Assembly: GCA_944382785.1 (NCBI GenBank)
Contig: CALWNO010000017.1
Location: 1-47,751 of the forward strand
Direction of reading: 5' to 3'
DNA length: 47,751 nt
Source of the DNA: an uncultured Gemmiger sp.
Lineage (GTDB): Bacteria; Bacillota; Clostridia; Oscillospirales; Ruminococcaceae
Shown: positions 1 through 47,751 of the stretch, in pieces
Layout of the letters: each line of letters opens with the position of its first letter
Numbering within the stretch: position 1 is the stretch's first letter
Notes under the pieces: generated by a model
What the model saw: the letters and a program-made list of their open reading frames with translations, nothing else
Databases searched by the model: none
What the model was told of the DNA's origin: nothing
Made by a program: the position numbers and the translations under genes

Positions 1-479
1 ATGTTGAAGGGACGGGCCAGGGTGTAGGTGCCGTCCTTGACGGTGTCGGCGGAAGCGGCCACGCCGCCCACGGTGACGGCCTTGACGGTGTCGTTCAGGC
101 TGCCCAGGCTGATGTAGCCGATGGCGGTCTCATCGTTGGCCACGGTGGTCATGACGCCGTTGGTGGAGTTCTGGGTGGCGGCACCGGCGGAGGTGTTGTC
201 CACCTTTTCGCCGGCATCGTTCTTTTCTTCCACGCCGGTCAGTTCGATGAAGGCGCCGCGGGTGCCGGAGCCTTCCTCACGGGTGATGACGGTGATGGCC
301 TGGGTGTTGTCAAAATCGCTGGCAGCGGCTTCCTCTCCGGCGGCTTCAGCGGTGGCGCTGCTTTCGGAAGCAGTGCTGTCGGAAGCGGTGCTCTCGGAGG
401 TGGTGGAAGCGGTGTTGCCGCAGGCGGCCAGGCTCAGGGCCATGGCGGCGGCGCAAACCAAAGCAATCTTACGTTTCAT
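1..479 (-). CDS. pstS: Phosphate ABC transporter substrate-binding lipoprotein, PstS-like (5' part, cut by window edge)
   Basis: The reading frame starts at the ATG at 479-477 and runs off the left edge, giving about 159 residues. It begins with a lipoprotein signal peptide whose lipobox ends LAAC, so the mature protein would be anchored on the outer face of the membrane by a lipidated cysteine near residue 20. A Ser/Thr/Ala-rich linker follows, then a phosphate-binding-like stretch (TVITREEGSGTRGAFIE near residues 63-79) typical of PstS proteins. A GGGAGAAG ribosome site lies just upstream. The gene is divergent from the Na+/phosphate cotransporter and has its own three-repeat PhoP-type site. 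The rest of pstS and any pstCAB-phoU genes would be to the left. A PstS of this type binds phosphate for high-affinity uptake. Family assignment rests on the N-terminal third only. Confidence 0.82.
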   Translation of the reverse strand, partial: MKRKIALVCAAAMALSLAACGNTASTTSESTASDSTASESSATAEAAGEEAAASDFDNTQAITVITREEGSGTRGAFIELTGVEEKNDAGEKVDNTSAGAATQNSTNGVMTTVANDETAIGYISLGSLNDTVKAVTVGGVAASADTVKDGTYTLARPFN

Positions 480-589
480 AACTGTCTTTCTTCTCCCTTT
501 TTGCTCAATTTTCATGTAGCAAAGTATCCGCTGCGGGTTTCTTTCCAACCGTCCCGCTGCGGTGTGCCCGTCCTTCCGGGCGCAAGGGT

Positions 590-657
590 ATTGTAGCAAA
601 ACCGGGGCCGGGGTTTCGACCATGGCGGCGTACAATCGGCGTAAAACTTCGGTCAAA
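590..657 (-). promoter_or_regulatory. pstS promoter with three 11-bp-spaced PhoP/PhoB-type hexamers
   Basis: On the minus strand the hexamers TTTGAC (657-652), TTTTAC (646-641) and TTGTAC (635-630) start exactly 11 bases apart. A -10 box TACAAT lies at 595-590, with no good -35 box. The proximal hexamer starts 40 bases before the -10, the same distance as in the divergent promoter. Response regulators of the PhoB/PhoP family bind direct repeats with an 11-base period, so activation under phosphate starvation is inferred. Confidence 0.65.
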
Positions 658-749
658 TGGGGCTCGGAAATGAAAAGGAATTGTAAAATTTGTAAAAAAA
701 CGGGCAAGATTTTCTCCAAATATGCCCCAAAAATGCCTTTCCTGGCCCA

Positions 750-817
750 TTTTACACAAATTTTACAAACACTTTACCGCCTTTTGCTACCGTATTTGGG
801 CGCAGCACCGTTATAAT
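750..817 (+). promoter_or_regulatory. Na+/phosphate cotransporter promoter with three 11-bp-spaced PhoP/PhoB-type hexamers
   Basis: Hexamers TTTTAC (750-755), TTTTAC (761-766) and CTTTAC (772-777) start exactly 11 bases apart. A consensus -10 box TATAAT lies at 812-817 and the -35 region is poor, as expected for an activator-dependent promoter. Transcription would start near 824, leaving a leader of about 80 bases. In the 480-906 gap I see nothing else beyond these two divergent promoters. Confidence 0.7.
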
Positions 818-906
818 AAATAACGGTATAGTTCCGCGCCGGGCGCGGACCGGGGCAGGATGGCCCCGGCGAAAAGAAAAATAAGAGAACGGAAGGTTTT
901 CCCAGT

Positions 907-2679
907 ATGAGCATTTTCAATGTGTTCAGTCTGATGGGCGGCATTGCCATGTTCCTGTATGGCATGGACATGATGGGCAAGGCCCTTGAGCAGACCGCCG
1001 GCAACAAACTCCAGGGCATCCTGAGCAAGATGACCTCCTCCCCCATCAAGGGCCTGCTGCTGGGCCTGGTGGTCACGGCGGTCATCCAGTCCAGCGGCGC
1101 CACCACCGTCATGGCGGTGGGCTTCGTCAACTCCGGGCTGATGCAGCTGCACCAGGCCATCGGCGTCATCATGGGCGCCAACATCGGCACCACCGTCACC
1201 GGCTGGCTGCTCTCCCTGTCCGGCCTGGAAGGGGATAACTTCGTCACCCAGATGCTCAACCCCAACGCCTGGAGCCCCATCCTGGGCTTCATCGGTATCT
1301 GGATGTACATGCTGGGCAAGGACCGCAAGCGGGGCGTGGGCAAGATCATGATGGGCTTTGCCATCCTGATGGCCGGCATGAACACCATGTCCACCTCCAT
1401 GAGCCCCCTGGCCGGGGAAGAATGGTTCATGGACCTGTTCCTGGCCTTCACCAACCCCCTGTTCGGCGTGGTGGCCGGCGCGGTGCTCACCGCCATTTTG
1501 CAGTCTTCCTCCGCCTCCGTGGGCATCCTGCAGGCGCTGTCTTCCACCGGTGCGGTGACCTACAGCGCTGCCGTGCCCATCATCATGGGCCAGAACATCG
1601 GCACCACCGTCACCGCCCTGATCTCCTCCGCCGGCGCCAACAAGAACGCCAAGCGCACCGCTTTCGTGCACCTGTACTTCAACGTCATCGGCACCATCAT
1701 CTTCCTGTGCGGCTTCTACGGGCTGCACGCCCTGCTGCACTTCCCCTTCTTCAATGACCAGATCAACACCTTCGGCATTGCCATCGTGCACACCGTCTTC
1801 AATGTGGTGACCACCGCCATCCTGCTGCCCTTCAACCGGGTGCTGGAACGCCTGGCCATCATGACCGTGCCGGACAGCAAGTCCGACGCCCCCGAACAGC
1901 ACTCCCTGCTGGACGAGCGTCTGCTCTCCACCCCCTCTGTGGCGGTGAACCGGGCCATGCTCACCGGCGGCGATATGGCCGAGATCTGCCGGGTATCCCT
2001 GTTGCAGGCCATGTCCATCACCCACAAGTGGGATGATTCCCTGGCCGAAGAGATCCTGCATAAAGAGGACGCCGTGGACCACTATGAGGACGTGCTGGGC
2101 ACCTACCTGGTCAAGCTGGGCAACAAGCATCTGTCCCGGGAGGACAACCGCACCGTCAACAAGCTTTTGCAGACCATCGGCGACTTTGAGCGCATCTCCG
2201 ACCACGCGGTGAACCTGCTGGAAGCCGCCAAGGAGATCAAGGAGAAGGATATCCGTTTCAGCAAGGAAGCCCTGAGCGACCTTTCGGTGCTGGAATCCGC
2301 CCTGCAGGACATTGTCAACCGCACGGTGGACGCCTACCAGCAGAACGACCTGTACGCCGCCGGCAAGATCGAGCCGCTGGAAGAGGTGGTGGACGGCCTG
2401 GTGCGGGAGGTCAAGACCCGCCACATCGCCCGCCTGCAGGCCGGCACCTGCACCATCGAGTACGGCTTTGTGCTGGATGACCTGCTCACCGACTATGAGC
2501 GCATTGCCGACCACTGCTCCAACATTGCGGTGGCCATGATCGAGGTGGCGGAAGACAAGTTCGACACCCACGAGTACCTGAACAACATCAAGAACGGCTC
2601 CAGCGTGAAGTTTGAGGAGCGGTACGAAAAGTACCGCGACCGCTACACCTTCCCCACCGAAGCCGTATCCAACGGATAA
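907..2679 (+). CDS. Na+/phosphate cotransporter with C-terminal PhoU domains (NptA / PNaS family)
   Basis: This 590-residue membrane protein has the duplicated signature of the sodium-phosphate symporter family: QSSGATT at residues 61-67 and QSSSAS from residue 199, each in a hydrophobic half. About eight to nine membrane segments fill residues 1-310. The last 240 residues are soluble and helical and resemble two PhoU-like bundles. It would bring phosphate in with sodium. It is divergent from pstS and directly upstream of a PhoB/PhoR-type pair, and its promoter carries three PhoP-type repeats, so it is probably a member of the phosphate-starvation regulon. A weak hairpin separates it from the response regulator 60 bases downstream, so read-through into the regulatory genes is possible. 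The ATG follows the leader without a close competitor start. Confidence 0.9.
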   Translation: MSIFNVFSLMGGIAMFLYGMDMMGKALEQTAGNKLQGILSKMTSSPIKGLLLGLVVTAVIQSSGATTVMAVGFVNSGLMQLHQAIGVIMGANIGTTVTGWLLSLSGLEGDNFVTQMLNPNAWSPILGFIGIWMYMLGKDRKRGVGKIMMGFAILMAGMNTMSTSMSPLAGEEWFMDLFLAFTNPLFGVVAGAVLTAILQSSSASVGILQALSSTGAVTYSAAVPIIMGQNIGTTVTALISSAGANKNAKRTAFVHLYFNVIGTIIFLCGFYGLHALLHFPFFNDQINTFGIAIVHTVFNVVTTAILLPFNRVLERLAIMTVPDSKSDAPEQHSLLDERLLSTPSVAVNRAMLTGGDMAEICRVSLLQAMSITHKWDDSLAEEILHKEDAVDHYEDVLGTYLVKLGNKHLSREDNRTVNKLLQTIGDFERISDHAVNLLEAAKEIKEKDIRFSKEALSDLSVLESALQDIVNRTVDAYQQNDLYAAGKIEPLEEVVDGLVREVKTRHIARLQAGTCTIEYGFVLDDLLTDYERIADHCSNIAVAMIEVAEDKFDTHEYLNNIKNGSSVKFEERYEKYRDRYTFPTEAVSNG

Positions 2680-2690
2680 TTTCATCGAAG

Positions 2691-2714
2691 CCCGCCCGTT
2701 TTACCGGCGGGTTT
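2691..2714 (+). terminator. Weak hairpin between the cotransporter and the response regulator
   Basis: CCCGCC (2691-2696) pairs with GGCGGG (2706-2711), followed by only three T residues. This would be a partial terminator or attenuator. Confidence 0.4.
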
Positions 2715-2739
2715 CGTACTGTAAGGAGTGTTTTTACCC

Positions 2740-3430
2740 ATGATCTACATTGTGGAGGATGACGCCAGCATCCGGGAACTGGAGCAGTACGCCCTGCAGA
2801 CCAATTCCTACACCGCCAAGGGCTTTGCCGACGGGGCCAGTTTCTGGTCCGCCGTGTATGAGGCGGTGCCCGACCTGGTCATTCTGGACGTGATGCTGCC
2901 CGACGAGGACGGCTACCAGATTCTGAGCAAGCTGCGGGAGAACGCCGCCACCCGCAACGTGCCGGTGATCATGGTCACCGCCAAGACCAGCGAGATCGAT
3001 GTGGTCAAGGGGCTGGACAAGGGGGCGGACGACTACCTGTGCAAGCCTTTCGGCATCATGGAGTTCATCAGCCGGGTGAAGGCGGTGCTGCGCCGGACCC
3101 AGAGTTCCGCCGTCAGTACCTCCTCCGCTCTGCGGTTCGGCACCATCTCCCTGGACGACCTGACCCGCACGGTGACGGTGGAGGGAGAGCCGGTGGAGCT
3201 GACCTTCAAGGAATACGCCCTGCTGCACTTCTTCCTGGAGCACCCGGAGGAGGTGCTGGCCCGGGAACGGATCATGAAAGCGGTGTGGGACACCGACGAT
3301 CTGCTGGAATCCCGCACCATCGACATGCACGTGCGTACCCTGCGCCAGAAGCTGGGCGACGCGGGGGACTGCATCCGCACGGTGCGCAAGGTCGGCTACA
3401 AGCTCAGCGCCCGGGGAGCGGAGAACAGCG

Positions 3431-3441
<11 letters not shown>
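2740..3441 (+). CDS. phoB: Response regulator, OmpR/PhoB family (PhoB/PhoP-like)
   Basis: This 233-residue protein has an N-terminal receiver domain followed by a winged-helix DNA-binding domain. The acidic pair is at residues 7-8, the phosphorylated aspartate is D50 (LVILDVMLP), the switch threonine is T80 and the conserved lysine is K102 (CKPF). The C-terminal half contains the typical OmpR-type stretch RTIDMHVRTLRQKLGD and ends in VRKVGYKL. I chose the ATG at 2740 because AAGGAG sits 11 bases upstream; an earlier GTG at 2728 overlaps that ribosome site. The histidine kinase gene overlaps its 3' end by 11 bases. Its position beside two phosphate transporters whose promoters carry 11-base hexamer repeats makes a phosphate-response regulator the best reading. 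The exact name is inferred from context. Confidence 0.85.
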
Positions 3442-4822
<1,381 letters not shown>

Positions 4823-4834
4823 ACAAACCCAAAA

Positions 4835-4883
4835 CCGCCCGCCGGTGCCTGTACAGGCTTGCCGGCGGGCGGTTTTCTTTGTT
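4835..4883. terminator. Bidirectional terminator between phoR and ridA
   Basis: An 11-base perfect stem (4835-4845 with 4862-4872, CCGCCCGCCGG and its complement) is followed by TTTTCTTTG on the plus strand and TTTTGGGTTTG on the minus strand. It can end both convergent genes. Confidence 0.85.
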
Positions 4884-4897
4884 TTGGTTTCAGTGGG

Positions 4898-5278
4898 TCA
4901 CAGCACGGCCACGCACTCGATCTCCACCAGGGCGCCCTTGGGCAGGGCCCCCACCTGGAAGGCCGCCCGGGCCGGGAAGGGCTCGGTGAAGGCCTCGGCG
5001 TAGACTTCGTTCATGGCGGCAAAGTCCCCGATGTCCTGGAGCATGACGGTGGTCTTGACCACATGGGACAGGTCGGTGCCCGCCTCTTTCAGGATGTTGC
5101 CCAGGTTCTTCAGGCACTGGCGGGTCTGGGTGCGGATATCCTCCCCCGCAAAAGCCCCGGTGGCGGGGTCAATGGGGATCTGTCCGGAGACATAGACGGT
5201 ATCCCCCACCCGGATAGCCTGGGAATAGGGGCCGATGGCGGCGGGGGCGTCGGGGGTGTGAACAGCGTTGCGTTCCAT
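4898..5278 (-). CDS. ridA: RidA-family enamine/imine deaminase
   Basis: This 126-residue protein is full length for the YjgF/YER057c/UK114 (RidA) family. It carries the family marks: GPYSQA at residues 16-21, SGQIP at 31-35, the catalytic arginine R104 in PARAAFQV, and E119 near the C-terminus (VEIECVAV). RidA proteins form trimers in the cytoplasm and hydrolyse reactive 2-aminoacrylate and related enamines released by PLP enzymes. The gene is monocistronic, with its own promoter upstream and a strong shared terminator downstream. Nothing in the neighbourhood links it to a single pathway. Confidence 0.93.
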   Translation of the reverse strand: MERNAVHTPDAPAAIGPYSQAIRVGDTVYVSGQIPIDPATGAFAGEDIRTQTRQCLKNLGNILKEAGTDLSHVVKTTVMLQDIGDFAAMNEVYAEAFTEPFPARAAFQVGALPKGALVEIECVAVL

Positions 5279-5307
5279 ACATTCTGCCTTCTTTCGCTTT
5301 TTGTCCC

Positions 5308-5336
5308 AGTATACCAGCCCGGCATCCCCTTGGCAA
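5308..5336 (-). promoter_or_regulatory. ridA promoter
   Basis: On the minus strand TTGCCA (5336-5331) is followed after exactly 17 bases by TATACT (5313-5308), about 30 bases before the ridA start codon. Confidence 0.7.
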
Positions 5337-5340
5337 GGGG

Positions 5341-6129
5341 TCAGCCCAGGGCGGTGTCCAGCACCATCATGACCAGAAAGCCCGCCATGACCCCCAGGGT
5401 CCCGCTGTGGGAGTGCTGGCCCAGGTTGGCTTCGGGGATGAGCTCCTCCACCACCACGTACAGCATGGCCCCGGCGGCAAAGGCCAGCAGCCAGGGCATG
5501 AGGGGCTGCACGCTCCCCGCCGTGGCCGCCACCAGGATGCCGAACACCGGTTCCACCACCCCGGAGGCCGCCCCGCTACGGAAGGCCCGCCACCGGCTGA
5601 ACCCGGCCTGGCGCAAGGGCAGGGAGATGGCAGCCCCTTCGGGGAAGTTCTGGATGCCCATGCCCAGGGCCAGGGCCCAGGCAGCGGACAGGGCCCCCGC
5701 CTCCCCGTGGCGGGCGGCCAGGGCAAAGGCCAGGCCCACGGCCATTCCTTCGGGGATGTTGTGCAGGGTCACCGCCAGCATGAGCAGGGTGGTGCGCCGC
5801 CAGTCGGAGGGCAGCCCCTCCGGTTTTTCCTCATTCAGGTGGAGGTGGGGCAGCAGCCGGTCCAGAGCCAGCATGAAGGCGATGCCCACCACAAAGCCCC
5901 CGGCGGCGGGCTGCCATCCGGACACCCCGGCGGCTTCGGCCTCCTCCATGGCGGGCAGCAGCAGGCTGAACACCGACGCCGCCACCATCACCCCTGCCGC
6001 AAATCCCAGGAACACCCGCTGCAGTCCGGCCTGGATGGCCCCGCGGAAGAAAAACACCGTGGCCGCCCCCAGGGCGGTCATCAAAAAGGTGAAGCCGGTT
6101 CCCCCGGCTGCCCACAAAACGCTTTGCAT
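5341..6129 (-). CDS. ZIP-family metal transporter (ZupT-like)
   Basis: This protein of about 262 residues is hydrophobic with around eight membrane segments. It carries both metal-site motifs of the ZIP family: HNIPEG in one helix (about residues 123-128) and NFPEG in the next (about 161-165). A histidine-containing loop (PHLHLNEE) lies between segments. ZIP proteins move divalent cations such as zinc, iron or manganese into the cytoplasm. I prefer the ATG at 6129 because AGGAGG is 8 bases upstream; an in-frame ATG at 6135 lies only 2 bases from that ribosome site. A GTTAG-N6-CTAAC inverted repeat sits 60-80 bases upstream. Metal specificity cannot be read from the sequence. Confidence 0.88.
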   Translation of the reverse strand: MQSVLWAAGGTGFTFLMTALGAATVFFFRGAIQAGLQRVFLGFAAGVMVAASVFSLLLPAMEEAEAAGVSGWQPAAGGFVVGIAFMLALDRLLPHLHLNEEKPEGLPSDWRRTTLLMLAVTLHNIPEGMAVGLAFALAARHGEAGALSAAWALALGMGIQNFPEGAAISLPLRQAGFSRWRAFRSGAASGVVEPVFGILVAATAGSVQPLMPWLLAFAAGAMLYVVVEELIPEANLGQHSHSGTLGVMAGFLVMMVLDTALG

Positions 6130-6448
6130 GGTCATCCCCTCCTTCGGCCCTGTTGCCCGGGCCTTTTTTCGCTGTTGGAAGAACTCTTCCTGTTAGTTTT
6201 TTCTAACCTTTCTATGGTCAGCACACCATACCCCGGCCCCGCCTGTCAACCGTCGGGGAAAACCGGGCTTTTTTCGGCTGTATCTTTTCTTTCGCCGTCG
6301 TTTTTTATATACTATAGAAAGAGCGTTTCTTCTTTCCGTCTGGTCCAAAATTTCTGCATTGCCCCTGCCGGTAAAACCCGTACCCCCGCCCCGGCCCGGT
6401 GCCCTGTTATAATGGAGGCAGAGTATACGGATAAAGGAGCGATTATCT
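6130..6448. other. Divergent intergenic region with a short inverted repeat
   Basis: This 319-base gap separates the ZIP gene from the lacZ operon. It contains GTTAG (6192-6196), a T6 spacer and CTAAC (6203-6207), which could be a metal-regulator site. It also holds AT-rich -10-like boxes, TATACT (6308-6313) and TATAAT (6408-6413). Neither has a good -35 at the right distance, so I do not fix a promoter here. Confidence 0.35.
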
Positions 6449-7276
6449 ATGTCTGCCATGCCCGAAACCATCAAACTCAAGGTCCTGGACCAGGCCGGAC
6501 ACACCCTTATGACCAGCGGCACCGCCGGGCGGGTGAGTCTGGTGTACACCGCCCCTTACCATCCCGGCGACTGCATCGTGCTGGAGATCAACACCCCCGG
6601 CCGGGCCTGCTGGGTGCAGTTTGAGGATACCATGCCCCCCGCCCTGGTGTATGTGCGGGACAGAGGCGTGCGTTTTGCCATCCCCTTTGGGGAGGAGGCC
6701 ATCACCTACAGTCCCAAAAGCTTTACCGGTGCCCGGCATCTGGTGCTGGCCCGGCTGGCGGAACCGGGGGAGATCACCGCCCGGCGCAATCTGGCCCTCA
6801 ACCCCTATGACCGGCACGGGGATACGGGATTTTTCCCCCATGCCAGCGCCAACGTGGAGACCCGGGGGGAGGCGGTGTTTGCCGCCCGCAATGCTATCGA
6901 CGGTGTTTTTGAAAACACCTCCCACGGGGAATATCCCTATGAGAGCTGGGGCATCAACCGGGACCCCCATGCTGCCCTGACCCTGGATTTCGGCCGGCCA
7001 GTGGTGCTGGACGAACTGCGTCTGACCCTGCGGGGAGATTATCCCCACGACAATTACTGGACCGCCGCCACGGTGGTATTTTCCGACGGAACCCGGATGT
7101 CCCTTTCCCTGACCAACAGCCTGCTGCCCCAGTCCTTTCCCCTTCCCGCCCCCAAAACGGTCACCGGCCTGGTGCTGCAGGATCTCATTCAGGCCGAAGG
7201 TCCATCCCCCTTCCCTGCTCTGACCCAGATTGAAGCTTGGGGCCATGACCCGGCCCCGGAACAGGAGTGCCTATGA
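6449..7276 (+). CDS. Uncharacterised protein with a discoidin-like C-terminal half, coupled to lacZ
   Basis: This 275-residue protein has no signal peptide or membrane segment, so it should be cytoplasmic. The first 100 residues look like a beta-rich domain (VYTAPYHPGDCIVLEIN, residues 32-48). The second half has features of a galactose-binding-like (F5/8 C, discoidin) fold: ARNAIDGVFENTSHGEYPYESWG at about 145-168, LTLDFGRPVVLDELRLTLR at 177-195, and a Trp/Phe-rich ending. An AAGGAG ribosome site precedes the ATG. Its stop codon overlaps the lacZ start in an ATGA junction, so translation of the two is coupled. A role in binding or sensing a galactoside or glycan is inferred from that partner only. 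I know no named family for the whole protein. Confidence 0.7.
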   Translation: MSAMPETIKLKVLDQAGHTLMTSGTAGRVSLVYTAPYHPGDCIVLEINTPGRACWVQFEDTMPPALVYVRDRGVRFAIPFGEEAITYSPKSFTGARHLVLARLAEPGEITARRNLALNPYDRHGDTGFFPHASANVETRGEAVFAARNAIDGVFENTSHGEYPYESWGINRDPHAALTLDFGRPVVLDELRLTLRGDYPHDNYWTAATVVFSDGTRMSLSLTNSLLPQSFPLPAPKTVTGLVLQDLIQAEGPSPFPALTQIEAWGHDPAPEQECL

Positions 7277-10089
7277 AACCCGAACTTTCCTGGCTCACCG
7301 ACCCGCGTGTATTTGCGGTGAACCGTCTGCCCGCCCATTCCGACCACCACTGGACCATCCACGGCACCGAACTCCGCCAGTCCCTGGACGGGGAATGGCA
7401 GTTTGCCTACAGTCCCTGCCCGGCCGCCCGCCCCGCCGATTTCTGGCAGGAGGACGCGGACCTGTCCGGCTTCGGCGCCATTCAGGTGCCGGGCCATATG
7501 GAGACCCAGGGCTATGGCCAGATCCAGTACATCAACACCATGTATCCCTGGGACGGCCAGAAATTCCTTCGCCCGCCCCAGATCGACTGGGACAATGCCC
7601 CGGTGGGCAGCTATGTGCGCAGCTTCACCCTGGACCCGGCCCTGGAGGGCAAGCGGGTGTGCGTCAGCTTCCAGGGGGTGGAACAGGCCTTCTACTGCTG
7701 GTGCAACGGCCAGTTTGTGGGCTACAGCGAGGACACCTTCACCCCTGCCGACTTTGACCTGACCCCCTATCTGCGCCCGGGCACCAACCGCCTGTGTGTG
7801 GAGGTGCACAAGCGGTGCAGCGCTTCCTGGATCGAGGACCAGGACTTTTTCCGGTTCTCCGGCATCTTCCGTCCGGTGTTCCTCTACGCCAAGGCGGACC
7901 TGCATCTGGAGGACCTGTGGCTGCGGGCGGGACTGGAGGCCGACAACACCACCGGCACCCTGGCCCCCCGGCTGAAGCTTTCCGCCGCTGAAGGTGCTGC
8001 CGACGACGGCGCCATGGTGGACTGCCGCATCACCGCCCCCGGCGGGGCCGAGATCTACCACGCCCCCCTGACCCTGCATAAGGAGGCAGACGCACTGTTT
8101 GCCGCTCCCATCGCCCTGCCGGGCATCCGCCCCTGGACCAACGGAGACCCGGCCCTGTACACCGTGACCCTGACTTTGTGCAACGCCGCCGGGCAGGAAC
8201 AGGAAGAAATCTCCTACCGCACCGGCTTCCGCCGGGTGGAGATCCGGGACGGGCTTTTGCTGCTCAACGGGCAGCGGCTCTACTTCAACGGGGTCAACCG
8301 GCATGAGTGGAACCCGGAGACCGGCCGGGCCATCGGACCGCAGGACATGTACAAGGCCATGGAGACCTTCCGCCGCAACAACATCAATGCCGTGCGCACC
8401 TGCCATTACCCGGACCAGAGCCTGTGGTACGACCTGTGCGATGAAAACGGCATTTACATGATCGACGAGACCAACCTGGAAAGCCACGGTTCCTGGCAGA
8501 AGATGGGGGCGGTGGAGCCCAGCTGGAACGTGCCCGGCAGCCTGCCGGAATGGGAGGCCTGTGTGGTGGACCGGGCCCGCAGCATGCTGGAGCGGGACAA
8601 GAACCACACCGCCGTGGTGGTGTGGTCCTGCGGCAACGAGAGCTACGCCGGCAAGGACATTCTGGCCATGAGCCGCTATTTCCACGAGACCGACCCCAGC
8701 CGCCCGGTGCACTATGAAGGGGTGTTCCACTGCCGGGAGTTCGACGAGATCAGCGATGTGGAATCCCGCATGTATGCCAAACCCGCCGAAATCCGGGAAT
8801 ACTTGGAAAACGCCCCCAAAAAGCCCTTTATGCTGTGTGAGTACATGCACGACATGGGCAACAGTCTGGGCGGTATGGAAAGCTATGTCCGTCTGGGGGA
8901 GGAGTTCCCCCAGTACCAGGGCGGCTTCATCTGGGATTACATGGACCAGGCCCTGTGGCACACCGACCCCGCCGGGCGCCGGGTGCTGGGCTACGGCGGC
9001 GACTTTGAGGAGCGCCCCACCGACTACAACTTCTGTGCCAACGGCATCGTCTTTGCGGACGGCACCGAAAAGCCTGCCATGCAGGAGGTACGGTACTGGC
9101 ACATGACCCCCGAAGCCCGGGCCGCCTTTGACGCTGCCAATGCCCGGGCCGAAGCCGAAAGCGCCCGCGCTCTGGCCGAGCAGGGCCGGGCTTTCGCCCA
9201 GGCCGGGACCCACCGCCCCGATCTGACCTTTGTGGAAGGGGACGTGAATGTGGGCGTTCATGGGCAGGGCTTCACGGTGCTCTTCTCCTTCACCGAGCAG
9301 GGCCCGGTGAGCCTGCGGGTCCACGGGGCCGAATGGCTCTACCGTGCCCCCCGGCCGGTGTTCTGGCGGGCTGCCACCGAAAACGACAAGGGCTGTGGTT
9401 TCCCCGGGCGCAGCGCCGCCTGGCAGGCCGCCGACGCCCACTGCACCTGCACCGGCCATACCATTGAGGAACAGTCCCCCCGCCGGTTTGTCATCGTCTA
9501 CCGGTTTGCCAGCCCCGCCGTGCCGGGGGCCGAGGCGGAACTGCGGTACACCGTCACCGCCGCCGGCACCATGACGGTGCAGGCGGTCTACCACGGCGCT
9601 CCCGACCTGCCGGAGATGCCCTGCTTCGGCTTCAAGCTGGCCACGCCCCGCCCGGTGGCCCGGGTGAGCTGGACCGGCCTTTCGGGGGAGACCTACCCCG
9701 ACCGGTACAAGGGCGGCGCTTTCGGCCGCCATACCGAGGAACCCCACCTGCCCGCCTACCTGGTGCCCCAGGACTGCGGCTGCCATGTGCATACCCACAG
9801 CCTGCGCCTGGATCGTCTGGGCCCCACCGGCGCGGCGGATGCCAGCCTGGAACTGGTGATGGAGGACGGCAAGCCCTTTATCTTCTCCGCTTTGCCCCAC
9901 ACCGCCCAGGAGCTGGAGGCTGCCGACCACCGGGAGGACCTGGGCCGCAGCTGCCACACCCATCTGTGCGTCTACGCCGCCATGCGGGGCGTGGGCGGCA
10001 TTGACAGCTGGGGCACCGATGTGGAGGCCCCTTACCATGTGAGTTCCCGGGAGGACCACCAGGTGCAGGTGACCTTCCGGCTGGTGTAA
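7273..10089 (+). CDS. lacZ: Beta-galactosidase, glycoside hydrolase family 2 (LacZ type)
   Basis: This 938-residue enzyme has the GH2 domain order: sugar-binding jelly roll, immunoglobulin-like domain, TIM barrel, second Ig-like domain and the C-terminal beta-galactosidase small-chain domain. The catalytic acid/base is E456 (motif GNES) and the nucleophile is E523 (motif CEYMHDMGNSLGG), matching the E. coli enzyme. Other family marks are NGVNRHEWNP and ETNLESHGSW. It is about 85 residues shorter than E. coli LacZ. No export signal is present, so it acts on imported galactosides in the cytoplasm. The ATG at 7273 overlaps the preceding stop and has AGGAG 5 bases upstream. No sugar transporter or regulator lies next to it. 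Confidence 0.95.
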   Translation: MKPELSWLTDPRVFAVNRLPAHSDHHWTIHGTELRQSLDGEWQFAYSPCPAARPADFWQEDADLSGFGAIQVPGHMETQGYGQIQYINTMYPWDGQKFLRPPQIDWDNAPVGSYVRSFTLDPALEGKRVCVSFQGVEQAFYCWCNGQFVGYSEDTFTPADFDLTPYLRPGTNRLCVEVHKRCSASWIEDQDFFRFSGIFRPVFLYAKADLHLEDLWLRAGLEADNTTGTLAPRLKLSAAEGAADDGAMVDCRITAPGGAEIYHAPLTLHKEADALFAAPIALPGIRPWTNGDPALYTVTLTLCNAAGQEQEEISYRTGFRRVEIRDGLLLLNGQRLYFNGVNRHEWNPETGRAIGPQDMYKAMETFRRNNINAVRTCHYPDQSLWYDLCDENGIYMIDETNLESHGSWQKMGAVEPSWNVPGSLPEWEACVVDRARSMLERDKNHTAVVVWSCGNESYAGKDILAMSRYFHETDPSRPVHYEGVFHCREFDEISDVESRMYAKPAEIREYLENAPKKPFMLCEYMHDMGNSLGGMESYVRLGEEFPQYQGGFIWDYMDQALWHTDPAGRRVLGYGGDFEERPTDYNFCANGIVFADGTEKPAMQEVRYWHMTPEARAAFDAANARAEAESARALAEQGRAFAQAGTHRPDLTFVEGDVNVGVHGQGFTVLFSFTEQGPVSLRVHGAEWLYRAPRPVFWRAATENDKGCGFPGRSAAWQAADAHCTCTGHTIEEQSPRRFVIVYRFASPAVPGAEAELRYTVTAAGTMTVQAVYHGAPDLPEMPCFGFKLATPRPVARVSWTGLSGETYPDRYKGGAFGRHTEEPHLPAYLVPQDCGCHVHTHSLRLDRLGPTGAADASLELVMEDGKPFIFSALPHTAQELEAADHREDLGRSCHTHLCVYAAMRGVGGIDSWGTDVEAPYHVSSREDHQVQVTFRLV

Positions 10090-10150
10090 GCCTGCCAAAC
10101 ACCCGCCGGGTTTTCCACAAAAAGGCCCGGAATCGTTGAAAAAAGCCAAA

Positions 10151-10200
10151 GAAAATGCCCCCGCTGCCGGGTGTTTCCGGTCAGCGGGGGCATTTTCTTT
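10151..10200. terminator. Bidirectional terminator between lacZ and the molybdenum hydroxylase
   Basis: A perfect 16-base stem (10151-10166 with 10182-10197) ends in TTTTC on both strands and lies between two convergent genes. Confidence 0.9.
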
Positions 10201-10216
10201 ATGTAAGCCAGCGGGT

Positions 10217-12511
10217 TCAGGCCTGGTCGGGTTCACCCATGGCGATGACTTCAGGGGTGATGGGCAGTTCCCGGTGCCACACGCCGGTGGCCCGCATGAT
10301 GGCATGGGCGATGGCCGGGGCCGGGGTGTTGATGACGATTTCCCCGATGGATTTGGCGCCAAAGGGCCCGGTGGGCTCGTAGCTGCTCTCGAACTCCACA
10401 TGCAGGTGGCCCACATCCAGGCGGGTGGGGACCTTGTACTGCATGAAGCTGGATTCAATGGGCTTGCCGGCGGCGTTGTAGGTCACATTCTCGGTGAGGG
10501 TCATGCCGATGCCCTGGGCGATGCCGCCCTCGGTCTGCACCCGGGCCAGAGCCGGGTTCACCGGGGTGCCGCAGTCCACCACCGCGTCGTATTCCAGCAC
10601 CCGGACCTCGCCGGTGAGCTTGTCCAGCTCGATCTCCGCCATGCCCACCATGAAGGGCGGCGGGGAGATGGGGGAGGAATGGGTGGCGGTGACTTCGGCG
10701 GCGCAGTTGTTGGATACCTGGGCCTTGTAGGCAATGTCGGTAAGGCTGGCGGTGCGGCCGTCGGCGGCCCGCACGCAGTCGCCCTCAAAGGTCACCCCGG
10801 CGGCGTCACAGCCCAGCAGCTCGGCGCCGATGGTGCAGATGTGGTCGATGAGCTCGGTGCAGGCCTTTTCCACCGCCTTGCCGGTGACGTAGGTGGTGGA
10901 GGAGGCGTAGGAGCCGGAATCGTAGGGGGACACGTCGGTGTCGGCGCTGAAGACGGCCACATCCTCCACCGGGCAATCCAGGCAGTCGGCGGCCATCTGG
11001 GCCAGGATGGTATCGCACCCGGTGCCCATGTCGGCGGCGCCGATGACCAGGTTGTAGGTGCCGTCCTCGCTGAGTTTGATGGTGGCGGAACCTACGTCCA
11101 CCCCGGAGATGCCGGACCCCTGCATGGCCATGGCCACACCGGCGGCCCGGACCTTGCCGTTGCCCATATCCCGCACAGGGTAGCGGTGTTCCCAGTCAAA
11201 GATTTCCCGGCAGCGGGCCATGCACCGGTCCAGGGCGCAGGCGTTGGCGGGTTCGTTGTAGTAGGCGGGCATGGTCATGCCCTGGCGCACCATGTTCCGG
11301 TCCCGCAGCTCGGTGGGGTCGATGTGCAGCTTTTCGGCCAGCTCATTGACGATGGACTCCACCGCAAAGATGCCCTGGGTGGCGCCGTAGCCGCGGTAGG
11401 CCCCGGCGGCCTGCAGGTTTGTGTACACCACATCATACCGGAAGCGGAAGGCTTCCAGGCTGCCGGTGTACAGGGGGATGGACTTGTGGCCGGACAGGCC
11501 CACGGTGGTGGGTCCGTGCTCGCCGTAGGCGCCGGAGTTGGACAGGGTGTACAGATCCAGGGCCCGGATGCGGCCGTCCTTGTCGGCACCCAGCCGCACC
11601 CGGACTTCCATCTCGTGGCGGGGAGAACCGGCGATCTGGCTTTCCTCCCGGGTATAGACGATCATGGCGGGGCGGCCGGTCTTCATGGTGACGAAGGCGG
11701 GGTAGACCTCGCTCACCGAGGTCTGTTTGGCCCCGAAACCGCCGCCGATGCGGGGCTTTTCCACCCGGATGCGGCTCTTGGGGATGCCCAGCGCCCGGGA
11801 GAGGATGCGGCGGCAGTGGAAGACGATCTGGGTGGAGGAAAGCACGTGCAGCCGTCCGTACCGGTCCAGGTCGGTGTAGGTGCGGAAGGTTTCCATCATG
11901 GCCTGGTTCACCGCCCGGGTGTGGTAGGTGTGGTCCAGCACGATGTCACATCCCGCCAGCACGTCCTCCACGTCGCCGTCCTTCTCCTCGCCACTGGCCA
12001 CCAGATTGCGGTGGTTGTCCCCGCCCACATCACACAGGGGGAGCCAGTCCTCCTCGGGGTGGACCAGGGTGGGGTTGTCCTTGGCGGTGCGGAAATCCAG
12101 CACCGCGTCCAGCACCTCATACTCCACCTTGATGAGCTTTTTCGCCTTGTGGGCGGCCTTCTCGTTCTCGGCGGCAATGATGGCCACCGGGTCCCCCACA
12201 AACCGCAGATGCCGGTCCAGGATCAGCCGGTCATAGGGGGAAGGCTCGGGGTAGGTCTGGCCCGCGTTGGTGTAACGCTGGTTGGGCACATCCTGCCAGG
12301 TATAGATATCCACCACGCCGGGCACTTTCCTGGCGATGGTGGTGTCGATGGTCTTCACAATGGCGTTGGCGTGGGGGCTGCGCAGCAACTGCACCACCAG
12401 GGCACCTTTGGGGGCCACGTCGGAGGTGTACACCGGCTTGCCCAGCAGCAGCTGCAAGGAGTCCTTCTTGCGCACCGCTTTGCCCACGTATTTGGTAGTT
12501 TTCTCAGGCAT
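10217..12511 (-). CDS. xdhA: Xanthine dehydrogenase family protein, molybdopterin-binding subunit
   Basis: This 764-residue protein matches the large catalytic subunit of molybdenum hydroxylases in length and order: an N-terminal a/b hammerhead domain (to about residue 120) and two molybdopterin-binding halves. Visible cofactor motifs are IGGGFGAKQ, GAYRGYGATQG and the C-terminal FGAKSIGE, whose glutamate sits where the catalytic base lies in this family. These enzymes hydroxylate purines or other N-heterocycles with water as the oxygen source. It is the last gene of a three-gene minus-strand operon and overlaps the iron-sulfur gene by 8 bases. The substrate cannot be fixed from sequence: purine, nicotinate or a related ring are all possible. 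The neighbouring importer and MobA-like fusion fit a need for molybdenum cofactor. Confidence 0.88.
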   Translation of the reverse strand: MPEKTTKYVGKAVRKKDSLQLLLGKPVYTSDVAPKGALVVQLLRSPHANAIVKTIDTTIARKVPGVVDIYTWQDVPNQRYTNAGQTYPEPSPYDRLILDRHLRFVGDPVAIIAAENEKAAHKAKKLIKVEYEVLDAVLDFRTAKDNPTLVHPEEDWLPLCDVGGDNHRNLVASGEEKDGDVEDVLAGCDIVLDHTYHTRAVNQAMMETFRTYTDLDRYGRLHVLSSTQIVFHCRRILSRALGIPKSRIRVEKPRIGGGFGAKQTSVSEVYPAFVTMKTGRPAMIVYTREESQIAGSPRHEMEVRVRLGADKDGRIRALDLYTLSNSGAYGEHGPTTVGLSGHKSIPLYTGSLEAFRFRYDVVYTNLQAAGAYRGYGATQGIFAVESIVNELAEKLHIDPTELRDRNMVRQGMTMPAYYNEPANACALDRCMARCREIFDWEHRYPVRDMGNGKVRAAGVAMAMQGSGISGVDVGSATIKLSEDGTYNLVIGAADMGTGCDTILAQMAADCLDCPVEDVAVFSADTDVSPYDSGSYASSTTYVTGKAVEKACTELIDHICTIGAELLGCDAAGVTFEGDCVRAADGRTASLTDIAYKAQVSNNCAAEVTATHSSPISPPPFMVGMAEIELDKLTGEVRVLEYDAVVDCGTPVNPALARVQTEGGIAQGIGMTLTENVTYNAAGKPIESSFMQYKVPTRLDVGHLHVEFESSYEPTGPFGAKSIGEIVINTPAPAIAHAIMRATGVWHRELPITPEVIAMGEPDQA

Positions 12512-12983
12512 GGGGCACCTCCTTGCGGGAATTGCGGGAATCCAGGAACCGGCGGATGCCCCGCAGCTGCCCTTCGTAGCCGGAGCAGCGGCAGAGGTTG
12601 CCGGATAAGTATGCCTTGATTTCCTCGTCGGTGGGGTCGGGGTTTTCCCGCAGCAGGGCGATGGTGTTCATCACGAAGCCGGGGTTGCAGAAGCCGCACT
12701 GGTCGGCGCCCTGGTCAGCGATGAAACCCACGAACTCCTCCGCTTCGGCCTGCAAACCTTCCAGGGTGGTGACCTTGTGGCCCGCCGCCCGGGCGGCCAG
12801 CATGGAGCAGGAAAGCACCGGCACATCGTCCAGAAAGACGGTGCACAGCCCGCAGTTGGAGGTCTCGCACCCGCATTTTACGCTGGCACAGCCCTGGGCG
12901 CGCAGAAAATCATACAAAGTGGTGTCCGGGTCCACGTCGGGCACGCGCACCGCCCGGCCGTTGAGCTGCAGTTTGATCTCCAT
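12504..12983 (-). CDS. xdhC: Xanthine dehydrogenase family protein, 2Fe-2S subunit
   Basis: This 159-residue protein carries two 2Fe-2S centres. The plant-ferredoxin-type cluster is held by C39, C44, C47 and C59 (CETSNCGLCTV followed by PVLSC). The second, helical-domain cluster is held by C96, C99, C131 and C133 (CGFCNPGF and NLCRCSGYE). It passes electrons from the molybdenum site to the FAD subunit. The ATG at 12983 is preceded by AAGGAGG. The gene starts 4 bases after the FAD-subunit stop and overlaps the molybdenum-subunit gene. The symbol follows the E. coli xdhABC naming by subunit type and should not be confused with the XdhC cofactor-insertion protein, which I do not see in this window. 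Confidence 0.9.
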   Translation of the reverse strand: MEIKLQLNGRAVRVPDVDPDTTLYDFLRAQGCASVKCGCETSNCGLCTVFLDDVPVLSCSMLAARAAGHKVTTLEGLQAEAEEFVGFIADQGADQCGFCNPGFVMNTIALLRENPDPTDEEIKAYLSGNLCRCSGYEGQLRGIRRFLDSRNSRKEVPHA

Positions 12984-12987
12984 AGGT

Positions 12988-13782
12988 TCAGCCCTCCTTG
13001 TCTGCCAGACGGCACAGCATCCGCTGGGTGAGTCCCCGCACCAGGTGGGTGCGGTATTCGGCGCTGCCCCGGGAATTGGACCCGGTGGGCACGGTTTCGG
13101 CGGCGTAATCCGCAAAGGCCTTGGTGCTTTCGGGGGTCAGGCCGGCTTTCAGCAGCCCTCGCTCATCCCGCACCACCACTGCCTTGCCGGGGCGGGCGCC
13201 GATGACCACCTTGTATTCCCCCTGCAGGCAGGAAGCCGCGCAGGTCAGCACCGGGAAATCGGTGCGGGCGATGCGCACCGAAGAATAGGCCATGGGACCC
13301 GGGGTCTTTTTCACCACCACATGGGTGAGGATATCCCGATCATAGGGCATGGCGGCGAAGGTTTCCAGGGGGATGCGCCCGGCCTTGTACAGTTCCACCT
13401 CACTGTCGGCAGCCAGCAGCACGGTGAGCACGTCGGAAAAGCCGAACCGCCCCCATACACTGCCCCCCACCGTGGCCATGTTGCGGAACTGTACCCCCAC
13501 AATGTCCTTGAGGGCCGCTTCCACTGCGCCGCCAGTGAGGGCCGCAATGCCTGGGTGGTGTTCCAGCTTGCGCAGGGGCACCGTGGCCCCGATGCGGTAT
13601 TCCTCCGGGGTCTCCTCGATGGTATCCAGGCCCAGATCACACAGGTCGATGGCGGTGCCCACCGTGATATCGGACTGGCGCAGCCACAGCATGCCGCCCA
13701 GCACATGGCTGCGCTTGTTCTGGTTCAGCTGGTAGGCCTGGTCCAGGCTTTCGGCGCGCAGATAGTTTTGGATGCTCAGCAT
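12988..13782 (-). CDS. xdhB: Xanthine dehydrogenase family protein, FAD-binding subunit
   Basis: This 264-residue subunit has the CO dehydrogenase/xanthine dehydrogenase flavoprotein fold. FAD-contact motifs are GGMLWLR near residues 29-35 and NMATVGGSVWGRFGFSD near 101-117, followed by the C-terminal CO_deh_flav_C-like region. It accepts electrons from the iron-sulfur subunit and passes them to NAD+ or another acceptor. It is the first gene of the minus-strand operon, with AAGGAGAA 8 bases before the ATG. A TATAAT box lies upstream on the same strand (13874-13869) but its -35 is weak. The operon is divergent from a molybdate-type importer, so both could be controlled from the shared 194-base gap. 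Confidence 0.88.
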   Translation of the reverse strand: MLSIQNYLRAESLDQAYQLNQNKRSHVLGGMLWLRQSDITVGTAIDLCDLGLDTIEETPEEYRIGATVPLRKLEHHPGIAALTGGAVEAALKDIVGVQFRNMATVGGSVWGRFGFSDVLTVLLAADSEVELYKAGRIPLETFAAMPYDRDILTHVVVKKTPGPMAYSSVRIARTDFPVLTCAASCLQGEYKVVIGARPGKAVVVRDERGLLKAGLTPESTKAFADYAAETVPTGSNSRGSAEYRTHLVRGLTQRMLCRLADKEG

Positions 13783-13888
13783 CGGAACATTTCTCCTTTG
13801 CGGTCCCTCGGCGGGGCCGTATTTTGGGCAAAAATCCGCATTTTCCCGCTATTTTGCCACTATATAGCATTATAGTATCACATTTTCA

Positions 13889-13917
13889 TTGAAACCGAAA
13901 GCCATCTGTGCTACAAT
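13889..13917 (+). promoter_or_regulatory. Promoter of the FecCD-type (molybdate/tungstate) importer operon
   Basis: TTGAAA (13889-13894) and TACAAT (13912-13917) are separated by exactly 17 bases. Transcription would start near 13924, inside the palindrome described next. Confidence 0.75.
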
Positions 13918-13919
13918 CT

Positions 13920-13943
13920 CGTTGTAGTTTTTGAACTACAACG
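13920..13943. promoter_or_regulatory. Palindromic operator over the importer transcription start (candidate ModE-like site)
   Basis: CGTTGTAGTT (13920-13929) and AACTACAACG (13934-13943) form a perfect 10-base inverted repeat with a 4-base spacer (TTTG). It begins 3 bases after the -10 box and covers the predicted start, a classic repressor position. The ModE-like protein encoded as the fourth gene of this operon is the obvious candidate ligand; this pairing is inferred. Confidence 0.65.
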
Positions 13944-13976
13944 CTTTTGCAACCCAAAGAAAGAGGAGAAAACCAC

Positions 13977-15041
13977 ATGAAACGTCTGTTGTCTTTCCTG
14001 CTGGCCGCCGCTGTGGCCCTGAGTGCCGTGGGCTGTGCCCCGGCTGCTTCCAGCACCGCCACCGCCGAGACCCCGGCCGCCAGTGAGACCGTGGAAGCCA
14101 CCGCTTCCCCCGAAGAAGCGGCCGCCGCCTTCCCGGTCACCGTCACCGACCAGGCGGGCCGCTCGGTCACCATCGAGTCCGAACCCCAGCGCATTGTCAG
14201 CGGGTACTACATCTCCACCAGCCTGCTCATCGCCCTGGGCCAGACCGACAAGCTGGTGGGCATTGAGGCCAAGGCCAACACCCGACCCATCTACTCCCTG
14301 AGCGCCCCCCAGCTGCTGGAACTGCCCAACGTGGGTTCCGCCAAGGAGTTTGACCTGGAAGGCTGCGCCGCCCTGGAGCCCGACCTGGTCATCCTGCCCC
14401 TGAAGCTGAAGGACGCCGCCGAGACCCTGTCCGGCATGGGCATCCCGGTCATCCTGATCAACCCCGAGGACCAGGAGCTGCTGGAAGAGACCATCTCCCT
14501 GGTGGGCGCCGCCACCGGCAGCACCGAAGCCGCCGATGAGCTGCTGGCCTTCTCCGACGACGAGGCCGCCCAGCTGGAAACCCTGATGGCCGACGTGGAG
14601 CGTCCCACCGTCTATCTGGCGGGTAACTCCGACCTGCTGTCCACCGCCGGTGACGCCATGTACCAGAGCGACATGATCCGTCTGGCAGGCGGCCAGAACG
14701 TGGCGGCCGAGATCACCGACACCTACTGGGCCGAGGTGAGCTTCGAGCAGATCCTGGACTGGAACCCCGAGTACATCATCCTGGCTTCCGACGCCTCCTA
14801 CACCTGTGAGGACGTTCTCAATGACGAAGCCCTGGCCTCCTGCACCGCCGTCCAGAACGGCAACGTCTACCAGATTCCCGGCGACGCCGAAGCCTGGGAC
14901 AGCCCGGTGCCCAGCGGCATTCTGGGTTCCGTCTGGCTGGCTTCCATCCTGCATCCCGAGGTCATGAGCACCGAGGATGCCAACGCCGTGATGGGCAACT
15001 ACTATGACACCTTCTACCACTTCACCTACCCGGCGGCCTGA
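13977..15041 (+). CDS. ABC transporter substrate-binding lipoprotein, FepB/MolA type
   Basis: This 354-residue protein starts with a lipoprotein signal (lipobox AVGC, cysteine at residue 20), then an Ala/Thr/Glu-rich linker and a TroA/FepB-like periplasmic-binding fold (VTVTDQAGRSVTIESEPQR at about residues 58-76). Proteins of this fold bind metal chelates, cobalamin or, in the MolA subgroup, molybdate and tungstate. The operon ends with a ModE-like regulator and is divergent from a molybdenum enzyme, so molybdate or tungstate is the most likely ligand. That is inference from context, because the fold itself mostly carries iron chelates. AGAGGAGAA precedes the ATG at 13977. The permease gene overlaps its 3' end by 38 bases. 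Confidence 0.82.
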   Translation: MKRLLSFLLAAAVALSAVGCAPAASSTATAETPAASETVEATASPEEAAAAFPVTVTDQAGRSVTIESEPQRIVSGYYISTSLLIALGQTDKLVGIEAKANTRPIYSLSAPQLLELPNVGSAKEFDLEGCAALEPDLVILPLKLKDAAETLSGMGIPVILINPEDQELLEETISLVGAATGSTEAADELLAFSDDEAAQLETLMADVERPTVYLAGNSDLLSTAGDAMYQSDMIRLAGGQNVAAEITDTYWAEVSFEQILDWNPEYIILASDASYTCEDVLNDEALASCTAVQNGNVYQIPGDAEAWDSPVPSGILGSVWLASILHPEVMSTEDANAVMGNYYDTFYHFTYPAA

Positions 15042-15996
15042 GGCCGCCCTGCTCTGTGCCGCTGCCCTGCTGGTGGCGGCACTTGGCATAGCCAGCCTGC
15101 TGGTGGGCAAGTACCCCCTGACGGTGGCGGGCATTTTTCATGACGAGATGCAGCGCCAGGTGTTTCTGACCCTGCGCCTGCCCCGGGCCCTGACCGGGGT
15201 GTGCGGGGGCTTTGCCCTGGGGGTGTGCGGCTTTGTGTACCAGACGGTCTTCCGCAATCCCCTGGCCTCCCCGGACATCATCGGGGTGTCCTCGGGGGCC
15301 AGCGCCGGGGCGGCTGCGGGCATTCTGTTTTTGTCCGGGGCGGCGGAAATCACCCTGGCCGCCTTCGGGGGCGCCCTGGCCGCGGTGCTGCTGGCCCTGG
15401 GGCTTTCGGCTCTTGACCGCCGGGGACAGAGCGGAACCATCGTGCTGGCAGGCATCGCGGTCCACGCCCTGGCCCAGACGGTGCTCATGGCCCTGAAGCT
15501 CACCGCCGACCCGGAACGGGAGCTGGCCTCCATCGAATACTGGATCATGGGCAGCCTGAACGGGGTGAAAGCCTCCGCCCTGCCGGTGAACCTGGCCATC
15601 TGTGCCGTCTGCGTGGCGGCTTTGTTTGCGCTGCACCGGCAGGTGCTGCTCCTCAGCGCCGAGGAGGGGGAAGCCCGGATGCTGGGGGTGAACGTCACCG
15701 CCCTGCGGTTGCTGGTGCTGCTGGCGGCCACGTTGGCGGTGGCGGCAGTGGTCAGCCTGACCGGTCTGGTCAGCTTTGTGGGGCTGCTGGCCCCCCACGC
15801 CGCCCGGCTGGTGTTCAAAGGCAGCCGTATGCCCACCCTGGCCCTGAGCGGGCTGTGCGGGTCGGCGCTGCTCTGCGCCGCGGACATCCTGGCCCGCAGT
15901 GTGGCCGCCACCGAGCTGCCGGTGAGCATCTTCACCAGCCTGCTGGGGGCGCCTTTCCTGGTCTTTCTGCTGGTGCGGGAGGGCCGACGGGTATGA
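15004..15996 (+). CDS. ABC transporter permease, FecCD/BtuC family
   Basis: This 330-residue permease has about nine to ten hydrophobic segments and the family marks of FecCD/BtuC proteins: LRLPRALTGVCGGFALGVCG near residues 57-76, an ISSG-type stretch (GVSSGASAG), and GLVSFVGLLAPHAARL near the C-terminus, which carries the coupling region to the ATPase. The start is the least certain point: the ATG at 15004 lies inside the binding-protein gene with no strong ribosome site, so coupling to upstream translation is likely. Its stop overlaps the ATPase start (ATGA). It would form a homodimeric channel for molybdate, tungstate or another chelated metal. Confidence 0.85.
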   Translation: MTPSTTSPTRRPEAALLCAAALLVAALGIASLLVGKYPLTVAGIFHDEMQRQVFLTLRLPRALTGVCGGFALGVCGFVYQTVFRNPLASPDIIGVSSGASAGAAAGILFLSGAAEITLAAFGGALAAVLLALGLSALDRRGQSGTIVLAGIAVHALAQTVLMALKLTADPERELASIEYWIMGSLNGVKASALPVNLAICAVCVAALFALHRQVLLLSAEEGEARMLGVNVTALRLLVLLAATLAVAAVVSLTGLVSFVGLLAPHAARLVFKGSRMPTLALSGLCGSALLCAADILARSVAATELPVSIFTSLLGAPFLVFLLVREGRRV

Positions 15997-16799
15997 AACA
16001 ACTGCAAGTTTCCCACCTCACCGCCGGGTATCACGGCCGGGAGGTGGTCCACGACCTCTCCTTTGCCCTGCCCGCCGGGCAGGTACTGGGGGTGCTGGGG
16101 GCCAACGGCAGCGGCAAGACCACCCTCATCAAGGCCATCTGCGGCATCCTGCCCCACAAAGGGCAGTGCACCCTGGACGGCCAGGCGCTGGAACGCCTGC
16201 GCCCCAAGGCCCTGGCCCGGCTGTGCGGGTACATTCCCCAGCGCAGCGGGCTTTCCATTGAACTGAGCGCGCTGGATGTGGTGCTCATGGGCTTCAACCC
16301 CCATCTGGGGCTGTTGCAGCCCCCCACCCCGGCCATGCGCCGGGCGGCTTCCGCCATGCTGGCCACCGTGGGCCTGCCCGGGCGGGACCGGGAGGGCTAC
16401 CTGACTTTGAGCGAAGGGCAGAAGCAGCTGTGTCTGCTGGCCCGGGCGCTGGCAGGCGGGGCGGAACTGCTCTTGCTGGACGAACCGGAAAGCGCTTTGG
16501 ACCTGCGGGCCCGGCACCGCACCCTGCATCTGTTGCGGGAGTTCACCGCCAAGGGGGACCGGGCGGTGCTGCTGAGCCTGCACGACCCCAATCTGGCCTT
16601 AAACTTCTGCGACGCCCTGCTGCTGGTGGAGGAGGGCCGGGCGGCCGGGCTGGTCCATCCGGGCACCGACAGCGACGAGACCCTGGAAGCCGCTTTGTCC
16701 CGCATCTACGGCCCCGTCTGCCTGCGCCGCTGCACCGACGACAACGGCCAGACCCATCTGGTGATGCTGAAGGAGGAGGATGTCCCATGCAGCCCGTGA
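15993..16799 (+). CDS. ABC transporter ATP-binding protein, FepC/MolC type
   Basis: This 268-residue ATPase has an intact Walker A (GANGSGKTT, near residues 37-45), a signature variant LSEGQKQ, a Walker B ending LLLLDEPE, and the switch histidine in LSLHDPN. It drives uptake by the adjacent FecCD-type permease. It overlaps the permease stop by 4 bases and the ModE-like gene start by 13 bases, so the four genes form one tightly packed operon. The last 35 residues end CSP and are not part of the catalytic core. Substrate is assigned only from the operon context. Confidence 0.87.
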   Translation: MKQLQVSHLTAGYHGREVVHDLSFALPAGQVLGVLGANGSGKTTLIKAICGILPHKGQCTLDGQALERLRPKALARLCGYIPQRSGLSIELSALDVVLMGFNPHLGLLQPPTPAMRRAASAMLATVGLPGRDREGYLTLSEGQKQLCLLARALAGGAELLLLDEPESALDLRARHRTLHLLREFTAKGDRAVLLSLHDPNLALNFCDALLLVEEGRAAGLVHPGTDSDETLEAALSRIYGPVCLRRCTDDNGQTHLVMLKEEDVPCSP

Positions 16800-17137
16800 C
16801 CCGCGTGTATCTTTATGATGACAACGGCAACAAGTTCTTCGGGGAAGGTCCCTACCGCCTTTTGCGGGGGGTGGAGGACACCGGTTCCCTGCGGGCCTCC
16901 GCCATGGCTATGGGGATGGCCTACACCAAGGCCCTACGGCTGCTGCGCACTGCGGAGGAGGCCCTGGGCTATTCCCTGACCCAGCGGGCCGCCGGGGGCC
17001 ATGCGGGGGGCGGCAGCCACCTGACCCCCCAGGGCAAGGCGTTTTTGGATACCTACGCCCGCTTCCGGGACCGCTGCGCCGAAGAAAACCGCCGGCTCTG
17101 GCAGCAGGAATTTTCCCACCGGCAGCCGGAAACCTGA
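16787..17137 (+). CDS. ModE-like winged-helix regulator without a molybdate-binding domain
   Basis: This 116-residue protein corresponds to the N-terminal DNA-binding domain of ModE (LysR-type winged helix). It has the pattern FFGEGPYRLLRGVEDTGSL, then AMAMGMAYTKALRLL as the recognition helix, and HLTPQGKAFLDTYARF as the wing and dimer helix. It ends there, so the two Mop/TOBE molybdate-binding domains of E. coli ModE are missing. AGGAGGAGG lies 8 bases before the ATG, within the 3' end of the ATPase gene. As the last gene of the importer operon it likely controls that operon, and perhaps the divergent hydroxylase, through the palindrome at 13920-13943. How it would sense molybdate without the second domain is open. 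Confidence 0.75.
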   Translation: MQPVTRVYLYDDNGNKFFGEGPYRLLRGVEDTGSLRASAMAMGMAYTKALRLLRTAEEALGYSLTQRAAGGHAGGGSHLTPQGKAFLDTYARFRDRCAEENRRLWQQEFSHRQPET

Positions 17138-17173
17138 AAAAACGGCAGGGGCCGTTCCCTGCCGCCCACATAT

Positions 17174-17207
17174 ACCCCGGACGGCCAGCCCCGCCCGGGG
17201 TCTTTTT
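17174..17207 (+). terminator. Terminator after the importer operon
   Basis: ACCCCGG (17174-17180) pairs with CCGGGGT (17195-17201), followed by CTTTTTC. A second hairpin with no T tract (17143-17164) lies just upstream. Confidence 0.6.
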
Positions 17208-17216
17208 CGCCCCAAA

Positions 17217-17236
17217 ATGTAAAAACGTCTTGACAT
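17217..17236. promoter_or_regulatory. Operator copy 1 overlapping the -35 box
   Basis: ATGTAAAAA, five bases, then TT, one base and ACAT form a 20-base imperfect palindrome. Its right half covers the TTGACA -35 box at 17230-17235. An identical layout is repeated downstream at 17263-17282. Confidence 0.6.
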
Positions 17237-17258
17237 TTTGCCGTTTCTCCCGTACAAT
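17230..17258 (+). promoter_or_regulatory. Promoter of the small membrane protein / XRE / NTPase-MobA operon
   Basis: A consensus TTGACA (17230-17235) is followed after exactly 17 bases by TACAAT (17253-17258). This is one of the strongest sigma-A-type promoters in the window and is bracketed by two copies of the same operator. Confidence 0.85.
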
Positions 17259-17262
17259 GAAA

Positions 17263-17282
17263 ATGTAAAAAGAATTTTACAT
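17263..17282. promoter_or_regulatory. Operator copy 2 over the transcription start
   Basis: ATGTAAAAAG and its near-mirror TTTTACAT form a palindrome with 10-base arms AAATGTAAAA (17261-17270) and TTTTACATTT (17275-17284). It lies 46 bases from copy 1, centre to centre. The XRE protein encoded downstream is the likely ligand. Confidence 0.65.
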
Positions 17283-17308
17283 TTCTTCATCACAAAGGAG
17301 GTTTTCTT

Positions 17309-17605
17309 ATGAGCACCGTCACCCTGCTGCTGATCCCCTTCGGCCTGTTTCTGCTGGGGCTGATCGTCCTGGACGTTTCCATGGTGGTCTCCCTGTTGAA
17401 AACCAACGATGAACGGCAGAAACTCATTGTCTGGAAAACCAGCACCTTCACCCTGCTGGTGGTGGTGCTGACCCTGATGTATGACGTCATTACCTCCCTC
17501 GTCCGGGCGGAAGCCATGCAGGTCAACCCCTTCGTCAAGCTCAGCGTCACCGCCATGACCTACTTTGTGGTGCTGCTGTACTACAAGAGAAAGCACGGCG
17601 ACTGA
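17309..17605 (+). CDS. Small integral membrane protein of unknown function, paired with an XRE regulator
   Basis: This 98-residue protein is almost all membrane: hydrophobic segments at about residues 3-27, 43-62 and 75-92, separated by short charged loops (KTNDERQK and VRAEAMQ), with a basic tail (YYKRKHGD). I do not recognise a named family. It follows a strong promoter flanked by two operators, and AAGGAGG lies 7 bases before the ATG. The XRE-type regulator starts one base after its stop codon. Small membrane protein plus small Cro/C1 regulator is a common Firmicute pair whose function is mostly unknown. Signal sensing at the membrane or export of a small compound are possible but unsupported. 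Confidence 0.7.
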   Translation: MSTVTLLLIPFGLFLLGLIVLDVSMVVSLLKTNDERQKLIVWKTSTFTLLVVVLTLMYDVITSLVRAEAMQVNPFVKLSVTAMTYFVVLLYYKRKHGD

Positions 17606-17606
17606 T

Positions 17607-17798
17607 ATGGAAAACACCATCAAAGCCCGGCGCAAGGAGCTGGGCCTTTCCCAGGAGGAGCTGGCCAAGCGGTGCGGCGTGACCCGCCAGACCATCAATG
17701 CCATCGAGAACAACAAGTACGATCCCACCCTGGCCCTGGCCTTCCGCCTGGGCCAGGAGCTGCAGACGCCCCTGGAAGAGCTGTTCACCCCATCCTGA
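17607..17798 (+). CDS. Small XRE-family (Cro/C1-type HTH) transcriptional regulator
   Basis: This 63-residue protein is a single helix-turn-helix domain: RRKELGLSQEELAKRCGVTRQTINAIENNKYDP covers the HTH, with TRQTINAIE as the recognition helix, and the rest closes the fold (LALAFRLGQELQTPLEELF). It belongs to the short YozG-like group with no sensor domain. It starts one base after the membrane-protein stop and ends 15 bases before the NTPase-MobA gene, so all three are one transcript. It probably represses its own promoter through the two copies of the ATGTAAAAA...ACAT operator at 17217-17236 and 17263-17282. Confidence 0.85.
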   Translation: MENTIKARRKELGLSQEELAKRCGVTRQTINAIENNKYDPTLALAFRLGQELQTPLEELFTPS

Positions 17799-17813
17799 AA
17801 GGAGGTCGGCCCC

Positions 17814-18908
17814 ATGGCAGTATCCCTGCTCTATCCCATCCCCCGGGCCGCGGTGCGGGCCTTTCTGGCTTCGGGCAAGCGGCATTTTCTCCTCACCGGG
17901 GGGCGTGGCGCGGGCAAAAGCACCTTACTGGCCGCCGTGCTGCCCCTGCTGGGGGCGAGCAATGCCCCGGACATCCTGACCTTTGCCCGGCCGAAACAGG
18001 CGGTCTACCTGCGCCGGACTGCCACCGGGGAGTGCACACGGATCGGGGTGTTCGATCCCTCCCTCCCCGGCCCGGACACCCGGATGCGGCCGGTTCCCGA
18101 GGGCTTCTGCACCCTGGGCATAGCCGCCTTGGACGCCGCCCCCGCCGGGGGCTGGGTGTCGGTAGACGAGATCGGCTATCTGGAAACCACCTGCGCCCCC
18201 TACTGTGACGCCCTGCGGGCGGCTTTTTCCCGCTGCCGGTTGGCGGCGGCGGTGCGCAAGGCGGACCTGCCCTTTCTGAAAGAGCTGCTCACCCGGCCGG
18301 ATGTGTTCGTGCTGGACCTGGACCGGCCCTTTGACCCCGGCTGCGTGATTCTCGCCTCCGGGCTGGGGGTGCGGTTCGGGCCCGGGGGCAAGCTGCTGGT
18401 GCCCTTTCACGGCCGTCCCCTGCTGGGCCGGGCCCTGGACGCCACCGCCGGACTGTTCCGGGAGAATCGCCGGATCGTGGTCACCCGCAGCGAGGAGGCC
18501 GCCGCCTTCTGTCGTTCGGAAGGGGTCCCGGTGAAACTTCACGCCCTGCCAAACCGCAGCGACACCATCCGCCTGGGGCTGGAGGCCCTGGGCGACCCGG
18601 AAGGGTGCCTCTTCTGCCCCGCAGACCAGCCCCTGCTCTCCACCGAGACGGTCCAGGCCTTGCTCTTCTGTGCCGCCCACGACCCCGGGGCCGTCTGGCG
18701 CCCCGCCCACAAGGGAGAGCCAGGCGCGCCGGTGTTCTTTCCACAGTTTTTGCTGTCCCGGTTGAAAACCCTGGCCCCCGGGCAGGGCGGGCGCAGCATT
18801 CTGCGGGACGCCCCCTGCCCCGTACGGTTGCTGGATTGCCCCGACGGCCGGGAACTGGCGGACATCGACACCCCCGCCGCCCTGGCGGCCCTGGAAGCCG
18901 AATCCTGA
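17814..18908 (+). CDS. Fusion of a THEP1-like NTPase and a MobA-like nucleotidyltransferase (molybdenum cofactor)
   Basis: The 364-residue protein has two domains. Residues 1-175 form a small P-loop NTPase: Walker A GGRGAGKST at 29-37 and Walker B-like WVSVDEIGYLE near 133-143, as in the nucleoside-triphosphatase THEP1 group. Residues 180-364 form a MobA/MocA-type nucleotidyltransferase: VILASGLGVRFG for nucleotide binding, then a lysine in GGKLLVPFHGRPLL, and CPADQPLLS in the metal-binding position. MobA/MocA enzymes attach GMP or CMP to molybdopterin, and the CMP form often serves hydroxylases like the one at 10217-13782. The NTPase partner may load or release the cofactor; that is inference. 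AAAGGAGG precedes the ATG. The gene shares a transcript with the XRE regulator and ends at a strong terminator. Confidence 0.8.
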   Translation: MAVSLLYPIPRAAVRAFLASGKRHFLLTGGRGAGKSTLLAAVLPLLGASNAPDILTFARPKQAVYLRRTATGECTRIGVFDPSLPGPDTRMRPVPEGFCTLGIAALDAAPAGGWVSVDEIGYLETTCAPYCDALRAAFSRCRLAAAVRKADLPFLKELLTRPDVFVLDLDRPFDPGCVILASGLGVRFGPGGKLLVPFHGRPLLGRALDATAGLFRENRRIVVTRSEEAAAFCRSEGVPVKLHALPNRSDTIRLGLEALGDPEGCLFCPADQPLLSTETVQALLFCAAHDPGAVWRPAHKGEPGAPVFFPQFLLSRLKTLAPGQGGRSILRDAPCPVRLLDCPDGRELADIDTPAALAALEAES

Positions 18909-18919
18909 AATACAAAAAC

Positions 18920-18949
18920 GCCCCCGGCTTTGCAGCCGGGGGCATTTTC
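18920..18949. terminator. Bidirectional terminator after the NTPase-MobA fusion
   Basis: A 10-base perfect stem GCCCCCGGCT (18920-18929) with its complement (18934-18943) is followed by ATTTTCT on the plus strand and GTTTTTGTA on the minus strand. Confidence 0.88.
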
Positions 18950-18960
18950 TATGCTTGCAC

Positions 18961-19383
18961 TCAATAGACAAATTTCTTCTGGGCCAGGTAGTTGACGAAG
19001 AAGAGGGCACAGTCCACCGGAATCTTCAAAAACAGTTCCGGCACGGCGGGCAGCAGCCCCGCCAGCCCGGCCACCAGCACCCCGCTGCACAGGGTCTTGA
19101 GGACGGTGACGGTGGTGTACAGGGTGGCCGACCGCCCGTGGGAGGTGTGGCTGTGGAACACGAGGAAATAGTTCAACAGATAGTTGCACAGGGAGGACAG
19201 CACCCGGGCGGCGATGGTGGCCGCCAGGATGGCCACGCTCTCCCCCATATAGTGTTGGAGCAGGGCACACAGCACCGCAAAGGCCCCCAGGTCCACCACG
19301 CTGGAGGACAAAGAGGAGCACAGAAAACGCACAAAAGGCCGGGTTTCGGCCACAGCTTTTGCTTGCATCAAGGGCAGATTCAC
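18961..19383 (-). CDS. GtrA-family membrane protein
   Basis: This 140-residue protein has four membrane segments and the GtrA-family pattern: RFLCSSLSSSVVDLGAFAVL near residues 19-38, an internal ARVLSSLCNYLLNYFLVF stretch, and the ending NYLAQKKFVY. GtrA proteins help move lipid-linked sugars across the membrane or build cell-wall glycans such as teichoic-acid or O-antigen decorations. I list the GTG at 19383 as start; a weaker alternative is the ATG at 19368. No glycosyltransferase partner is adjacent here, but a glycan operon lies 12 kb away. A possible promoter lies at 19443-19472, partly inside the aroF terminator. Confidence 0.78.
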   Translation of the reverse strand: MNLPLMQAKAVAETRPFVRFLCSSLSSSVVDLGAFAVLCALLQHYMGESVAILAATIAARVLSSLCNYLLNYFLVFHSHTSHGRSATLYTTVTVLKTLCSGVLVAGLAGLLPAVPELFLKIPVDCALFFVNYLAQKKFVY

Positions 19384-19403
19384 GACCTTTCGGGAAAATA
19401 CAC

Positions 19404-19442
19404 AAAGGGACGTGCCCCGCCGTTTTGCGGAGCACGTCCTTT
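19404..19442 (-). terminator. aroF terminator
   Basis: Reading the minus strand, GGACGTGC (19439-19432) pairs with GCACGTCC (19416-19409), with an inner CCGC/GCGG stem, followed by CTTTGTGTATTTTC. It ends the DAHP synthase transcript before the GtrA gene. Confidence 0.75.
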
Positions 19443-19482
19443 ATTATAACGTACTTTGGTCAAAAAATGCAAGCACCGGTTC

Positions 19483-20502
19483 TCAGTTCAGCGTTTTGCC
19501 AAAAAACTCCAGTTCCGGGCGCAGGGTCTGCATCAGGTCGTCAAAGGCATCGGGGGTCAGGCTCTGGGCGCCGTCGCTCTTGGCCTTGGCCGGGTTGTTG
19601 TGCACTTCGATCATCAGCCCGTCCGCCCCCACGGCCACGGCGGCCGCTGCCAGAGACGGCACCATGAAGGCGATGCCCGCCGCATGGCTGGGGTCGATGA
19701 CCACCGGCAGATGGGTCATCTTTTTCAGCATGGGCACCGCCGAAATGTCCAGGGTGTTGCGCATGCTGGTCTCGAAGGTGCGGATGCCCCGCTCACACAG
19801 CACCACGTTGGGGTTTCCCTCGGCCATGATGTACTCGGCGCTCATGACCAGCTCTTCCAGGGTGGAGGAGAGCCCCCGCTTGAGCAATACCGGAATATTG
19901 GTCCGGCCCACTGCCTTGAGCAGCTCAAAGTTCTGCATATTCCTCGCGCCGATCTGGATCATGTCCACCCTGGCTTCCTCAAACAGGGGGATGTGCTCGT
20001 TGTTCATCAGCTCGGTGACGATGGGCTGGCCGGTCACCGCCCGGGCTTCCTGCAGCAGTTCCAGCCCCTCGGCCCGCAGGCCCTGGAAGCTGTAAGGGCT
20101 GGTGCGGGGCTTGAAGGCGCCGCCCCGCAAAATGGACGCCCCCGCCGCCTGGACCCTTTTGGCCACCTCAATGATCTGCTCCTTGCTCTCCACACTGCAG
20201 GGGCCGGCCATCACCGCAAAGTTGCCCCCGCCGATCTTGTGGCCGCCCACATCCACCACCGTGTCGTCGGGATGAAACTTGCGGTTGGCCTTCTTGTAAG
20301 GCTCCGATACCCGGCGGCAGGTGTCCACCACCGGGTTGGCCAGCACCCAGCTTTCGCTCAATGCCTTGGTGTCGCCGATCAGGCCCAGAATGTGGGTGTC
20401 CTTGCCCACCGAATCGTTGATCTCAAATCCCATGGACCGCAGTTCCCCGCAGAACTGGTCCACCTGGTCCTTGGGTGCATTGTGCTTCAGTACGATGATC
20501 AT
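19483..20502 (-). CDS. aroF: 3-deoxy-7-phosphoheptulonate (DAHP) synthase, type I-beta
   Basis: This 339-residue enzyme condenses phosphoenolpyruvate and erythrose 4-phosphate, the first step of aromatic amino-acid synthesis. The first 70 residues form the ferredoxin-like regulatory domain of the Thermotoga-type I-beta enzymes (MIIVLKHNAPKDQVDQF). The TIM barrel follows, with VMAGPCSVES, ILRGGAFKPRTSPYSFQG, the QIGARNMQNF stretch, PVLLKRG and VIDPSHAAG, all typical PEP- and metal-binding elements. The ATG at 20502 has AGGAG upstream; longer frames start in the promoter and are rejected. The gene is monocistronic. An 8-base-arm palindrome lies exactly in the spacer of its promoter, so repression by an aromatic-amino-acid-responsive or other regulator is likely. 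Confidence 0.94.
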   Translation of the reverse strand: MIIVLKHNAPKDQVDQFCGELRSMGFEINDSVGKDTHILGLIGDTKALSESWVLANPVVDTCRRVSEPYKKANRKFHPDDTVVDVGGHKIGGGNFAVMAGPCSVESKEQIIEVAKRVQAAGASILRGGAFKPRTSPYSFQGLRAEGLELLQEARAVTGQPIVTELMNNEHIPLFEEARVDMIQIGARNMQNFELLKAVGRTNIPVLLKRGLSSTLEELVMSAEYIMAEGNPNVVLCERGIRTFETSMRNTLDISAVPMLKKMTHLPVVIDPSHAAGIAFMVPSLAAAAVAVGADGLMIEVHNNPAKAKSDGAQSLTPDAFDDLMQTLRPELEFFGKTLN

Positions 20503-20563
20503 GGTTTTTCCTTCTCCTTTTATCCCAAGCCCCGGGGGCGGGGCGGTTCTTTTGACAGGCATT

Positions 20564-20592
20564 AGTTTAGCACTTTAATGTGCTAAAGTCAA
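20564..20592 (-). promoter_or_regulatory. aroF promoter with palindromic operator in its spacer
   Basis: On the minus strand TTGACT (20592-20587) and TAAACT (20569-20564) are 17 bases apart. The palindrome TTTAGCAC (20566-20573), TTTAAT, GTGCTAAA (20580-20587) fills the spacer and touches both boxes, so a bound repressor would exclude RNA polymerase. Confidence 0.68.
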
Positions 20593-20598
20593 TAGTGC

Positions 20599-20627
20599 TT
20601 TACAACTTTTGTTCCCGGGGCTATAAT
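20599..20627 (+). promoter_or_regulatory. ybaK-rsuA promoter
   Basis: TTTACA (20599-20604) and TATAAT (20622-20627) are 17 bases apart. The -35 is only 6 bases from the divergent aroF -35, so the two promoters are back to back. Confidence 0.72.
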
Positions 20628-20716
20628 TTGGATGCAAAGTGAGATGACAGTGCCCGGCCGGTGCCTGTTTTTGTGCCCGGACCGCGCAAAAGTGTATACA
20701 GAGAGGGGTTCTCACC

Positions 20717-21211
20717 ATGTCCAAGGAAGCCAAGACCAACGCCATGCGCATGCTGGAGCGTGCCAAGATCAGCTATACCGCCCACGAATATCCCCACGAG
20801 GAGGGTGCCGCCGTGGACGGCGCCACCGTGGCCGCCCTTACCGGGCAGGACCCGGCCAAGGTGTTCAAGACCCTGGTCACCCAGGGGGCGGACCGGAACT
20901 TTTATGTGTTTGTCATCCCGGTGCAGGAAGAACTGGACCTGAAGAAGGCCGCCAAGGCCGCCGGGGTCAAGAGCGTGTCCATGCTCCATGTGGCCGACCT
21001 GCTCAAGACCACCGGCTATGTGCGGGGCGGCTGCAGCCCGGTGGGGATGAAGAAGCAGTTTGCCACCGTTTTTGACGAGAGCTGCCTGGCCCAGGACACC
21101 ATTCTGGTGTCGGCAGGGCGCATCGGCACCCAGATTGAGGCCGCCCCCGCCGACCTGATCAAGGTCACCCGGGGCAAGACGGCCCCCATCACGGCGGAGG
21201 CCAAGGGCTGA
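20717..21211 (+). CDS. ybaK: Cys-tRNA(Pro)/Cys-tRNA(Cys) deacylase, YbaK family
   Basis: This 164-residue protein is a full-length YbaK/EbsC-type trans-editing enzyme, which hydrolyses cysteine mischarged on tRNA-Pro. The catalytic lysine position is K51 in AKVFKTLVT, and the conserved RGGCSPVGMKKQF stretch lies near residues 104-116. It begins TNAMRMLERAKI and is cytoplasmic. The ATG at 20717 follows a promoter about 90 bases upstream. Its stop overlaps the next start in a TGATG junction, so it is translationally coupled to the RsuA-type pseudouridine synthase. Both genes act on RNA quality or modification. Confidence 0.92.
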   Translation: MSKEAKTNAMRMLERAKISYTAHEYPHEEGAAVDGATVAALTGQDPAKVFKTLVTQGADRNFYVFVIPVQEELDLKKAAKAAGVKSVSMLHVADLLKTTGYVRGGCSPVGMKKQFATVFDESCLAQDTILVSAGRIGTQIEAAPADLIKVTRGKTAPITAEAKG

Positions 21212-21933
21212 TGCGGCTGGACAAGTACCTGGCCGAGCGGCTGGGCATTCCCCGCAGCGAGAGCCGCAAGCGGATCGCGGGCGGGGCGGTGACGGTAAAC
21301 GGGACCTTGTGCCGCAAGGCGGACACCCAGATCGACGAGCACACCGCCGAAGTGGCGGTGAACGGCACGCCTCTGTCCGGCAGCTATGAAAAGTATGTCT
21401 ATCTCATGCTGAACAAGCCCGAAGGGGTGGTCAGCGCCAGCCGGGACAAGCGGGATACCACCGTCACCGACCTGGTGGCCCAGGCTTATCCCCGGCGACA
21501 GCTCTTCCCCGCCGGGCGGCTGGACAAGACCAGCACCGGGTTTGTGCTGCTCACCGACGACGGCGGCTTTGCCCACGACATCCTGGCCCCGGGGCGGCAT
21601 GTATCCAAGGAGTACATCGTCACCCTGGACACACCGCTGACCCCCGAGATGCAGGCGGGCTTTTCCGCCGGGGTGACCCTGGCGGACGGCCAGACCATGG
21701 ACCCGGCGGAGGTGGAGCCCTGGGGCACCGACCCCTGCGTGGTGAAGGTGACCCTGCACCAGGGGGTGTACCACCAGATCAAGCGGATGTTCGGGGTGTA
21801 CGGCGCCGGGGTGAACGGGCTGCACCGCACGGCCATCGGCCCGGTGGCCCTGGACGAGGCCCTGGAACCGGGGGACTGGCGGCCTTTGACAACCGAAGAG
21901 GTGGAGGCTTTGCGCCGGGCATCCCGGGGCTGA
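21211..21933 (+). CDS. rsuA: 16S rRNA pseudouridine synthase, RsuA family
   Basis: This 240-residue enzyme has an N-terminal S4 RNA-binding domain (MRLDKYLAERLGIPRSESRK, residues 1-20) and a RsuA/RluB-type catalytic domain. The catalytic aspartate is D105 in AGRLDKTSTG, and the family motif VYHQIKRMFG lies near residues 186-195. RsuA makes a pseudouridine in the small-subunit rRNA; which position this copy modifies cannot be told from sequence, and an RluB/E/F-like target is possible. The start shares a TGATG junction with ybaK. A strong terminator follows the stop by about 20 bases. Confidence 0.9.
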   Translation: MRLDKYLAERLGIPRSESRKRIAGGAVTVNGTLCRKADTQIDEHTAEVAVNGTPLSGSYEKYVYLMLNKPEGVVSASRDKRDTTVTDLVAQAYPRRQLFPAGRLDKTSTGFVLLTDDGGFAHDILAPGRHVSKEYIVTLDTPLTPEMQAGFSAGVTLADGQTMDPAEVEPWGTDPCVVKVTLHQGVYHQIKRMFGVYGAGVNGLHRTAIGPVALDEALEPGDWRPLTTEEVEALRRASRG

Positions 21934-21954
21934 AGCCGCCGGAATAAAGAAAGA

Positions 21955-21995
21955 GGCAGATTTTGCGCGAAAATGGCAAAATCTGCCTTCTTTCG
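21955..21995 (+). terminator. Terminator after rsuA
   Basis: GGCAGATTTTGC (21955-21966) pairs with GCAAAATCTGCC (21976-21987), followed by TTCTTTCG. Confidence 0.82.
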
Positions 21996-22063
21996 TTCAA
22001 ATCCTGTTCAAAAACACCCGTTATACTGGATAGTGGGTTTGTAGGGCATACGGCGAACCCCTC

Positions 22064-22092
22064 TTGCAAATTTCGCCTCTTTGCGTTACAAT
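22064..22092 (+). promoter_or_regulatory. Promoter of the acyl-CoA dehydratase activase operon
   Basis: TTGCAA (22064-22069) and TACAAT (22087-22092) are separated by exactly 17 bases, 75 bases before the start codon. Confidence 0.72.
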
Positions 22093-22167
22093 ATACTGGT
22101 TTTTCTTTATTTTCGTCCGCGGTTTCCGCGGTGTTTCCACATAACCCCACAGGCGGGAGGTCAATCC

Positions 22168-25098
22168 ATGAGAGTCGGTCTCGACATCGGTTCTACCACC
22201 ATCAAATGTGTCGTGCTGGATGAGCAGGACAAGATCATTTATTCTACATACGAACGGCATTACAGCCATATTCTGGAAAAGGGCCAGGAACTGCTGCAGC
22301 GCGTTGCCAAGGACTATGTCCCCGGCGGCCGCGCCATGCTGGCCATCTCCGGTTCGGCAGGCATGGGCCTGGCGGACAGCTGCGGCGTGCCCTTTGTGCA
22401 GGAGGTGTTTGCCACCCGTGTGGCAGCCAACCGTCTGGCCCCCGGCACCGACTGCATCATCGAGCTGGGTGGCGAGGACGCCAAGATCCTCTTTCTCACC
22501 AACGGCACCGAGGTCCGGATGAACGGGTCCTGTGCCGGCGGCACGGGTGCTTTCATCGACCAGATGGCCACCCTGCTCAAGATGAGCGCCGATGAGATGG
22601 ACAAGGCAGCCCAGCAGTCTACCCGCACCTACACCATCGCGTCCCGGTGCGGCGTCTTCGCCAAGAGCGACATCCAGCCCCTGATCAACCAGGGTGCCCT
22701 GGCCGGGGATATTGCGGCGTCCATCTACCAGGCCGTGGTCAACCAGACCATCGCCGGCCTGGCCCAGGGCCGTCCCATCAAGGGCAATGTCCTTTACCTG
22801 GGCGGACCGCTGACCTTCTCCAGTGTGCTGCGCAAGAGCTTTGACAAGACGCTGGGTCTCACCGGCACCTGCCCGGAGAACAGCCTGCTGTATGTGGCCC
22901 TGGGCGCGGCTTTCTACGCCGACCGGGAATCCGAGCTGTCCGAGGTGGTCAAGCGGCTGGCCAACTACAGCGCTACCGCCACCTATGTGAGCCTGCCGCC
23001 CCTGTTTGCCGACAAGCAGGAGTATGAGGACTTCCACGCCCGCCACATGCGGGCCTGCGTGCCCTGTGTGCCCTTCAGCGCCCAGTGCGGCCCGGTGCAC
23101 ATCGGCATCGACTCCGGTTCCACCACCATCAAGCTGGTGGTCATTGACGAGAACAGCAACATCCTCTTCACCAGCTACCGCCCCAACCTGGGCAACCCCA
23201 TCCCGCTGGTGAAGGAGACCCTGCTCAAGCTGTACCAGGACCATCCCGGCCTGCAGATCGCCAGCGTCACCACCACCGGTTACGGCGAGGAGCTCATCAA
23301 GAACGCCTTCCACTGCGACCGGGGTCTGGTGGAGACGGTGGCCCACTTCACCGCCGCCAAGCATTTCATGCCCAACGTGGATTTCATCATCGACATCGGC
23401 GGCCAGGACATGAAGTGCTTCAAGATCGAGGACGGCGCCATCAGCAACATCTTCCTGAACGAAGCCTGCTCCTCCGGCTGCGGCAGCTTTTTGCAGACCT
23501 TTGCCCAGGCCCTGGGCTATGACGTGAAGGAGTTTGCGGCTCTGGGCCTCTTTGCCGACCGCCCGGTGGACCTGGGCAGCCGGTGCACCGTCTTTATGAA
23601 CTCCAGCGTCAAGCAGGCCCAGAAGGACGGTGCTTCCATCGAGAACATCAGCGCGGGCCTGTCTATTTCCGTCGTCAAGAACGCCCTGTACAAGGTCATC
23701 CGGGCTTCCAGCCCCGAGGAACTGGGCCGCAACATCGTGGTTCAGGGCGGTACCTTCTACAATGAGGCCGTGCTCCGCGCCTTTGAGAAGGAGATGGGGG
23801 TGGAGGTCATCCGCCCGGACATCGCCGGTCTGATGGGCGCTTTCGGCGCCGCGCTGCATGGCAAGGCCCACAGCAATGCCGACTCCCACAGCACCGTTCT
23901 CACCAAGGAGGAGCTGGAAAACTTCTCCCAGAAGGTGCAGAACGTCACCTGCCATGGCTGCGGCAACCACTGCCAGCTCACCGTGAACATCTTTGCGGAC
24001 GGCAAACGGTTCATCTCCGGCAACCGGTGCGACAAGCCGGTCACCGGCAAGGCGGCCGACGACGAGCTGAACCTCTACGCCTACAAGCTGCAGCTGCTGC
24101 TGGACTATCAGAAGATCCAGCCGGAAAATCCCCGTGCCACCATCGGCCTGCCCCTGTGCCTGAACATGTATGAGCTGCTGCCCTTCTGGCATACCTTGTT
24201 TACCAAGCTGGGCTTTGCGGTCAAGACCAGTCCGGCGTCCAGCCGGGCGCTGTATCAGGAAGGCCAGGCCACCATTCCCAGTGACACCGCCTGCTTCCCG
24301 GCCAAGCTGGCCCACGGCCACATTGCCGAGCTGGTCAAGCTGGGGGTGGATGCCGTCTTTTACCCCTGCATGAGCTACAACGTGGACGAACACCTGGGCG
24401 ACAACCACTACAACTGCCCGGTGGTGGCCTACTATCCCGAAGTGCTGGAGGGCAACTGCCCTGAGCTGACCCACACCACCTTCATTTACGATTACGTCAA
24501 CCTGGCCCGCCGCAAGGACTTCACCAAGCGGTTCCCGGCCATTCTGGACAAATACTTCCCCGGCCTCAACCACAAGGCCGTTGCGGAAGCCATCAACGCC
24601 GCCTATGCGGAGTACGAGCGCCATATGGTACAGGTGCGGGCCAAGGGTGCCGAGATCATCGCCAAAGCCCGGGAAGAGCACAAGCGCATTGTGGTGCTGG
24701 CCGGGCGTCCCTACCATGTGGACCCGGAGGTCAACCACGGCATTGACAAGCTGATCATCCGCCAGGGCGCCGCCGTGGTCACCGAAGATTCGGTGAGCCA
24801 CCTGATGGAGAAATTCCCCACCTCGGTGCTGAACCAGTGGACCTACCACAGCCGCCTGTACGCTGCCGCCAAGTACTGCACCACCCAGCCCGACATGGAC
24901 CTGGTGCAGCTGGTGAGCTTCGGCTGCGGGCTGGACGCCATCACCACCGACGAGACCCGCGAGATCCTGCAGGAGGGCGGCAAGCTGTACACCCAGCTGA
25001 AGATCGACGAGATCACCAACCTGGGCGCCGTGAACATCCGGCTGCGCAGCCTGTTTGCCGCCCTGGATGAGCGTGCCGAGGACAAAGCAAGGAGCTGA
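22168..25098 (+). CDS. Acyl-CoA dehydratase activase (double BadF/BadG ATPase with DUF2229-like C-terminus)
   Basis: This 976-residue protein contains two copies of the activase ATPase fold, beginning RVGLDIGSTTIKCVVLDE at residue 2 and HIGIDSGSTTIKLVVIDE at about 311. Each copy has a cysteine pair able to hold the bridging 4Fe-4S cluster: C122 and C161, then C434 (with C438) and C473. A cysteine cluster CHGCGNHC follows at 595-602, and residues 600-976 resemble the DUF2229 region. Activases of 2-hydroxyacyl-CoA dehydratases use ATP to inject an electron into the dehydratase. In many clostridia this protein is about 1,400 residues with an HgdB-like domain fused at the end; here that part is the separate gene 4 bases downstream. 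The ATG at 22168 follows GGGAGG. The substrate is unknown. Confidence 0.85.
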   Translation: MRVGLDIGSTTIKCVVLDEQDKIIYSTYERHYSHILEKGQELLQRVAKDYVPGGRAMLAISGSAGMGLADSCGVPFVQEVFATRVAANRLAPGTDCIIELGGEDAKILFLTNGTEVRMNGSCAGGTGAFIDQMATLLKMSADEMDKAAQQSTRTYTIASRCGVFAKSDIQPLINQGALAGDIAASIYQAVVNQTIAGLAQGRPIKGNVLYLGGPLTFSSVLRKSFDKTLGLTGTCPENSLLYVALGAAFYADRESELSEVVKRLANYSATATYVSLPPLFADKQEYEDFHARHMRACVPCVPFSAQCGPVHIGIDSGSTTIKLVVIDENSNILFTSYRPNLGNPIPLVKETLLKLYQDHPGLQIASVTTTGYGEELIKNAFHCDRGLVETVAHFTAAKHFMPNVDFIIDIGGQDMKCFKIEDGAISNIFLNEACSSGCGSFLQTFAQALGYDVKEFAALGLFADRPVDLGSRCTVFMNSSVKQAQKDGASIENISAGLSISVVKNALYKVIRASSPEELGRNIVVQGGTFYNEAVLRAFEKEMGVEVIRPDIAGLMGAFGAALHGKAHSNADSHSTVLTKEELENFSQKVQNVTCHGCGNHCQLTVNIFADGKRFISGNRCDKPVTGKAADDELNLYAYKLQLLLDYQKIQPENPRATIGLPLCLNMYELLPFWHTLFTKLGFAVKTSPASSRALYQEGQATIPSDTACFPAKLAHGHIAELVKLGVDAVFYPCMSYNVDEHLGDNHYNCPVVAYYPEVLEGNCPELTHTTFIYDYVNLARRKDFTKRFPAILDKYFPGLNHKAVAEAINAAYAEYERHMVQVRAKGAEIIAKAREEHKRIVVLAGRPYHVDPEVNHGIDKLIIRQGAAVVTEDSVSHLMEKFPTSVLNQWTYHSRLYAAAKYCTTQPDMDLVQLVSFGCGLDAITTDETREILQEGGKLYTQLKIDEITNLGAVNIRLRSLFAALDERAEDKARS

Positions 25099-25102
25099 GC
25101 GT

Positions 25103-26437
25103 ATGGAGTACATGACCCCCAATTTTACCAAGGATATGATCCGCACCCACAAGATCCTGATCCCCAACATGGCCGTGACCCAGTTCCGGCTCATGGCGGC
25201 GGCGCTGGAATGTGAGGGCTACAATGTGGAGGTGCTGGGCAACTGCGGCAGCGAGGTGGCCCAGCTGGGGCTGAAATACGTCCACAACGACACCTGCTAC
25301 CCCGCCCTGCTGGTCATCGGCCAGTTCATCGACGCTTTGAACAGCGGCAAGTATGACCTGAAGCACACCGCCCTGCTCATTACCCAGACGGGCGGCGGCT
25401 GCCGTGCTTCCAACTACATCAAGCTGCTGCGCAAGGCCCTGGTCAAGTCCGGCTACGGGGATATCCCGGTGGCCTCCCTGAACTTTTCCGGCCTGGAGAA
25501 GGACAGCGGCCTGCCCCTGACCCTGCCTTTGCTGCGCAAGGTCATTGCCTGCATCTTCTACGGCGACATGCTCTGCGCCCTGCGCAGCCAGGTCAAGCCC
25601 TATGAGAATAACGCCGGGGACGCCGACGCCGCCACCGAGCGGTGGATCGCCACCATCCAGGGCTGGATGCACGAGAACCGCAATTTCAGCGCCCGCGACA
25701 TGAAGAAGCAGTTCCCGGTAATCGCGGCGGACTTTGCAGCCATCCCGGTGACCCGGGTGCCCAAGGTCAAGGTGGGCGTGGTCGGTGAGATCTACGTCAA
25801 ATACTCGCCTCTGGGCAACAACGACCTGGAAAAGTTCCTGGAAAGCCAGGACTGCGAGGTGAACCTGCCCGGTCTGATGGGCTTTGTGGAGTACTGCATC
25901 GCCAACACCGAGCTGGACGTGAAGCTGTACGGCGGCAACCTGCTGAAAGCCGGCGGTGCCACCGCCCTGCTGAACTGGCTGGACGGCATCGGCAACGCCT
26001 GCAACGACGCCATGCGCAAGGCGGGCTTCTATGCCCCGGGTTCCTTCCGGGAACTGATGGAAAAGCCCAAGGGGATCATCTCCCTGGGCGCCAAGATGGG
26101 CGAAGGCTGGCTGCTCACCGCCGAGATGCTGGAACTGGTGGAGGGCGGTTACGCCAACATCGTCTGTGCCCAGCCCTTCGGCTGCCTGCCCAACCACATT
26201 GTGGGCAAGGGCATGATCAACAAGATCCGCGCCCTGCACCCGGACGCCAACATCACCCCCGTGGACTACGACCCCAGCGCCACCCGCGTCAACCAGGAAA
26301 ACCGCATCAAGCTGATGCTGGCGGTGGCCCGGGAGCGGCTGAATCATCCGGTACAGCCTTCTGCGCCCCTGACGGCGGAGGACCTGGCCGGCGGCGCCCC
26401 CACCATCCAGAGTGACGCCGTCCCTGCCGGGGTGTGA
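25103..26437 (+). CDS. 2-hydroxyacyl-CoA dehydratase-like protein (HgdB-type), partner of the activase
   Basis: This 444-residue protein resembles the HgdB/D subunit family of 2-hydroxyacyl-CoA dehydratases, with cysteine-containing stretches HNDTCYPALLVIGQF (near 65), TGGGCRASNY (near 99) and CAQPFGCLPNHI (near 353-364) that could ligate an iron-sulfur cluster. It equals the C-terminal part of the large activase fusions found in other clostridia. AAGGAGC precedes the ATG at 25103, and only 4 bases separate it from the activase, so it is a normal second gene rather than a broken end. It runs without internal stops. True dehydratases usually need two such subunits; only one is here, so the protein may be a homodimer or a regulatory relative. 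Confidence 0.78.
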   Translation: MEYMTPNFTKDMIRTHKILIPNMAVTQFRLMAAALECEGYNVEVLGNCGSEVAQLGLKYVHNDTCYPALLVIGQFIDALNSGKYDLKHTALLITQTGGGCRASNYIKLLRKALVKSGYGDIPVASLNFSGLEKDSGLPLTLPLLRKVIACIFYGDMLCALRSQVKPYENNAGDADAATERWIATIQGWMHENRNFSARDMKKQFPVIAADFAAIPVTRVPKVKVGVVGEIYVKYSPLGNNDLEKFLESQDCEVNLPGLMGFVEYCIANTELDVKLYGGNLLKAGGATALLNWLDGIGNACNDAMRKAGFYAPGSFRELMEKPKGIISLGAKMGEGWLLTAEMLELVEGGYANIVCAQPFGCLPNHIVGKGMINKIRALHPDANITPVDYDPSATRVNQENRIKLMLAVARERLNHPVQPSAPLTAEDLAGGAPTIQSDAVPAGV

Positions 26438-26468
26438 GGTTTTCCCCTGCATTTAATAACATGCAACG

Positions 26469-26510
26469 ACCCGGGGCCTTCCGTATATGGGAAGGCCCCG
26501 GGTTTTGTGT
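26469..26510 (+). terminator. Strong terminator after the activase operon
   Basis: ACCCGGGGCCTTCC (26469-26482) pairs perfectly with its complement at 26490-26503, followed by TTTGTGTTGT. Confidence 0.9.
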
Positions 26511-26612
26511 TGTCTGATTTTATGCCTCCCCTGTGTAAGGGGAGGTGCCGCGCAGCGGCGGTGGGGTTGGTTTACCACCCGGTCTACGGGTTGACGGCAA
26601 TCCGCGGTAGAG

Positions 26613-26754
26613 TCCTTCCTTTTGTGACCAAAAGGAAGCGAAAAGTCCCGCCGTTCCGATGCGGCGGTTTGCCCCGTAGGGGCAAGCAACGCGCAGCGTT
26701 GTTTCCTTAATTGGTGGCCGCGCTCAGCGGCAATCTAGAGGTTGCTACCTAAAT
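26613..26754. repeat. Dispersed intergenic repeat, copy 1
   Basis: This stretch shares several blocks with 43599-43797 in the same order and strand. First is the hairpin CTTCCTTTTG / CAAAAGGAAG (26615-26638), then a GCGAAAAGT block, then the hairpin CCGCCG / CGGCGG (26648-26667), then CAACGCGCAGCGTTG (26688-26702), then a GGCCGCGC..AGCGGC block. A hairpin of the form CCTCCCC...GGGGAGG (26525-26545) lies just before it. It contains no gene and looks like a mobile or structural repeat family. The rest of the 26438-26826 gap shows nothing else. Confidence 0.7.
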
Positions 26755-26826
26755 TTGCGGCGCCAAAAAGCGACAACCCAACGGTTGCCAGCCGTTTTCC
26801 CGGAAGCCGCAAGCAAAACAGCCCCC

Positions 26827-27441
26827 TCACACCTTCACCGTCCCATTCTGGTAGCAGTAGACCCCCTGTTCTTCAGGGTCACCGTCCCGGATGGCAGAGG
26901 CCAGATAAGCGGCCCCGCCCTGGGCGACATCCACCCGGCCGGCGCGGTCGGCATCCATGGTTCCTTTGCGGAAGAAGTCCCCGTTGACGATGTACTCGAT
27001 CTCCTTATCGCCCCGCAGGAACACCGATATATTGCCCGCAAAGGGGCGGTTGTTTTCCTCGGCCCCACACAGCTGCACCGAGTAAATGGACAGAATCGGA
27101 CCGTCACCGTCCACCTGACAGTAGAGGTCCAGATACGGGGCATAGGTCCCGGTGGTTTCCAGCGGCACGCTGACCACCACGGTGGCATCCCCGGCAAAGG
27201 AATCCACCTTGGCCCCCAGCAGCCGCTGGGCGGTATCTGCATCCACGCCCTGCCGTCCGGCGTAGTATTCCAGTGTTTCGATCCCGGTCATGGGCTCGGT
27301 GACCTGGATCTCCGCCGCAGGCTGCCCCCCGGCCTGACTGCCGCGGGGCAAAACGCCCCGGTCCGCCATCTGCAGCAGCAGTGCCAGGCCCAGGGTACCT
27401 GCCGCCAGAAATGCCAGGGACAGTATCTTGCTGTTTTTCAT
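26827..27441 (-). CDS. Hypothetical membrane-anchored extracytoplasmic protein
   Basis: This 204-residue protein starts with a single hydrophobic segment (residues 6-22, SLAFLAAGTLGLALLLQ) and no lipobox, so it is probably an anchored or secreted protein. The remainder is soluble, with a repeated beta pattern (VVVSVPLETTGTYAPYLDLY, ILSIYSVQLCGAEE, EYIVNGDFFRKGTMDAD). It has only two cysteines. I do not recognise the family. AAGGAG lies 9 bases before the ATG at 27441. The gene follows a small membrane protein on the same strand by 38 bases and probably shares its promoter at 27770-27799. Confidence 0.65.
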   Translation of the reverse strand: MKNSKILSLAFLAAGTLGLALLLQMADRGVLPRGSQAGGQPAAEIQVTEPMTGIETLEYYAGRQGVDADTAQRLLGAKVDSFAGDATVVVSVPLETTGTYAPYLDLYCQVDGDGPILSIYSVQLCGAEENNRPFAGNISVFLRGDKEIEYIVNGDFFRKGTMDADRAGRVDVAQGGAAYLASAIRDGDPEEQGVYCYQNGTVKV

Positions 27442-27479
27442 CCTGGGCTCTCCTTTCCGGAATGATCTCTGCGGAAAGT

Positions 27480-27722
27480 TCAATGCATCCCCATCACATT
27501 CTGCCCGGACTTCATTTTCGCCTGCCCGGCCAGGATCTCCCCGTCAACGGTACGGCCGTCCCCGGGGTGCGGGTTATCTGGATCGAAGGAGGCGTCGGCC
27601 TTGCGCTCCGGAATTTCTCCCCGCAGCTGCCGCCTGGCGTCAAGCTTGGCCAGCACGCGGGGCACCACCGGCGCCAGGATCACCACCACCAGCACCAGAA
27701 CCAGCCACTGCCATGCCTGCAT
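27480..27722 (-). CDS. Hypothetical small membrane protein
   Basis: This 80-residue protein has one N-terminal membrane segment (residues 5-24, WQWLVLVLVVVILAPVVPRV) and a polar, proline-rich tail of about 55 residues, so it is a single-pass protein. I see no known motif. It is the first gene after a minus-strand promoter and probably co-transcribed with the hypothetical protein downstream. A GGAGG-type ribosome site precedes the ATG. Confidence 0.6.
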   Translation of the reverse strand: MQAWQWLVLVLVVVILAPVVPRVLAKLDARRQLRGEIPERKADASFDPDNPHPGDGRTVDGEILAGQAKMKSGQNVMGMH

Positions 27723-27769
27723 ACCCGATTCCTCCTTTGCAGTAAAAACAGGATTCTTTTCTTGTTTAT

Positions 27770-27799
27770 ACTATAACAGTCCTTTCTTTTTGCCGTCAA
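27770..27799 (-). promoter_or_regulatory. Promoter of the two-gene hypothetical operon
   Basis: On the minus strand TTGACG (27799-27794) is followed after 18 bases by TATAGT (27775-27770), about 50 bases before the first start codon. Confidence 0.6.
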
Positions 27800-28046
27800 T
27801 GGGCCGGCTGCATAAAAAGCCGCCTTGAAATTGAGCGGTATCACCAATCCGCTCCTCCTGCCTTCCTGCATACAACTGTATAAAAACACAGGATCGCCCT
27901 CCGCATACCGCACTCCGGTACTGCCGGAGCACCTTTGTTTGTACGGTTTTTGGGACAGATTTCTTGCTTTTATTCACAATTTGTCCAAATTTGCCTGCCA
28001 AAATTCGGTATCCCTCCGCTTTTTCGCCGAACTTCAGCGGATTGAA

Positions 28047-28073
28047 TTGACATTTGGGGACAATGGGTATAAA
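28047..28073 (+). promoter_or_regulatory. Candidate promoter of the T-box / CstA transcript
   Basis: TTGACA (28047-28052) is followed by TATAAA (28068-28073) at a short 15-base spacing; a poorer box sits at 17 bases. It lies just upstream of the T-box leader. Between 27800 and 28046 I see nothing else of note. Confidence 0.45.
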
Positions 28074-28099
28074 TTTATAGACAGTTTCATCAGCCAAAT

Positions 28100-28466
28100 G
28101 CGACGAACAGGACATGATCCTTTTGCTCACCGCTTTCAGAAAGCCGTCGGTTGTGCGAGGCGGCAGCAAGGCGCAAAGGGGTTCTCACCTGCGAGCAGCC
28201 TGCGTGAAGGCGTACCCCCGACCGGAAGGGCCGGGATCGCTTGTAATTCAGGCCGGAATCCCACCGTTACCAGGGAGCGCGGGGGCAATGCCGGGTGCAC
28301 CGTATCCCCTGCGGCAGAGAGGCCGCTTTTGTGCGAAAGCGGCAAGCAAAGTGGTAACGCGGAAGCCTGCAGGGGGTCAGAATCCCCCGGAACAATGGGA
28401 ATTGCAAGCCTTCGTCTTTGCGAACTTCACGGAAAAACCGTGGGGCGCAAAGGCGGGGGCTTTTTT
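28100..28466 (+). promoter_or_regulatory. T-box riboswitch (tRNA-sensing leader), probable specifier CUC (Leu)
   Basis: The leader has the parts of a T-box. Stem I distal motifs are CAGAAAGCC (28137-28145) and GTGCGAG (28153-28159). The specifier region reads CTC-ACC-TGC-GAG, with the specifier CTC at 28184-28186. The T-box sequence AAAGTGGTAACGCGG is at 28348-28362; its TGGT can pair with ACCA of an uncharged tRNA. The terminator GCCTTCGTCTTTGCG (28408-28422) pairs with 28446-28460 and is followed by six T residues. A 45-base insert carrying a GGGGG/CCCCC hairpin separates the T-box sequence from the terminator, which is unusual. High uncharged tRNA-Leu would favour expression of the gene downstream. 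Confidence 0.8.
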
Positions 28467-28531
28467 CATTTCCTGCCTGCCGCATTTGGCTGCTGAGACC
28501 TGCAAAACCAAAAAAGAGGAAGGAATTATCT

Positions 28532-30226
28532 ATGAACACACTCGTGATCGTTCTCGTCGCTGCGGTGTGCCTGATCGCGGCCTACATGCTCTACGGCCGC
28601 TGGATCGCCCGCACCTGGGGCATCGACGAAAACGCCAAGACCCCGGCCGTGGTGAAAAACGACGGCAAAGACTACGTCCCCACCGACGGCTGGACCGTTT
28701 TCAGCCATCAGTTCTCCTCCATCGCGGGCGCAGGCCCTGTCACCGGTGCCATTCAGGCGGCGGTGTTCGGCTGGGTGCCGGTGCTGCTGTGGATCCTCAT
28801 CGGCGGCGTGTTCTTTGGTGCCGTCACCGACTTCGGCGCCCTGTACGCCAGCGTCAAGAATGAGGGCAAATCCATGGGCCTGCTGATTGAGAAGTACATC
28901 GGCAAGACCGGCCGCAAGCTGTTCCTGCTGTTCAGCTGGCTGTTCTGCGGCCTGGTCATCGCGGCCTTTGCCGACATGGTGGCCGGCACCTTCAACGCCT
29001 ATGACACCGAAGGCGCCCTGGTGGCTGCCGCCCAGACCAACGGCGCTGCGGGCAGCATCTCCCTGTTCTTCATCGTCTTTGCCATCCTGTTCGGCCTGCT
29101 GCAGCGCCGCCTGCACCTCACCGGCTGGAAGGAAGGCGCCGTGGGCCTGGTCTTCACCATCGCTTCTCTGGCCCTGGGCATGGTCCTGCCCTTCATCGCC
29201 AACAAGGACACCTGGATTTACATCACCTTTGTGTACATCTTCTTCACCGCCGTGCTGCCCATGTGGCTGCTGAAGCAGCCCCGTGACGCCATGACCACCT
29301 TCATGTTCATCGGCATGATCGCCGGTGCGGTGGTTGGCCTGCTGGTGGCTCATCCGTCCATGAACCTGCCCGCTTACACCGGCTTCCACAACGAAAGCCT
29401 GGGCGATCTGTTCCCCATCCTGTTCGTCACCGTGGCCTGCGGCGCCGTTTCCGGCTTCCACAGCCTGGTATCCAGCGGCACCTCCTCCAAGACGGTGGAA
29501 AATGAAAAGGATATGCTGAAGGTCGGCTACGGCGCCATGGTGCTGGAAAGCCTGCTGGCGGTCCTGGCCCTGTGCGTGGCCGGTGCTGCCGCCGCTGCGG
29601 ACGGCACCCCCGCCGCCGGCACCCCCTTCCAGATCTTCAGCTCCGGCGTGGCCGGCTTCTTTGAGATGTTCGGCGTGCCCGTCTACGTGGCCCAGTGCTT
29701 CATGACCATGTGCGTGTCCGCCCTGGCTCTGACCAGCCTGGACGCCGTCTCCCGTATCGGCCGTATGAGCCTGCAGGAACTGCTGTCCGTGGATGACATG
29801 AAGAACGCCGCCCCCTGGCGCAAGTTCTTCTGCAACACCTACGTGTCCACCATCATCACTCTGGTGTACGGCTTCATCCTGGCCAAGATCGGCTATGCCA
29901 ATATCTGGCCCCTGTTCGGCGCCGCCAACCAGCTGCTGTCCGCTCTGGTTCTGGTCACCCTGTGCGTCTTCCTGAAGGTCACCGGCCGCAGCAACAAGAT
30001 GCTGTTCCCGCCGCTGATCATCATGCTCTGCGTCACCTTCACCGCTCTGGTGCAGCGCTTGATCGCCATGATCCAGGCCTACCAGGCCGGCAGCGCCACC
30101 TTCCTGGTGGAAGGCCTGCAGCTGATCCTGGCCGTGCTGCTCATCGCCCTGGGCCTGATCATCGTCATCAACTCTCTGCGCGCTTACTTCGCCACCCGCA
30201 AGAACAGCGAAGCCAAAGCCGCCTGA
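28532..30226 (+). CDS. cstA: CstA-family carbon-starvation / peptide or pyruvate transporter
   Basis: This 564-residue integral membrane protein matches the CstA family, whose members import peptides or pyruvate. It has about 14 to 16 membrane segments. Family marks are an N-terminal AAYMLYGRWIARTWGID, the conserved DGWTVFSHQFSSIAGAGP near residues 51-68, the stretch GAVTDFGALYASVKNEG, and FHSLVSSGTSSK near 308-319. It is shorter than the 701-residue E. coli CstA, which is normal for Firmicute members. AGAGGAAGGA precedes the ATG at 28532. A T-box leader covers the upstream 400 bases, so transcription should rise when a specific tRNA, probably leucyl, is uncharged. A terminator follows the stop. 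Confidence 0.88.
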   Translation: MNTLVIVLVAAVCLIAAYMLYGRWIARTWGIDENAKTPAVVKNDGKDYVPTDGWTVFSHQFSSIAGAGPVTGAIQAAVFGWVPVLLWILIGGVFFGAVTDFGALYASVKNEGKSMGLLIEKYIGKTGRKLFLLFSWLFCGLVIAAFADMVAGTFNAYDTEGALVAAAQTNGAAGSISLFFIVFAILFGLLQRRLHLTGWKEGAVGLVFTIASLALGMVLPFIANKDTWIYITFVYIFFTAVLPMWLLKQPRDAMTTFMFIGMIAGAVVGLLVAHPSMNLPAYTGFHNESLGDLFPILFVTVACGAVSGFHSLVSSGTSSKTVENEKDMLKVGYGAMVLESLLAVLALCVAGAAAAADGTPAAGTPFQIFSSGVAGFFEMFGVPVYVAQCFMTMCVSALALTSLDAVSRIGRMSLQELLSVDDMKNAAPWRKFFCNTYVSTIITLVYGFILAKIGYANIWPLFGAANQLLSALVLVTLCVFLKVTGRSNKMLFPPLIIMLCVTFTALVQRLIAMIQAYQAGSATFLVEGLQLILAVLLIALGLIIVINSLRAYFATRKNSEAKAA

Positions 30227-30250
30227 GCAATCCATCCTATCCGAACCGAC

Positions 30251-30299
30251 AGCGCCGGGACACTCCCCCAAAAGGAGCGCCCCGGCGCTTTGTTGTTTC
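30251..30299 (+). terminator. Terminator after cstA
   Basis: AGCGCCGGG (30251-30259) pairs with CCCGGCGCT (30281-30289), followed by TTGTTGTTT. Confidence 0.7.
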
Positions 30300-30323
30300 C
30301 TGTATTTCTCTATTATAATAAGG

Positions 30324-30363
30324 AAAGGCCCGTTTCCCAATACACTAGGGAACGGGCCTTTTT
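30324..30363. terminator. Bidirectional terminator between cstA and argF
   Basis: AAAGGCCCGTTTCCC and its near-perfect complement GGGAACGGGCCTTT flank a 9-base loop. TTTTT follows on the plus strand and TTTCCTTATT on the minus strand. Confidence 0.85.
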
Positions 30364-30381
30364 GTGCTGTTATAAGCGGGT

Positions 30382-31377
30382 TCAGGCGCCCAGAGTAGCG
30401 GCCATGACCGCCTTGATGGTGTGCATCCGGTTTTCCGCTTCCTGGAACACCACCGACTGGGGTCCTTCAAAGACTTCATCGGTGACTTCCATCTCGGCGC
30501 GGCCGAACTTTTCGCCCATCTCCTTGCCCACGGCCGTCTTGTGGTCGTGGTAGGCGGGCAGGCAGTGCATGAACACTGCCTGGGGCCCGGCCTTGGCCAT
30601 GAGTTCGGCGTTGACCTGGTAGGGGGCCAGGGCCTCGATGCGCTCGGCCCACACTTCCACCGGTTCACCCATGCTCACCCACACGTCGGTATACACCGCG
30701 TCGGCACCCTTGACCCCGTCGGTGTCCTCGGTCAGGGTGATGGTGGCGCCGGTCTCGGCGGCGATGGCCTGGCACTTTTCCACCAGTTTGGGGTCCGGCC
30801 AGTAGGCTTTGGGCGCGCAGGCCACAAAGTGCAGCCCCATCTTGGAGCAGCCGATCATCAGGGAGTTGCCCATATTGTACCGGGCGTCCCCCATGTAGGC
30901 CAGGGTCAGGCCCTTCAGGTGGCCGAAGTGCTCCTTCAGGGTCAGGAAGTCCGCCAGGATCTGGGTGGGGTGGAACTCGTTGGTCAGGCCGTTCCACACC
31001 GGCACCTGGGAATACTTGGCCAGCTCCTCCACAATGGCCTGGCCGTAGCCCCGGTACTCGATGCCCTCAAACATGGAGCTGAGCACCCGGGCGGTGTCGG
31101 CGATGGATTCCTTCTTGCCGATCTGGCTGCCGGTGGGGTCCAGGTAGGTGCTGCCCATCCCCAGGTCGTGGGCGGCCACCTCAAAGCTGCAGCGGGTGCG
31201 CGTGGAGGTCTTTTCAAAGATCAGGGCCACATTCTTGCCCCGCAGGGTATCGTGGGGGATGCCCGCCTTCTTTTTGGCTTTCAGGTCTGCGGCCAGCTCC
31301 AGCAGACTCTCGATCTCGGCGGGGGTGAAGTCCAGCAGGGTCAGAAAATCCCGGCCCTTCAGATTACATTGCGCCAT
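30382..31377 (-). CDS. argF: Ornithine carbamoyltransferase
   Basis: This 331-residue enzyme joins carbamoyl phosphate and ornithine to make citrulline in arginine synthesis. Motifs are [13 protein letters not shown] (carbamoyl-phosphate site, near residues 54-66), FHPTQILAD (near 138), the ornithine-binding DVWVSMGE, and the catalytic loop MHCLPAYHD (near 275-283). Length is typical. A gene of this name can also serve catabolic arginine deiminase pathways (arcB), but two ARG boxes overlapping its promoter favour the biosynthetic role. AAAGGAGCG precedes the ATG. It is monocistronic, ending at a bidirectional terminator. Confidence 0.95.
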
Positions 31378-31400
31378 GGTGAACGCTCCTTTGGTTATAC

Positions 31401-31414
31401 TGCATAAATTTACA
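31401..31414. promoter_or_regulatory. ARG box 2 (ArgR operator) downstream of the argF start
   Basis: TGCATAAATTTACA forms a 14-base imperfect palindrome of ARG-box type. It lies exactly 21 bases from box 1, matching the 18-base box plus 3-base gap of known ArgR sites. Confidence 0.68.
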
Positions 31415-31421
31415 AGATTCG

Positions 31422-31435
31422 TGTATTATTATACA
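31422..31435. promoter_or_regulatory. ARG box 1 (ArgR operator) over the argF -10
   Basis: TGTATTATTATACA is a 14-base near-palindrome that covers the argF -10 box. With box 2 it forms the tandem pair expected for a hexameric ArgR repressor. Confidence 0.7.
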
Positions 31436-31456
31436 ACCATCTTCCGCAAAATGCAA
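31428..31456 (-). promoter_or_regulatory. argF promoter
   Basis: On the minus strand TTGCAT (31456-31451) is followed after 17 bases by a consensus TATAAT (31433-31428). Confidence 0.8.
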
Positions 31457-31465
31457 GGCCCGGGC

Positions 31466-31497
31466 AACAAAAAGCCGCCGGGGAAAATCCCCGGCGG
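31466..31497 (-). terminator. Terminator after the 96-residue gene
   Basis: A 9-base perfect GC stem (31475-31483 with 31489-31497) is followed on the minus strand by CTTTTTGTTG. Confidence 0.88.
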
Positions 31498-31513
31498 AAG
31501 GCTTCTTGGCTGC

Positions 31514-31804
31514 TTATTTGGTTTCCTTGAGCTGGCCGCGCAGCATGATATCGCCGAAGGAGAGGGCGTTGAACAGCCCCACCTTGTTGGCCTGGCGGAC
31601 GATGCGCTCGGGCAGAGGTTTGGAGTCATCGGTGGACAGCAGGATGATGTGGACCTTGTCGGCCACGTCAATGCCGTTTTCCTTCTTGGTGGTCAGGATC
31701 TGCAGGTAGACGATATAGGGGTCCGTCATGTTGCCGTAGTAGATGTCATTGCCGCAGCGCACCAGCGGGCGGCCTTTATAGGTCAGCTGAGGGGTAAAAG
31801 CCAT
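31514..31804 (-). CDS. Conserved small protein of unknown function (96 residues)
   Basis: This 96-residue soluble protein begins MAFTPQLTYKGRPLVRCGN and ends with a basic tail. It has no signal, membrane segment or known motif; a central IYYGNMTDPYIVYLQILTT stretch suggests a compact beta-rich fold. The pattern is familiar from other gut clostridia, but I know no function. Although it follows the glycan operon on the same strand, it has its own promoter (31901-31873) and a palindrome just inside the transcript (31836-31857). It is therefore a separately controlled gene, not simply the operon's last member. A strong terminator follows. Confidence 0.75.
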   Translation of the reverse strand: MAFTPQLTYKGRPLVRCGNDIYYGNMTDPYIVYLQILTTKKENGIDVADKVHIILLSTDDSKPLPERIVRQANKVGLFNALSFGDIMLRGQLKETK

Positions 31805-31835
31805 AGGAATACCTTCTTTCACTGGGGAATATATG

Positions 31836-31857
31836 ATACAAAATGCCAGTTTTGTAT
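31836..31857. promoter_or_regulatory. Palindrome in the leader of the 96-residue gene
   Basis: ATACAAAA (31836-31843) and TTTTGTAT (31850-31857) form a perfect 8-base inverted repeat with spacer TGCCAG. It begins about 10 bases after the predicted transcription start, so it could be a repressor site or an RNA hairpin. Confidence 0.5.
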
Positions 31858-31872
31858 TTTTGATGATACGAA

Positions 31873-31901
31873 ATTAGTATACCATACATATGCCCCTCTG
31901 A
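31873..31901 (-). promoter_or_regulatory. Promoter of the 96-residue gene
   Basis: On the minus strand TTGTCA (31901-31896) and TATACT (31878-31873) are exactly 17 bases apart. Confidence 0.72.
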
Positions 31902-31906
31902 CAAGG

Positions 31907-32269
31907 TCACAGGTCCAATTTCTCCCGTTCCACCTTTTCCCGGTCCAGGGCCACCTGTTCGGTGAGGATGCGCAGCCGGGAATCCATCTGGCTGATGCGG
32001 ATGGACAGGAAGAACTGTTTGGCCAGCAGCAGGAAGATGATGACGATATACACAAAGTTGATGGGGCTCTGGAAGCCCAGCAGGCGGGAGGCCCAATAGG
32101 CGATGCCGGGGAAGATGGCCAGCACCAGCAGCACCACGCTGAACAGCAGCCAAAAGATGGTATCCTCGATCTGGACTTTGGCGCGGCGTACCCGCATGAG
32201 CACATACAAAGCGGTGACCAGGCTGCCCACGATGAGGCAGACCCGGATGATCATTTGGTCGAACAACAT
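31907..32269 (-). CDS. DUF2304 family membrane protein
   Basis: This 120-residue protein has three membrane segments (about residues 5-25, 36-58 and 71-90) and a charged C-terminal helix (RISQMDSRLRILTEQVALDREKVEREKLDL) that looks like a short coiled coil. DUF2304 proteins are usually found beside GT2 glycosyltransferases that make lipid-linked sugars, as here: the GT2 stop is one base upstream. It likely supports that enzyme at the membrane, possibly as a partner for a polyprenyl-phosphate sugar step. It is the last gene of the glycan operon. Confidence 0.82.
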   Translation of the reverse strand: MLFDQMIIRVCLIVGSLVTALYVLMRVRRAKVQIEDTIFWLLFSVVLLVLAIFPGIAYWASRLLGFQSPINFVYIVIIFLLLAKQFFLSIRISQMDSRLRILTEQVALDREKVEREKLDL

Positions 32270-32270
32270 C

Positions 32271-32990
32271 TCACAGGCTCCTTTCCGGGTAGGGGGTTTC
32301 GGTGTCGCGTTTGCGGAACCACTGGATGAGCAGGATGGAAATGGCCATTTTGACCATATACTGCACGCTCTTATAGAAGGTCAGGTAGCTCTGCCCCGCG
32401 GTGCGCTCCCCCATTTTGACCTGCACTTCCTTGACCACCGCGCCGTTCTTGATGAGGTAGCTGATGGTATCCGGCTCGGGACCGTAGTTCAGGTTCTGGG
32501 CAAACTCCTCCACCATGGCCCGGTTGAACATCCGCATACCGGAGGTGGGGTCGCAGATAGCCCGGCCGGTGGTCAGCCGGATGGCCCAGCTGATGATATA
32601 GCTGCCCAGCATGCGCAGGGTCTTGGGCTTTTTCACCGTGAGGAACCGGCTGCCGATGACGATGTCCGCCCCATCCTCCAGGGCCTCCAGCATGGGGGCG
32701 ATGTATTCCGGCTTGTGCTGGCCGTCGGCGTCCAGCTGGATGGCGCAGTCGTAGCCGTTTTCGGCGGCATAGCGCAGCCCGGTCTGGAAAGCCCCGGCCA
32801 GGCCCAGGTTCACCGGCAGGTCGATGAGGCGGAACCCGTTGGCCCGGCAGATGGCGGCGGTGTGGTCCCGGCTGCCGTCGTTGACCACCACATAGTCATA
32901 CTGGGGGTAGTTTTTCGCCAGGTTGCCTACCACTTTTTCAATGTTGGCTTCCTCGTTGTAGGCGGGGATAACGATGAGCAATTTTGACAT
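32271..32990 (-). CDS. Glycosyltransferase family 2, dolichyl-phosphate mannosyltransferase (DPM1)-like
   Basis: This 239-residue enzyme has the GT2 fold with VIPAYNEEANI at residues 7-17, VVNDGSRDH near 34-42, and the metal-binding DXD in LDADGQHKPE near 87-96. The domain is followed by ISYLIKNGAVVKEVQVKM and one or two hydrophobic segments at the C-terminus. Such proteins move a sugar from a nucleotide donor to a polyprenyl phosphate, giving the donor used by DUF2142- or GT-C-type enzymes on the outer face. It sits one base from DUF2304 and near the DUF2142 gene, which fits that cycle. The ATG is at 32990. Confidence 0.88.
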   Translation of the reverse strand: MSKLLIVIPAYNEEANIEKVVGNLAKNYPQYDYVVVNDGSRDHTAAICRANGFRLIDLPVNLGLAGAFQTGLRYAAENGYDCAIQLDADGQHKPEYIAPMLEALEDGADIVIGSRFLTVKKPKTLRMLGSYIISWAIRLTTGRAICDPTSGMRMFNRAMVEEFAQNLNYGPEPDTISYLIKNGAVVKEVQVKMGERTAGQSYLTFYKSVQYMVKMAISILLIQWFRKRDTETPYPERSL

Positions 32991-33016
32991 AGCTGCTCCT
33001 TTTTTGCGGGCGGGGT

Positions 33017-34162
33017 TCAGGCCCCGGTCCCTTCCTTGGTTTTTTCCCGGGCGATCGCCATTATTTTAGCAAAGACCGCATCCCATGTAAAGTGGGCGGT
33101 CAGGTTGGCATAAGCGGCTTCGGCCTTGCGCCGGGCGGCTTCCGGGTCGGCCAGCAGGGCCTGCAAGGCGGCACGGATGGTGGCCGGGTCGGTATCGGCC
33201 AGCAGGGTGCCGTACTCCGGCCCGGGCAGCAGTTCCTCGGTGCCGGCGGTGGGGGTGCACAGGATGGGGCAGACGCAGGCCGCCGCCTCCAGCAGGGTGG
33301 TGGGGAACCCTTCCGCATACCGGGTGGGCAGGCAGTAGACGTCCGCCTGCTGCAGCAGCTGCACCACCTGATGGTGGGGCAGCGCTCCGGGGGCCAGGGC
33401 CCCCAGCTCCCGCAGCCGGTCCCGTTCGGGGCCGTCCCCCACCGCCACCAGCAGGGTGTCGGGCAGGTCCGCCACCGCCCGGGCCAGGGCCACCGCCCCT
33501 TTTTCGGGGATCAGGCGCCCCACAAAGAGCACCAGTCTGGCGGGCGGTTGTACGTGCAGCAGTTCCCGCCAGTCGGCAGGCTCCTTCAAACTTTCCTGGA
33601 TCAGGGCCACGGGGTCCACGGCGTTGGGCAGGCAGCCTTTGGCGGTGATGCCGAAGGTTTGCAGCCACCGGCAGACGGCGGCTGACACCCCATAAAAATC
33701 CGGCCCGGTGCGGCGGATGATGCCGCAGGCCAGGTGTTCATACATCCGCCCGGCCAGCCCCACCAGGCCGCCCCCCACCGGCATATACCCGGTGGAATGG
33801 TCGATGACGATAGCCGGCACCCCGGCCCGGTGCACCGCCCGGGCGGCCAGGATGCTCTGGGTATACATGCGGGTCTGGATGACGCAGAAGTCCGGCTCGG
33901 TCTCCTGCACCAGACGGCGCAGAGCCCGGGCCCCCGACGGCCGCACCACCGGGAACCGCCCCTTCATCACCGGCCATACCGGCAGGCGGCGGACCTCGAT
34001 GTGGTTCTCGTCGCTTTCCCGGGCGGGCAGACCGGGCAGAGCGCTGGTCACCACCACAGCCCGGTAGCCCTCCTTGGCAGCGCGCAGGGCCAGGTTCCAG
34101 GTATACCGCTCCACCCCGCCCACGGTGGGCAGGTACTGGGCGGAAAAGAAGAGGATGGTCAC
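33017..34162 (-). CDS. Glycosyltransferase family 4
   Basis: This 381-residue enzyme has the two-domain GT-B fold. The N-terminal half starts ILFFSAQYLPTVGGVERYTW, typical of GT4 enzymes, and the C-terminal half has GRLIPEKGAVALARAV and the donor-binding EGFPTTLLEAAA (E-x7-E motif) near residues 290-300. It has no membrane span and works at the inner face of the membrane. The start is a GTG at 34162 with AGGAGG 7 bases upstream; no ATG alternative fits. It lies within the glycan operon between the DUF2142 gene and the GT2 gene. Donor and acceptor sugars are unknown. Confidence 0.86.
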   Translation of the reverse strand: MTILFFSAQYLPTVGGVERYTWNLALRAAKEGYRAVVVTSALPGLPARESDENHIEVRRLPVWPVMKGRFPVVRPSGARALRRLVQETEPDFCVIQTRMYTQSILAARAVHRAGVPAIVIDHSTGYMPVGGGLVGLAGRMYEHLACGIIRRTGPDFYGVSAAVCRWLQTFGITAKGCLPNAVDPVALIQESLKEPADWRELLHVQPPARLVLFVGRLIPEKGAVALARAVADLPDTLLVAVGDGPERDRLRELGALAPGALPHHQVVQLLQQADVYCLPTRYAEGFPTTLLEAAACVCPILCTPTAGTEELLPGPEYGTLLADTDPATIRAALQALLADPEAARRKAEAAYANLTAHFTWDAVFAKIMAIAREKTKEGTGA

Positions 34163-34183
34163 GGGCAGCCTCCTAAAATCGGG

Positions 34184-36820
34184 TCACCGGGCCAGGATGA
34201 CCAGCATGATGTTGAGCAGGACCCCGAAGTTCACCGCACACAGCCCGCATACCAGCCGGGAAGCGGCGGTGTCGGCGTCGGCAGCCAGGATGTGCCGGGG
34301 GGCACACACCAGCAGCGCCAGGGGCAGCACCGGCAGCAGATAGCGTCCCTGCAGCCCGTAGACGGTCTCATAGTAGGTGGGGGTCCATACGATGCACCCG
34401 GCCAGGGCCAGGGCACAGCAGGCCAGCACCGCCCCTACGCACCAGGCACGGTAATGCCCGGCAGGCAGGCGGTCGAATTCGGTATCCCGGCGGGCGGGCA
34501 GGGCGGCAAAGGCCAGCAGCCCGTACAGGGCGATGACCCAGCCCCAGCCCAGCTCCACCGAGTTGTAGCTGAGCAGGCCCCCCACCAGGCCCCGGAGGTA
34601 GTCGTCGGTATTGTAGACGGCGGTACGCACCACCAGCAGCAGGGTGTCGGACAGATGGGTGAGCACATACCCGGGGGTATAGGTGATCAGGTCCTCGGGG
34701 GAAGCCACGCTCTGGCTTTCCCGCACGGCCCGGGCTGCCTCCACCCGCTGGACCAGGATCTCCCGGTCCAGGGGGTAGTATTCCGCGTCCTCCATCCCCA
34801 CGGTGACTCCGCATTCGGTCAGTTCCCGCACGCCGGGTTCCACGGTATAGCAGGCCTTGAACAGCAGCACCCGTCCCTGTTCGGTAAGCACCTCCCAGGA
34901 CCAGTCGTTGACGGCCTGACCGCCGAAGTAGGTCAGGGTCACGGCCCGGATAAAATCTTCATCGGTGAAGGAACTCTGTTCCATCTCACTGGGGCTGAAG
35001 AAGAAGCTCTGCCCCAGCTCGGCGGCGCTCACGTCTCCGTCTACCAGGGCCTGGGCCCAGAACTCCACCTCGCTGTCCGCCACATCCTGGGTCAGACCGC
35101 CGCAGTAGAACACCCGGCGCACAAAGGCTTCGGGGGTGTGTTCCAGGTATTCGGCGGGGATGGCGTCAAAGTAGTCTTTCAGCGGGCTGCTCTGGGCGGC
35201 GGTCTCCGCCGTCTGGGTCTCCGCTGCCGGGGCGGCGTGGGCCGCCGGGGTCTGGACCGAGGTGGTTTCCGCCTGGGCGGCGGTGGTTTCCGACGCCGCA
35301 GCGGTGGCTTCGGTTTCATCGTTGTGCAGCAGGCCGGTGAGCATGGCCCCGTTCAGGCACAGGGCCAGGGCACAGCAGGCGGCCAGATACACCGCCTTTT
35401 TCAGCCGGGCCCGGGTCCCCAGCCGCTTGCCGGGGATGAGCAGGAAGAGGGCCGCCAGGGGCAGATATACCAGCTTGGCGGGGGCCAGCAGCACCCCGGC
35501 CGCCCCCAGGCCCAGCAGGTGGGGCAGGGTGACGGGATGGCCTTCATCCGCAAAGACCGCCTGCATACACAGGGAGGTAAAGACGAAGGCCAGGCCCAGC
35601 AGCAACGCGTCCCGGCTGAAGGAGGCCGCCAGGTGCAGGGTCATGGGCAGCAGGGCCGCCGCCGCAAATACCCGCCGTCCGAAGGGGGCGAACCGTACGG
35701 CCAGGGACGCCAGCACCGCAAAGGCGATGAGGTTGGCCAGCCGTCCCAGCATGAGCACCGGCACAAAGCCCAGGTGCAGCAGAAATCCAAGGAACACCGC
35801 CGCCGCGCTGATGACATACAGGGTGGGGTTGCGGTCGGTCTGGTATTCGGCCAGCTCCACATGGCTGTCGAAGCTGTCGGTGGTGGTGGTGAAGAGGTTT
35901 TCGGACAGTTCCTGCCAGGTAAAAACGGTGGTGTTTTCGTCCTGGAGCAGGCTATTCACATCATGTTCCCGGCGATAGCTCATATCGATGGGCACGTTGC
36001 CCATCCGCCAGTCATCACTGCTGAAGAAGTTGGCCCAGCGGCAGGCCAGGGTGAAGGACTGGTTGATGTGGTACTTTTCATCGGGGGCGGCGTAGGGCGG
36101 CAACACCACGCTGTACAAAAGGCCGAAGGCCACCGCCAGCACCAGCACCAGCCGGTGCAGGGGCAGTTTGCGGCGCAGGGCCGTGCGCACCCCGAAAAAG
36201 ACCAGAAGAGAGGCCAGCACCGCCATCCCTATAAAGAACCGGTCCAGAAACCCGCCGATGGTGCGGTAGGTCACGATCAGGGAGAGGGTGGCGTCCTGTT
36301 CCGCCCCGGCAAAGGTGTAGGTCTCCTCCCACAGGGCGGTGCCGTTGGAGGTACCCACGCACAGCCGCCCGGTACCGGTGTATTCGGGGGTCAGGGTCAG
36401 GCAGTAATGCCCGCCCAGCTTGCCGGGCACGGCCTTGTCCAGCCCGAGGCCGGTATACTGCCCGGGCACGATGAGGCTCATATCTCCCCAGGAGGTGGCC
36501 AGCACTTCCCCGGTGTCGGCGTCGGTGAGGGTCACGTTCAGGGTGCCGGCGGGCTGTTCCCCGTTGGTGCCAAAGACCACCGCCACCGCCAGCAGGTCCT
36601 CCTCATAGGAAAAGGTCTGGCTGACGCTCTGGCCCTCCTCGATGGGAGCGCTCATGAGGGTGTAATCGTCGCTGATTTTCTGGGACAGGCTTTTCTGGGT
36701 GTTGCCCCGGACCACGGCCAGCCACAGCCCGGCGGCCACCGCCAGGCAGAGGAGCAGCGCGCCCAGGGCCAGCACCGTGGGGCTGTGTGCCCGATACAAT
36801 TTGCGCAGTCTGCCGGTCAT
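34184..36820 (-). CDS. DUF2142 family membrane protein (candidate GT-C-type glycosyltransferase)
   Basis: This 878-residue protein has about 12 membrane segments. After an N-terminal segment comes an extracytoplasmic beta-rich region (residues 40-200), then the motif PPYAAPDEKYH near 240-251, which is the DUF2142 mark and resembles the acidic active-site loop of GT-C transferases. A Thr/Ala-rich linker of about 45 residues (roughly 500-545) sits in an outside loop. Enzymes of this shape use polyprenyl-phosphate sugars to decorate glycans outside the cell. The KdsC stop and this start overlap (ATGA), so the two genes are translationally coupled. I chose the ATG at 36820. The precise activity is not proven. 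Confidence 0.8.
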   Translation of the reverse strand: MTGRLRKLYRAHSPTVLALGALLLCLAVAAGLWLAVVRGNTQKSLSQKISDDYTLMSAPIEEGQSVSQTFSYEEDLLAVAVVFGTNGEQPAGTLNVTLTDADTGEVLATSWGDMSLIVPGQYTGLGLDKAVPGKLGGHYCLTLTPEYTGTGRLCVGTSNGTALWEETYTFAGAEQDATLSLIVTYRTIGGFLDRFFIGMAVLASLLVFFGVRTALRRKLPLHRLVLVLAVAFGLLYSVVLPPYAAPDEKYHINQSFTLACRWANFFSSDDWRMGNVPIDMSYRREHDVNSLLQDENTTVFTWQELSENLFTTTTDSFDSHVELAEYQTDRNPTLYVISAAAVFLGFLLHLGFVPVLMLGRLANLIAFAVLASLAVRFAPFGRRVFAAAALLPMTLHLAASFSRDALLLGLAFVFTSLCMQAVFADEGHPVTLPHLLGLGAAGVLLAPAKLVYLPLAALFLLIPGKRLGTRARLKKAVYLAACCALALCLNGAMLTGLLHNDETEATAAASETTAAQAETTSVQTPAAHAAPAAETQTAETAAQSSPLKDYFDAIPAEYLEHTPEAFVRRVFYCGGLTQDVADSEVEFWAQALVDGDVSAAELGQSFFFSPSEMEQSSFTDEDFIRAVTLTYFGGQAVNDWSWEVLTEQGRVLLFKACYTVEPGVRELTECGVTVGMEDAEYYPLDREILVQRVEAARAVRESQSVASPEDLITYTPGYVLTHLSDTLLLVVRTAVYNTDDYLRGLVGGLLSYNSVELGWGWVIALYGLLAFAALPARRDTEFDRLPAGHYRAWCVGAVLACCALALAGCIVWTPTYYETVYGLQGRYLLPVLPLALLVCAPRHILAADADTAASRLVCGLCAVNFGVLLNIMLVILAR

Positions 36821-37341
36821 ACAGGATTCTCCCCTTTTGCGTGGATGCCAAAGCCTTTGGCCATGGCCTCTTCCAGGCGGCCTTCCCGGCGCAGGAACTG
36901 GGCGATGGCCTCCCGCACGGCGCCCTCGCCGCCCTTCTTGGTCCCCACAAAGTCCGCCCGGGCGGCCACGGCGGAAGCCGCGTCGGCGGGGCAGGCCACA
37001 AAGCCGCACAGGGCCATGGCGGGCAGGTCGTTCCAGTCGTCCCCGCAGTAGGCCACTTCCTCCCGGGAAAGGCCGTGCTCCGCCATGAAATCCCGCAGGA
37101 AGGCAGCCTTGTCCTTCACGTTCTGGAACACATAGTCGATGTGCAGGTCGGCAGCCCGGCGGCGCACCGCCTCACACTCCCGCCCGGTGCAGATCATCAC
37201 CTGCACCCCCACGGCCCGGGCGGCCACAATGCCCGCCCCGTCCTTGATGGCGAATTTTTTCAGTTCGTTGCCGGTGGCGTCATAGTAGACACCGCCGTCG
37301 GTCATGGTCCCGTCCACGTCCAGCACCAGCAGTTTGATCAT
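36817..37341 (-). CDS. kdsC: 3-deoxy-ulosonate-8-phosphatase-like HAD enzyme (KdsC type)
   Basis: This 174-residue protein is a capless HAD phosphatase of the KdsC group. It carries LVLDVDGTMTDGG (nucleophile and acid/base aspartates D8 and D10), ICTGRE (motif II), NVKDKAAFL with the motif III lysine, and CGDDWNDLPAM (motif IV). KdsC removes the phosphate from 3-deoxy-manno-octulosonate 8-phosphate before activation with CTP. Here it follows the HMGL-type aldolase by 14 bases and precedes the DUF2142 gene by overlap. The substrate may be a different ulosonate phosphate, since no KdsA is present. The ATG at 37341 is the natural start. Confidence 0.85.
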   Translation of the reverse strand: MIKLLVLDVDGTMTDGGVYYDATGNELKKFAIKDGAGIVAARAVGVQVMICTGRECEAVRRRAADLHIDYVFQNVKDKAAFLRDFMAEHGLSREEVAYCGDDWNDLPAMALCGFVACPADAASAVAARADFVGTKKGGEGAVREAIAQFLRREGRLEEAMAKGFGIHAKGENPV

Positions 37342-37355
37342 AGGTTGCCTCCGGT

Positions 37356-38924
37356 TCAGGCATTCATCAGGTTGGCGTACTCGCTGGGAGTCACAAATTC
37401 CATGGGCAGGCCCCCGGCCTGGATGGCCCGCAGCGCCGCCGCCACCTGGGCGTTGTAGGCAGCGCCCCGGTCGGTGTGGGTGTGCAGACGGCCCTCGGCA
37501 TAGGCGTTCTCCCCTTGGCGGTAGCCGTCGGCCCCGGCCAGCATTGCCTTGGATACACCGCACAGCCGCAGCAGCCGCAGCAGCATGAGGACGCTGTTGC
37601 CCTGGGGGGCATCGGCAGCGCACAGGCGGTCATAGTTGACGGTAAGGGGGTTGTCGGTGCGCAGGTTGCTGGTGAGCACCGCCGGGCAGGGCAGGCTGTC
37701 GATCTTGTCGTACCGCTTGCTGGAGGAGAAGAAGGCGTAGTCCGGCTTGCAGAAGTCCGGGCAGAAGTTGGCGGAGATCACCACATCCGCCCCGGCCTTG
37801 CCCGCGGCCACCTGGCCTTCGGGGGTGCCCAGGGTGGCGCCGGGGGCCAGCACCAGCACCTTCTTGCCCGCCAGGGCGGCGCGCAGGGTGTCCAGGGCTG
37901 CCGTGTCGTCGATGCGGCGGCTCTGGTATTCCTTGTACAAACCGTCGGCGTAGGCGGCGTCAAAGACGGTGGCCTTGGACCGGTCCAGCTTGGCCAGAAT
38001 GTGGTTGATGTCCCGGTTGGTCAGATCCCCTTTTCCCAGGAAATGCTCGGCATAGTTGCGGTGGAGGTTGTACCGGGCGGAGAGGAAATACGCCGGGGTG
38101 TAGCCCCACTGGGTCTCCCCTTTCAGGGGGGCGATGTGGTCCTGGATAGCGTCCATGAGCTCGTCGATGTCGTAGCCCATGCCCAGGGTGTCGTTCATAT
38201 AGTCGGCCACCAGCTCGATGGGCAGGTTGCCGGGGATGCGGCCCATGCCCAGCAGGCTGGCGTCCACGGTGGTATCCCGCAGCAGGTGCTTGTCCAGGAA
38301 TTCCTGGGCCAGGCAGAAGCTCAGGGCCATGTTCTCATGCAGATGCAGCCCCACCCGGATGTCCGGGTCCAGGTTGTGGTCCACCAGGCTGACGATCCGC
38401 TCCAGGTCCCGGCGGCGCATGCTGCCGAAGGTATCTACGATGGAGAACTGGTAGGGATGGATGGCATTCACCTGGTCCAGGATCCACAGGATGTCCTTGT
38501 CCGCATAGCCCATGATGTTGATGGGGTTGATGGACAGCTTGTACCCCCGGGCCTTGACCTCCCGGGCAAAGTCCATCCCTTCCCGGATGTCGTAGTCGTG
38601 GGCGGTGATGCGGATGAGCTCGATGCCGTGGCCTTCGTAGGGGGAAAGCTGGGCAATATCGTAGTTGGAGCGCATGGCCATGCCGGTATACATGGTGTGG
38701 CCGGTGTGTTCGGGCAGCAGACGGTTCAGCTCCTCGATGGTGCGGCAGACAGTCACATCGGGGTCGTACTTGTCCACATTGCGCAGAAAGCCCACTTCCA
38801 CCATGTCCACCCCGGCGCGGGTCAGGGTGGCGATGATGTCACGGGCGGCGGAGAATCCCCAGCGCCAGTTGTTCACATACCCGCCGTCGCGCAGGGTGCA
38901 GTCCAGCAGTTTGGTGTTTGCCAT
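37356..38924 (-). CDS. HMGL/DRE-TIM aldolase fused to an unknown C-terminal domain (candidate ulosonate synthase)
   Basis: This 522-residue protein has two parts. Residues 1-320 are a DRE-TIM barrel of the HMG-CoA-lyase / 4-hydroxy-2-oxovalerate-aldolase type. LLDCTLRDGGYVNNW at 6-20 holds D8 and D13, GVDMVEVGFL is at 38-47, the metal ligands H194 and H196 are in GLHLHENMA, and GMGRIPGNLPIE is at 226-237. Residues 350-522 form a separate Rossmann-like domain (KKVLVLAPGATLGTPEG, then VISANFCPDFCKPDYAFFSS) that reminds me of DUF115/GT42-type folds; this is a weak resemblance. The aldolase class makes 4-hydroxy-2-oxo acids from pyruvate and an aldehyde, and a 3-deoxy-2-ulosonate is such an acid. 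With KdsC and KdsB flanking it, it could build the ulosonic acid. No KdsA or NeuB is nearby. Confidence 0.72.
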   Translation of the reverse strand: MANTKLLDCTLRDGGYVNNWRWGFSAARDIIATLTRAGVDMVEVGFLRNVDKYDPDVTVCRTIEELNRLLPEHTGHTMYTGMAMRSNYDIAQLSPYEGHGIELIRITAHDYDIREGMDFAREVKARGYKLSINPINIMGYADKDILWILDQVNAIHPYQFSIVDTFGSMRRRDLERIVSLVDHNLDPDIRVGLHLHENMALSFCLAQEFLDKHLLRDTTVDASLLGMGRIPGNLPIELVADYMNDTLGMGYDIDELMDAIQDHIAPLKGETQWGYTPAYFLSARYNLHRNYAEHFLGKGDLTNRDINHILAKLDRSKATVFDAAYADGLYKEYQSRRIDDTAALDTLRAALAGKKVLVLAPGATLGTPEGQVAAGKAGADVVISANFCPDFCKPDYAFFSSSKRYDKIDSLPCPAVLTSNLRTDNPLTVNYDRLCAADAPQGNSVLMLLRLLRLCGVSKAMLAGADGYRQGENAYAEGRLHTHTDRGAAYNAQVAAALRAIQAGGLPMEFVTPSEYANLMNA

Positions 38925-38947
38925 AACAAAGTACCTCGTTGAAATGA

Positions 38948-39682
38948 TTATTCGGGGTGTGTTTCGGAAAGGGTGCGGCGGACCAGGTCCAGGTCCTTGG
39001 GGGTGTCCACACTCACCGTCTTGTAGGGGCTCTTGATGGCGTGCACCTTGTGCCCGTGCTCGATGAAGCGCATCATATCGTTTTCCTCCGCCAGTTCCAG
39101 GGCGGATTTGGGGGTGTCGTGGTAGAACTGCAGGGCCTTGCGGCTGTACAGCTGGATGCCGGTGACCTTCTCGTACTCAAAGTCCAGGGTCCCTTTGGGA
39201 TAGGGGATGGGGCTGCGGGAGATCATCAGGATTTCCCGGGCCGCGTTGGTGACCACCTTCTGGTTGGAGAAGTCCACCACGTCCGCCGGGTGGGTCATGA
39301 CGTTGGTGAGCACCGCCACATAGTAGGGGTCCTCGGGCAGCTCCTTGGGCAGAATCAGGTCGAAAGCCTTCACGTTGATGAGGGGCTCATCCCCCATGAC
39401 CTGCAGGTAAAGGTCGGCTTCCAGCTTGGTGGAGACCTCCCAGATGCGCCCGGTGGGGGTGTCGTGGTCGGGGCTGGTCATCAGGCAGTTCATGCCGTAG
39501 GTCTTGCAGGCGGCCTCGATGCGCTCGTCGTCGGTGGCAATGACCACGTCAGACAGGGCGGCACACTTTTTGGCTTCGTTGTACACCCACCAGATCATGG
39601 GTTTGCCCAGGATATCGGCCAGAGGCTTGCCCGGCATGCGGGAGCTCTGGTAGCGGGCGGGAATGACGGCAACGGTTTTCAT
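38948..39682 (-). CDS. kdsB: CMP-3-deoxy-ulosonate (CMP-Kdo) synthetase, KdsB type
   Basis: This 244-residue protein is a full-length cytidylyltransferase of the KdsB family. It starts VAVIPARYQSSRMPGKPL (residues 4-21), the nucleotide-binding signature, and has ATDDERI near 49-55, the metal site VMGDEPLI near 95-102, then RSPIPYPKG and an ending DTPKDLDLVRRT. It links CMP to a 3-deoxy-ulosonic acid such as Kdo, forming the activated donor for transfer. In Gram-negatives this feeds lipopolysaccharide; here the host appears Gram-positive, so the product should be a capsule or wall glycan. It lies 23 bases after the aldolase-coding strand's upstream neighbour, inside one operon. The exact ulosonic acid is unknown. 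Confidence 0.88.
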   Translation of the reverse strand: MKTVAVIPARYQSSRMPGKPLADILGKPMIWWVYNEAKKCAALSDVVIATDDERIEAACKTYGMNCLMTSPDHDTPTGRIWEVSTKLEADLYLQVMGDEPLINVKAFDLILPKELPEDPYYVAVLTNVMTHPADVVDFSNQKVVTNAAREILMISRSPIPYPKGTLDFEYEKVTGIQLYSRKALQFYHDTPKSALELAEENDMMRFIEHGHKVHAIKSPYKTVSVDTPKDLDLVRRTLSETHPE

Positions 39683-39702
39683 GATAAAACGCGACCTTTC
39701 GT

Positions 39703-40698
39703 TTATTCAGGTTGGCCAGACTGGGCGGCGGCCAGGGCCCTGGCGTCGTCCAGGGAGACAAAGATGTTTTCTTCGGCGGCGGTAAAGCCCCGCAGCACCC
39801 AGCTCTGTACCGTGACCGCCCGGCGGAATTTGCCGGGCAGACAGAAGTTCAGCACCTCGCTGGGCATGGTGCGCTCCAGCACGGTGGCACCGGGAAAGAG
39901 CGCCGTGTAGTCGGTGTCGTCCCGGGGATGGGTCTTGATGAAAAGGGGGCCGGTGGTATATTTTGCGGCCACTGCCTTGAAAATGGCGTCCTGTTCGGCC
40001 TGGTCCATGAGCCCGTCCTGCACAAAGCTGCGGGGCAAAAGCAGGGTGGCCCCGGCGTAGGTGGCCGGGTCCTCGGGCAGGGGCTGAGAGACAAACACCC
40101 GGCGCACGGCGGCCTTTTCCTCCTCGGTCAGTCCCGCCAGCAGCGCCCGGGCGCTGAATTTGCATAGCTTTTCCCGGGGAAAGAGGGTACACTGGTCCGG
40201 GTCTTCGCTCTCCACGGCGGCACAAGCGGGGCTGTCCCCCCAATAGAGGTAGGGACGGCGGGCAAAATCCGCCGCGGCCCGCTGTTCGGTGAGCAGGTGC
40301 TGGTCGGTGTCCAGGGTACCGCCCACCGTGTCCTCGCACAGGGTATAGGGCGCATGGCAGTCCTGGAGATACCGCCCGGCCACGCTCCAGTCGTTGCTGA
40401 TGCGGATGGTGCCGTAGGCGTTTTTGTCCAGTTCCGGGCCTACCCCGGCCTTTTCATAGGCCCGGCGGTTGCGATAGTGCCCCAACGGCCCGGTGACGAT
40501 ACCTTGCCACCGGGATTCGTGGAGGACGGCCACCTCGCGGAAGGCGCCGTCCAGCTTGCCGGAAGCGGCCAACGCGTCGGCGCCGGGGATCTGCTCACTG
40601 AGCCAGACGGCCTGGCCGCCCCCCGCCCGCAGCGCCCGCACCAGGGCAAGAAGCAGGTGGTAGGCGGTGTGGCAGATGTACAAATCGGGTTTTGCCAT
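39703..40698 (-). CDS. Sialyltransferase-like glycosyltransferase (GT52-type resemblance)
   Basis: This 331-residue soluble protein begins KPDLYICHTAYHLLLALVRA (residues 3-22), a pattern common to GT52 and polysialyltransferase-like enzymes. It continues with CEDTVGGTLD near 120-129, FIKTHPRDDTDY near 257-268 and MPSEVLNFCLPGK near 282-294; the HP motif is the usual CMP-binding mark in that group. It sits next to a CMP-ulosonate synthetase, so a CMP-sugar transferase is the natural reading. Its donor would be the product of KdsB. I chose the ATG at 40698, 2 bases after the ABC transporter stop. Assignment to the exact family is not certain. Confidence 0.62.
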   Translation of the reverse strand: MAKPDLYICHTAYHLLLALVRALRAGGGQAVWLSEQIPGADALAASGKLDGAFREVAVLHESRWQGIVTGPLGHYRNRRAYEKAGVGPELDKNAYGTIRISNDWSVAGRYLQDCHAPYTLCEDTVGGTLDTDQHLLTEQRAAADFARRPYLYWGDSPACAAVESEDPDQCTLFPREKLCKFSARALLAGLTEEEKAAVRRVFVSQPLPEDPATYAGATLLLPRSFVQDGLMDQAEQDAIFKAVAAKYTTGPLFIKTHPRDDTDYTALFPGATVLERTMPSEVLNFCLPGKFRRAVTVQSWVLRGFTAAEENIFVSLDDARALAAAQSGQPE

Positions 40699-40700
40699 CT

Positions 40701-41993
40701 TCACCCCTCCGCAGTGGTGTCCAGCACCTGGACCGGCGGAAAGTGGATGCGGCCCCAGCCCGCGGCCCATTCAGGCATGGACAGGTCGGCGTTGGTCACC
40801 TCAAAGGCGAACTCGGTCACCGGCTTGTCCAGGCAGACGGCCTGGGCCAGGGACCCGTCGAACACGTCGATATAGAAGAAGTACTGGCCCTCGCCCAGCA
40901 GGGAGGGGTCAAAGGTAAAGTCGGTGGTGTAGAGCTTGCCGGGCACGGCCGGGCCCAGGTCCACCGGGTGGGTGATGCCCACGGGGGTGGAGTCCCGGAA
41001 ATGGAGGTTCAGCTTCATGTTCACCCCGGAGAAGGGCTCCGCCACCCGCCAGGTGATGCGCACCCGCACCTTTTCCTTGTCCTCGAAGACGCTGGATTCC
41101 TTGTCCAGGAAGTCCAGGGTCTCCAGCCGCAGCCGCTTGCCGGCGCTGCCGGTCATGCGGGACACATGGGTCAGGTCGTAGTGGACCACGTTCACGTCGG
41201 TGGTCTCCATATACACGGCGATGGCCTGTTCCACGTCCCCGTCAAAGATGACCTTGCCCTTGTCCAGCACCACGCACCGGGTGCACAGCTGCCGGATGGT
41301 GGACATGTTGTGGCTGACATACAGGACCGTACGCCCCTCCTGCCCGGCCACGTCGGACATCTTGCCCAGGCATTTCTGCTGGAACTTCATATCGCCCACG
41401 GCCAGGACCTCGTCCATGACCATGATCTCACTGTCCAGGTGGGCGGCCACCGCAAAGGCCAGCTTGACGAACATGCCGCTGGAATACCGCTTCACCGGGG
41501 TGTCGATGAACTCCCCGCACTCGGAAAATTCGATGATCTGGTCCAGCTTGGCGTCCACCTCGGCCTTGGTCATGCCCAGAATGGCGCCGTTCATATAGAT
41601 GTTTTCCCGGCCGGTCATCTCGTTGTTGAAGCCGGTGCCCACTTCCAGCATGCTGGCCACCCGGCCCCGCAGCCGGATCTCCCCTTCGGTGGGGGCGGTG
41701 ATGCGGGAGAGGATCTTCAAAAGAGTGCTTTTGCCGGCGCCGTTGCGGCCGATGATGCCCAGGGCTTCCCCCTGGTAGACGGTCAGGTCCACCCCGTTCA
41801 GGGCCATGAAGGTCTGGCCGAAGAGGCGGCTGTCGGTGCCGATGACGGTGTTGGGGTCCTCCTTGCCGCGGACCCGGGCCCACCAGCTCTGGAGGTCGTG
41901 GGTGAGGGTACCGCCGCCGATCTGGCCCAGCTTGTACTGTTTTTTCAGGCCCGATACCTGAATGACCGGGCGCTTTTCGTTTGCCTGTGCCAT
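40701..41993 (-). CDS. Polysaccharide ABC exporter, ATP-binding subunit with C-terminal carbohydrate-binding domain (Wzt type)
   Basis: This 430-residue protein has an ATPase domain with Walker A GRNGAGKST at 82-90, signature YSSGM, Walker B IMVMDEVLAVGD and the switch SHNMSTI. This is the TagH/Wzt branch, which exports undecaprenyl-linked glycans. Residues 275-430 form an extra beta-rich domain (MKLNLHFRDSTPVG, VPGKLYTTDFTF, GEGQYFFYIDVFD) like the Wzt C-terminal domain, which in known systems recognises the modified end of the polymer. So the exported glycan probably carries a terminal mark. In the operon order the ulosonate genes follow, and a terminal ulosonic acid is one candidate for that mark. 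Confidence 0.88.
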   Translation of the reverse strand: MAQANEKRPVIQVSGLKKQYKLGQIGGGTLTHDLQSWWARVRGKEDPNTVIGTDSRLFGQTFMALNGVDLTVYQGEALGIIGRNGAGKSTLLKILSRITAPTEGEIRLRGRVASMLEVGTGFNNEMTGRENIYMNGAILGMTKAEVDAKLDQIIEFSECGEFIDTPVKRYSSGMFVKLAFAVAAHLDSEIMVMDEVLAVGDMKFQQKCLGKMSDVAGQEGRTVLYVSHNMSTIRQLCTRCVVLDKGKVIFDGDVEQAIAVYMETTDVNVVHYDLTHVSRMTGSAGKRLRLETLDFLDKESSVFEDKEKVRVRITWRVAEPFSGVNMKLNLHFRDSTPVGITHPVDLGPAVPGKLYTTDFTFDPSLLGEGQYFFYIDVFDGSLAQAVCLDKPVTEFAFEVTNADLSMPEWAAGWGRIHFPPVQVLDTTAEG

Positions 41994-42005
41994 TGGGTAT
42001 CCTCC

Positions 42006-42887
42006 TTACACGGTATCCATAAAGGTCTTTTCAATCCGGCTGAACAGGATGGTCCCCAAAGCCAGGGCCGCCAGGGTGAACACCACGCTGTATGCGAGTC
42101 CGCCCACACTCACGGTACCGGTGCCCAGGGTGGCCATGCGGAAGACCTCGATGGGGGCGGTCATGGGGTTGAGCATCATCAGCGCCCGCAGGCGGGGGCT
42201 CTCGCTCAGGCTGGACAGAGGGTACACCACCGGGGAGATGTACATCCACAGCTGCACGCCGAAGCCCACGGCGATGGCCAGGTCCCGGTATTTGGTGGTC
42301 AGGCTGGACACGATGATGCCCACGCCCAGGCCCAGCAGCATGACTTCCACGATGACCAGAGGCAGGGCGATGAGCCAGGGGGTCAGGTGCATCTCGGCCC
42401 CGGTGAGGGCAAAGCCCACCCAGAACAGGGCATACATGATGAACTGGATGAAGAAATTGATGAGGCTGGTCAGTGCCTGGCTGATGGGGGTGGTCAGGCG
42501 TGGAAAGTACACCTTGCCGAACACCTGGCTGTTGGCCACAAAGGTGTTGGCGGTGTTGTTGATACAGCTGGAGAAGAAGGTCCACACCGTGTTGCCCGCC
42601 ATGTAGAAAAGGAAGGAGGGGGAGCCGTCGGTGGAAAGACCCGCCAGCCCGCCGAAGACCACGTTGAACAGCACGGTGGTGATCAGGGGGTTGAGGATGA
42701 TCCAGGCCGGGCCCAGCACGGTCTGCTTATACAATACGGTAAAGTTGCGCTTGACGAACATGAGAGTCAGGTCGCGGTAGCGCCAGAGTTCGGCCAGGTC
42801 GATATCGAACCAGCCGGTCCGGGGGCGTATAATGGTGGTCCAGTCTTCCTCCGGGGTGGCCGGGGACTGGGGACGATAGTCAGCCAT
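42006..42887 (-). CDS. Polysaccharide ABC exporter, permease subunit (Wzm / TagG type)
   Basis: This 293-residue permease has six membrane segments and the ABC-2 exporter pattern: RYRDLTLMFVKRNFTVLYKQTVLGPAW near the N-terminus, GKVYFPRLTTPIS after segment 2, and a closing segment ending FSRIEKTFMDTV. It works with the adjacent ATPase to move a lipid-linked glycan out of the cell. It is the first gene of the minus-strand glycan operon; a TTGTAT-17-TAGAAT promoter lies 71-99 bases upstream. I chose the ATG at 42887 (MADYRP), since longer frames run into the promoter. AAGGA lies upstream. Confidence 0.88.
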   Translation of the reverse strand: MADYRPQSPATPEEDWTTIIRPRTGWFDIDLAELWRYRDLTLMFVKRNFTVLYKQTVLGPAWIILNPLITTVLFNVVFGGLAGLSTDGSPSFLFYMAGNTVWTFFSSCINNTANTFVANSQVFGKVYFPRLTTPISQALTSLINFFIQFIMYALFWVGFALTGAEMHLTPWLIALPLVIVEVMLLGLGVGIIVSSLTTKYRDLAIAVGFGVQLWMYISPVVYPLSSLSESPRLRALMMLNPMTAPIEVFRMATLGTGTVSVGGLAYSVVFTLAALALGTILFSRIEKTFMDTV

Positions 42888-42957
42888 AGAAATGTATCCT
42901 TCCTGTCGGGGGCGGCTTATATTGGTAAAAGAGTACAGTCCGCCAATCATAGTGTTT

Positions 42958-42986
42958 ATTCTACCATGTTTGGCCGTAAAATACAA
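42958..42986 (-). promoter_or_regulatory. Promoter of the surface-glycan operon
   Basis: On the minus strand TTGTAT (42986-42981) is followed after 17 bases by TAGAAT (42963-42958). Confidence 0.65.
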
Positions 42987-43030
42987 TCGCCGCCCCGGGC
43001 GCGGGCAGAAAGCCCGGCGGGGCGGCGCGG

Positions 43031-43059
43031 TTGTCAGGGCGGGGAAAAACCGGTATACT
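43031..43059 (+). promoter_or_regulatory. Promoter of the PNPOx-fold gene
   Basis: TTGTCA (43031-43036) and TATACT (43054-43059) are exactly 17 bases apart, 45 bases before the start codon. Confidence 0.75.
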
Positions 43060-43103
43060 GGGAAATGGAACCGGGGCCCGCCCCGGGGAGAGGAGTTTTC
43101 AAG

Positions 43104-43574
43104 ATGCGCAGAAAAGACCGTGAAGTGACGGATTTTGCCAGGATGGTTTCGATTTTGCAGGACTGCGACTGCTGCCGCTTAGGGTTGGTGGAGGACGGGG
43201 AAGCCTACATTGTGCCGCTGAACTTCGGCTATGACGCCGACGGAGACACCCTGACCCTGTATTTCCACAGTGCCGCCCAGGGGCGCAAGCTGGACCTGTT
43301 GCCCACCCAGAAGCGGGTGGCCTTTGAGGCGGACACCGGCCACAAGCTGGTGGCGGGTCCCGAAGCCTGCGACTACACCTGCCTGTACAGCTGTGTCATG
43401 GGCAAGGGCGAGCTGACCCTGCTCACCGACGACACCGACCGCCGCCATGCCCTGGAACGGGTCATGGCCCACTACACCGGCCGGGAAGGCTGGGAGTATA
43501 TGCCTCAGTATTACAATCACATGGCCATGCTGCGCCTGACGGTGCAGGAGTGGAGCTGCAAGGTGCATGACTGA
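43104..43574 (+). CDS. Pyridoxamine 5'-phosphate oxidase-fold flavoprotein (NimA-like)
   Basis: This 156-residue protein has the split-barrel FMN-binding fold of the PNPOx/NimA family. It begins with a helix (RKDREVTDFARMVSILQ), then CRLGLVEDGEAYIVPLNFGYD near residues 24-44 and LYFHSAAQGRKLDLL near 52-66, which contains the usual histidine and lysine. Members reduce nitro compounds or bind FMN or haem; resistance to 5-nitroimidazoles is known only for some. The gene is single, divergent from the glycan operon, with its own promoter and AGAGGAG before the ATG. The specific role is unknown. Confidence 0.8.
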   Translation: MRRKDREVTDFARMVSILQDCDCCRLGLVEDGEAYIVPLNFGYDADGDTLTLYFHSAAQGRKLDLLPTQKRVAFEADTGHKLVAGPEACDYTCLYSCVMGKGELTLLTDDTDRRHALERVMAHYTGREGWEYMPQYYNHMAMLRLTVQEWSCKVHD

Positions 43575-43598
43575 GGGTGACGGCTGCCTACCGTTGGG

Positions 43599-43797
43599 TC
43601 CTTCCTTTTTGTCACCAAAAAGGAAGCGAAAAAGTGCCACCGTTTCGAGGCGGTGGACGCCGACCAGGGCTGCGGCTTTTTGCCTGAGCAGCTATGCTGC
43701 GAAATCGTGCGCAGCACGATGCAAAAAACAACGCGCAGCGTTGATTCCTCTATTGCCCGGCCGCGCACAGCGGCCAATGGTTGGGTGAGTAACCTTT
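43599..43797. repeat. Dispersed intergenic repeat, copy 2
   Basis: The blocks match those at 26613-26754: hairpin CTTCCTTTTTG / CAAAAAGGAAG (43601-43626), then hairpin CCACCG / CGGTGG (43637-43656), then CAACGCGCAGCGTTG (43729-43743) and GGCCGCGCACAGCGGCC. Stems are kept while their sequence changes (CCGCCG/CGGCGG in copy 1), which suggests a folded RNA or DNA element. This copy is about 57 bases longer in its middle. It fills the 43575-43911 gap, which otherwise has only the terminator below. Confidence 0.7.
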
Positions 43798-43886
43798 CTC
43801 CATTAGGATGCGGCCACCTCACGACGGCCTTCTCACCGGCTGGGGCCGGTGAGCAAGGAATGGATTAAAATACTGCTCCCGGAAAG

Positions 43887-43905
43887 CTCCCCTTCCCCAG
43901 GGGAG
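43887..43905 (-). terminator. Hairpin after the GH10-like gene
   Basis: CTCCCCT (43887-43893) pairs with AGGGGAG (43899-43905), and CTTTCC follows on the minus strand. It may serve as terminator or belong to the repeat. Confidence 0.55.
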
Positions 43906-43911
43906 TCCTTT

Positions 43912-45171
43912 TTATCGTTCCCGCAATGCCTCCACCTCCTGGGCCGCCAGGGTGGGCCAGAGGGTGTTGTTAAACAAGGAATCATACCGGTACAGCCCGA
44001 TGCCCTGCCCGCCCCGGCGGGCCAGCTCGTCGGCCTGGGCGGCCAGGGCCCCGCCGGACTGCCACTCGGTGCCGGGACCGGAGCGGTCGCCCCCGTCCCC
44101 TTCCCCGATGCGGTAGGCACCCAGCCCGAAATACAGGGCCACCTCCTCCCGCCGTTCCAGGGCCAGCCACTGGGAGGCCAGCGCTGTCAGGCTGTGGGAG
44201 GCATCCCCGTCTTTCTTGTAGTCCAGCCCCCAATACAGCTGGGGCATGAGGTAATCCACGAACCCGGCTTCCCGCAGCCAGCGGGCGGCGTCGCTGTACT
44301 GGCTGTTGTAGTTGCTGCCCGGGTCCCCCTGGGGAGCAATGCCGAACCGCACCCCGTATTCGTGGGCCGTCTGGTAACACAGGGAGACCAGGGCATCCAC
44401 ATTCTCCCGCCGCCAGTCCTCCAGGGAGAGAGTTCCCCCGTCCTCGCAATAGGCGGCGTAGTCGTCGGCGTCAAAGTCGGGGGCGGTGGTGGGATAGAAA
44501 TAATCGTCAAAGTGCACACCATCGATGTCGTAATTTTGGCAAAGTTCCTCAATGCCTGCGGCGATATAGGCCCGCACCTCCGGGTCTGCCGGGTCCAGAT
44601 ACAGCCCGTCATTCACGGATTTGACCCAGTCCGGGTGGGTGTTGGCGGGGCTGGTGTCGGCCAGGGCGGAGGGCGTTCCCCCGCTTTGCAGGCGGTAGGG
44701 GTTGATCCAGGCTTCCAGTTTCAGGCCCCGGTCATGGGCGGCCTGCACCAGCACCGCCAGGGGGTCAAAGCCCGGGTCCTGGCCCTGGGTACCGGTACAC
44801 AGATGGCTGAAGGGATACAGGTCGCTGGGGTAGAGCGCATCCCCGAAAGGCCGCACATGGGCCAGCACCACATTGGCCCCCATGGCCGCGATATTGTCCA
44901 GCATCTCCCCCACATCGGCGGCAAAGGCGACTTCGGAGGAAAAGTCCACTTCCTGCCATTCCAGATAGGACACCCATACAGCCCGGTATTCGGTGGGTTC
45001 GGCATCCGGGGCGGGGCTGGCCGCGGGAGTGGGCGTCGGGGCCGGTGCGGCGGTTTCGGGGGTGGATACGGGCGCGGGCAGGCTGCCCAAAGGCAGGGCA
45101 GGCAGCACCAGCATCAGACAAAACAGCGCCGCCGCGCCCAGAATCGCCGCCCCTCGTGTTCCCCGGTTCAT
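43912..45171 (-). CDS. Secreted GH10-like (GHL10, DUF187) glycoside hydrolase
   Basis: This 419-residue protein has a signal peptide or signal anchor (residues 9-31) followed by a Pro/Ala/Thr linker of about 30 residues, so it works outside the cell. The catalytic domain begins EYRAVWVSYLEWQEVDFSS and contains LAHVRPFGDALYPS, EAWINPYRL, DGVHFDDYFYP and MPQLYWGLDYKK, all typical of the GHL10/DUF187 family of TIM-barrel hydrolases. These proteins are thought to cut peptidoglycan or surface polysaccharide. The acidic residues in HFDDY are likely part of the active site. I chose the ATG at 45171, with GGGAGGGG upstream; the longer frame upstream is unsupported. The glycan target is unknown. Confidence 0.85.
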   Translation of the reverse strand: MNRGTRGAAILGAAALFCLMLVLPALPLGSLPAPVSTPETAAPAPTPTPAASPAPDAEPTEYRAVWVSYLEWQEVDFSSEVAFAADVGEMLDNIAAMGANVVLAHVRPFGDALYPSDLYPFSHLCTGTQGQDPGFDPLAVLVQAAHDRGLKLEAWINPYRLQSGGTPSALADTSPANTHPDWVKSVNDGLYLDPADPEVRAYIAAGIEELCQNYDIDGVHFDDYFYPTTAPDFDADDYAAYCEDGGTLSLEDWRRENVDALVSLCYQTAHEYGVRFGIAPQGDPGSNYNSQYSDAARWLREAGFVDYLMPQLYWGLDYKKDGDASHSLTALASQWLALERREEVALYFGLGAYRIGEGDGGDRSGPGTEWQSGGALAAQADELARRGGQGIGLYRYDSLFNNTLWPTLAAQEVEALRER

Positions 45172-45240
45172 GCACACCCCTCCCTTTGTTTTGCACCTGG
45201 TACAAGGTATGCACGTCCCACAAAAACTTGCCCGCCTGCC

Positions 45241-45269
45241 TTGGCAAACGGCCAAAAATCTGCTATACT
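45241..45269 (+). promoter_or_regulatory. tRNA promoter
   Basis: TTGGCA (45241-45246) and TATACT (45264-45269) are exactly 17 bases apart, 22 bases before the tRNA. Confidence 0.72.
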
Positions 45270-45291
45270 AAATCAGTTATCCCGTTTTTAC

Positions 45292-45368
45292 GGGCCATTA
45301 GCTCAGTTGGTCAGAGCTGGCGGCTCATAACCGCTTGGTCCCGGGTTCAAGTCCTGGATGGCCCACCA
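45292..45368 (+). tRNA. tRNA with anticodon CAT, most like tRNA-Ile2 (lysidine type)
   Basis: The 77-base cloverleaf is complete with encoded CCA. The acceptor stem GGGCCAT pairs with ATGGCCC, the D arm is GCTC/GAGC, the anticodon arm is GGCGG-CTCATAA-CCGCT and the T arm is CCGGG-TTCAAGT-CCTGG. Anticodon CAT could read Met or, when modified to lysidine, Ile AUA. The blocks CGGCTCATAACCG and TTGGTC resemble known tRNA-Ile(CAU) genes, so I favour Ile2 over elongator Met. Confidence 0.93.
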
Positions 45369-45376
45369 TAGAAAAA

Positions 45377-45404
45377 GCCCCCGCCACAGCGGGGGCATTT
45401 TTTT
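45377..45404 (+). terminator. Terminator after the tRNA
   Basis: GCCCCCGC (45377-45384) pairs with GCGGGGGC (45389-45396), followed by ATTTTTTT. Confidence 0.9.
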
Positions 45405-45411
45405 AATAAAA

Positions 45412-45511
45412 GGGCCATCCAGGACTTGAAAGCCCGACGGCGCAAGCCGGAAAAAACAGTCCTGCGGACTGTTTTTTAGGGCGTGGGTGGCTCGGTCCCT
45501 GGATGGCCCAC
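45412..45511. repeat. tRNA 3'-end-derived inverted repeat element
   Basis: GGGCCATCCAGGACTTGAA (45412-45430) is the exact reverse complement of tRNA bases 45346-45364. CCTGGATGGCCCAC (45498-45511) is a direct copy of 45353-45366. The two copies form 12-base inverted arms around a centre that holds a perfect 12-base hairpin (AAAAAACAGTCC, 45451-45462, with 45466-45477). It is either a remnant of an element that integrated at the tRNA or a tRNA-derived repeat. Confidence 0.7.
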
Positions 45512-45512
45512 A

Positions 45513-45544
45513 AAAAAGAGAGTCCCTGCGGGGACGCTCTTTTT
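45513..45544. terminator. Bidirectional terminator before the surface-protein gene end
   Basis: A GAGAGTCCC / GGGACGCTC stem with loop TGCG is bordered by A and T tracts on both sides, so it can end the minus-strand surface gene. Confidence 0.8.
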
Positions 45545-45570
45545 CATGTTTCTGCGGGAATACCGACCGT

Positions 45571-46926
45571 TCAGTCCTGTCTGCGCTTGGCCCAGGTGGC
45601 AACGCCCAGGGTCAGGCACGCAGCAGCAAGCACCACGGTCCACAGCACCGGGTTGCTTGTATCCCCGGTGGGCGGGGCTCTGACCGCGCCCGCAGCGGCG
45701 GCACTGCTGTTGCTGCCCGGGGTGTAGGTACCCTTCACATTACCGTAGCCGGACAGCTGCTTGACCGATTCCAGATAGCCGCAGTTGTCGCAGCGGTAGC
45801 CGTTGTCGGTGGCGGTCCAGTTGTGGGTGCCGCAGGCCGGGCAGGTGTAGTAGGTGGTGGTATCCACCGGGGCCGTGGTGGCCGGGGCAGGGGTAGCCGT
45901 GGTCTGCGGCGCGATCTTGCTCCAGCCGATCACCACGGGGGAAAGGCCCTTCAGGGTGACCTGCAGGCCGCTGTCGGTCTTGGTGACCCCGGGGGTCTCG
46001 GTCTGACCGGCGATGGTGCCCAGACGGGCGGAGGTTTCGGTAAACATATGCACCACCCGGAAGTTGTGGGTATCCTTGCCGGTGCCTTGGGGATAGGGCA
46101 GGGTCACGGTGATGCCCTCGGCGGGGAAGCTGGCTTCGGTGGCTTCGACCCAGGTTTTCCCATCGTCCAGAGAGTACTGCAGCTTCACATCATAGAAAGC
46201 GGTGTTTTCCGCCGTGAAGGCCGCATCCTGCACCAGGACCCGGGCAAGTTCGGCCCGGACTTTTTCGGCGGTATCAAAGGCGGTGCCCGAAATCCCGGCG
46301 GAGATACCCGGGGTGACGGTCAAACTGGTATCCACAAGGGGGTCGTCTGTGGCGACAACGGTGAAGCTGCCGGGGATCGATATTTCCACATCATGGGAAG
46401 CGGTAACAACGATGTTTTCACTGTATGTTCCCACAGGCAGTCCGGCCTTGGACTGCACCGTGAAGGTGGCCGTGCCATGCACAGGCAGGTCTGTGGCCGA
46501 GAGGGTCCCCACCTCAAAATTGGCGGTGGAGGCGGGCTGATCCAGGGTCAGGGGCTGGTTGCCGGTGTTGGTGACGGTCACCGTAACAGCTTCAGGCTGC
46601 GTATAGCCGGGGAGGACGCTGCCAAAGCTGAGAGCAGCGGTATCGGCGGAAATGGTGTAACTGGGTTTAACGCCGATGGTCAGCGTATATTCCCGGCTGG
46701 TGCTTCCGGCGCTGTTTTCAGCCGTTACGGTGAAGGTAGAAGAACCCGCTGTGGTGGGGGTACCGGTGATTGTGCCGTCACTGTTCAGGGCCAGACCGAC
46801 GGGCAGGGTGCCGCTGACGGTCCAGGTAATGGGGGCATCGCCGGTGGCGGTAAGGGTCTGGCTGTATGCAGTACCCACCTCGCCGTCAGGCAGGCTTTCG
46901 GTAGTGATGGTGGGGGCAATTTTCAC
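45571..46926 (-). pseudogene. Cell-surface protein, C-terminal part after a frameshift (Ig-like domains, zinc ribbon, PPTGD anchor)
   Basis: This frame of about 451 codons continues the surface protein whose N-terminal part lies at 46886-47751. It opens with a He_PIG-type Ig-like domain (LPDGEVGTAYSQTLTATGD), then an ASPM-like domain (LSFGSVLPGYTQPEAVTVTV), a region with DVKLQYSLDDGKTWVEA, and a zinc ribbon YYTCPACGTHNW...YRCDNCGYLE with two CxxC pairs. It ends with PPTGD, a hydrophobic segment (WTVVLAAACLTLGVATW) and KRRQD, a sortase-type anchor variant. The GTG at 46926 is not a natural start: the same sequence reads on from the upstream frame if one base near 46942 is removed. The break may be a real mutation, phase variation or an assembly error. 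Confidence 0.72.
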
Positions 46927-47751
46927 CGTACCGCTGCCGGTCCAGCTTGCCGCCGCTCTCCACCGTGATGGTGTTGCCGTTCATATCCAGAGAGGAACTT
47001 TCCGGGATAGTCAGGGTTTCACCCTGGTCAATGGTGAGGCTCTCGTCCAGGGTCACATCACCGTAGACGGTGCCTTCTGCGCCGTTCCAGACGATGCCGC
47101 CGGTGCTGCCGGTACTGCCAATATTGACATTCGGGTTAACGCTGACACCACTTGCACTGATCCCGCCGGTTCTGGCGTCTACAATGGCATTATCGGTGAC
47201 GGTCAGGCTGGTGGTGGCGCTGGTAGCCTCATATGCTCCCACACAAAACTTTATTCCATCACGGTCCGTGCCACCGCTGGCGCTCAGACTGCCGCCATTG
47301 ACGGCAAGGGAGAGCCGCGGGGAGCTGGTGGCGTCACTACCGGACTGTACACAGACGCCAGCGGAGTCAACAAAGGAGGAACTACTGCTTGCCACGACAG
47401 ACGCATTGTTGATGGTAAGGGAGGCATTGCCTGTTCCGCTTTTGACATATATTCCGTAAGAAGAACCAGATACTTCCAGACTGCCGTCATTGCCGCTATT
47501 TTGGATGAGAAGGGAGGCATTTGTGCCTACTGTCCCTCCTTGTTGTGCCTCCACATAAATTCCATAGGAGCCTGTGATGGTATTCGTACCAATCAGCTCT
47601 ATGGTCAGGGAGACCGGTTTCTCACTATAGCACAAAGCATAGATCCCGGCACCTTTAGAAACTGAACTATCGCTGCTTCCTGTGATCGTCGCCTCGTTCA
47701 GCGTCAGGGTGGCGGTGTTTGGGTTGTATCTGACAGTCCAATCATTAGAAT
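46886..47751 (-). pseudogene. Cell-surface protein, N-terminal part before the frameshift (cut by window edge)
   Basis: The frame is open to the right edge of the window and reads a repetitive beta-helix-like sequence: NDWTVRYNPNTATLTLNEA, then alternating runs such as SLTIELIGTNTITGSYGIYV and ASLTINNASVV, and ends TLTIPESSSLDMNGNTITVE. Such Thr/Ser/Asn/Gly-rich repeats are typical of large adhesin-like or carbohydrate-binding surface proteins of gut Firmicutes. After ESGGKL the frame leaves the expected path and stops 17 codons later; shifting by one base near 46942 joins it to TGSGTVKIAPTITTES in the other frame. The start, signal peptide and promoter are beyond the window. Confidence 0.7.

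Follow-up and report, generated by a model that had tools for sequence, protein, structure and literature searches.

CMP-activated ulosonic acids are normally made by routes that depend on a PEP-utilizing synthase, either KdsA in the KdsA-KdsC-KdsB route to CMP-Kdo or NeuB in the routes to CMP-sialic, CMP-Kdn, CMP-legionaminic and CMP-pseudaminic acids. An operon within a 47,751-nucleotide stretch from an uncultured Gemmiger sp. (contig CALWNO010000017.1, hereafter the window) has in common with these routes the last steps, namely a YrbI-family phosphatase and a KdsB- or PseF-type cytidylyltransferase, together with a sialyltransferase-like gene and an ABC exporter. It differs from them in having no PEP-dependent synthase at the locus, where an HMGL-type barrel takes that place, and neither KdsA nor NeuB was found in the rest of the window. 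We consider it probable that the product of this operon is an exported surface glycan carrying a 3-deoxy-2-ulosonic acid built without PEP, through the successive action of the aldolase, KdsC and KdsB. In the portions of the open-access literature available, we found no CMP-ulosonate pathway described as using an aldolase of the HMGL type, which is weak evidence of novelty.

Layout and conservation of the operon

Open reading frames and Pfam matches delimit ten packed genes on the minus strand, between 31907 and 42887, from Wzm (first) to DUF2304 (last); the start codons of the Wzm, GT52, KdsC and DUF2142 genes were chosen in this analysis. The features are as follows:

42006-42887, minus strand: Wzm-like ABC-2 polysaccharide export permease, first gene (PF01061, 63.1 bits, cut-off 26.9)
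40701-41993, minus strand: Wzt-like ABC export ATPase (PF00005, 79.8 bits; weak C-terminal domain PF14524, 23.9, below the cut-off of 30.4)
39703-40698, minus strand: GT52/polysialyltransferase-like protein, candidate CMP-ulosonate glycosyltransferase (PF07922, 32.0 bits, cut-off 26.1, partial; PF07388, 16.1, below cut-off)
38948-39682, minus strand: predicted KdsB-like CMP-ulosonate synthetase (PF02348, 137.3 bits)
37356-38924, minus strand: two-domain protein, N-terminal HMGL/DRE-TIM aldolase plus C-terminal domain (PF00682, 61.1 bits, cut-off 29)
37356-37955, minus strand: C-terminal domain of the aldolase protein, residues 324-522 (AF2 and Foldseek)
36817-37341, minus strand: KdsC/YrbI-family HAD phosphatase (TIGR01670, 137.4 bits, cut-off 106.95)
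34184-36820, minus strand: DUF2142 membrane protein, perhaps a GT-C-type glycosyltransferase (PF09913, 106.7 bits, cut-off 30.1)
33017-34162, minus strand: GT4 glycosyltransferase (PF00534, 91.3 bits; PF13439, 63.5 bits)
32271-32990, minus strand: GT2 glycosyltransferase, probably of the polyprenyl-phosphate-sugar synthase type (PF00535, 104.9 bits; NF058614 PpgS, 101 bits, below the cut-off of 370)
31907-32269, minus strand: DUF2304 small protein adjoining GT2 (PF10066, 97.6 bits, cut-off 25.5)
31475-31822, minus strand: possible eleventh gene (open reading frame 31514-31822) and terminator-like stem (31497-31475; 10 pairs and a T-run)

Intergenic gaps measure 1-26 bases, and the KdsC stop is overlapped by DUF2142. 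All ten genes occur in the same order in 10 of 14 same-genus loci (L040-L053); three others (L041, L042 and L050) end early, at a contig end or at the limit of the sequence taken, and L053, a Gemmiger locus, lacks KdsC. DUF2142 relatives occupy the matching place in all 14. Because the gene order is kept across same-genus loci, it is not a product of chance, and the tight ten-gene array of the initial annotation is real, as is its probable Gram-positive host, the genome being that of Gemmiger (Bacillota). Its single promoter fared worse: a consensus scan of the region gave no promoter-like site just upstream of Wzm, and the five sites that it did give (shuffled sequence gave a mean of 2.9, sd 1.8) include three minus-strand ones, near 33091, 31904 and 31671. 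Downstream, the small gene at 31514-31822, which has no Pfam match, and the strong terminator-like stem that follows it may extend the operon; relatives of this gene occur in 10 of 22 genus or family loci, several of the remaining loci ending before that place. No sugar-phosphate isomerase or aldose-making gene was recognized in the operon.

The two-domain aldolase and its partners

The AF2 model of the aldolase protein (pLDDT 89.4) matches 3dxi (best) and 1nvm in Foldseek, and 3dxi, from Bacteroides vulgatus BVU_2661, is also the closest solved sequence. Five residues, R12, D13, H194, H196 and N198, are invariant in the family alignment (59/59 rows), and the first four align with the Arg-Asp pair and the two His of DmpG, the two His being presumably the metal ligands of the DRE-TIM barrel. 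The residue after RDG-x, which in DmpG is a His that acts as base, is Tyr16 in the window protein; of 59 family members, 51 have Tyr at this place, 7 have His and one has Phe. Against the 4-hydroxy-2-oxovalerate aldolase family TIGR03217 the protein scores 68.6 bits, far under the cut-off of 286, which rules out a plain DmpG. The comparison with DmpG-type enzymes proposed in the initial annotation thus holds for the fold, the Arg-Asp pair and the two His, and fails for family membership and for the His replaced by Tyr. The Leisingera record bears just the annotation "aldolase catalytic domain-containing protein", and a search of a phage collection returned one unannotated match with 39% coverage.

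The initial annotation overlooked the protein's C-terminal domain: in the AF2 model the last 200 residues form a separate domain (pLDDT 94.7). The best Foldseek matches of this domain are weak and mostly sialyltransferases (2wml, 5bo9, 2x61, 1ro7), plus MptE (8sd5), with E-values from 1.2e-3 to about 2e-2, none below 0.001, and query TM-scores of 0.43-0.54; the cell-division regulator SteA is fourth in the list. PF01973 matches weakly in 14 of 60 family members and CST-I in 1 of 60, the domain of the window protein has no Pfam match, PF01973 included, and two sequence searches against solved structures gave nothing convincing (best E 0.25 and 0.029). The modeled structure weakly suggests a sialyltransferase/MptE-like fold.

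The KdsB-like protein scores 218 bits against NF003952 (cut-off 193), which with PF02348 places it among the CTP:ulosonate cytidylyltransferases, and lies below the kdsB equivalog TIGR00466 (118.2, cut-off 155.2) and NF009905 (238.6, cut-off 255); its closest solved sequence is 1gq9. Similarly, its TIGR01670 score makes the KdsC-like protein a YrbI/KdsC-type phosphatase that stays under the equivalog cut-offs for KdsC (146.5 of 208) and Kdn-9-phosphatase (151.3 of 180), with 3e81 as its closest solved sequence. The GT52-like protein has no NCBIfam match and no solved relative by sequence.

In the pathway that we infer from these assignments, the metal-dependent DRE-TIM barrel would add pyruvate, as its enolate, to a phosphorylated aldose, giving a 4-hydroxy-2-oxo (3-deoxy-2-ulosonate) phosphate; KdsC would take off the phosphate and KdsB would turn the ulosonate into CMP-ulosonate, which the GT52-like protein, and perhaps also the C-terminal domain of the aldolase, would bind or transfer. 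Wzm/Wzt and the GT2/DUF2304/DUF2142 set would then export and decorate the glycan. The order aldolase, phosphatase, cytidylyltransferase, already suggested by the initial annotation, is supported by synteny and by aldolase-phosphatase gene fusions (see below). The catalytic steps themselves, the direction of synthesis, pyruvate as donor, the chain length of the sugar and the role of the C-terminal domain are our reading of these sequences and models.

Distribution of the aldolase, KdsA and NeuB

A profile search of the contigs found no KdsA in the window's genome. Two PF00793 matches were considered as a hidden KdsA and rejected: one is a gene on contig C21 which, by its translation, sits among shikimate-pathway genes, and the other, inside the window at 19483-20562, is a DAHP synthase with a DAHP_snth_FXD domain. 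The same genome has two NeuB genes outside the window (313 and 284 bits), one in a cluster with aminotransferase-, nucleotidyltransferase- and NeuC-like genes (contig C55) and the other with aminotransferase-, PseF- and PseG-like genes (contig C3), all labels being read from translations. Thus, the reported absence of both synthases stands for the window and, in the case of KdsA, for the genome, whereas for NeuB it is true of the window only.

Comparison of 34 congeners separates the two candidate synthases. KdsB is present in 27 of the 27 genomes with the two-domain aldolase and in none of the 7 without it (Fisher p = 1.9e-7, a value that ignores kinship and gene adjacency). NeuB occurs in 32 of 34 regardless of the aldolase (p 0.37 against KdsB). 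KdsB therefore tracks the aldolase and not NeuB, the reverse of the pattern that the initial annotation had named as evidence against its reading.

Beyond the genus, a search of related genomes for the aldolase with its partner genes found a CMP synthetase in 74 and a phosphatase in 59 of 80 named loci, counts that are not independent because the KdsB, PseF, KdsC, HAD2, ThDP, IspD and TagD profiles were built from clusters of these same loci. In a class sample of 25 loci, where no member compared exceeds 86% identity to a named aldolase, the figures are 14 and 17. KdsC and a second HAD type never occur together (0/80 and 0/25), and NeuB is absent from the aldolase loci of both sets (0/80 and 0/25) by a profile built from just two sequences, the NeuB genes of this Gemmiger genome. 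Control loci with single-domain HMGL proteins have neither CMP synthetase (0/24) nor phosphatase (0/24); L062 and L063, which belong to or adjoin the full family, were left out of these 24. Since three of the eight controls placed on the tree (L064, L065 and L067) group inside the aldolase family, the missing linkage to CMP synthetase is not confined to distant proteins. Of the six nearer loci with a single-domain protein (L187-L192), counted apart, two have a CMP synthetase, two a ThDP enzyme and three an IspD fusion. Together, the genus table, class sample and controls rule out a chance neighborhood of the aldolase and KdsB/KdsC. The aldolase and its C-terminal domain are fused to KdsC at L185 (766 aa) and to a HAD protein at L062 (795 aa).

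The search for KdsA and NeuB covered 50 of the 80 named genomes. In it, as in the window's genome, NeuB matches under 52 bits were set aside as presumed DAHP synthases because they coincide with PF00793 or TIGR01362 matches. KdsA exceeds its cut-off in 6 and NeuB exceeds 190 bits in 22, and neither was detected in 24, absences that are soft because many of the genomes are draft MAGs, in which some taxon names may also be binning errors. At the aldolase locus, all 24 carry a synthetase gene of the KdsB or PseF type, and six of them are, by title, strain records (Mediterraneibacter, Niameybacter, two Paenibacillus, Bacillus and Flavonifractor).

Other relatives have ThDP-enzyme partners, which the first reading overlooked. 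Loci without a CMP synthetase number 11 of 25 in the class sample and 6 of 80 among the named, and 10 of those 11 carry an acetolactate-synthase-like ThDP enzyme; both partners occur together in 3 of 80 named loci, and at L179 the aldolase relative and ThDP enzyme stand with RfbG and RfbH. Judged from context, these ThDP enzymes are probably YerE-like.

Alternative readings and related systems

Direction cannot be read off a sequence and pyruvate aldolases are reversible, so the aldolase might instead cleave, as a NanA-like salvage or quality-control lyase for unused ulosonate. We consider this very unlikely: 24 of the 50 carriers searched would then encode a CMP-ulosonate synthetase but no synthase that the searches detected, and the phosphatase fusions suit synthesis followed by dephosphorylation. 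The same 24 carriers speak against a supply of acid to KdsB by the NeuB enzymes encoded elsewhere, with an unrelated job for the aldolase. The two NeuB genes could in principle supply KdsB, and NeuB is nearly ubiquitous in the genus, but both belong to other clusters and KdsB does not follow NeuB, which makes this reading very unlikely. Also very unlikely is a short hydroxy 2-oxo acid product (e.g., from pyruvate and a small aldehyde), serving as building block or ornament, since in the window the aldolase stands beside a synthetase of KdsB type and a phosphatase of KdsC type, families whose known substrates are C8-C9 ulosonates. The conserved Lys and two Asp described in the available part of PMC3149649 likewise correspond, by motif, to K19, D98 and D226 of the KdsB-type partner. 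In favor of a short acid, relatives of the aldolase adjoin ThDP enzymes, and the YerE-like enzymes ErwE and MMAR_2332 use hydroxy 2-oxo acids, ErwE accepting short 4-hydroxy-2-oxo acids (PMC12247030, in the part available).

Genomic context supports the aldolase as the predicted replacement for KdsA/NeuB in this operon. Whether this extends to a third, PEP-independent route to CMP-ulosonic acids is an evenly balanced question. In such a route, a pyruvate-dependent class II aldolase with its own sialyltransferase-like domain would replace KdsA/NeuB in Bacillota and, per record names, Alphaproteobacteria, Helicobacter, Bacteroidales and others. It would belong to a single modular aldolase family whose 2-oxo-acid sugars go either to CMP synthetases, as in this CMP-linked branch, or to ThDP enzymes of branched-sugar synthesis, with the attached domain coupling synthesis to transfer or sensing the CMP-sugar. 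If true, genes labeled as aldolase catalytic domain-containing proteins would supply the synthase step for a widespread, unrecognized group of acidic sugars on the surfaces of gut and environmental bacteria. Commensals of the gut, Gemmiger among them, would then be expected to carry new sugars, and any survey of Kdo- or sialic-type sugars that relies on KdsA or NeuB alone would overlook such organisms.

Among described proteins, the 4-hydroxy-2-oxovalerate aldolases DmpG/BphI have in common with the window aldolase the fold, the Arg-Asp pair and the two His. Unlike them, it falls under the family cut-off, carries an extra C-terminal domain and is not accompanied by an aldehyde dehydrogenase gene in the ten-gene operon; most members of its family have Tyr for the His after RDG-x, and Arg/Lys in GMG(R/K)xxGN where DmpG has Ala. 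BVU_2661 (3dxi) has RDGGY and GMGRGAGN in common with it, and was solved for the N-terminal domain only, under a title ("N-terminal domain of a putative aldolase") that gives no function. Compared with its best structural matches, the sialyltransferases (CstII/CstI, mammalian ST3Gal, ST8Sia) and MptE-like pyrophosphokinases, the C-terminal domain is smaller. Lastly, the YerE-type ThDP pathways to branched sugars (yersiniose, erwiniose) resemble the family in that relatives of the aldolase adjoin acetolactate-synthase-like ThDP enzymes, whereas the ten genes of the window operon include KdsB and KdsC and none for a ThDP enzyme.

Ten-gene operon and ulosonate synthases of the genome

31907-42986, minus strand: ten co-directional genes, from Wzm to DUF2304, spaced by 1-26 bases, with one stop/start overlap
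31514-31822: small conserved gene downstream of the DUF2304 gene, followed by a strong terminator-like stem

According to Pfam and NCBIfam matches, the operon encodes Wzm, Wzt, a GT52/polysialyltransferase-like protein, a KdsB-like cytidylyltransferase, an HMGL-like aldolase, a KdsC/YrbI phosphatase, DUF2142, GT4, GT2 and DUF2304 proteins. The ORFs and these matches bear out the tightly packed operon described in the initial annotation, with KdsB, aldolase and KdsC in a row; its single promoter was not established. The small gene at 31514-31822, a possible eleventh member, has no Pfam match. The cultured strain Gemmiger formicilis ATCC 27749 (L084) has the operon as well. In one other Gemmiger species (L053:4449-5474), the operon lacks KdsC, and an extra ORF, membrane-protease-like on visual inspection, separates KdsB from the aldolase.

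Gemmiger belongs to the Clostridia within the Bacillota (NCBI taxonomy), and the genome measures 2.68 Mb, with a completeness of 93.6%. The aldolase had been proposed to stand in for the PEP-dependent synthases KdsA and NeuB, both regarded as absent. This absence holds for the window, which contains neither, and no KdsA was found in the genome: of its two PF00793 matches, one lies among shikimate-pathway genes and the other, inside the window, is a DAHP synthase that carries a ferredoxin-like domain. It does not hold for NeuB, as two genuine genes occur elsewhere in the genome. By our reading of the translations, one lies in a legionaminic-type cluster on contig C55 (aminotransferase, CBS/nucleotidyltransferase, NeuB, NeuC-like) and the other in a pseudaminic-type cluster on contig C3 (aminotransferase, PseF-like, NeuB, PseG-like). 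The C3 cluster also encodes a separate Wzm (52% identity to that of the window) and Wzt (50%), and one protein with a polysialyltransferase match below the cut-off. Thus, a pair of paralogous export clusters occurs in the genome: PseF-like and NeuB genes are found in one, and KdsB, aldolase and KdsC in the other.

Distribution of the aldolase and its partner genes

Of 34 congeners, 27 carry the two-domain aldolase (split across two contigs in G029), and KdsB occurs in exactly the same 27. The seven genomes lacking both are G002, G012, G013, G017, G023, G027 and G028, with a completeness of 99% for G027 and 68-87% for the remaining six; G017 and G028 carry a single-domain relative of the aldolase, 30% identical. 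NeuB is present in 32 of the 34, including six of these seven. Fisher's test gives 1.9e-7 for aldolase versus KdsB and 0.37 for NeuB versus KdsB, for species that share ancestry and, in the first pair, genes that are neighbors; for this reason, one or a few losses of the whole operon could account for the seven absences. The pattern opposed to the proposal, in which NeuB follows KdsB while the aldolase does not, was not seen among the 34 congeners: the aldolase tracks KdsB and NeuB does not.

In a wider scan, named genomes yielded at least 576 confirmed relatives from at least 591 pattern matches, of which the best 80 were analyzed. These 80 are mostly from Bacillota, the other titles including Helicobacter sp. 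TUL, Bacteroidales, Akkermansia, Synergistaceae and Spirochaetaceae. Some titles of metagenome-assembled genomes may reflect binning errors, since the N-terminal domain of the 'Pseudogracilibacillus' aldolase (L088) is identical to that of Mediterraneibacter (L089). On a Leisingera caerulea plasmid (complete record), the aldolase has 536 residues and precedes a gene annotated as '3-deoxy-manno-octulosonate cytidylyltransferase' and another for a HAD hydrolase. Among these best 80 of at least 576 loci, 74 contain a CMP synthetase (KdsB or PseF type) and 59 a phosphatase (KdsC type in 44 and a second HAD type in 15, never both), and NeuB was found in none. KdsA and NeuB were searched for in 50 of the 80 genomes. 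KdsA exceeded the cut-off in six (by title Synergistaceae, two Akkermansia, two Bacteroidales and Helicobacter), NeuB scored above 190 bits in 22, and neither was detected in 24. Six of these are titled as strain records, Paenibacillus and Bacillus among them. The fetched aldolase locus of every one of the 24 includes a CMP synthetase, sometimes several genes away.

Of 391 genomes drawn evenly from the class, 25 had two-domain matches, the window's genome among them. Excluding the window's own locus, 25 loci were fetched (one genome contributes two, and a frame break interrupts one locus), whose aldolases share no more than 86% identity with any named aldolase (24 compared, the interrupted one left out). 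Of these loci, 14 have a CMP synthetase and 10 have a ThDP enzyme resembling acetolactate synthase; the two never occur together, so that 24 of the 25 have one or the other; a phosphatase occurs in 17 and NeuB in none. Among 24 single-domain HMGL control loci, neither CMP synthetase nor phosphatase was found, and four contain a ThDP enzyme. These controls are a mixture, as three of the eight placed on the tree (L064, L065 and L067) fall inside the family and five form a separate group. Six nearer single-domain relatives include two loci with a CMP synthetase and one with a phosphatase.

Domains of the aldolase

In both sequence and fold, the N-terminal barrel resembles 3dxi and the DmpG-type enzymes, and all 59 aligned rows share R12, D13, H194, H196 and N198. 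Two motif positions are less alike: DmpG has His following RDG-x, where 51 rows carry Tyr, seven His and one Phe, and it has Ala at the R/K position of GMG(R/K)xxGN, which is occupied by Arg in 55 rows and by Lys in four. Given these differences, the sequence relates the enzyme to the 4-hydroxy-2-oxovalerate aldolases without making it one of them. The basic residue is not family-specific, since Arg also occurs there in five distant proteins; a phosphate-binding role for it is speculation.

Two fusions suggest that the aldolase product is a phosphate ester handed to a phosphatase: a 766-aa polypeptide (L185), adjoining a PseF-type gene, joins aldolase, C-terminal domain and KdsC, and a 795-aa polypeptide (L062) joins the first two to a different HAD phosphatase. 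The latter lies in a second cluster of a same-genus genome (G010; L062:3851-13356), where a single-domain aldolase, the aldolase-HAD fusion, KdsC and several PseF-type matches are found close together. Additionally, an IspD-type domain is fused to a single-domain aldolase in L190:4916-6670, L191:4354-6102 and L192:1522-3312; that of L190, the one scanned, passes the D-ribitol-5-phosphate cytidylyltransferase cut-off. Judging from these fusions, the family possibly has a role in a different kind of cytidylyl pathway as well.

In the window protein, the C-terminal domain (residues 324-522) has no Pfam match. Among those of 60 relatives, 14 show a weak MptE-like match (best E 7e-4) and one a CST-I match (0.002). 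At a loose limit 39 families match some member, and most of the families listed do so in one member, the level of chance; PF07385 (D-lyxose isomerase) matches five of the 60 in alignment A3 (best E 2e-5), which may be a chance motif. For a confident AF2 model of the domain (pLDDT 94.7), the list of Foldseek matches in the PDB opens with sialyltransferases, mammalian and from Campylobacter, and with the archaeal protein MptE; SteA, a regulator of cell division, ranks fourth. With E values of 1.2e-3 to about 2e-2 and query TM of 0.43-0.54, none passes 0.001, and the modeled relation to sialyltransferases and MptE is thus suggestive. The domain is also present in ThDP-linked members and missing from a few CMP-linked ones (L112, L115, L187 and L189), so that the CMP route neither has exclusive use of it nor depends on it. 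Our guess, from predicted fold and context, is that it might bind a cytidine nucleotide.

ThDP-linked members and relation to known pathways

A pyruvate aldolase would be expected to yield hydroxy 2-oxo acids. As described in the review PMC12247030, the YerE-like enzymes ErwE and MMAR_2332 use such acids, and ErwE makes erwiniose by coupling one to CDP-4-keto-3,6-dideoxyglucose. We infer that the ThDP enzymes at the aldolase loci are YerE-like. They occur in seven of the best 80 of at least 576 named loci, three of which also have a CMP synthetase. In L179, CDP-glucose 4,6-dehydratase (RfbG) and RfbH, both over the cut-off, stand beside the aldolase and the ThDP enzyme. Two-domain aldolase and ThDP enzyme share a locus in L169, L171, L175 and L177-L182, possibly branched-chain sugar clusters in which the aldolase would supply a hydroxy 2-oxo acid. 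A single-domain relative on a Desulfobaculum bizertense plasmid (L160), beside RfbH and two transketolase-annotated genes, possibly marks another branched-sugar cluster. On a quick tree of 130 rows, the CMP/ThDP label needs five changes, against a shuffled mean of 15.4 (ThDP label) and with none of 500 shuffles as low, a clustering inflated by near-copies. The simplest common reading of the family is that its 2-oxo acids are consumed both by CMP-ulosonate synthetases and by YerE-like enzymes.

Regarding the window's own route, the solved sequence closest to its KdsB is 1gq9, presumably the E. coli capsule enzyme. That closest to its KdsC is 3e81, labeled acylneuraminate cytidylyltransferase in the PDB, which we take to be Kdn-9-phosphate phosphatase; the best NCBIfam match of KdsC, NF058599, is under its cut-off and fits this identity. 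In alignment with 1gq9, K19, D98 and D226 of KdsB correspond by motif to the conserved lysine and two aspartates reported in PMC3149649. These nearest relatives do not settle the chain length of the sugar.

Collectively, the comparative evidence from sequence supports an aldolase acting in place of KdsA or NeuB, with two amendments to the original proposal: NeuB exists elsewhere in the genome, and the aldolase carries a C-terminal domain that had been missed. The operon would then represent a new variant of the already known CMP-ulosonate-type pathway.
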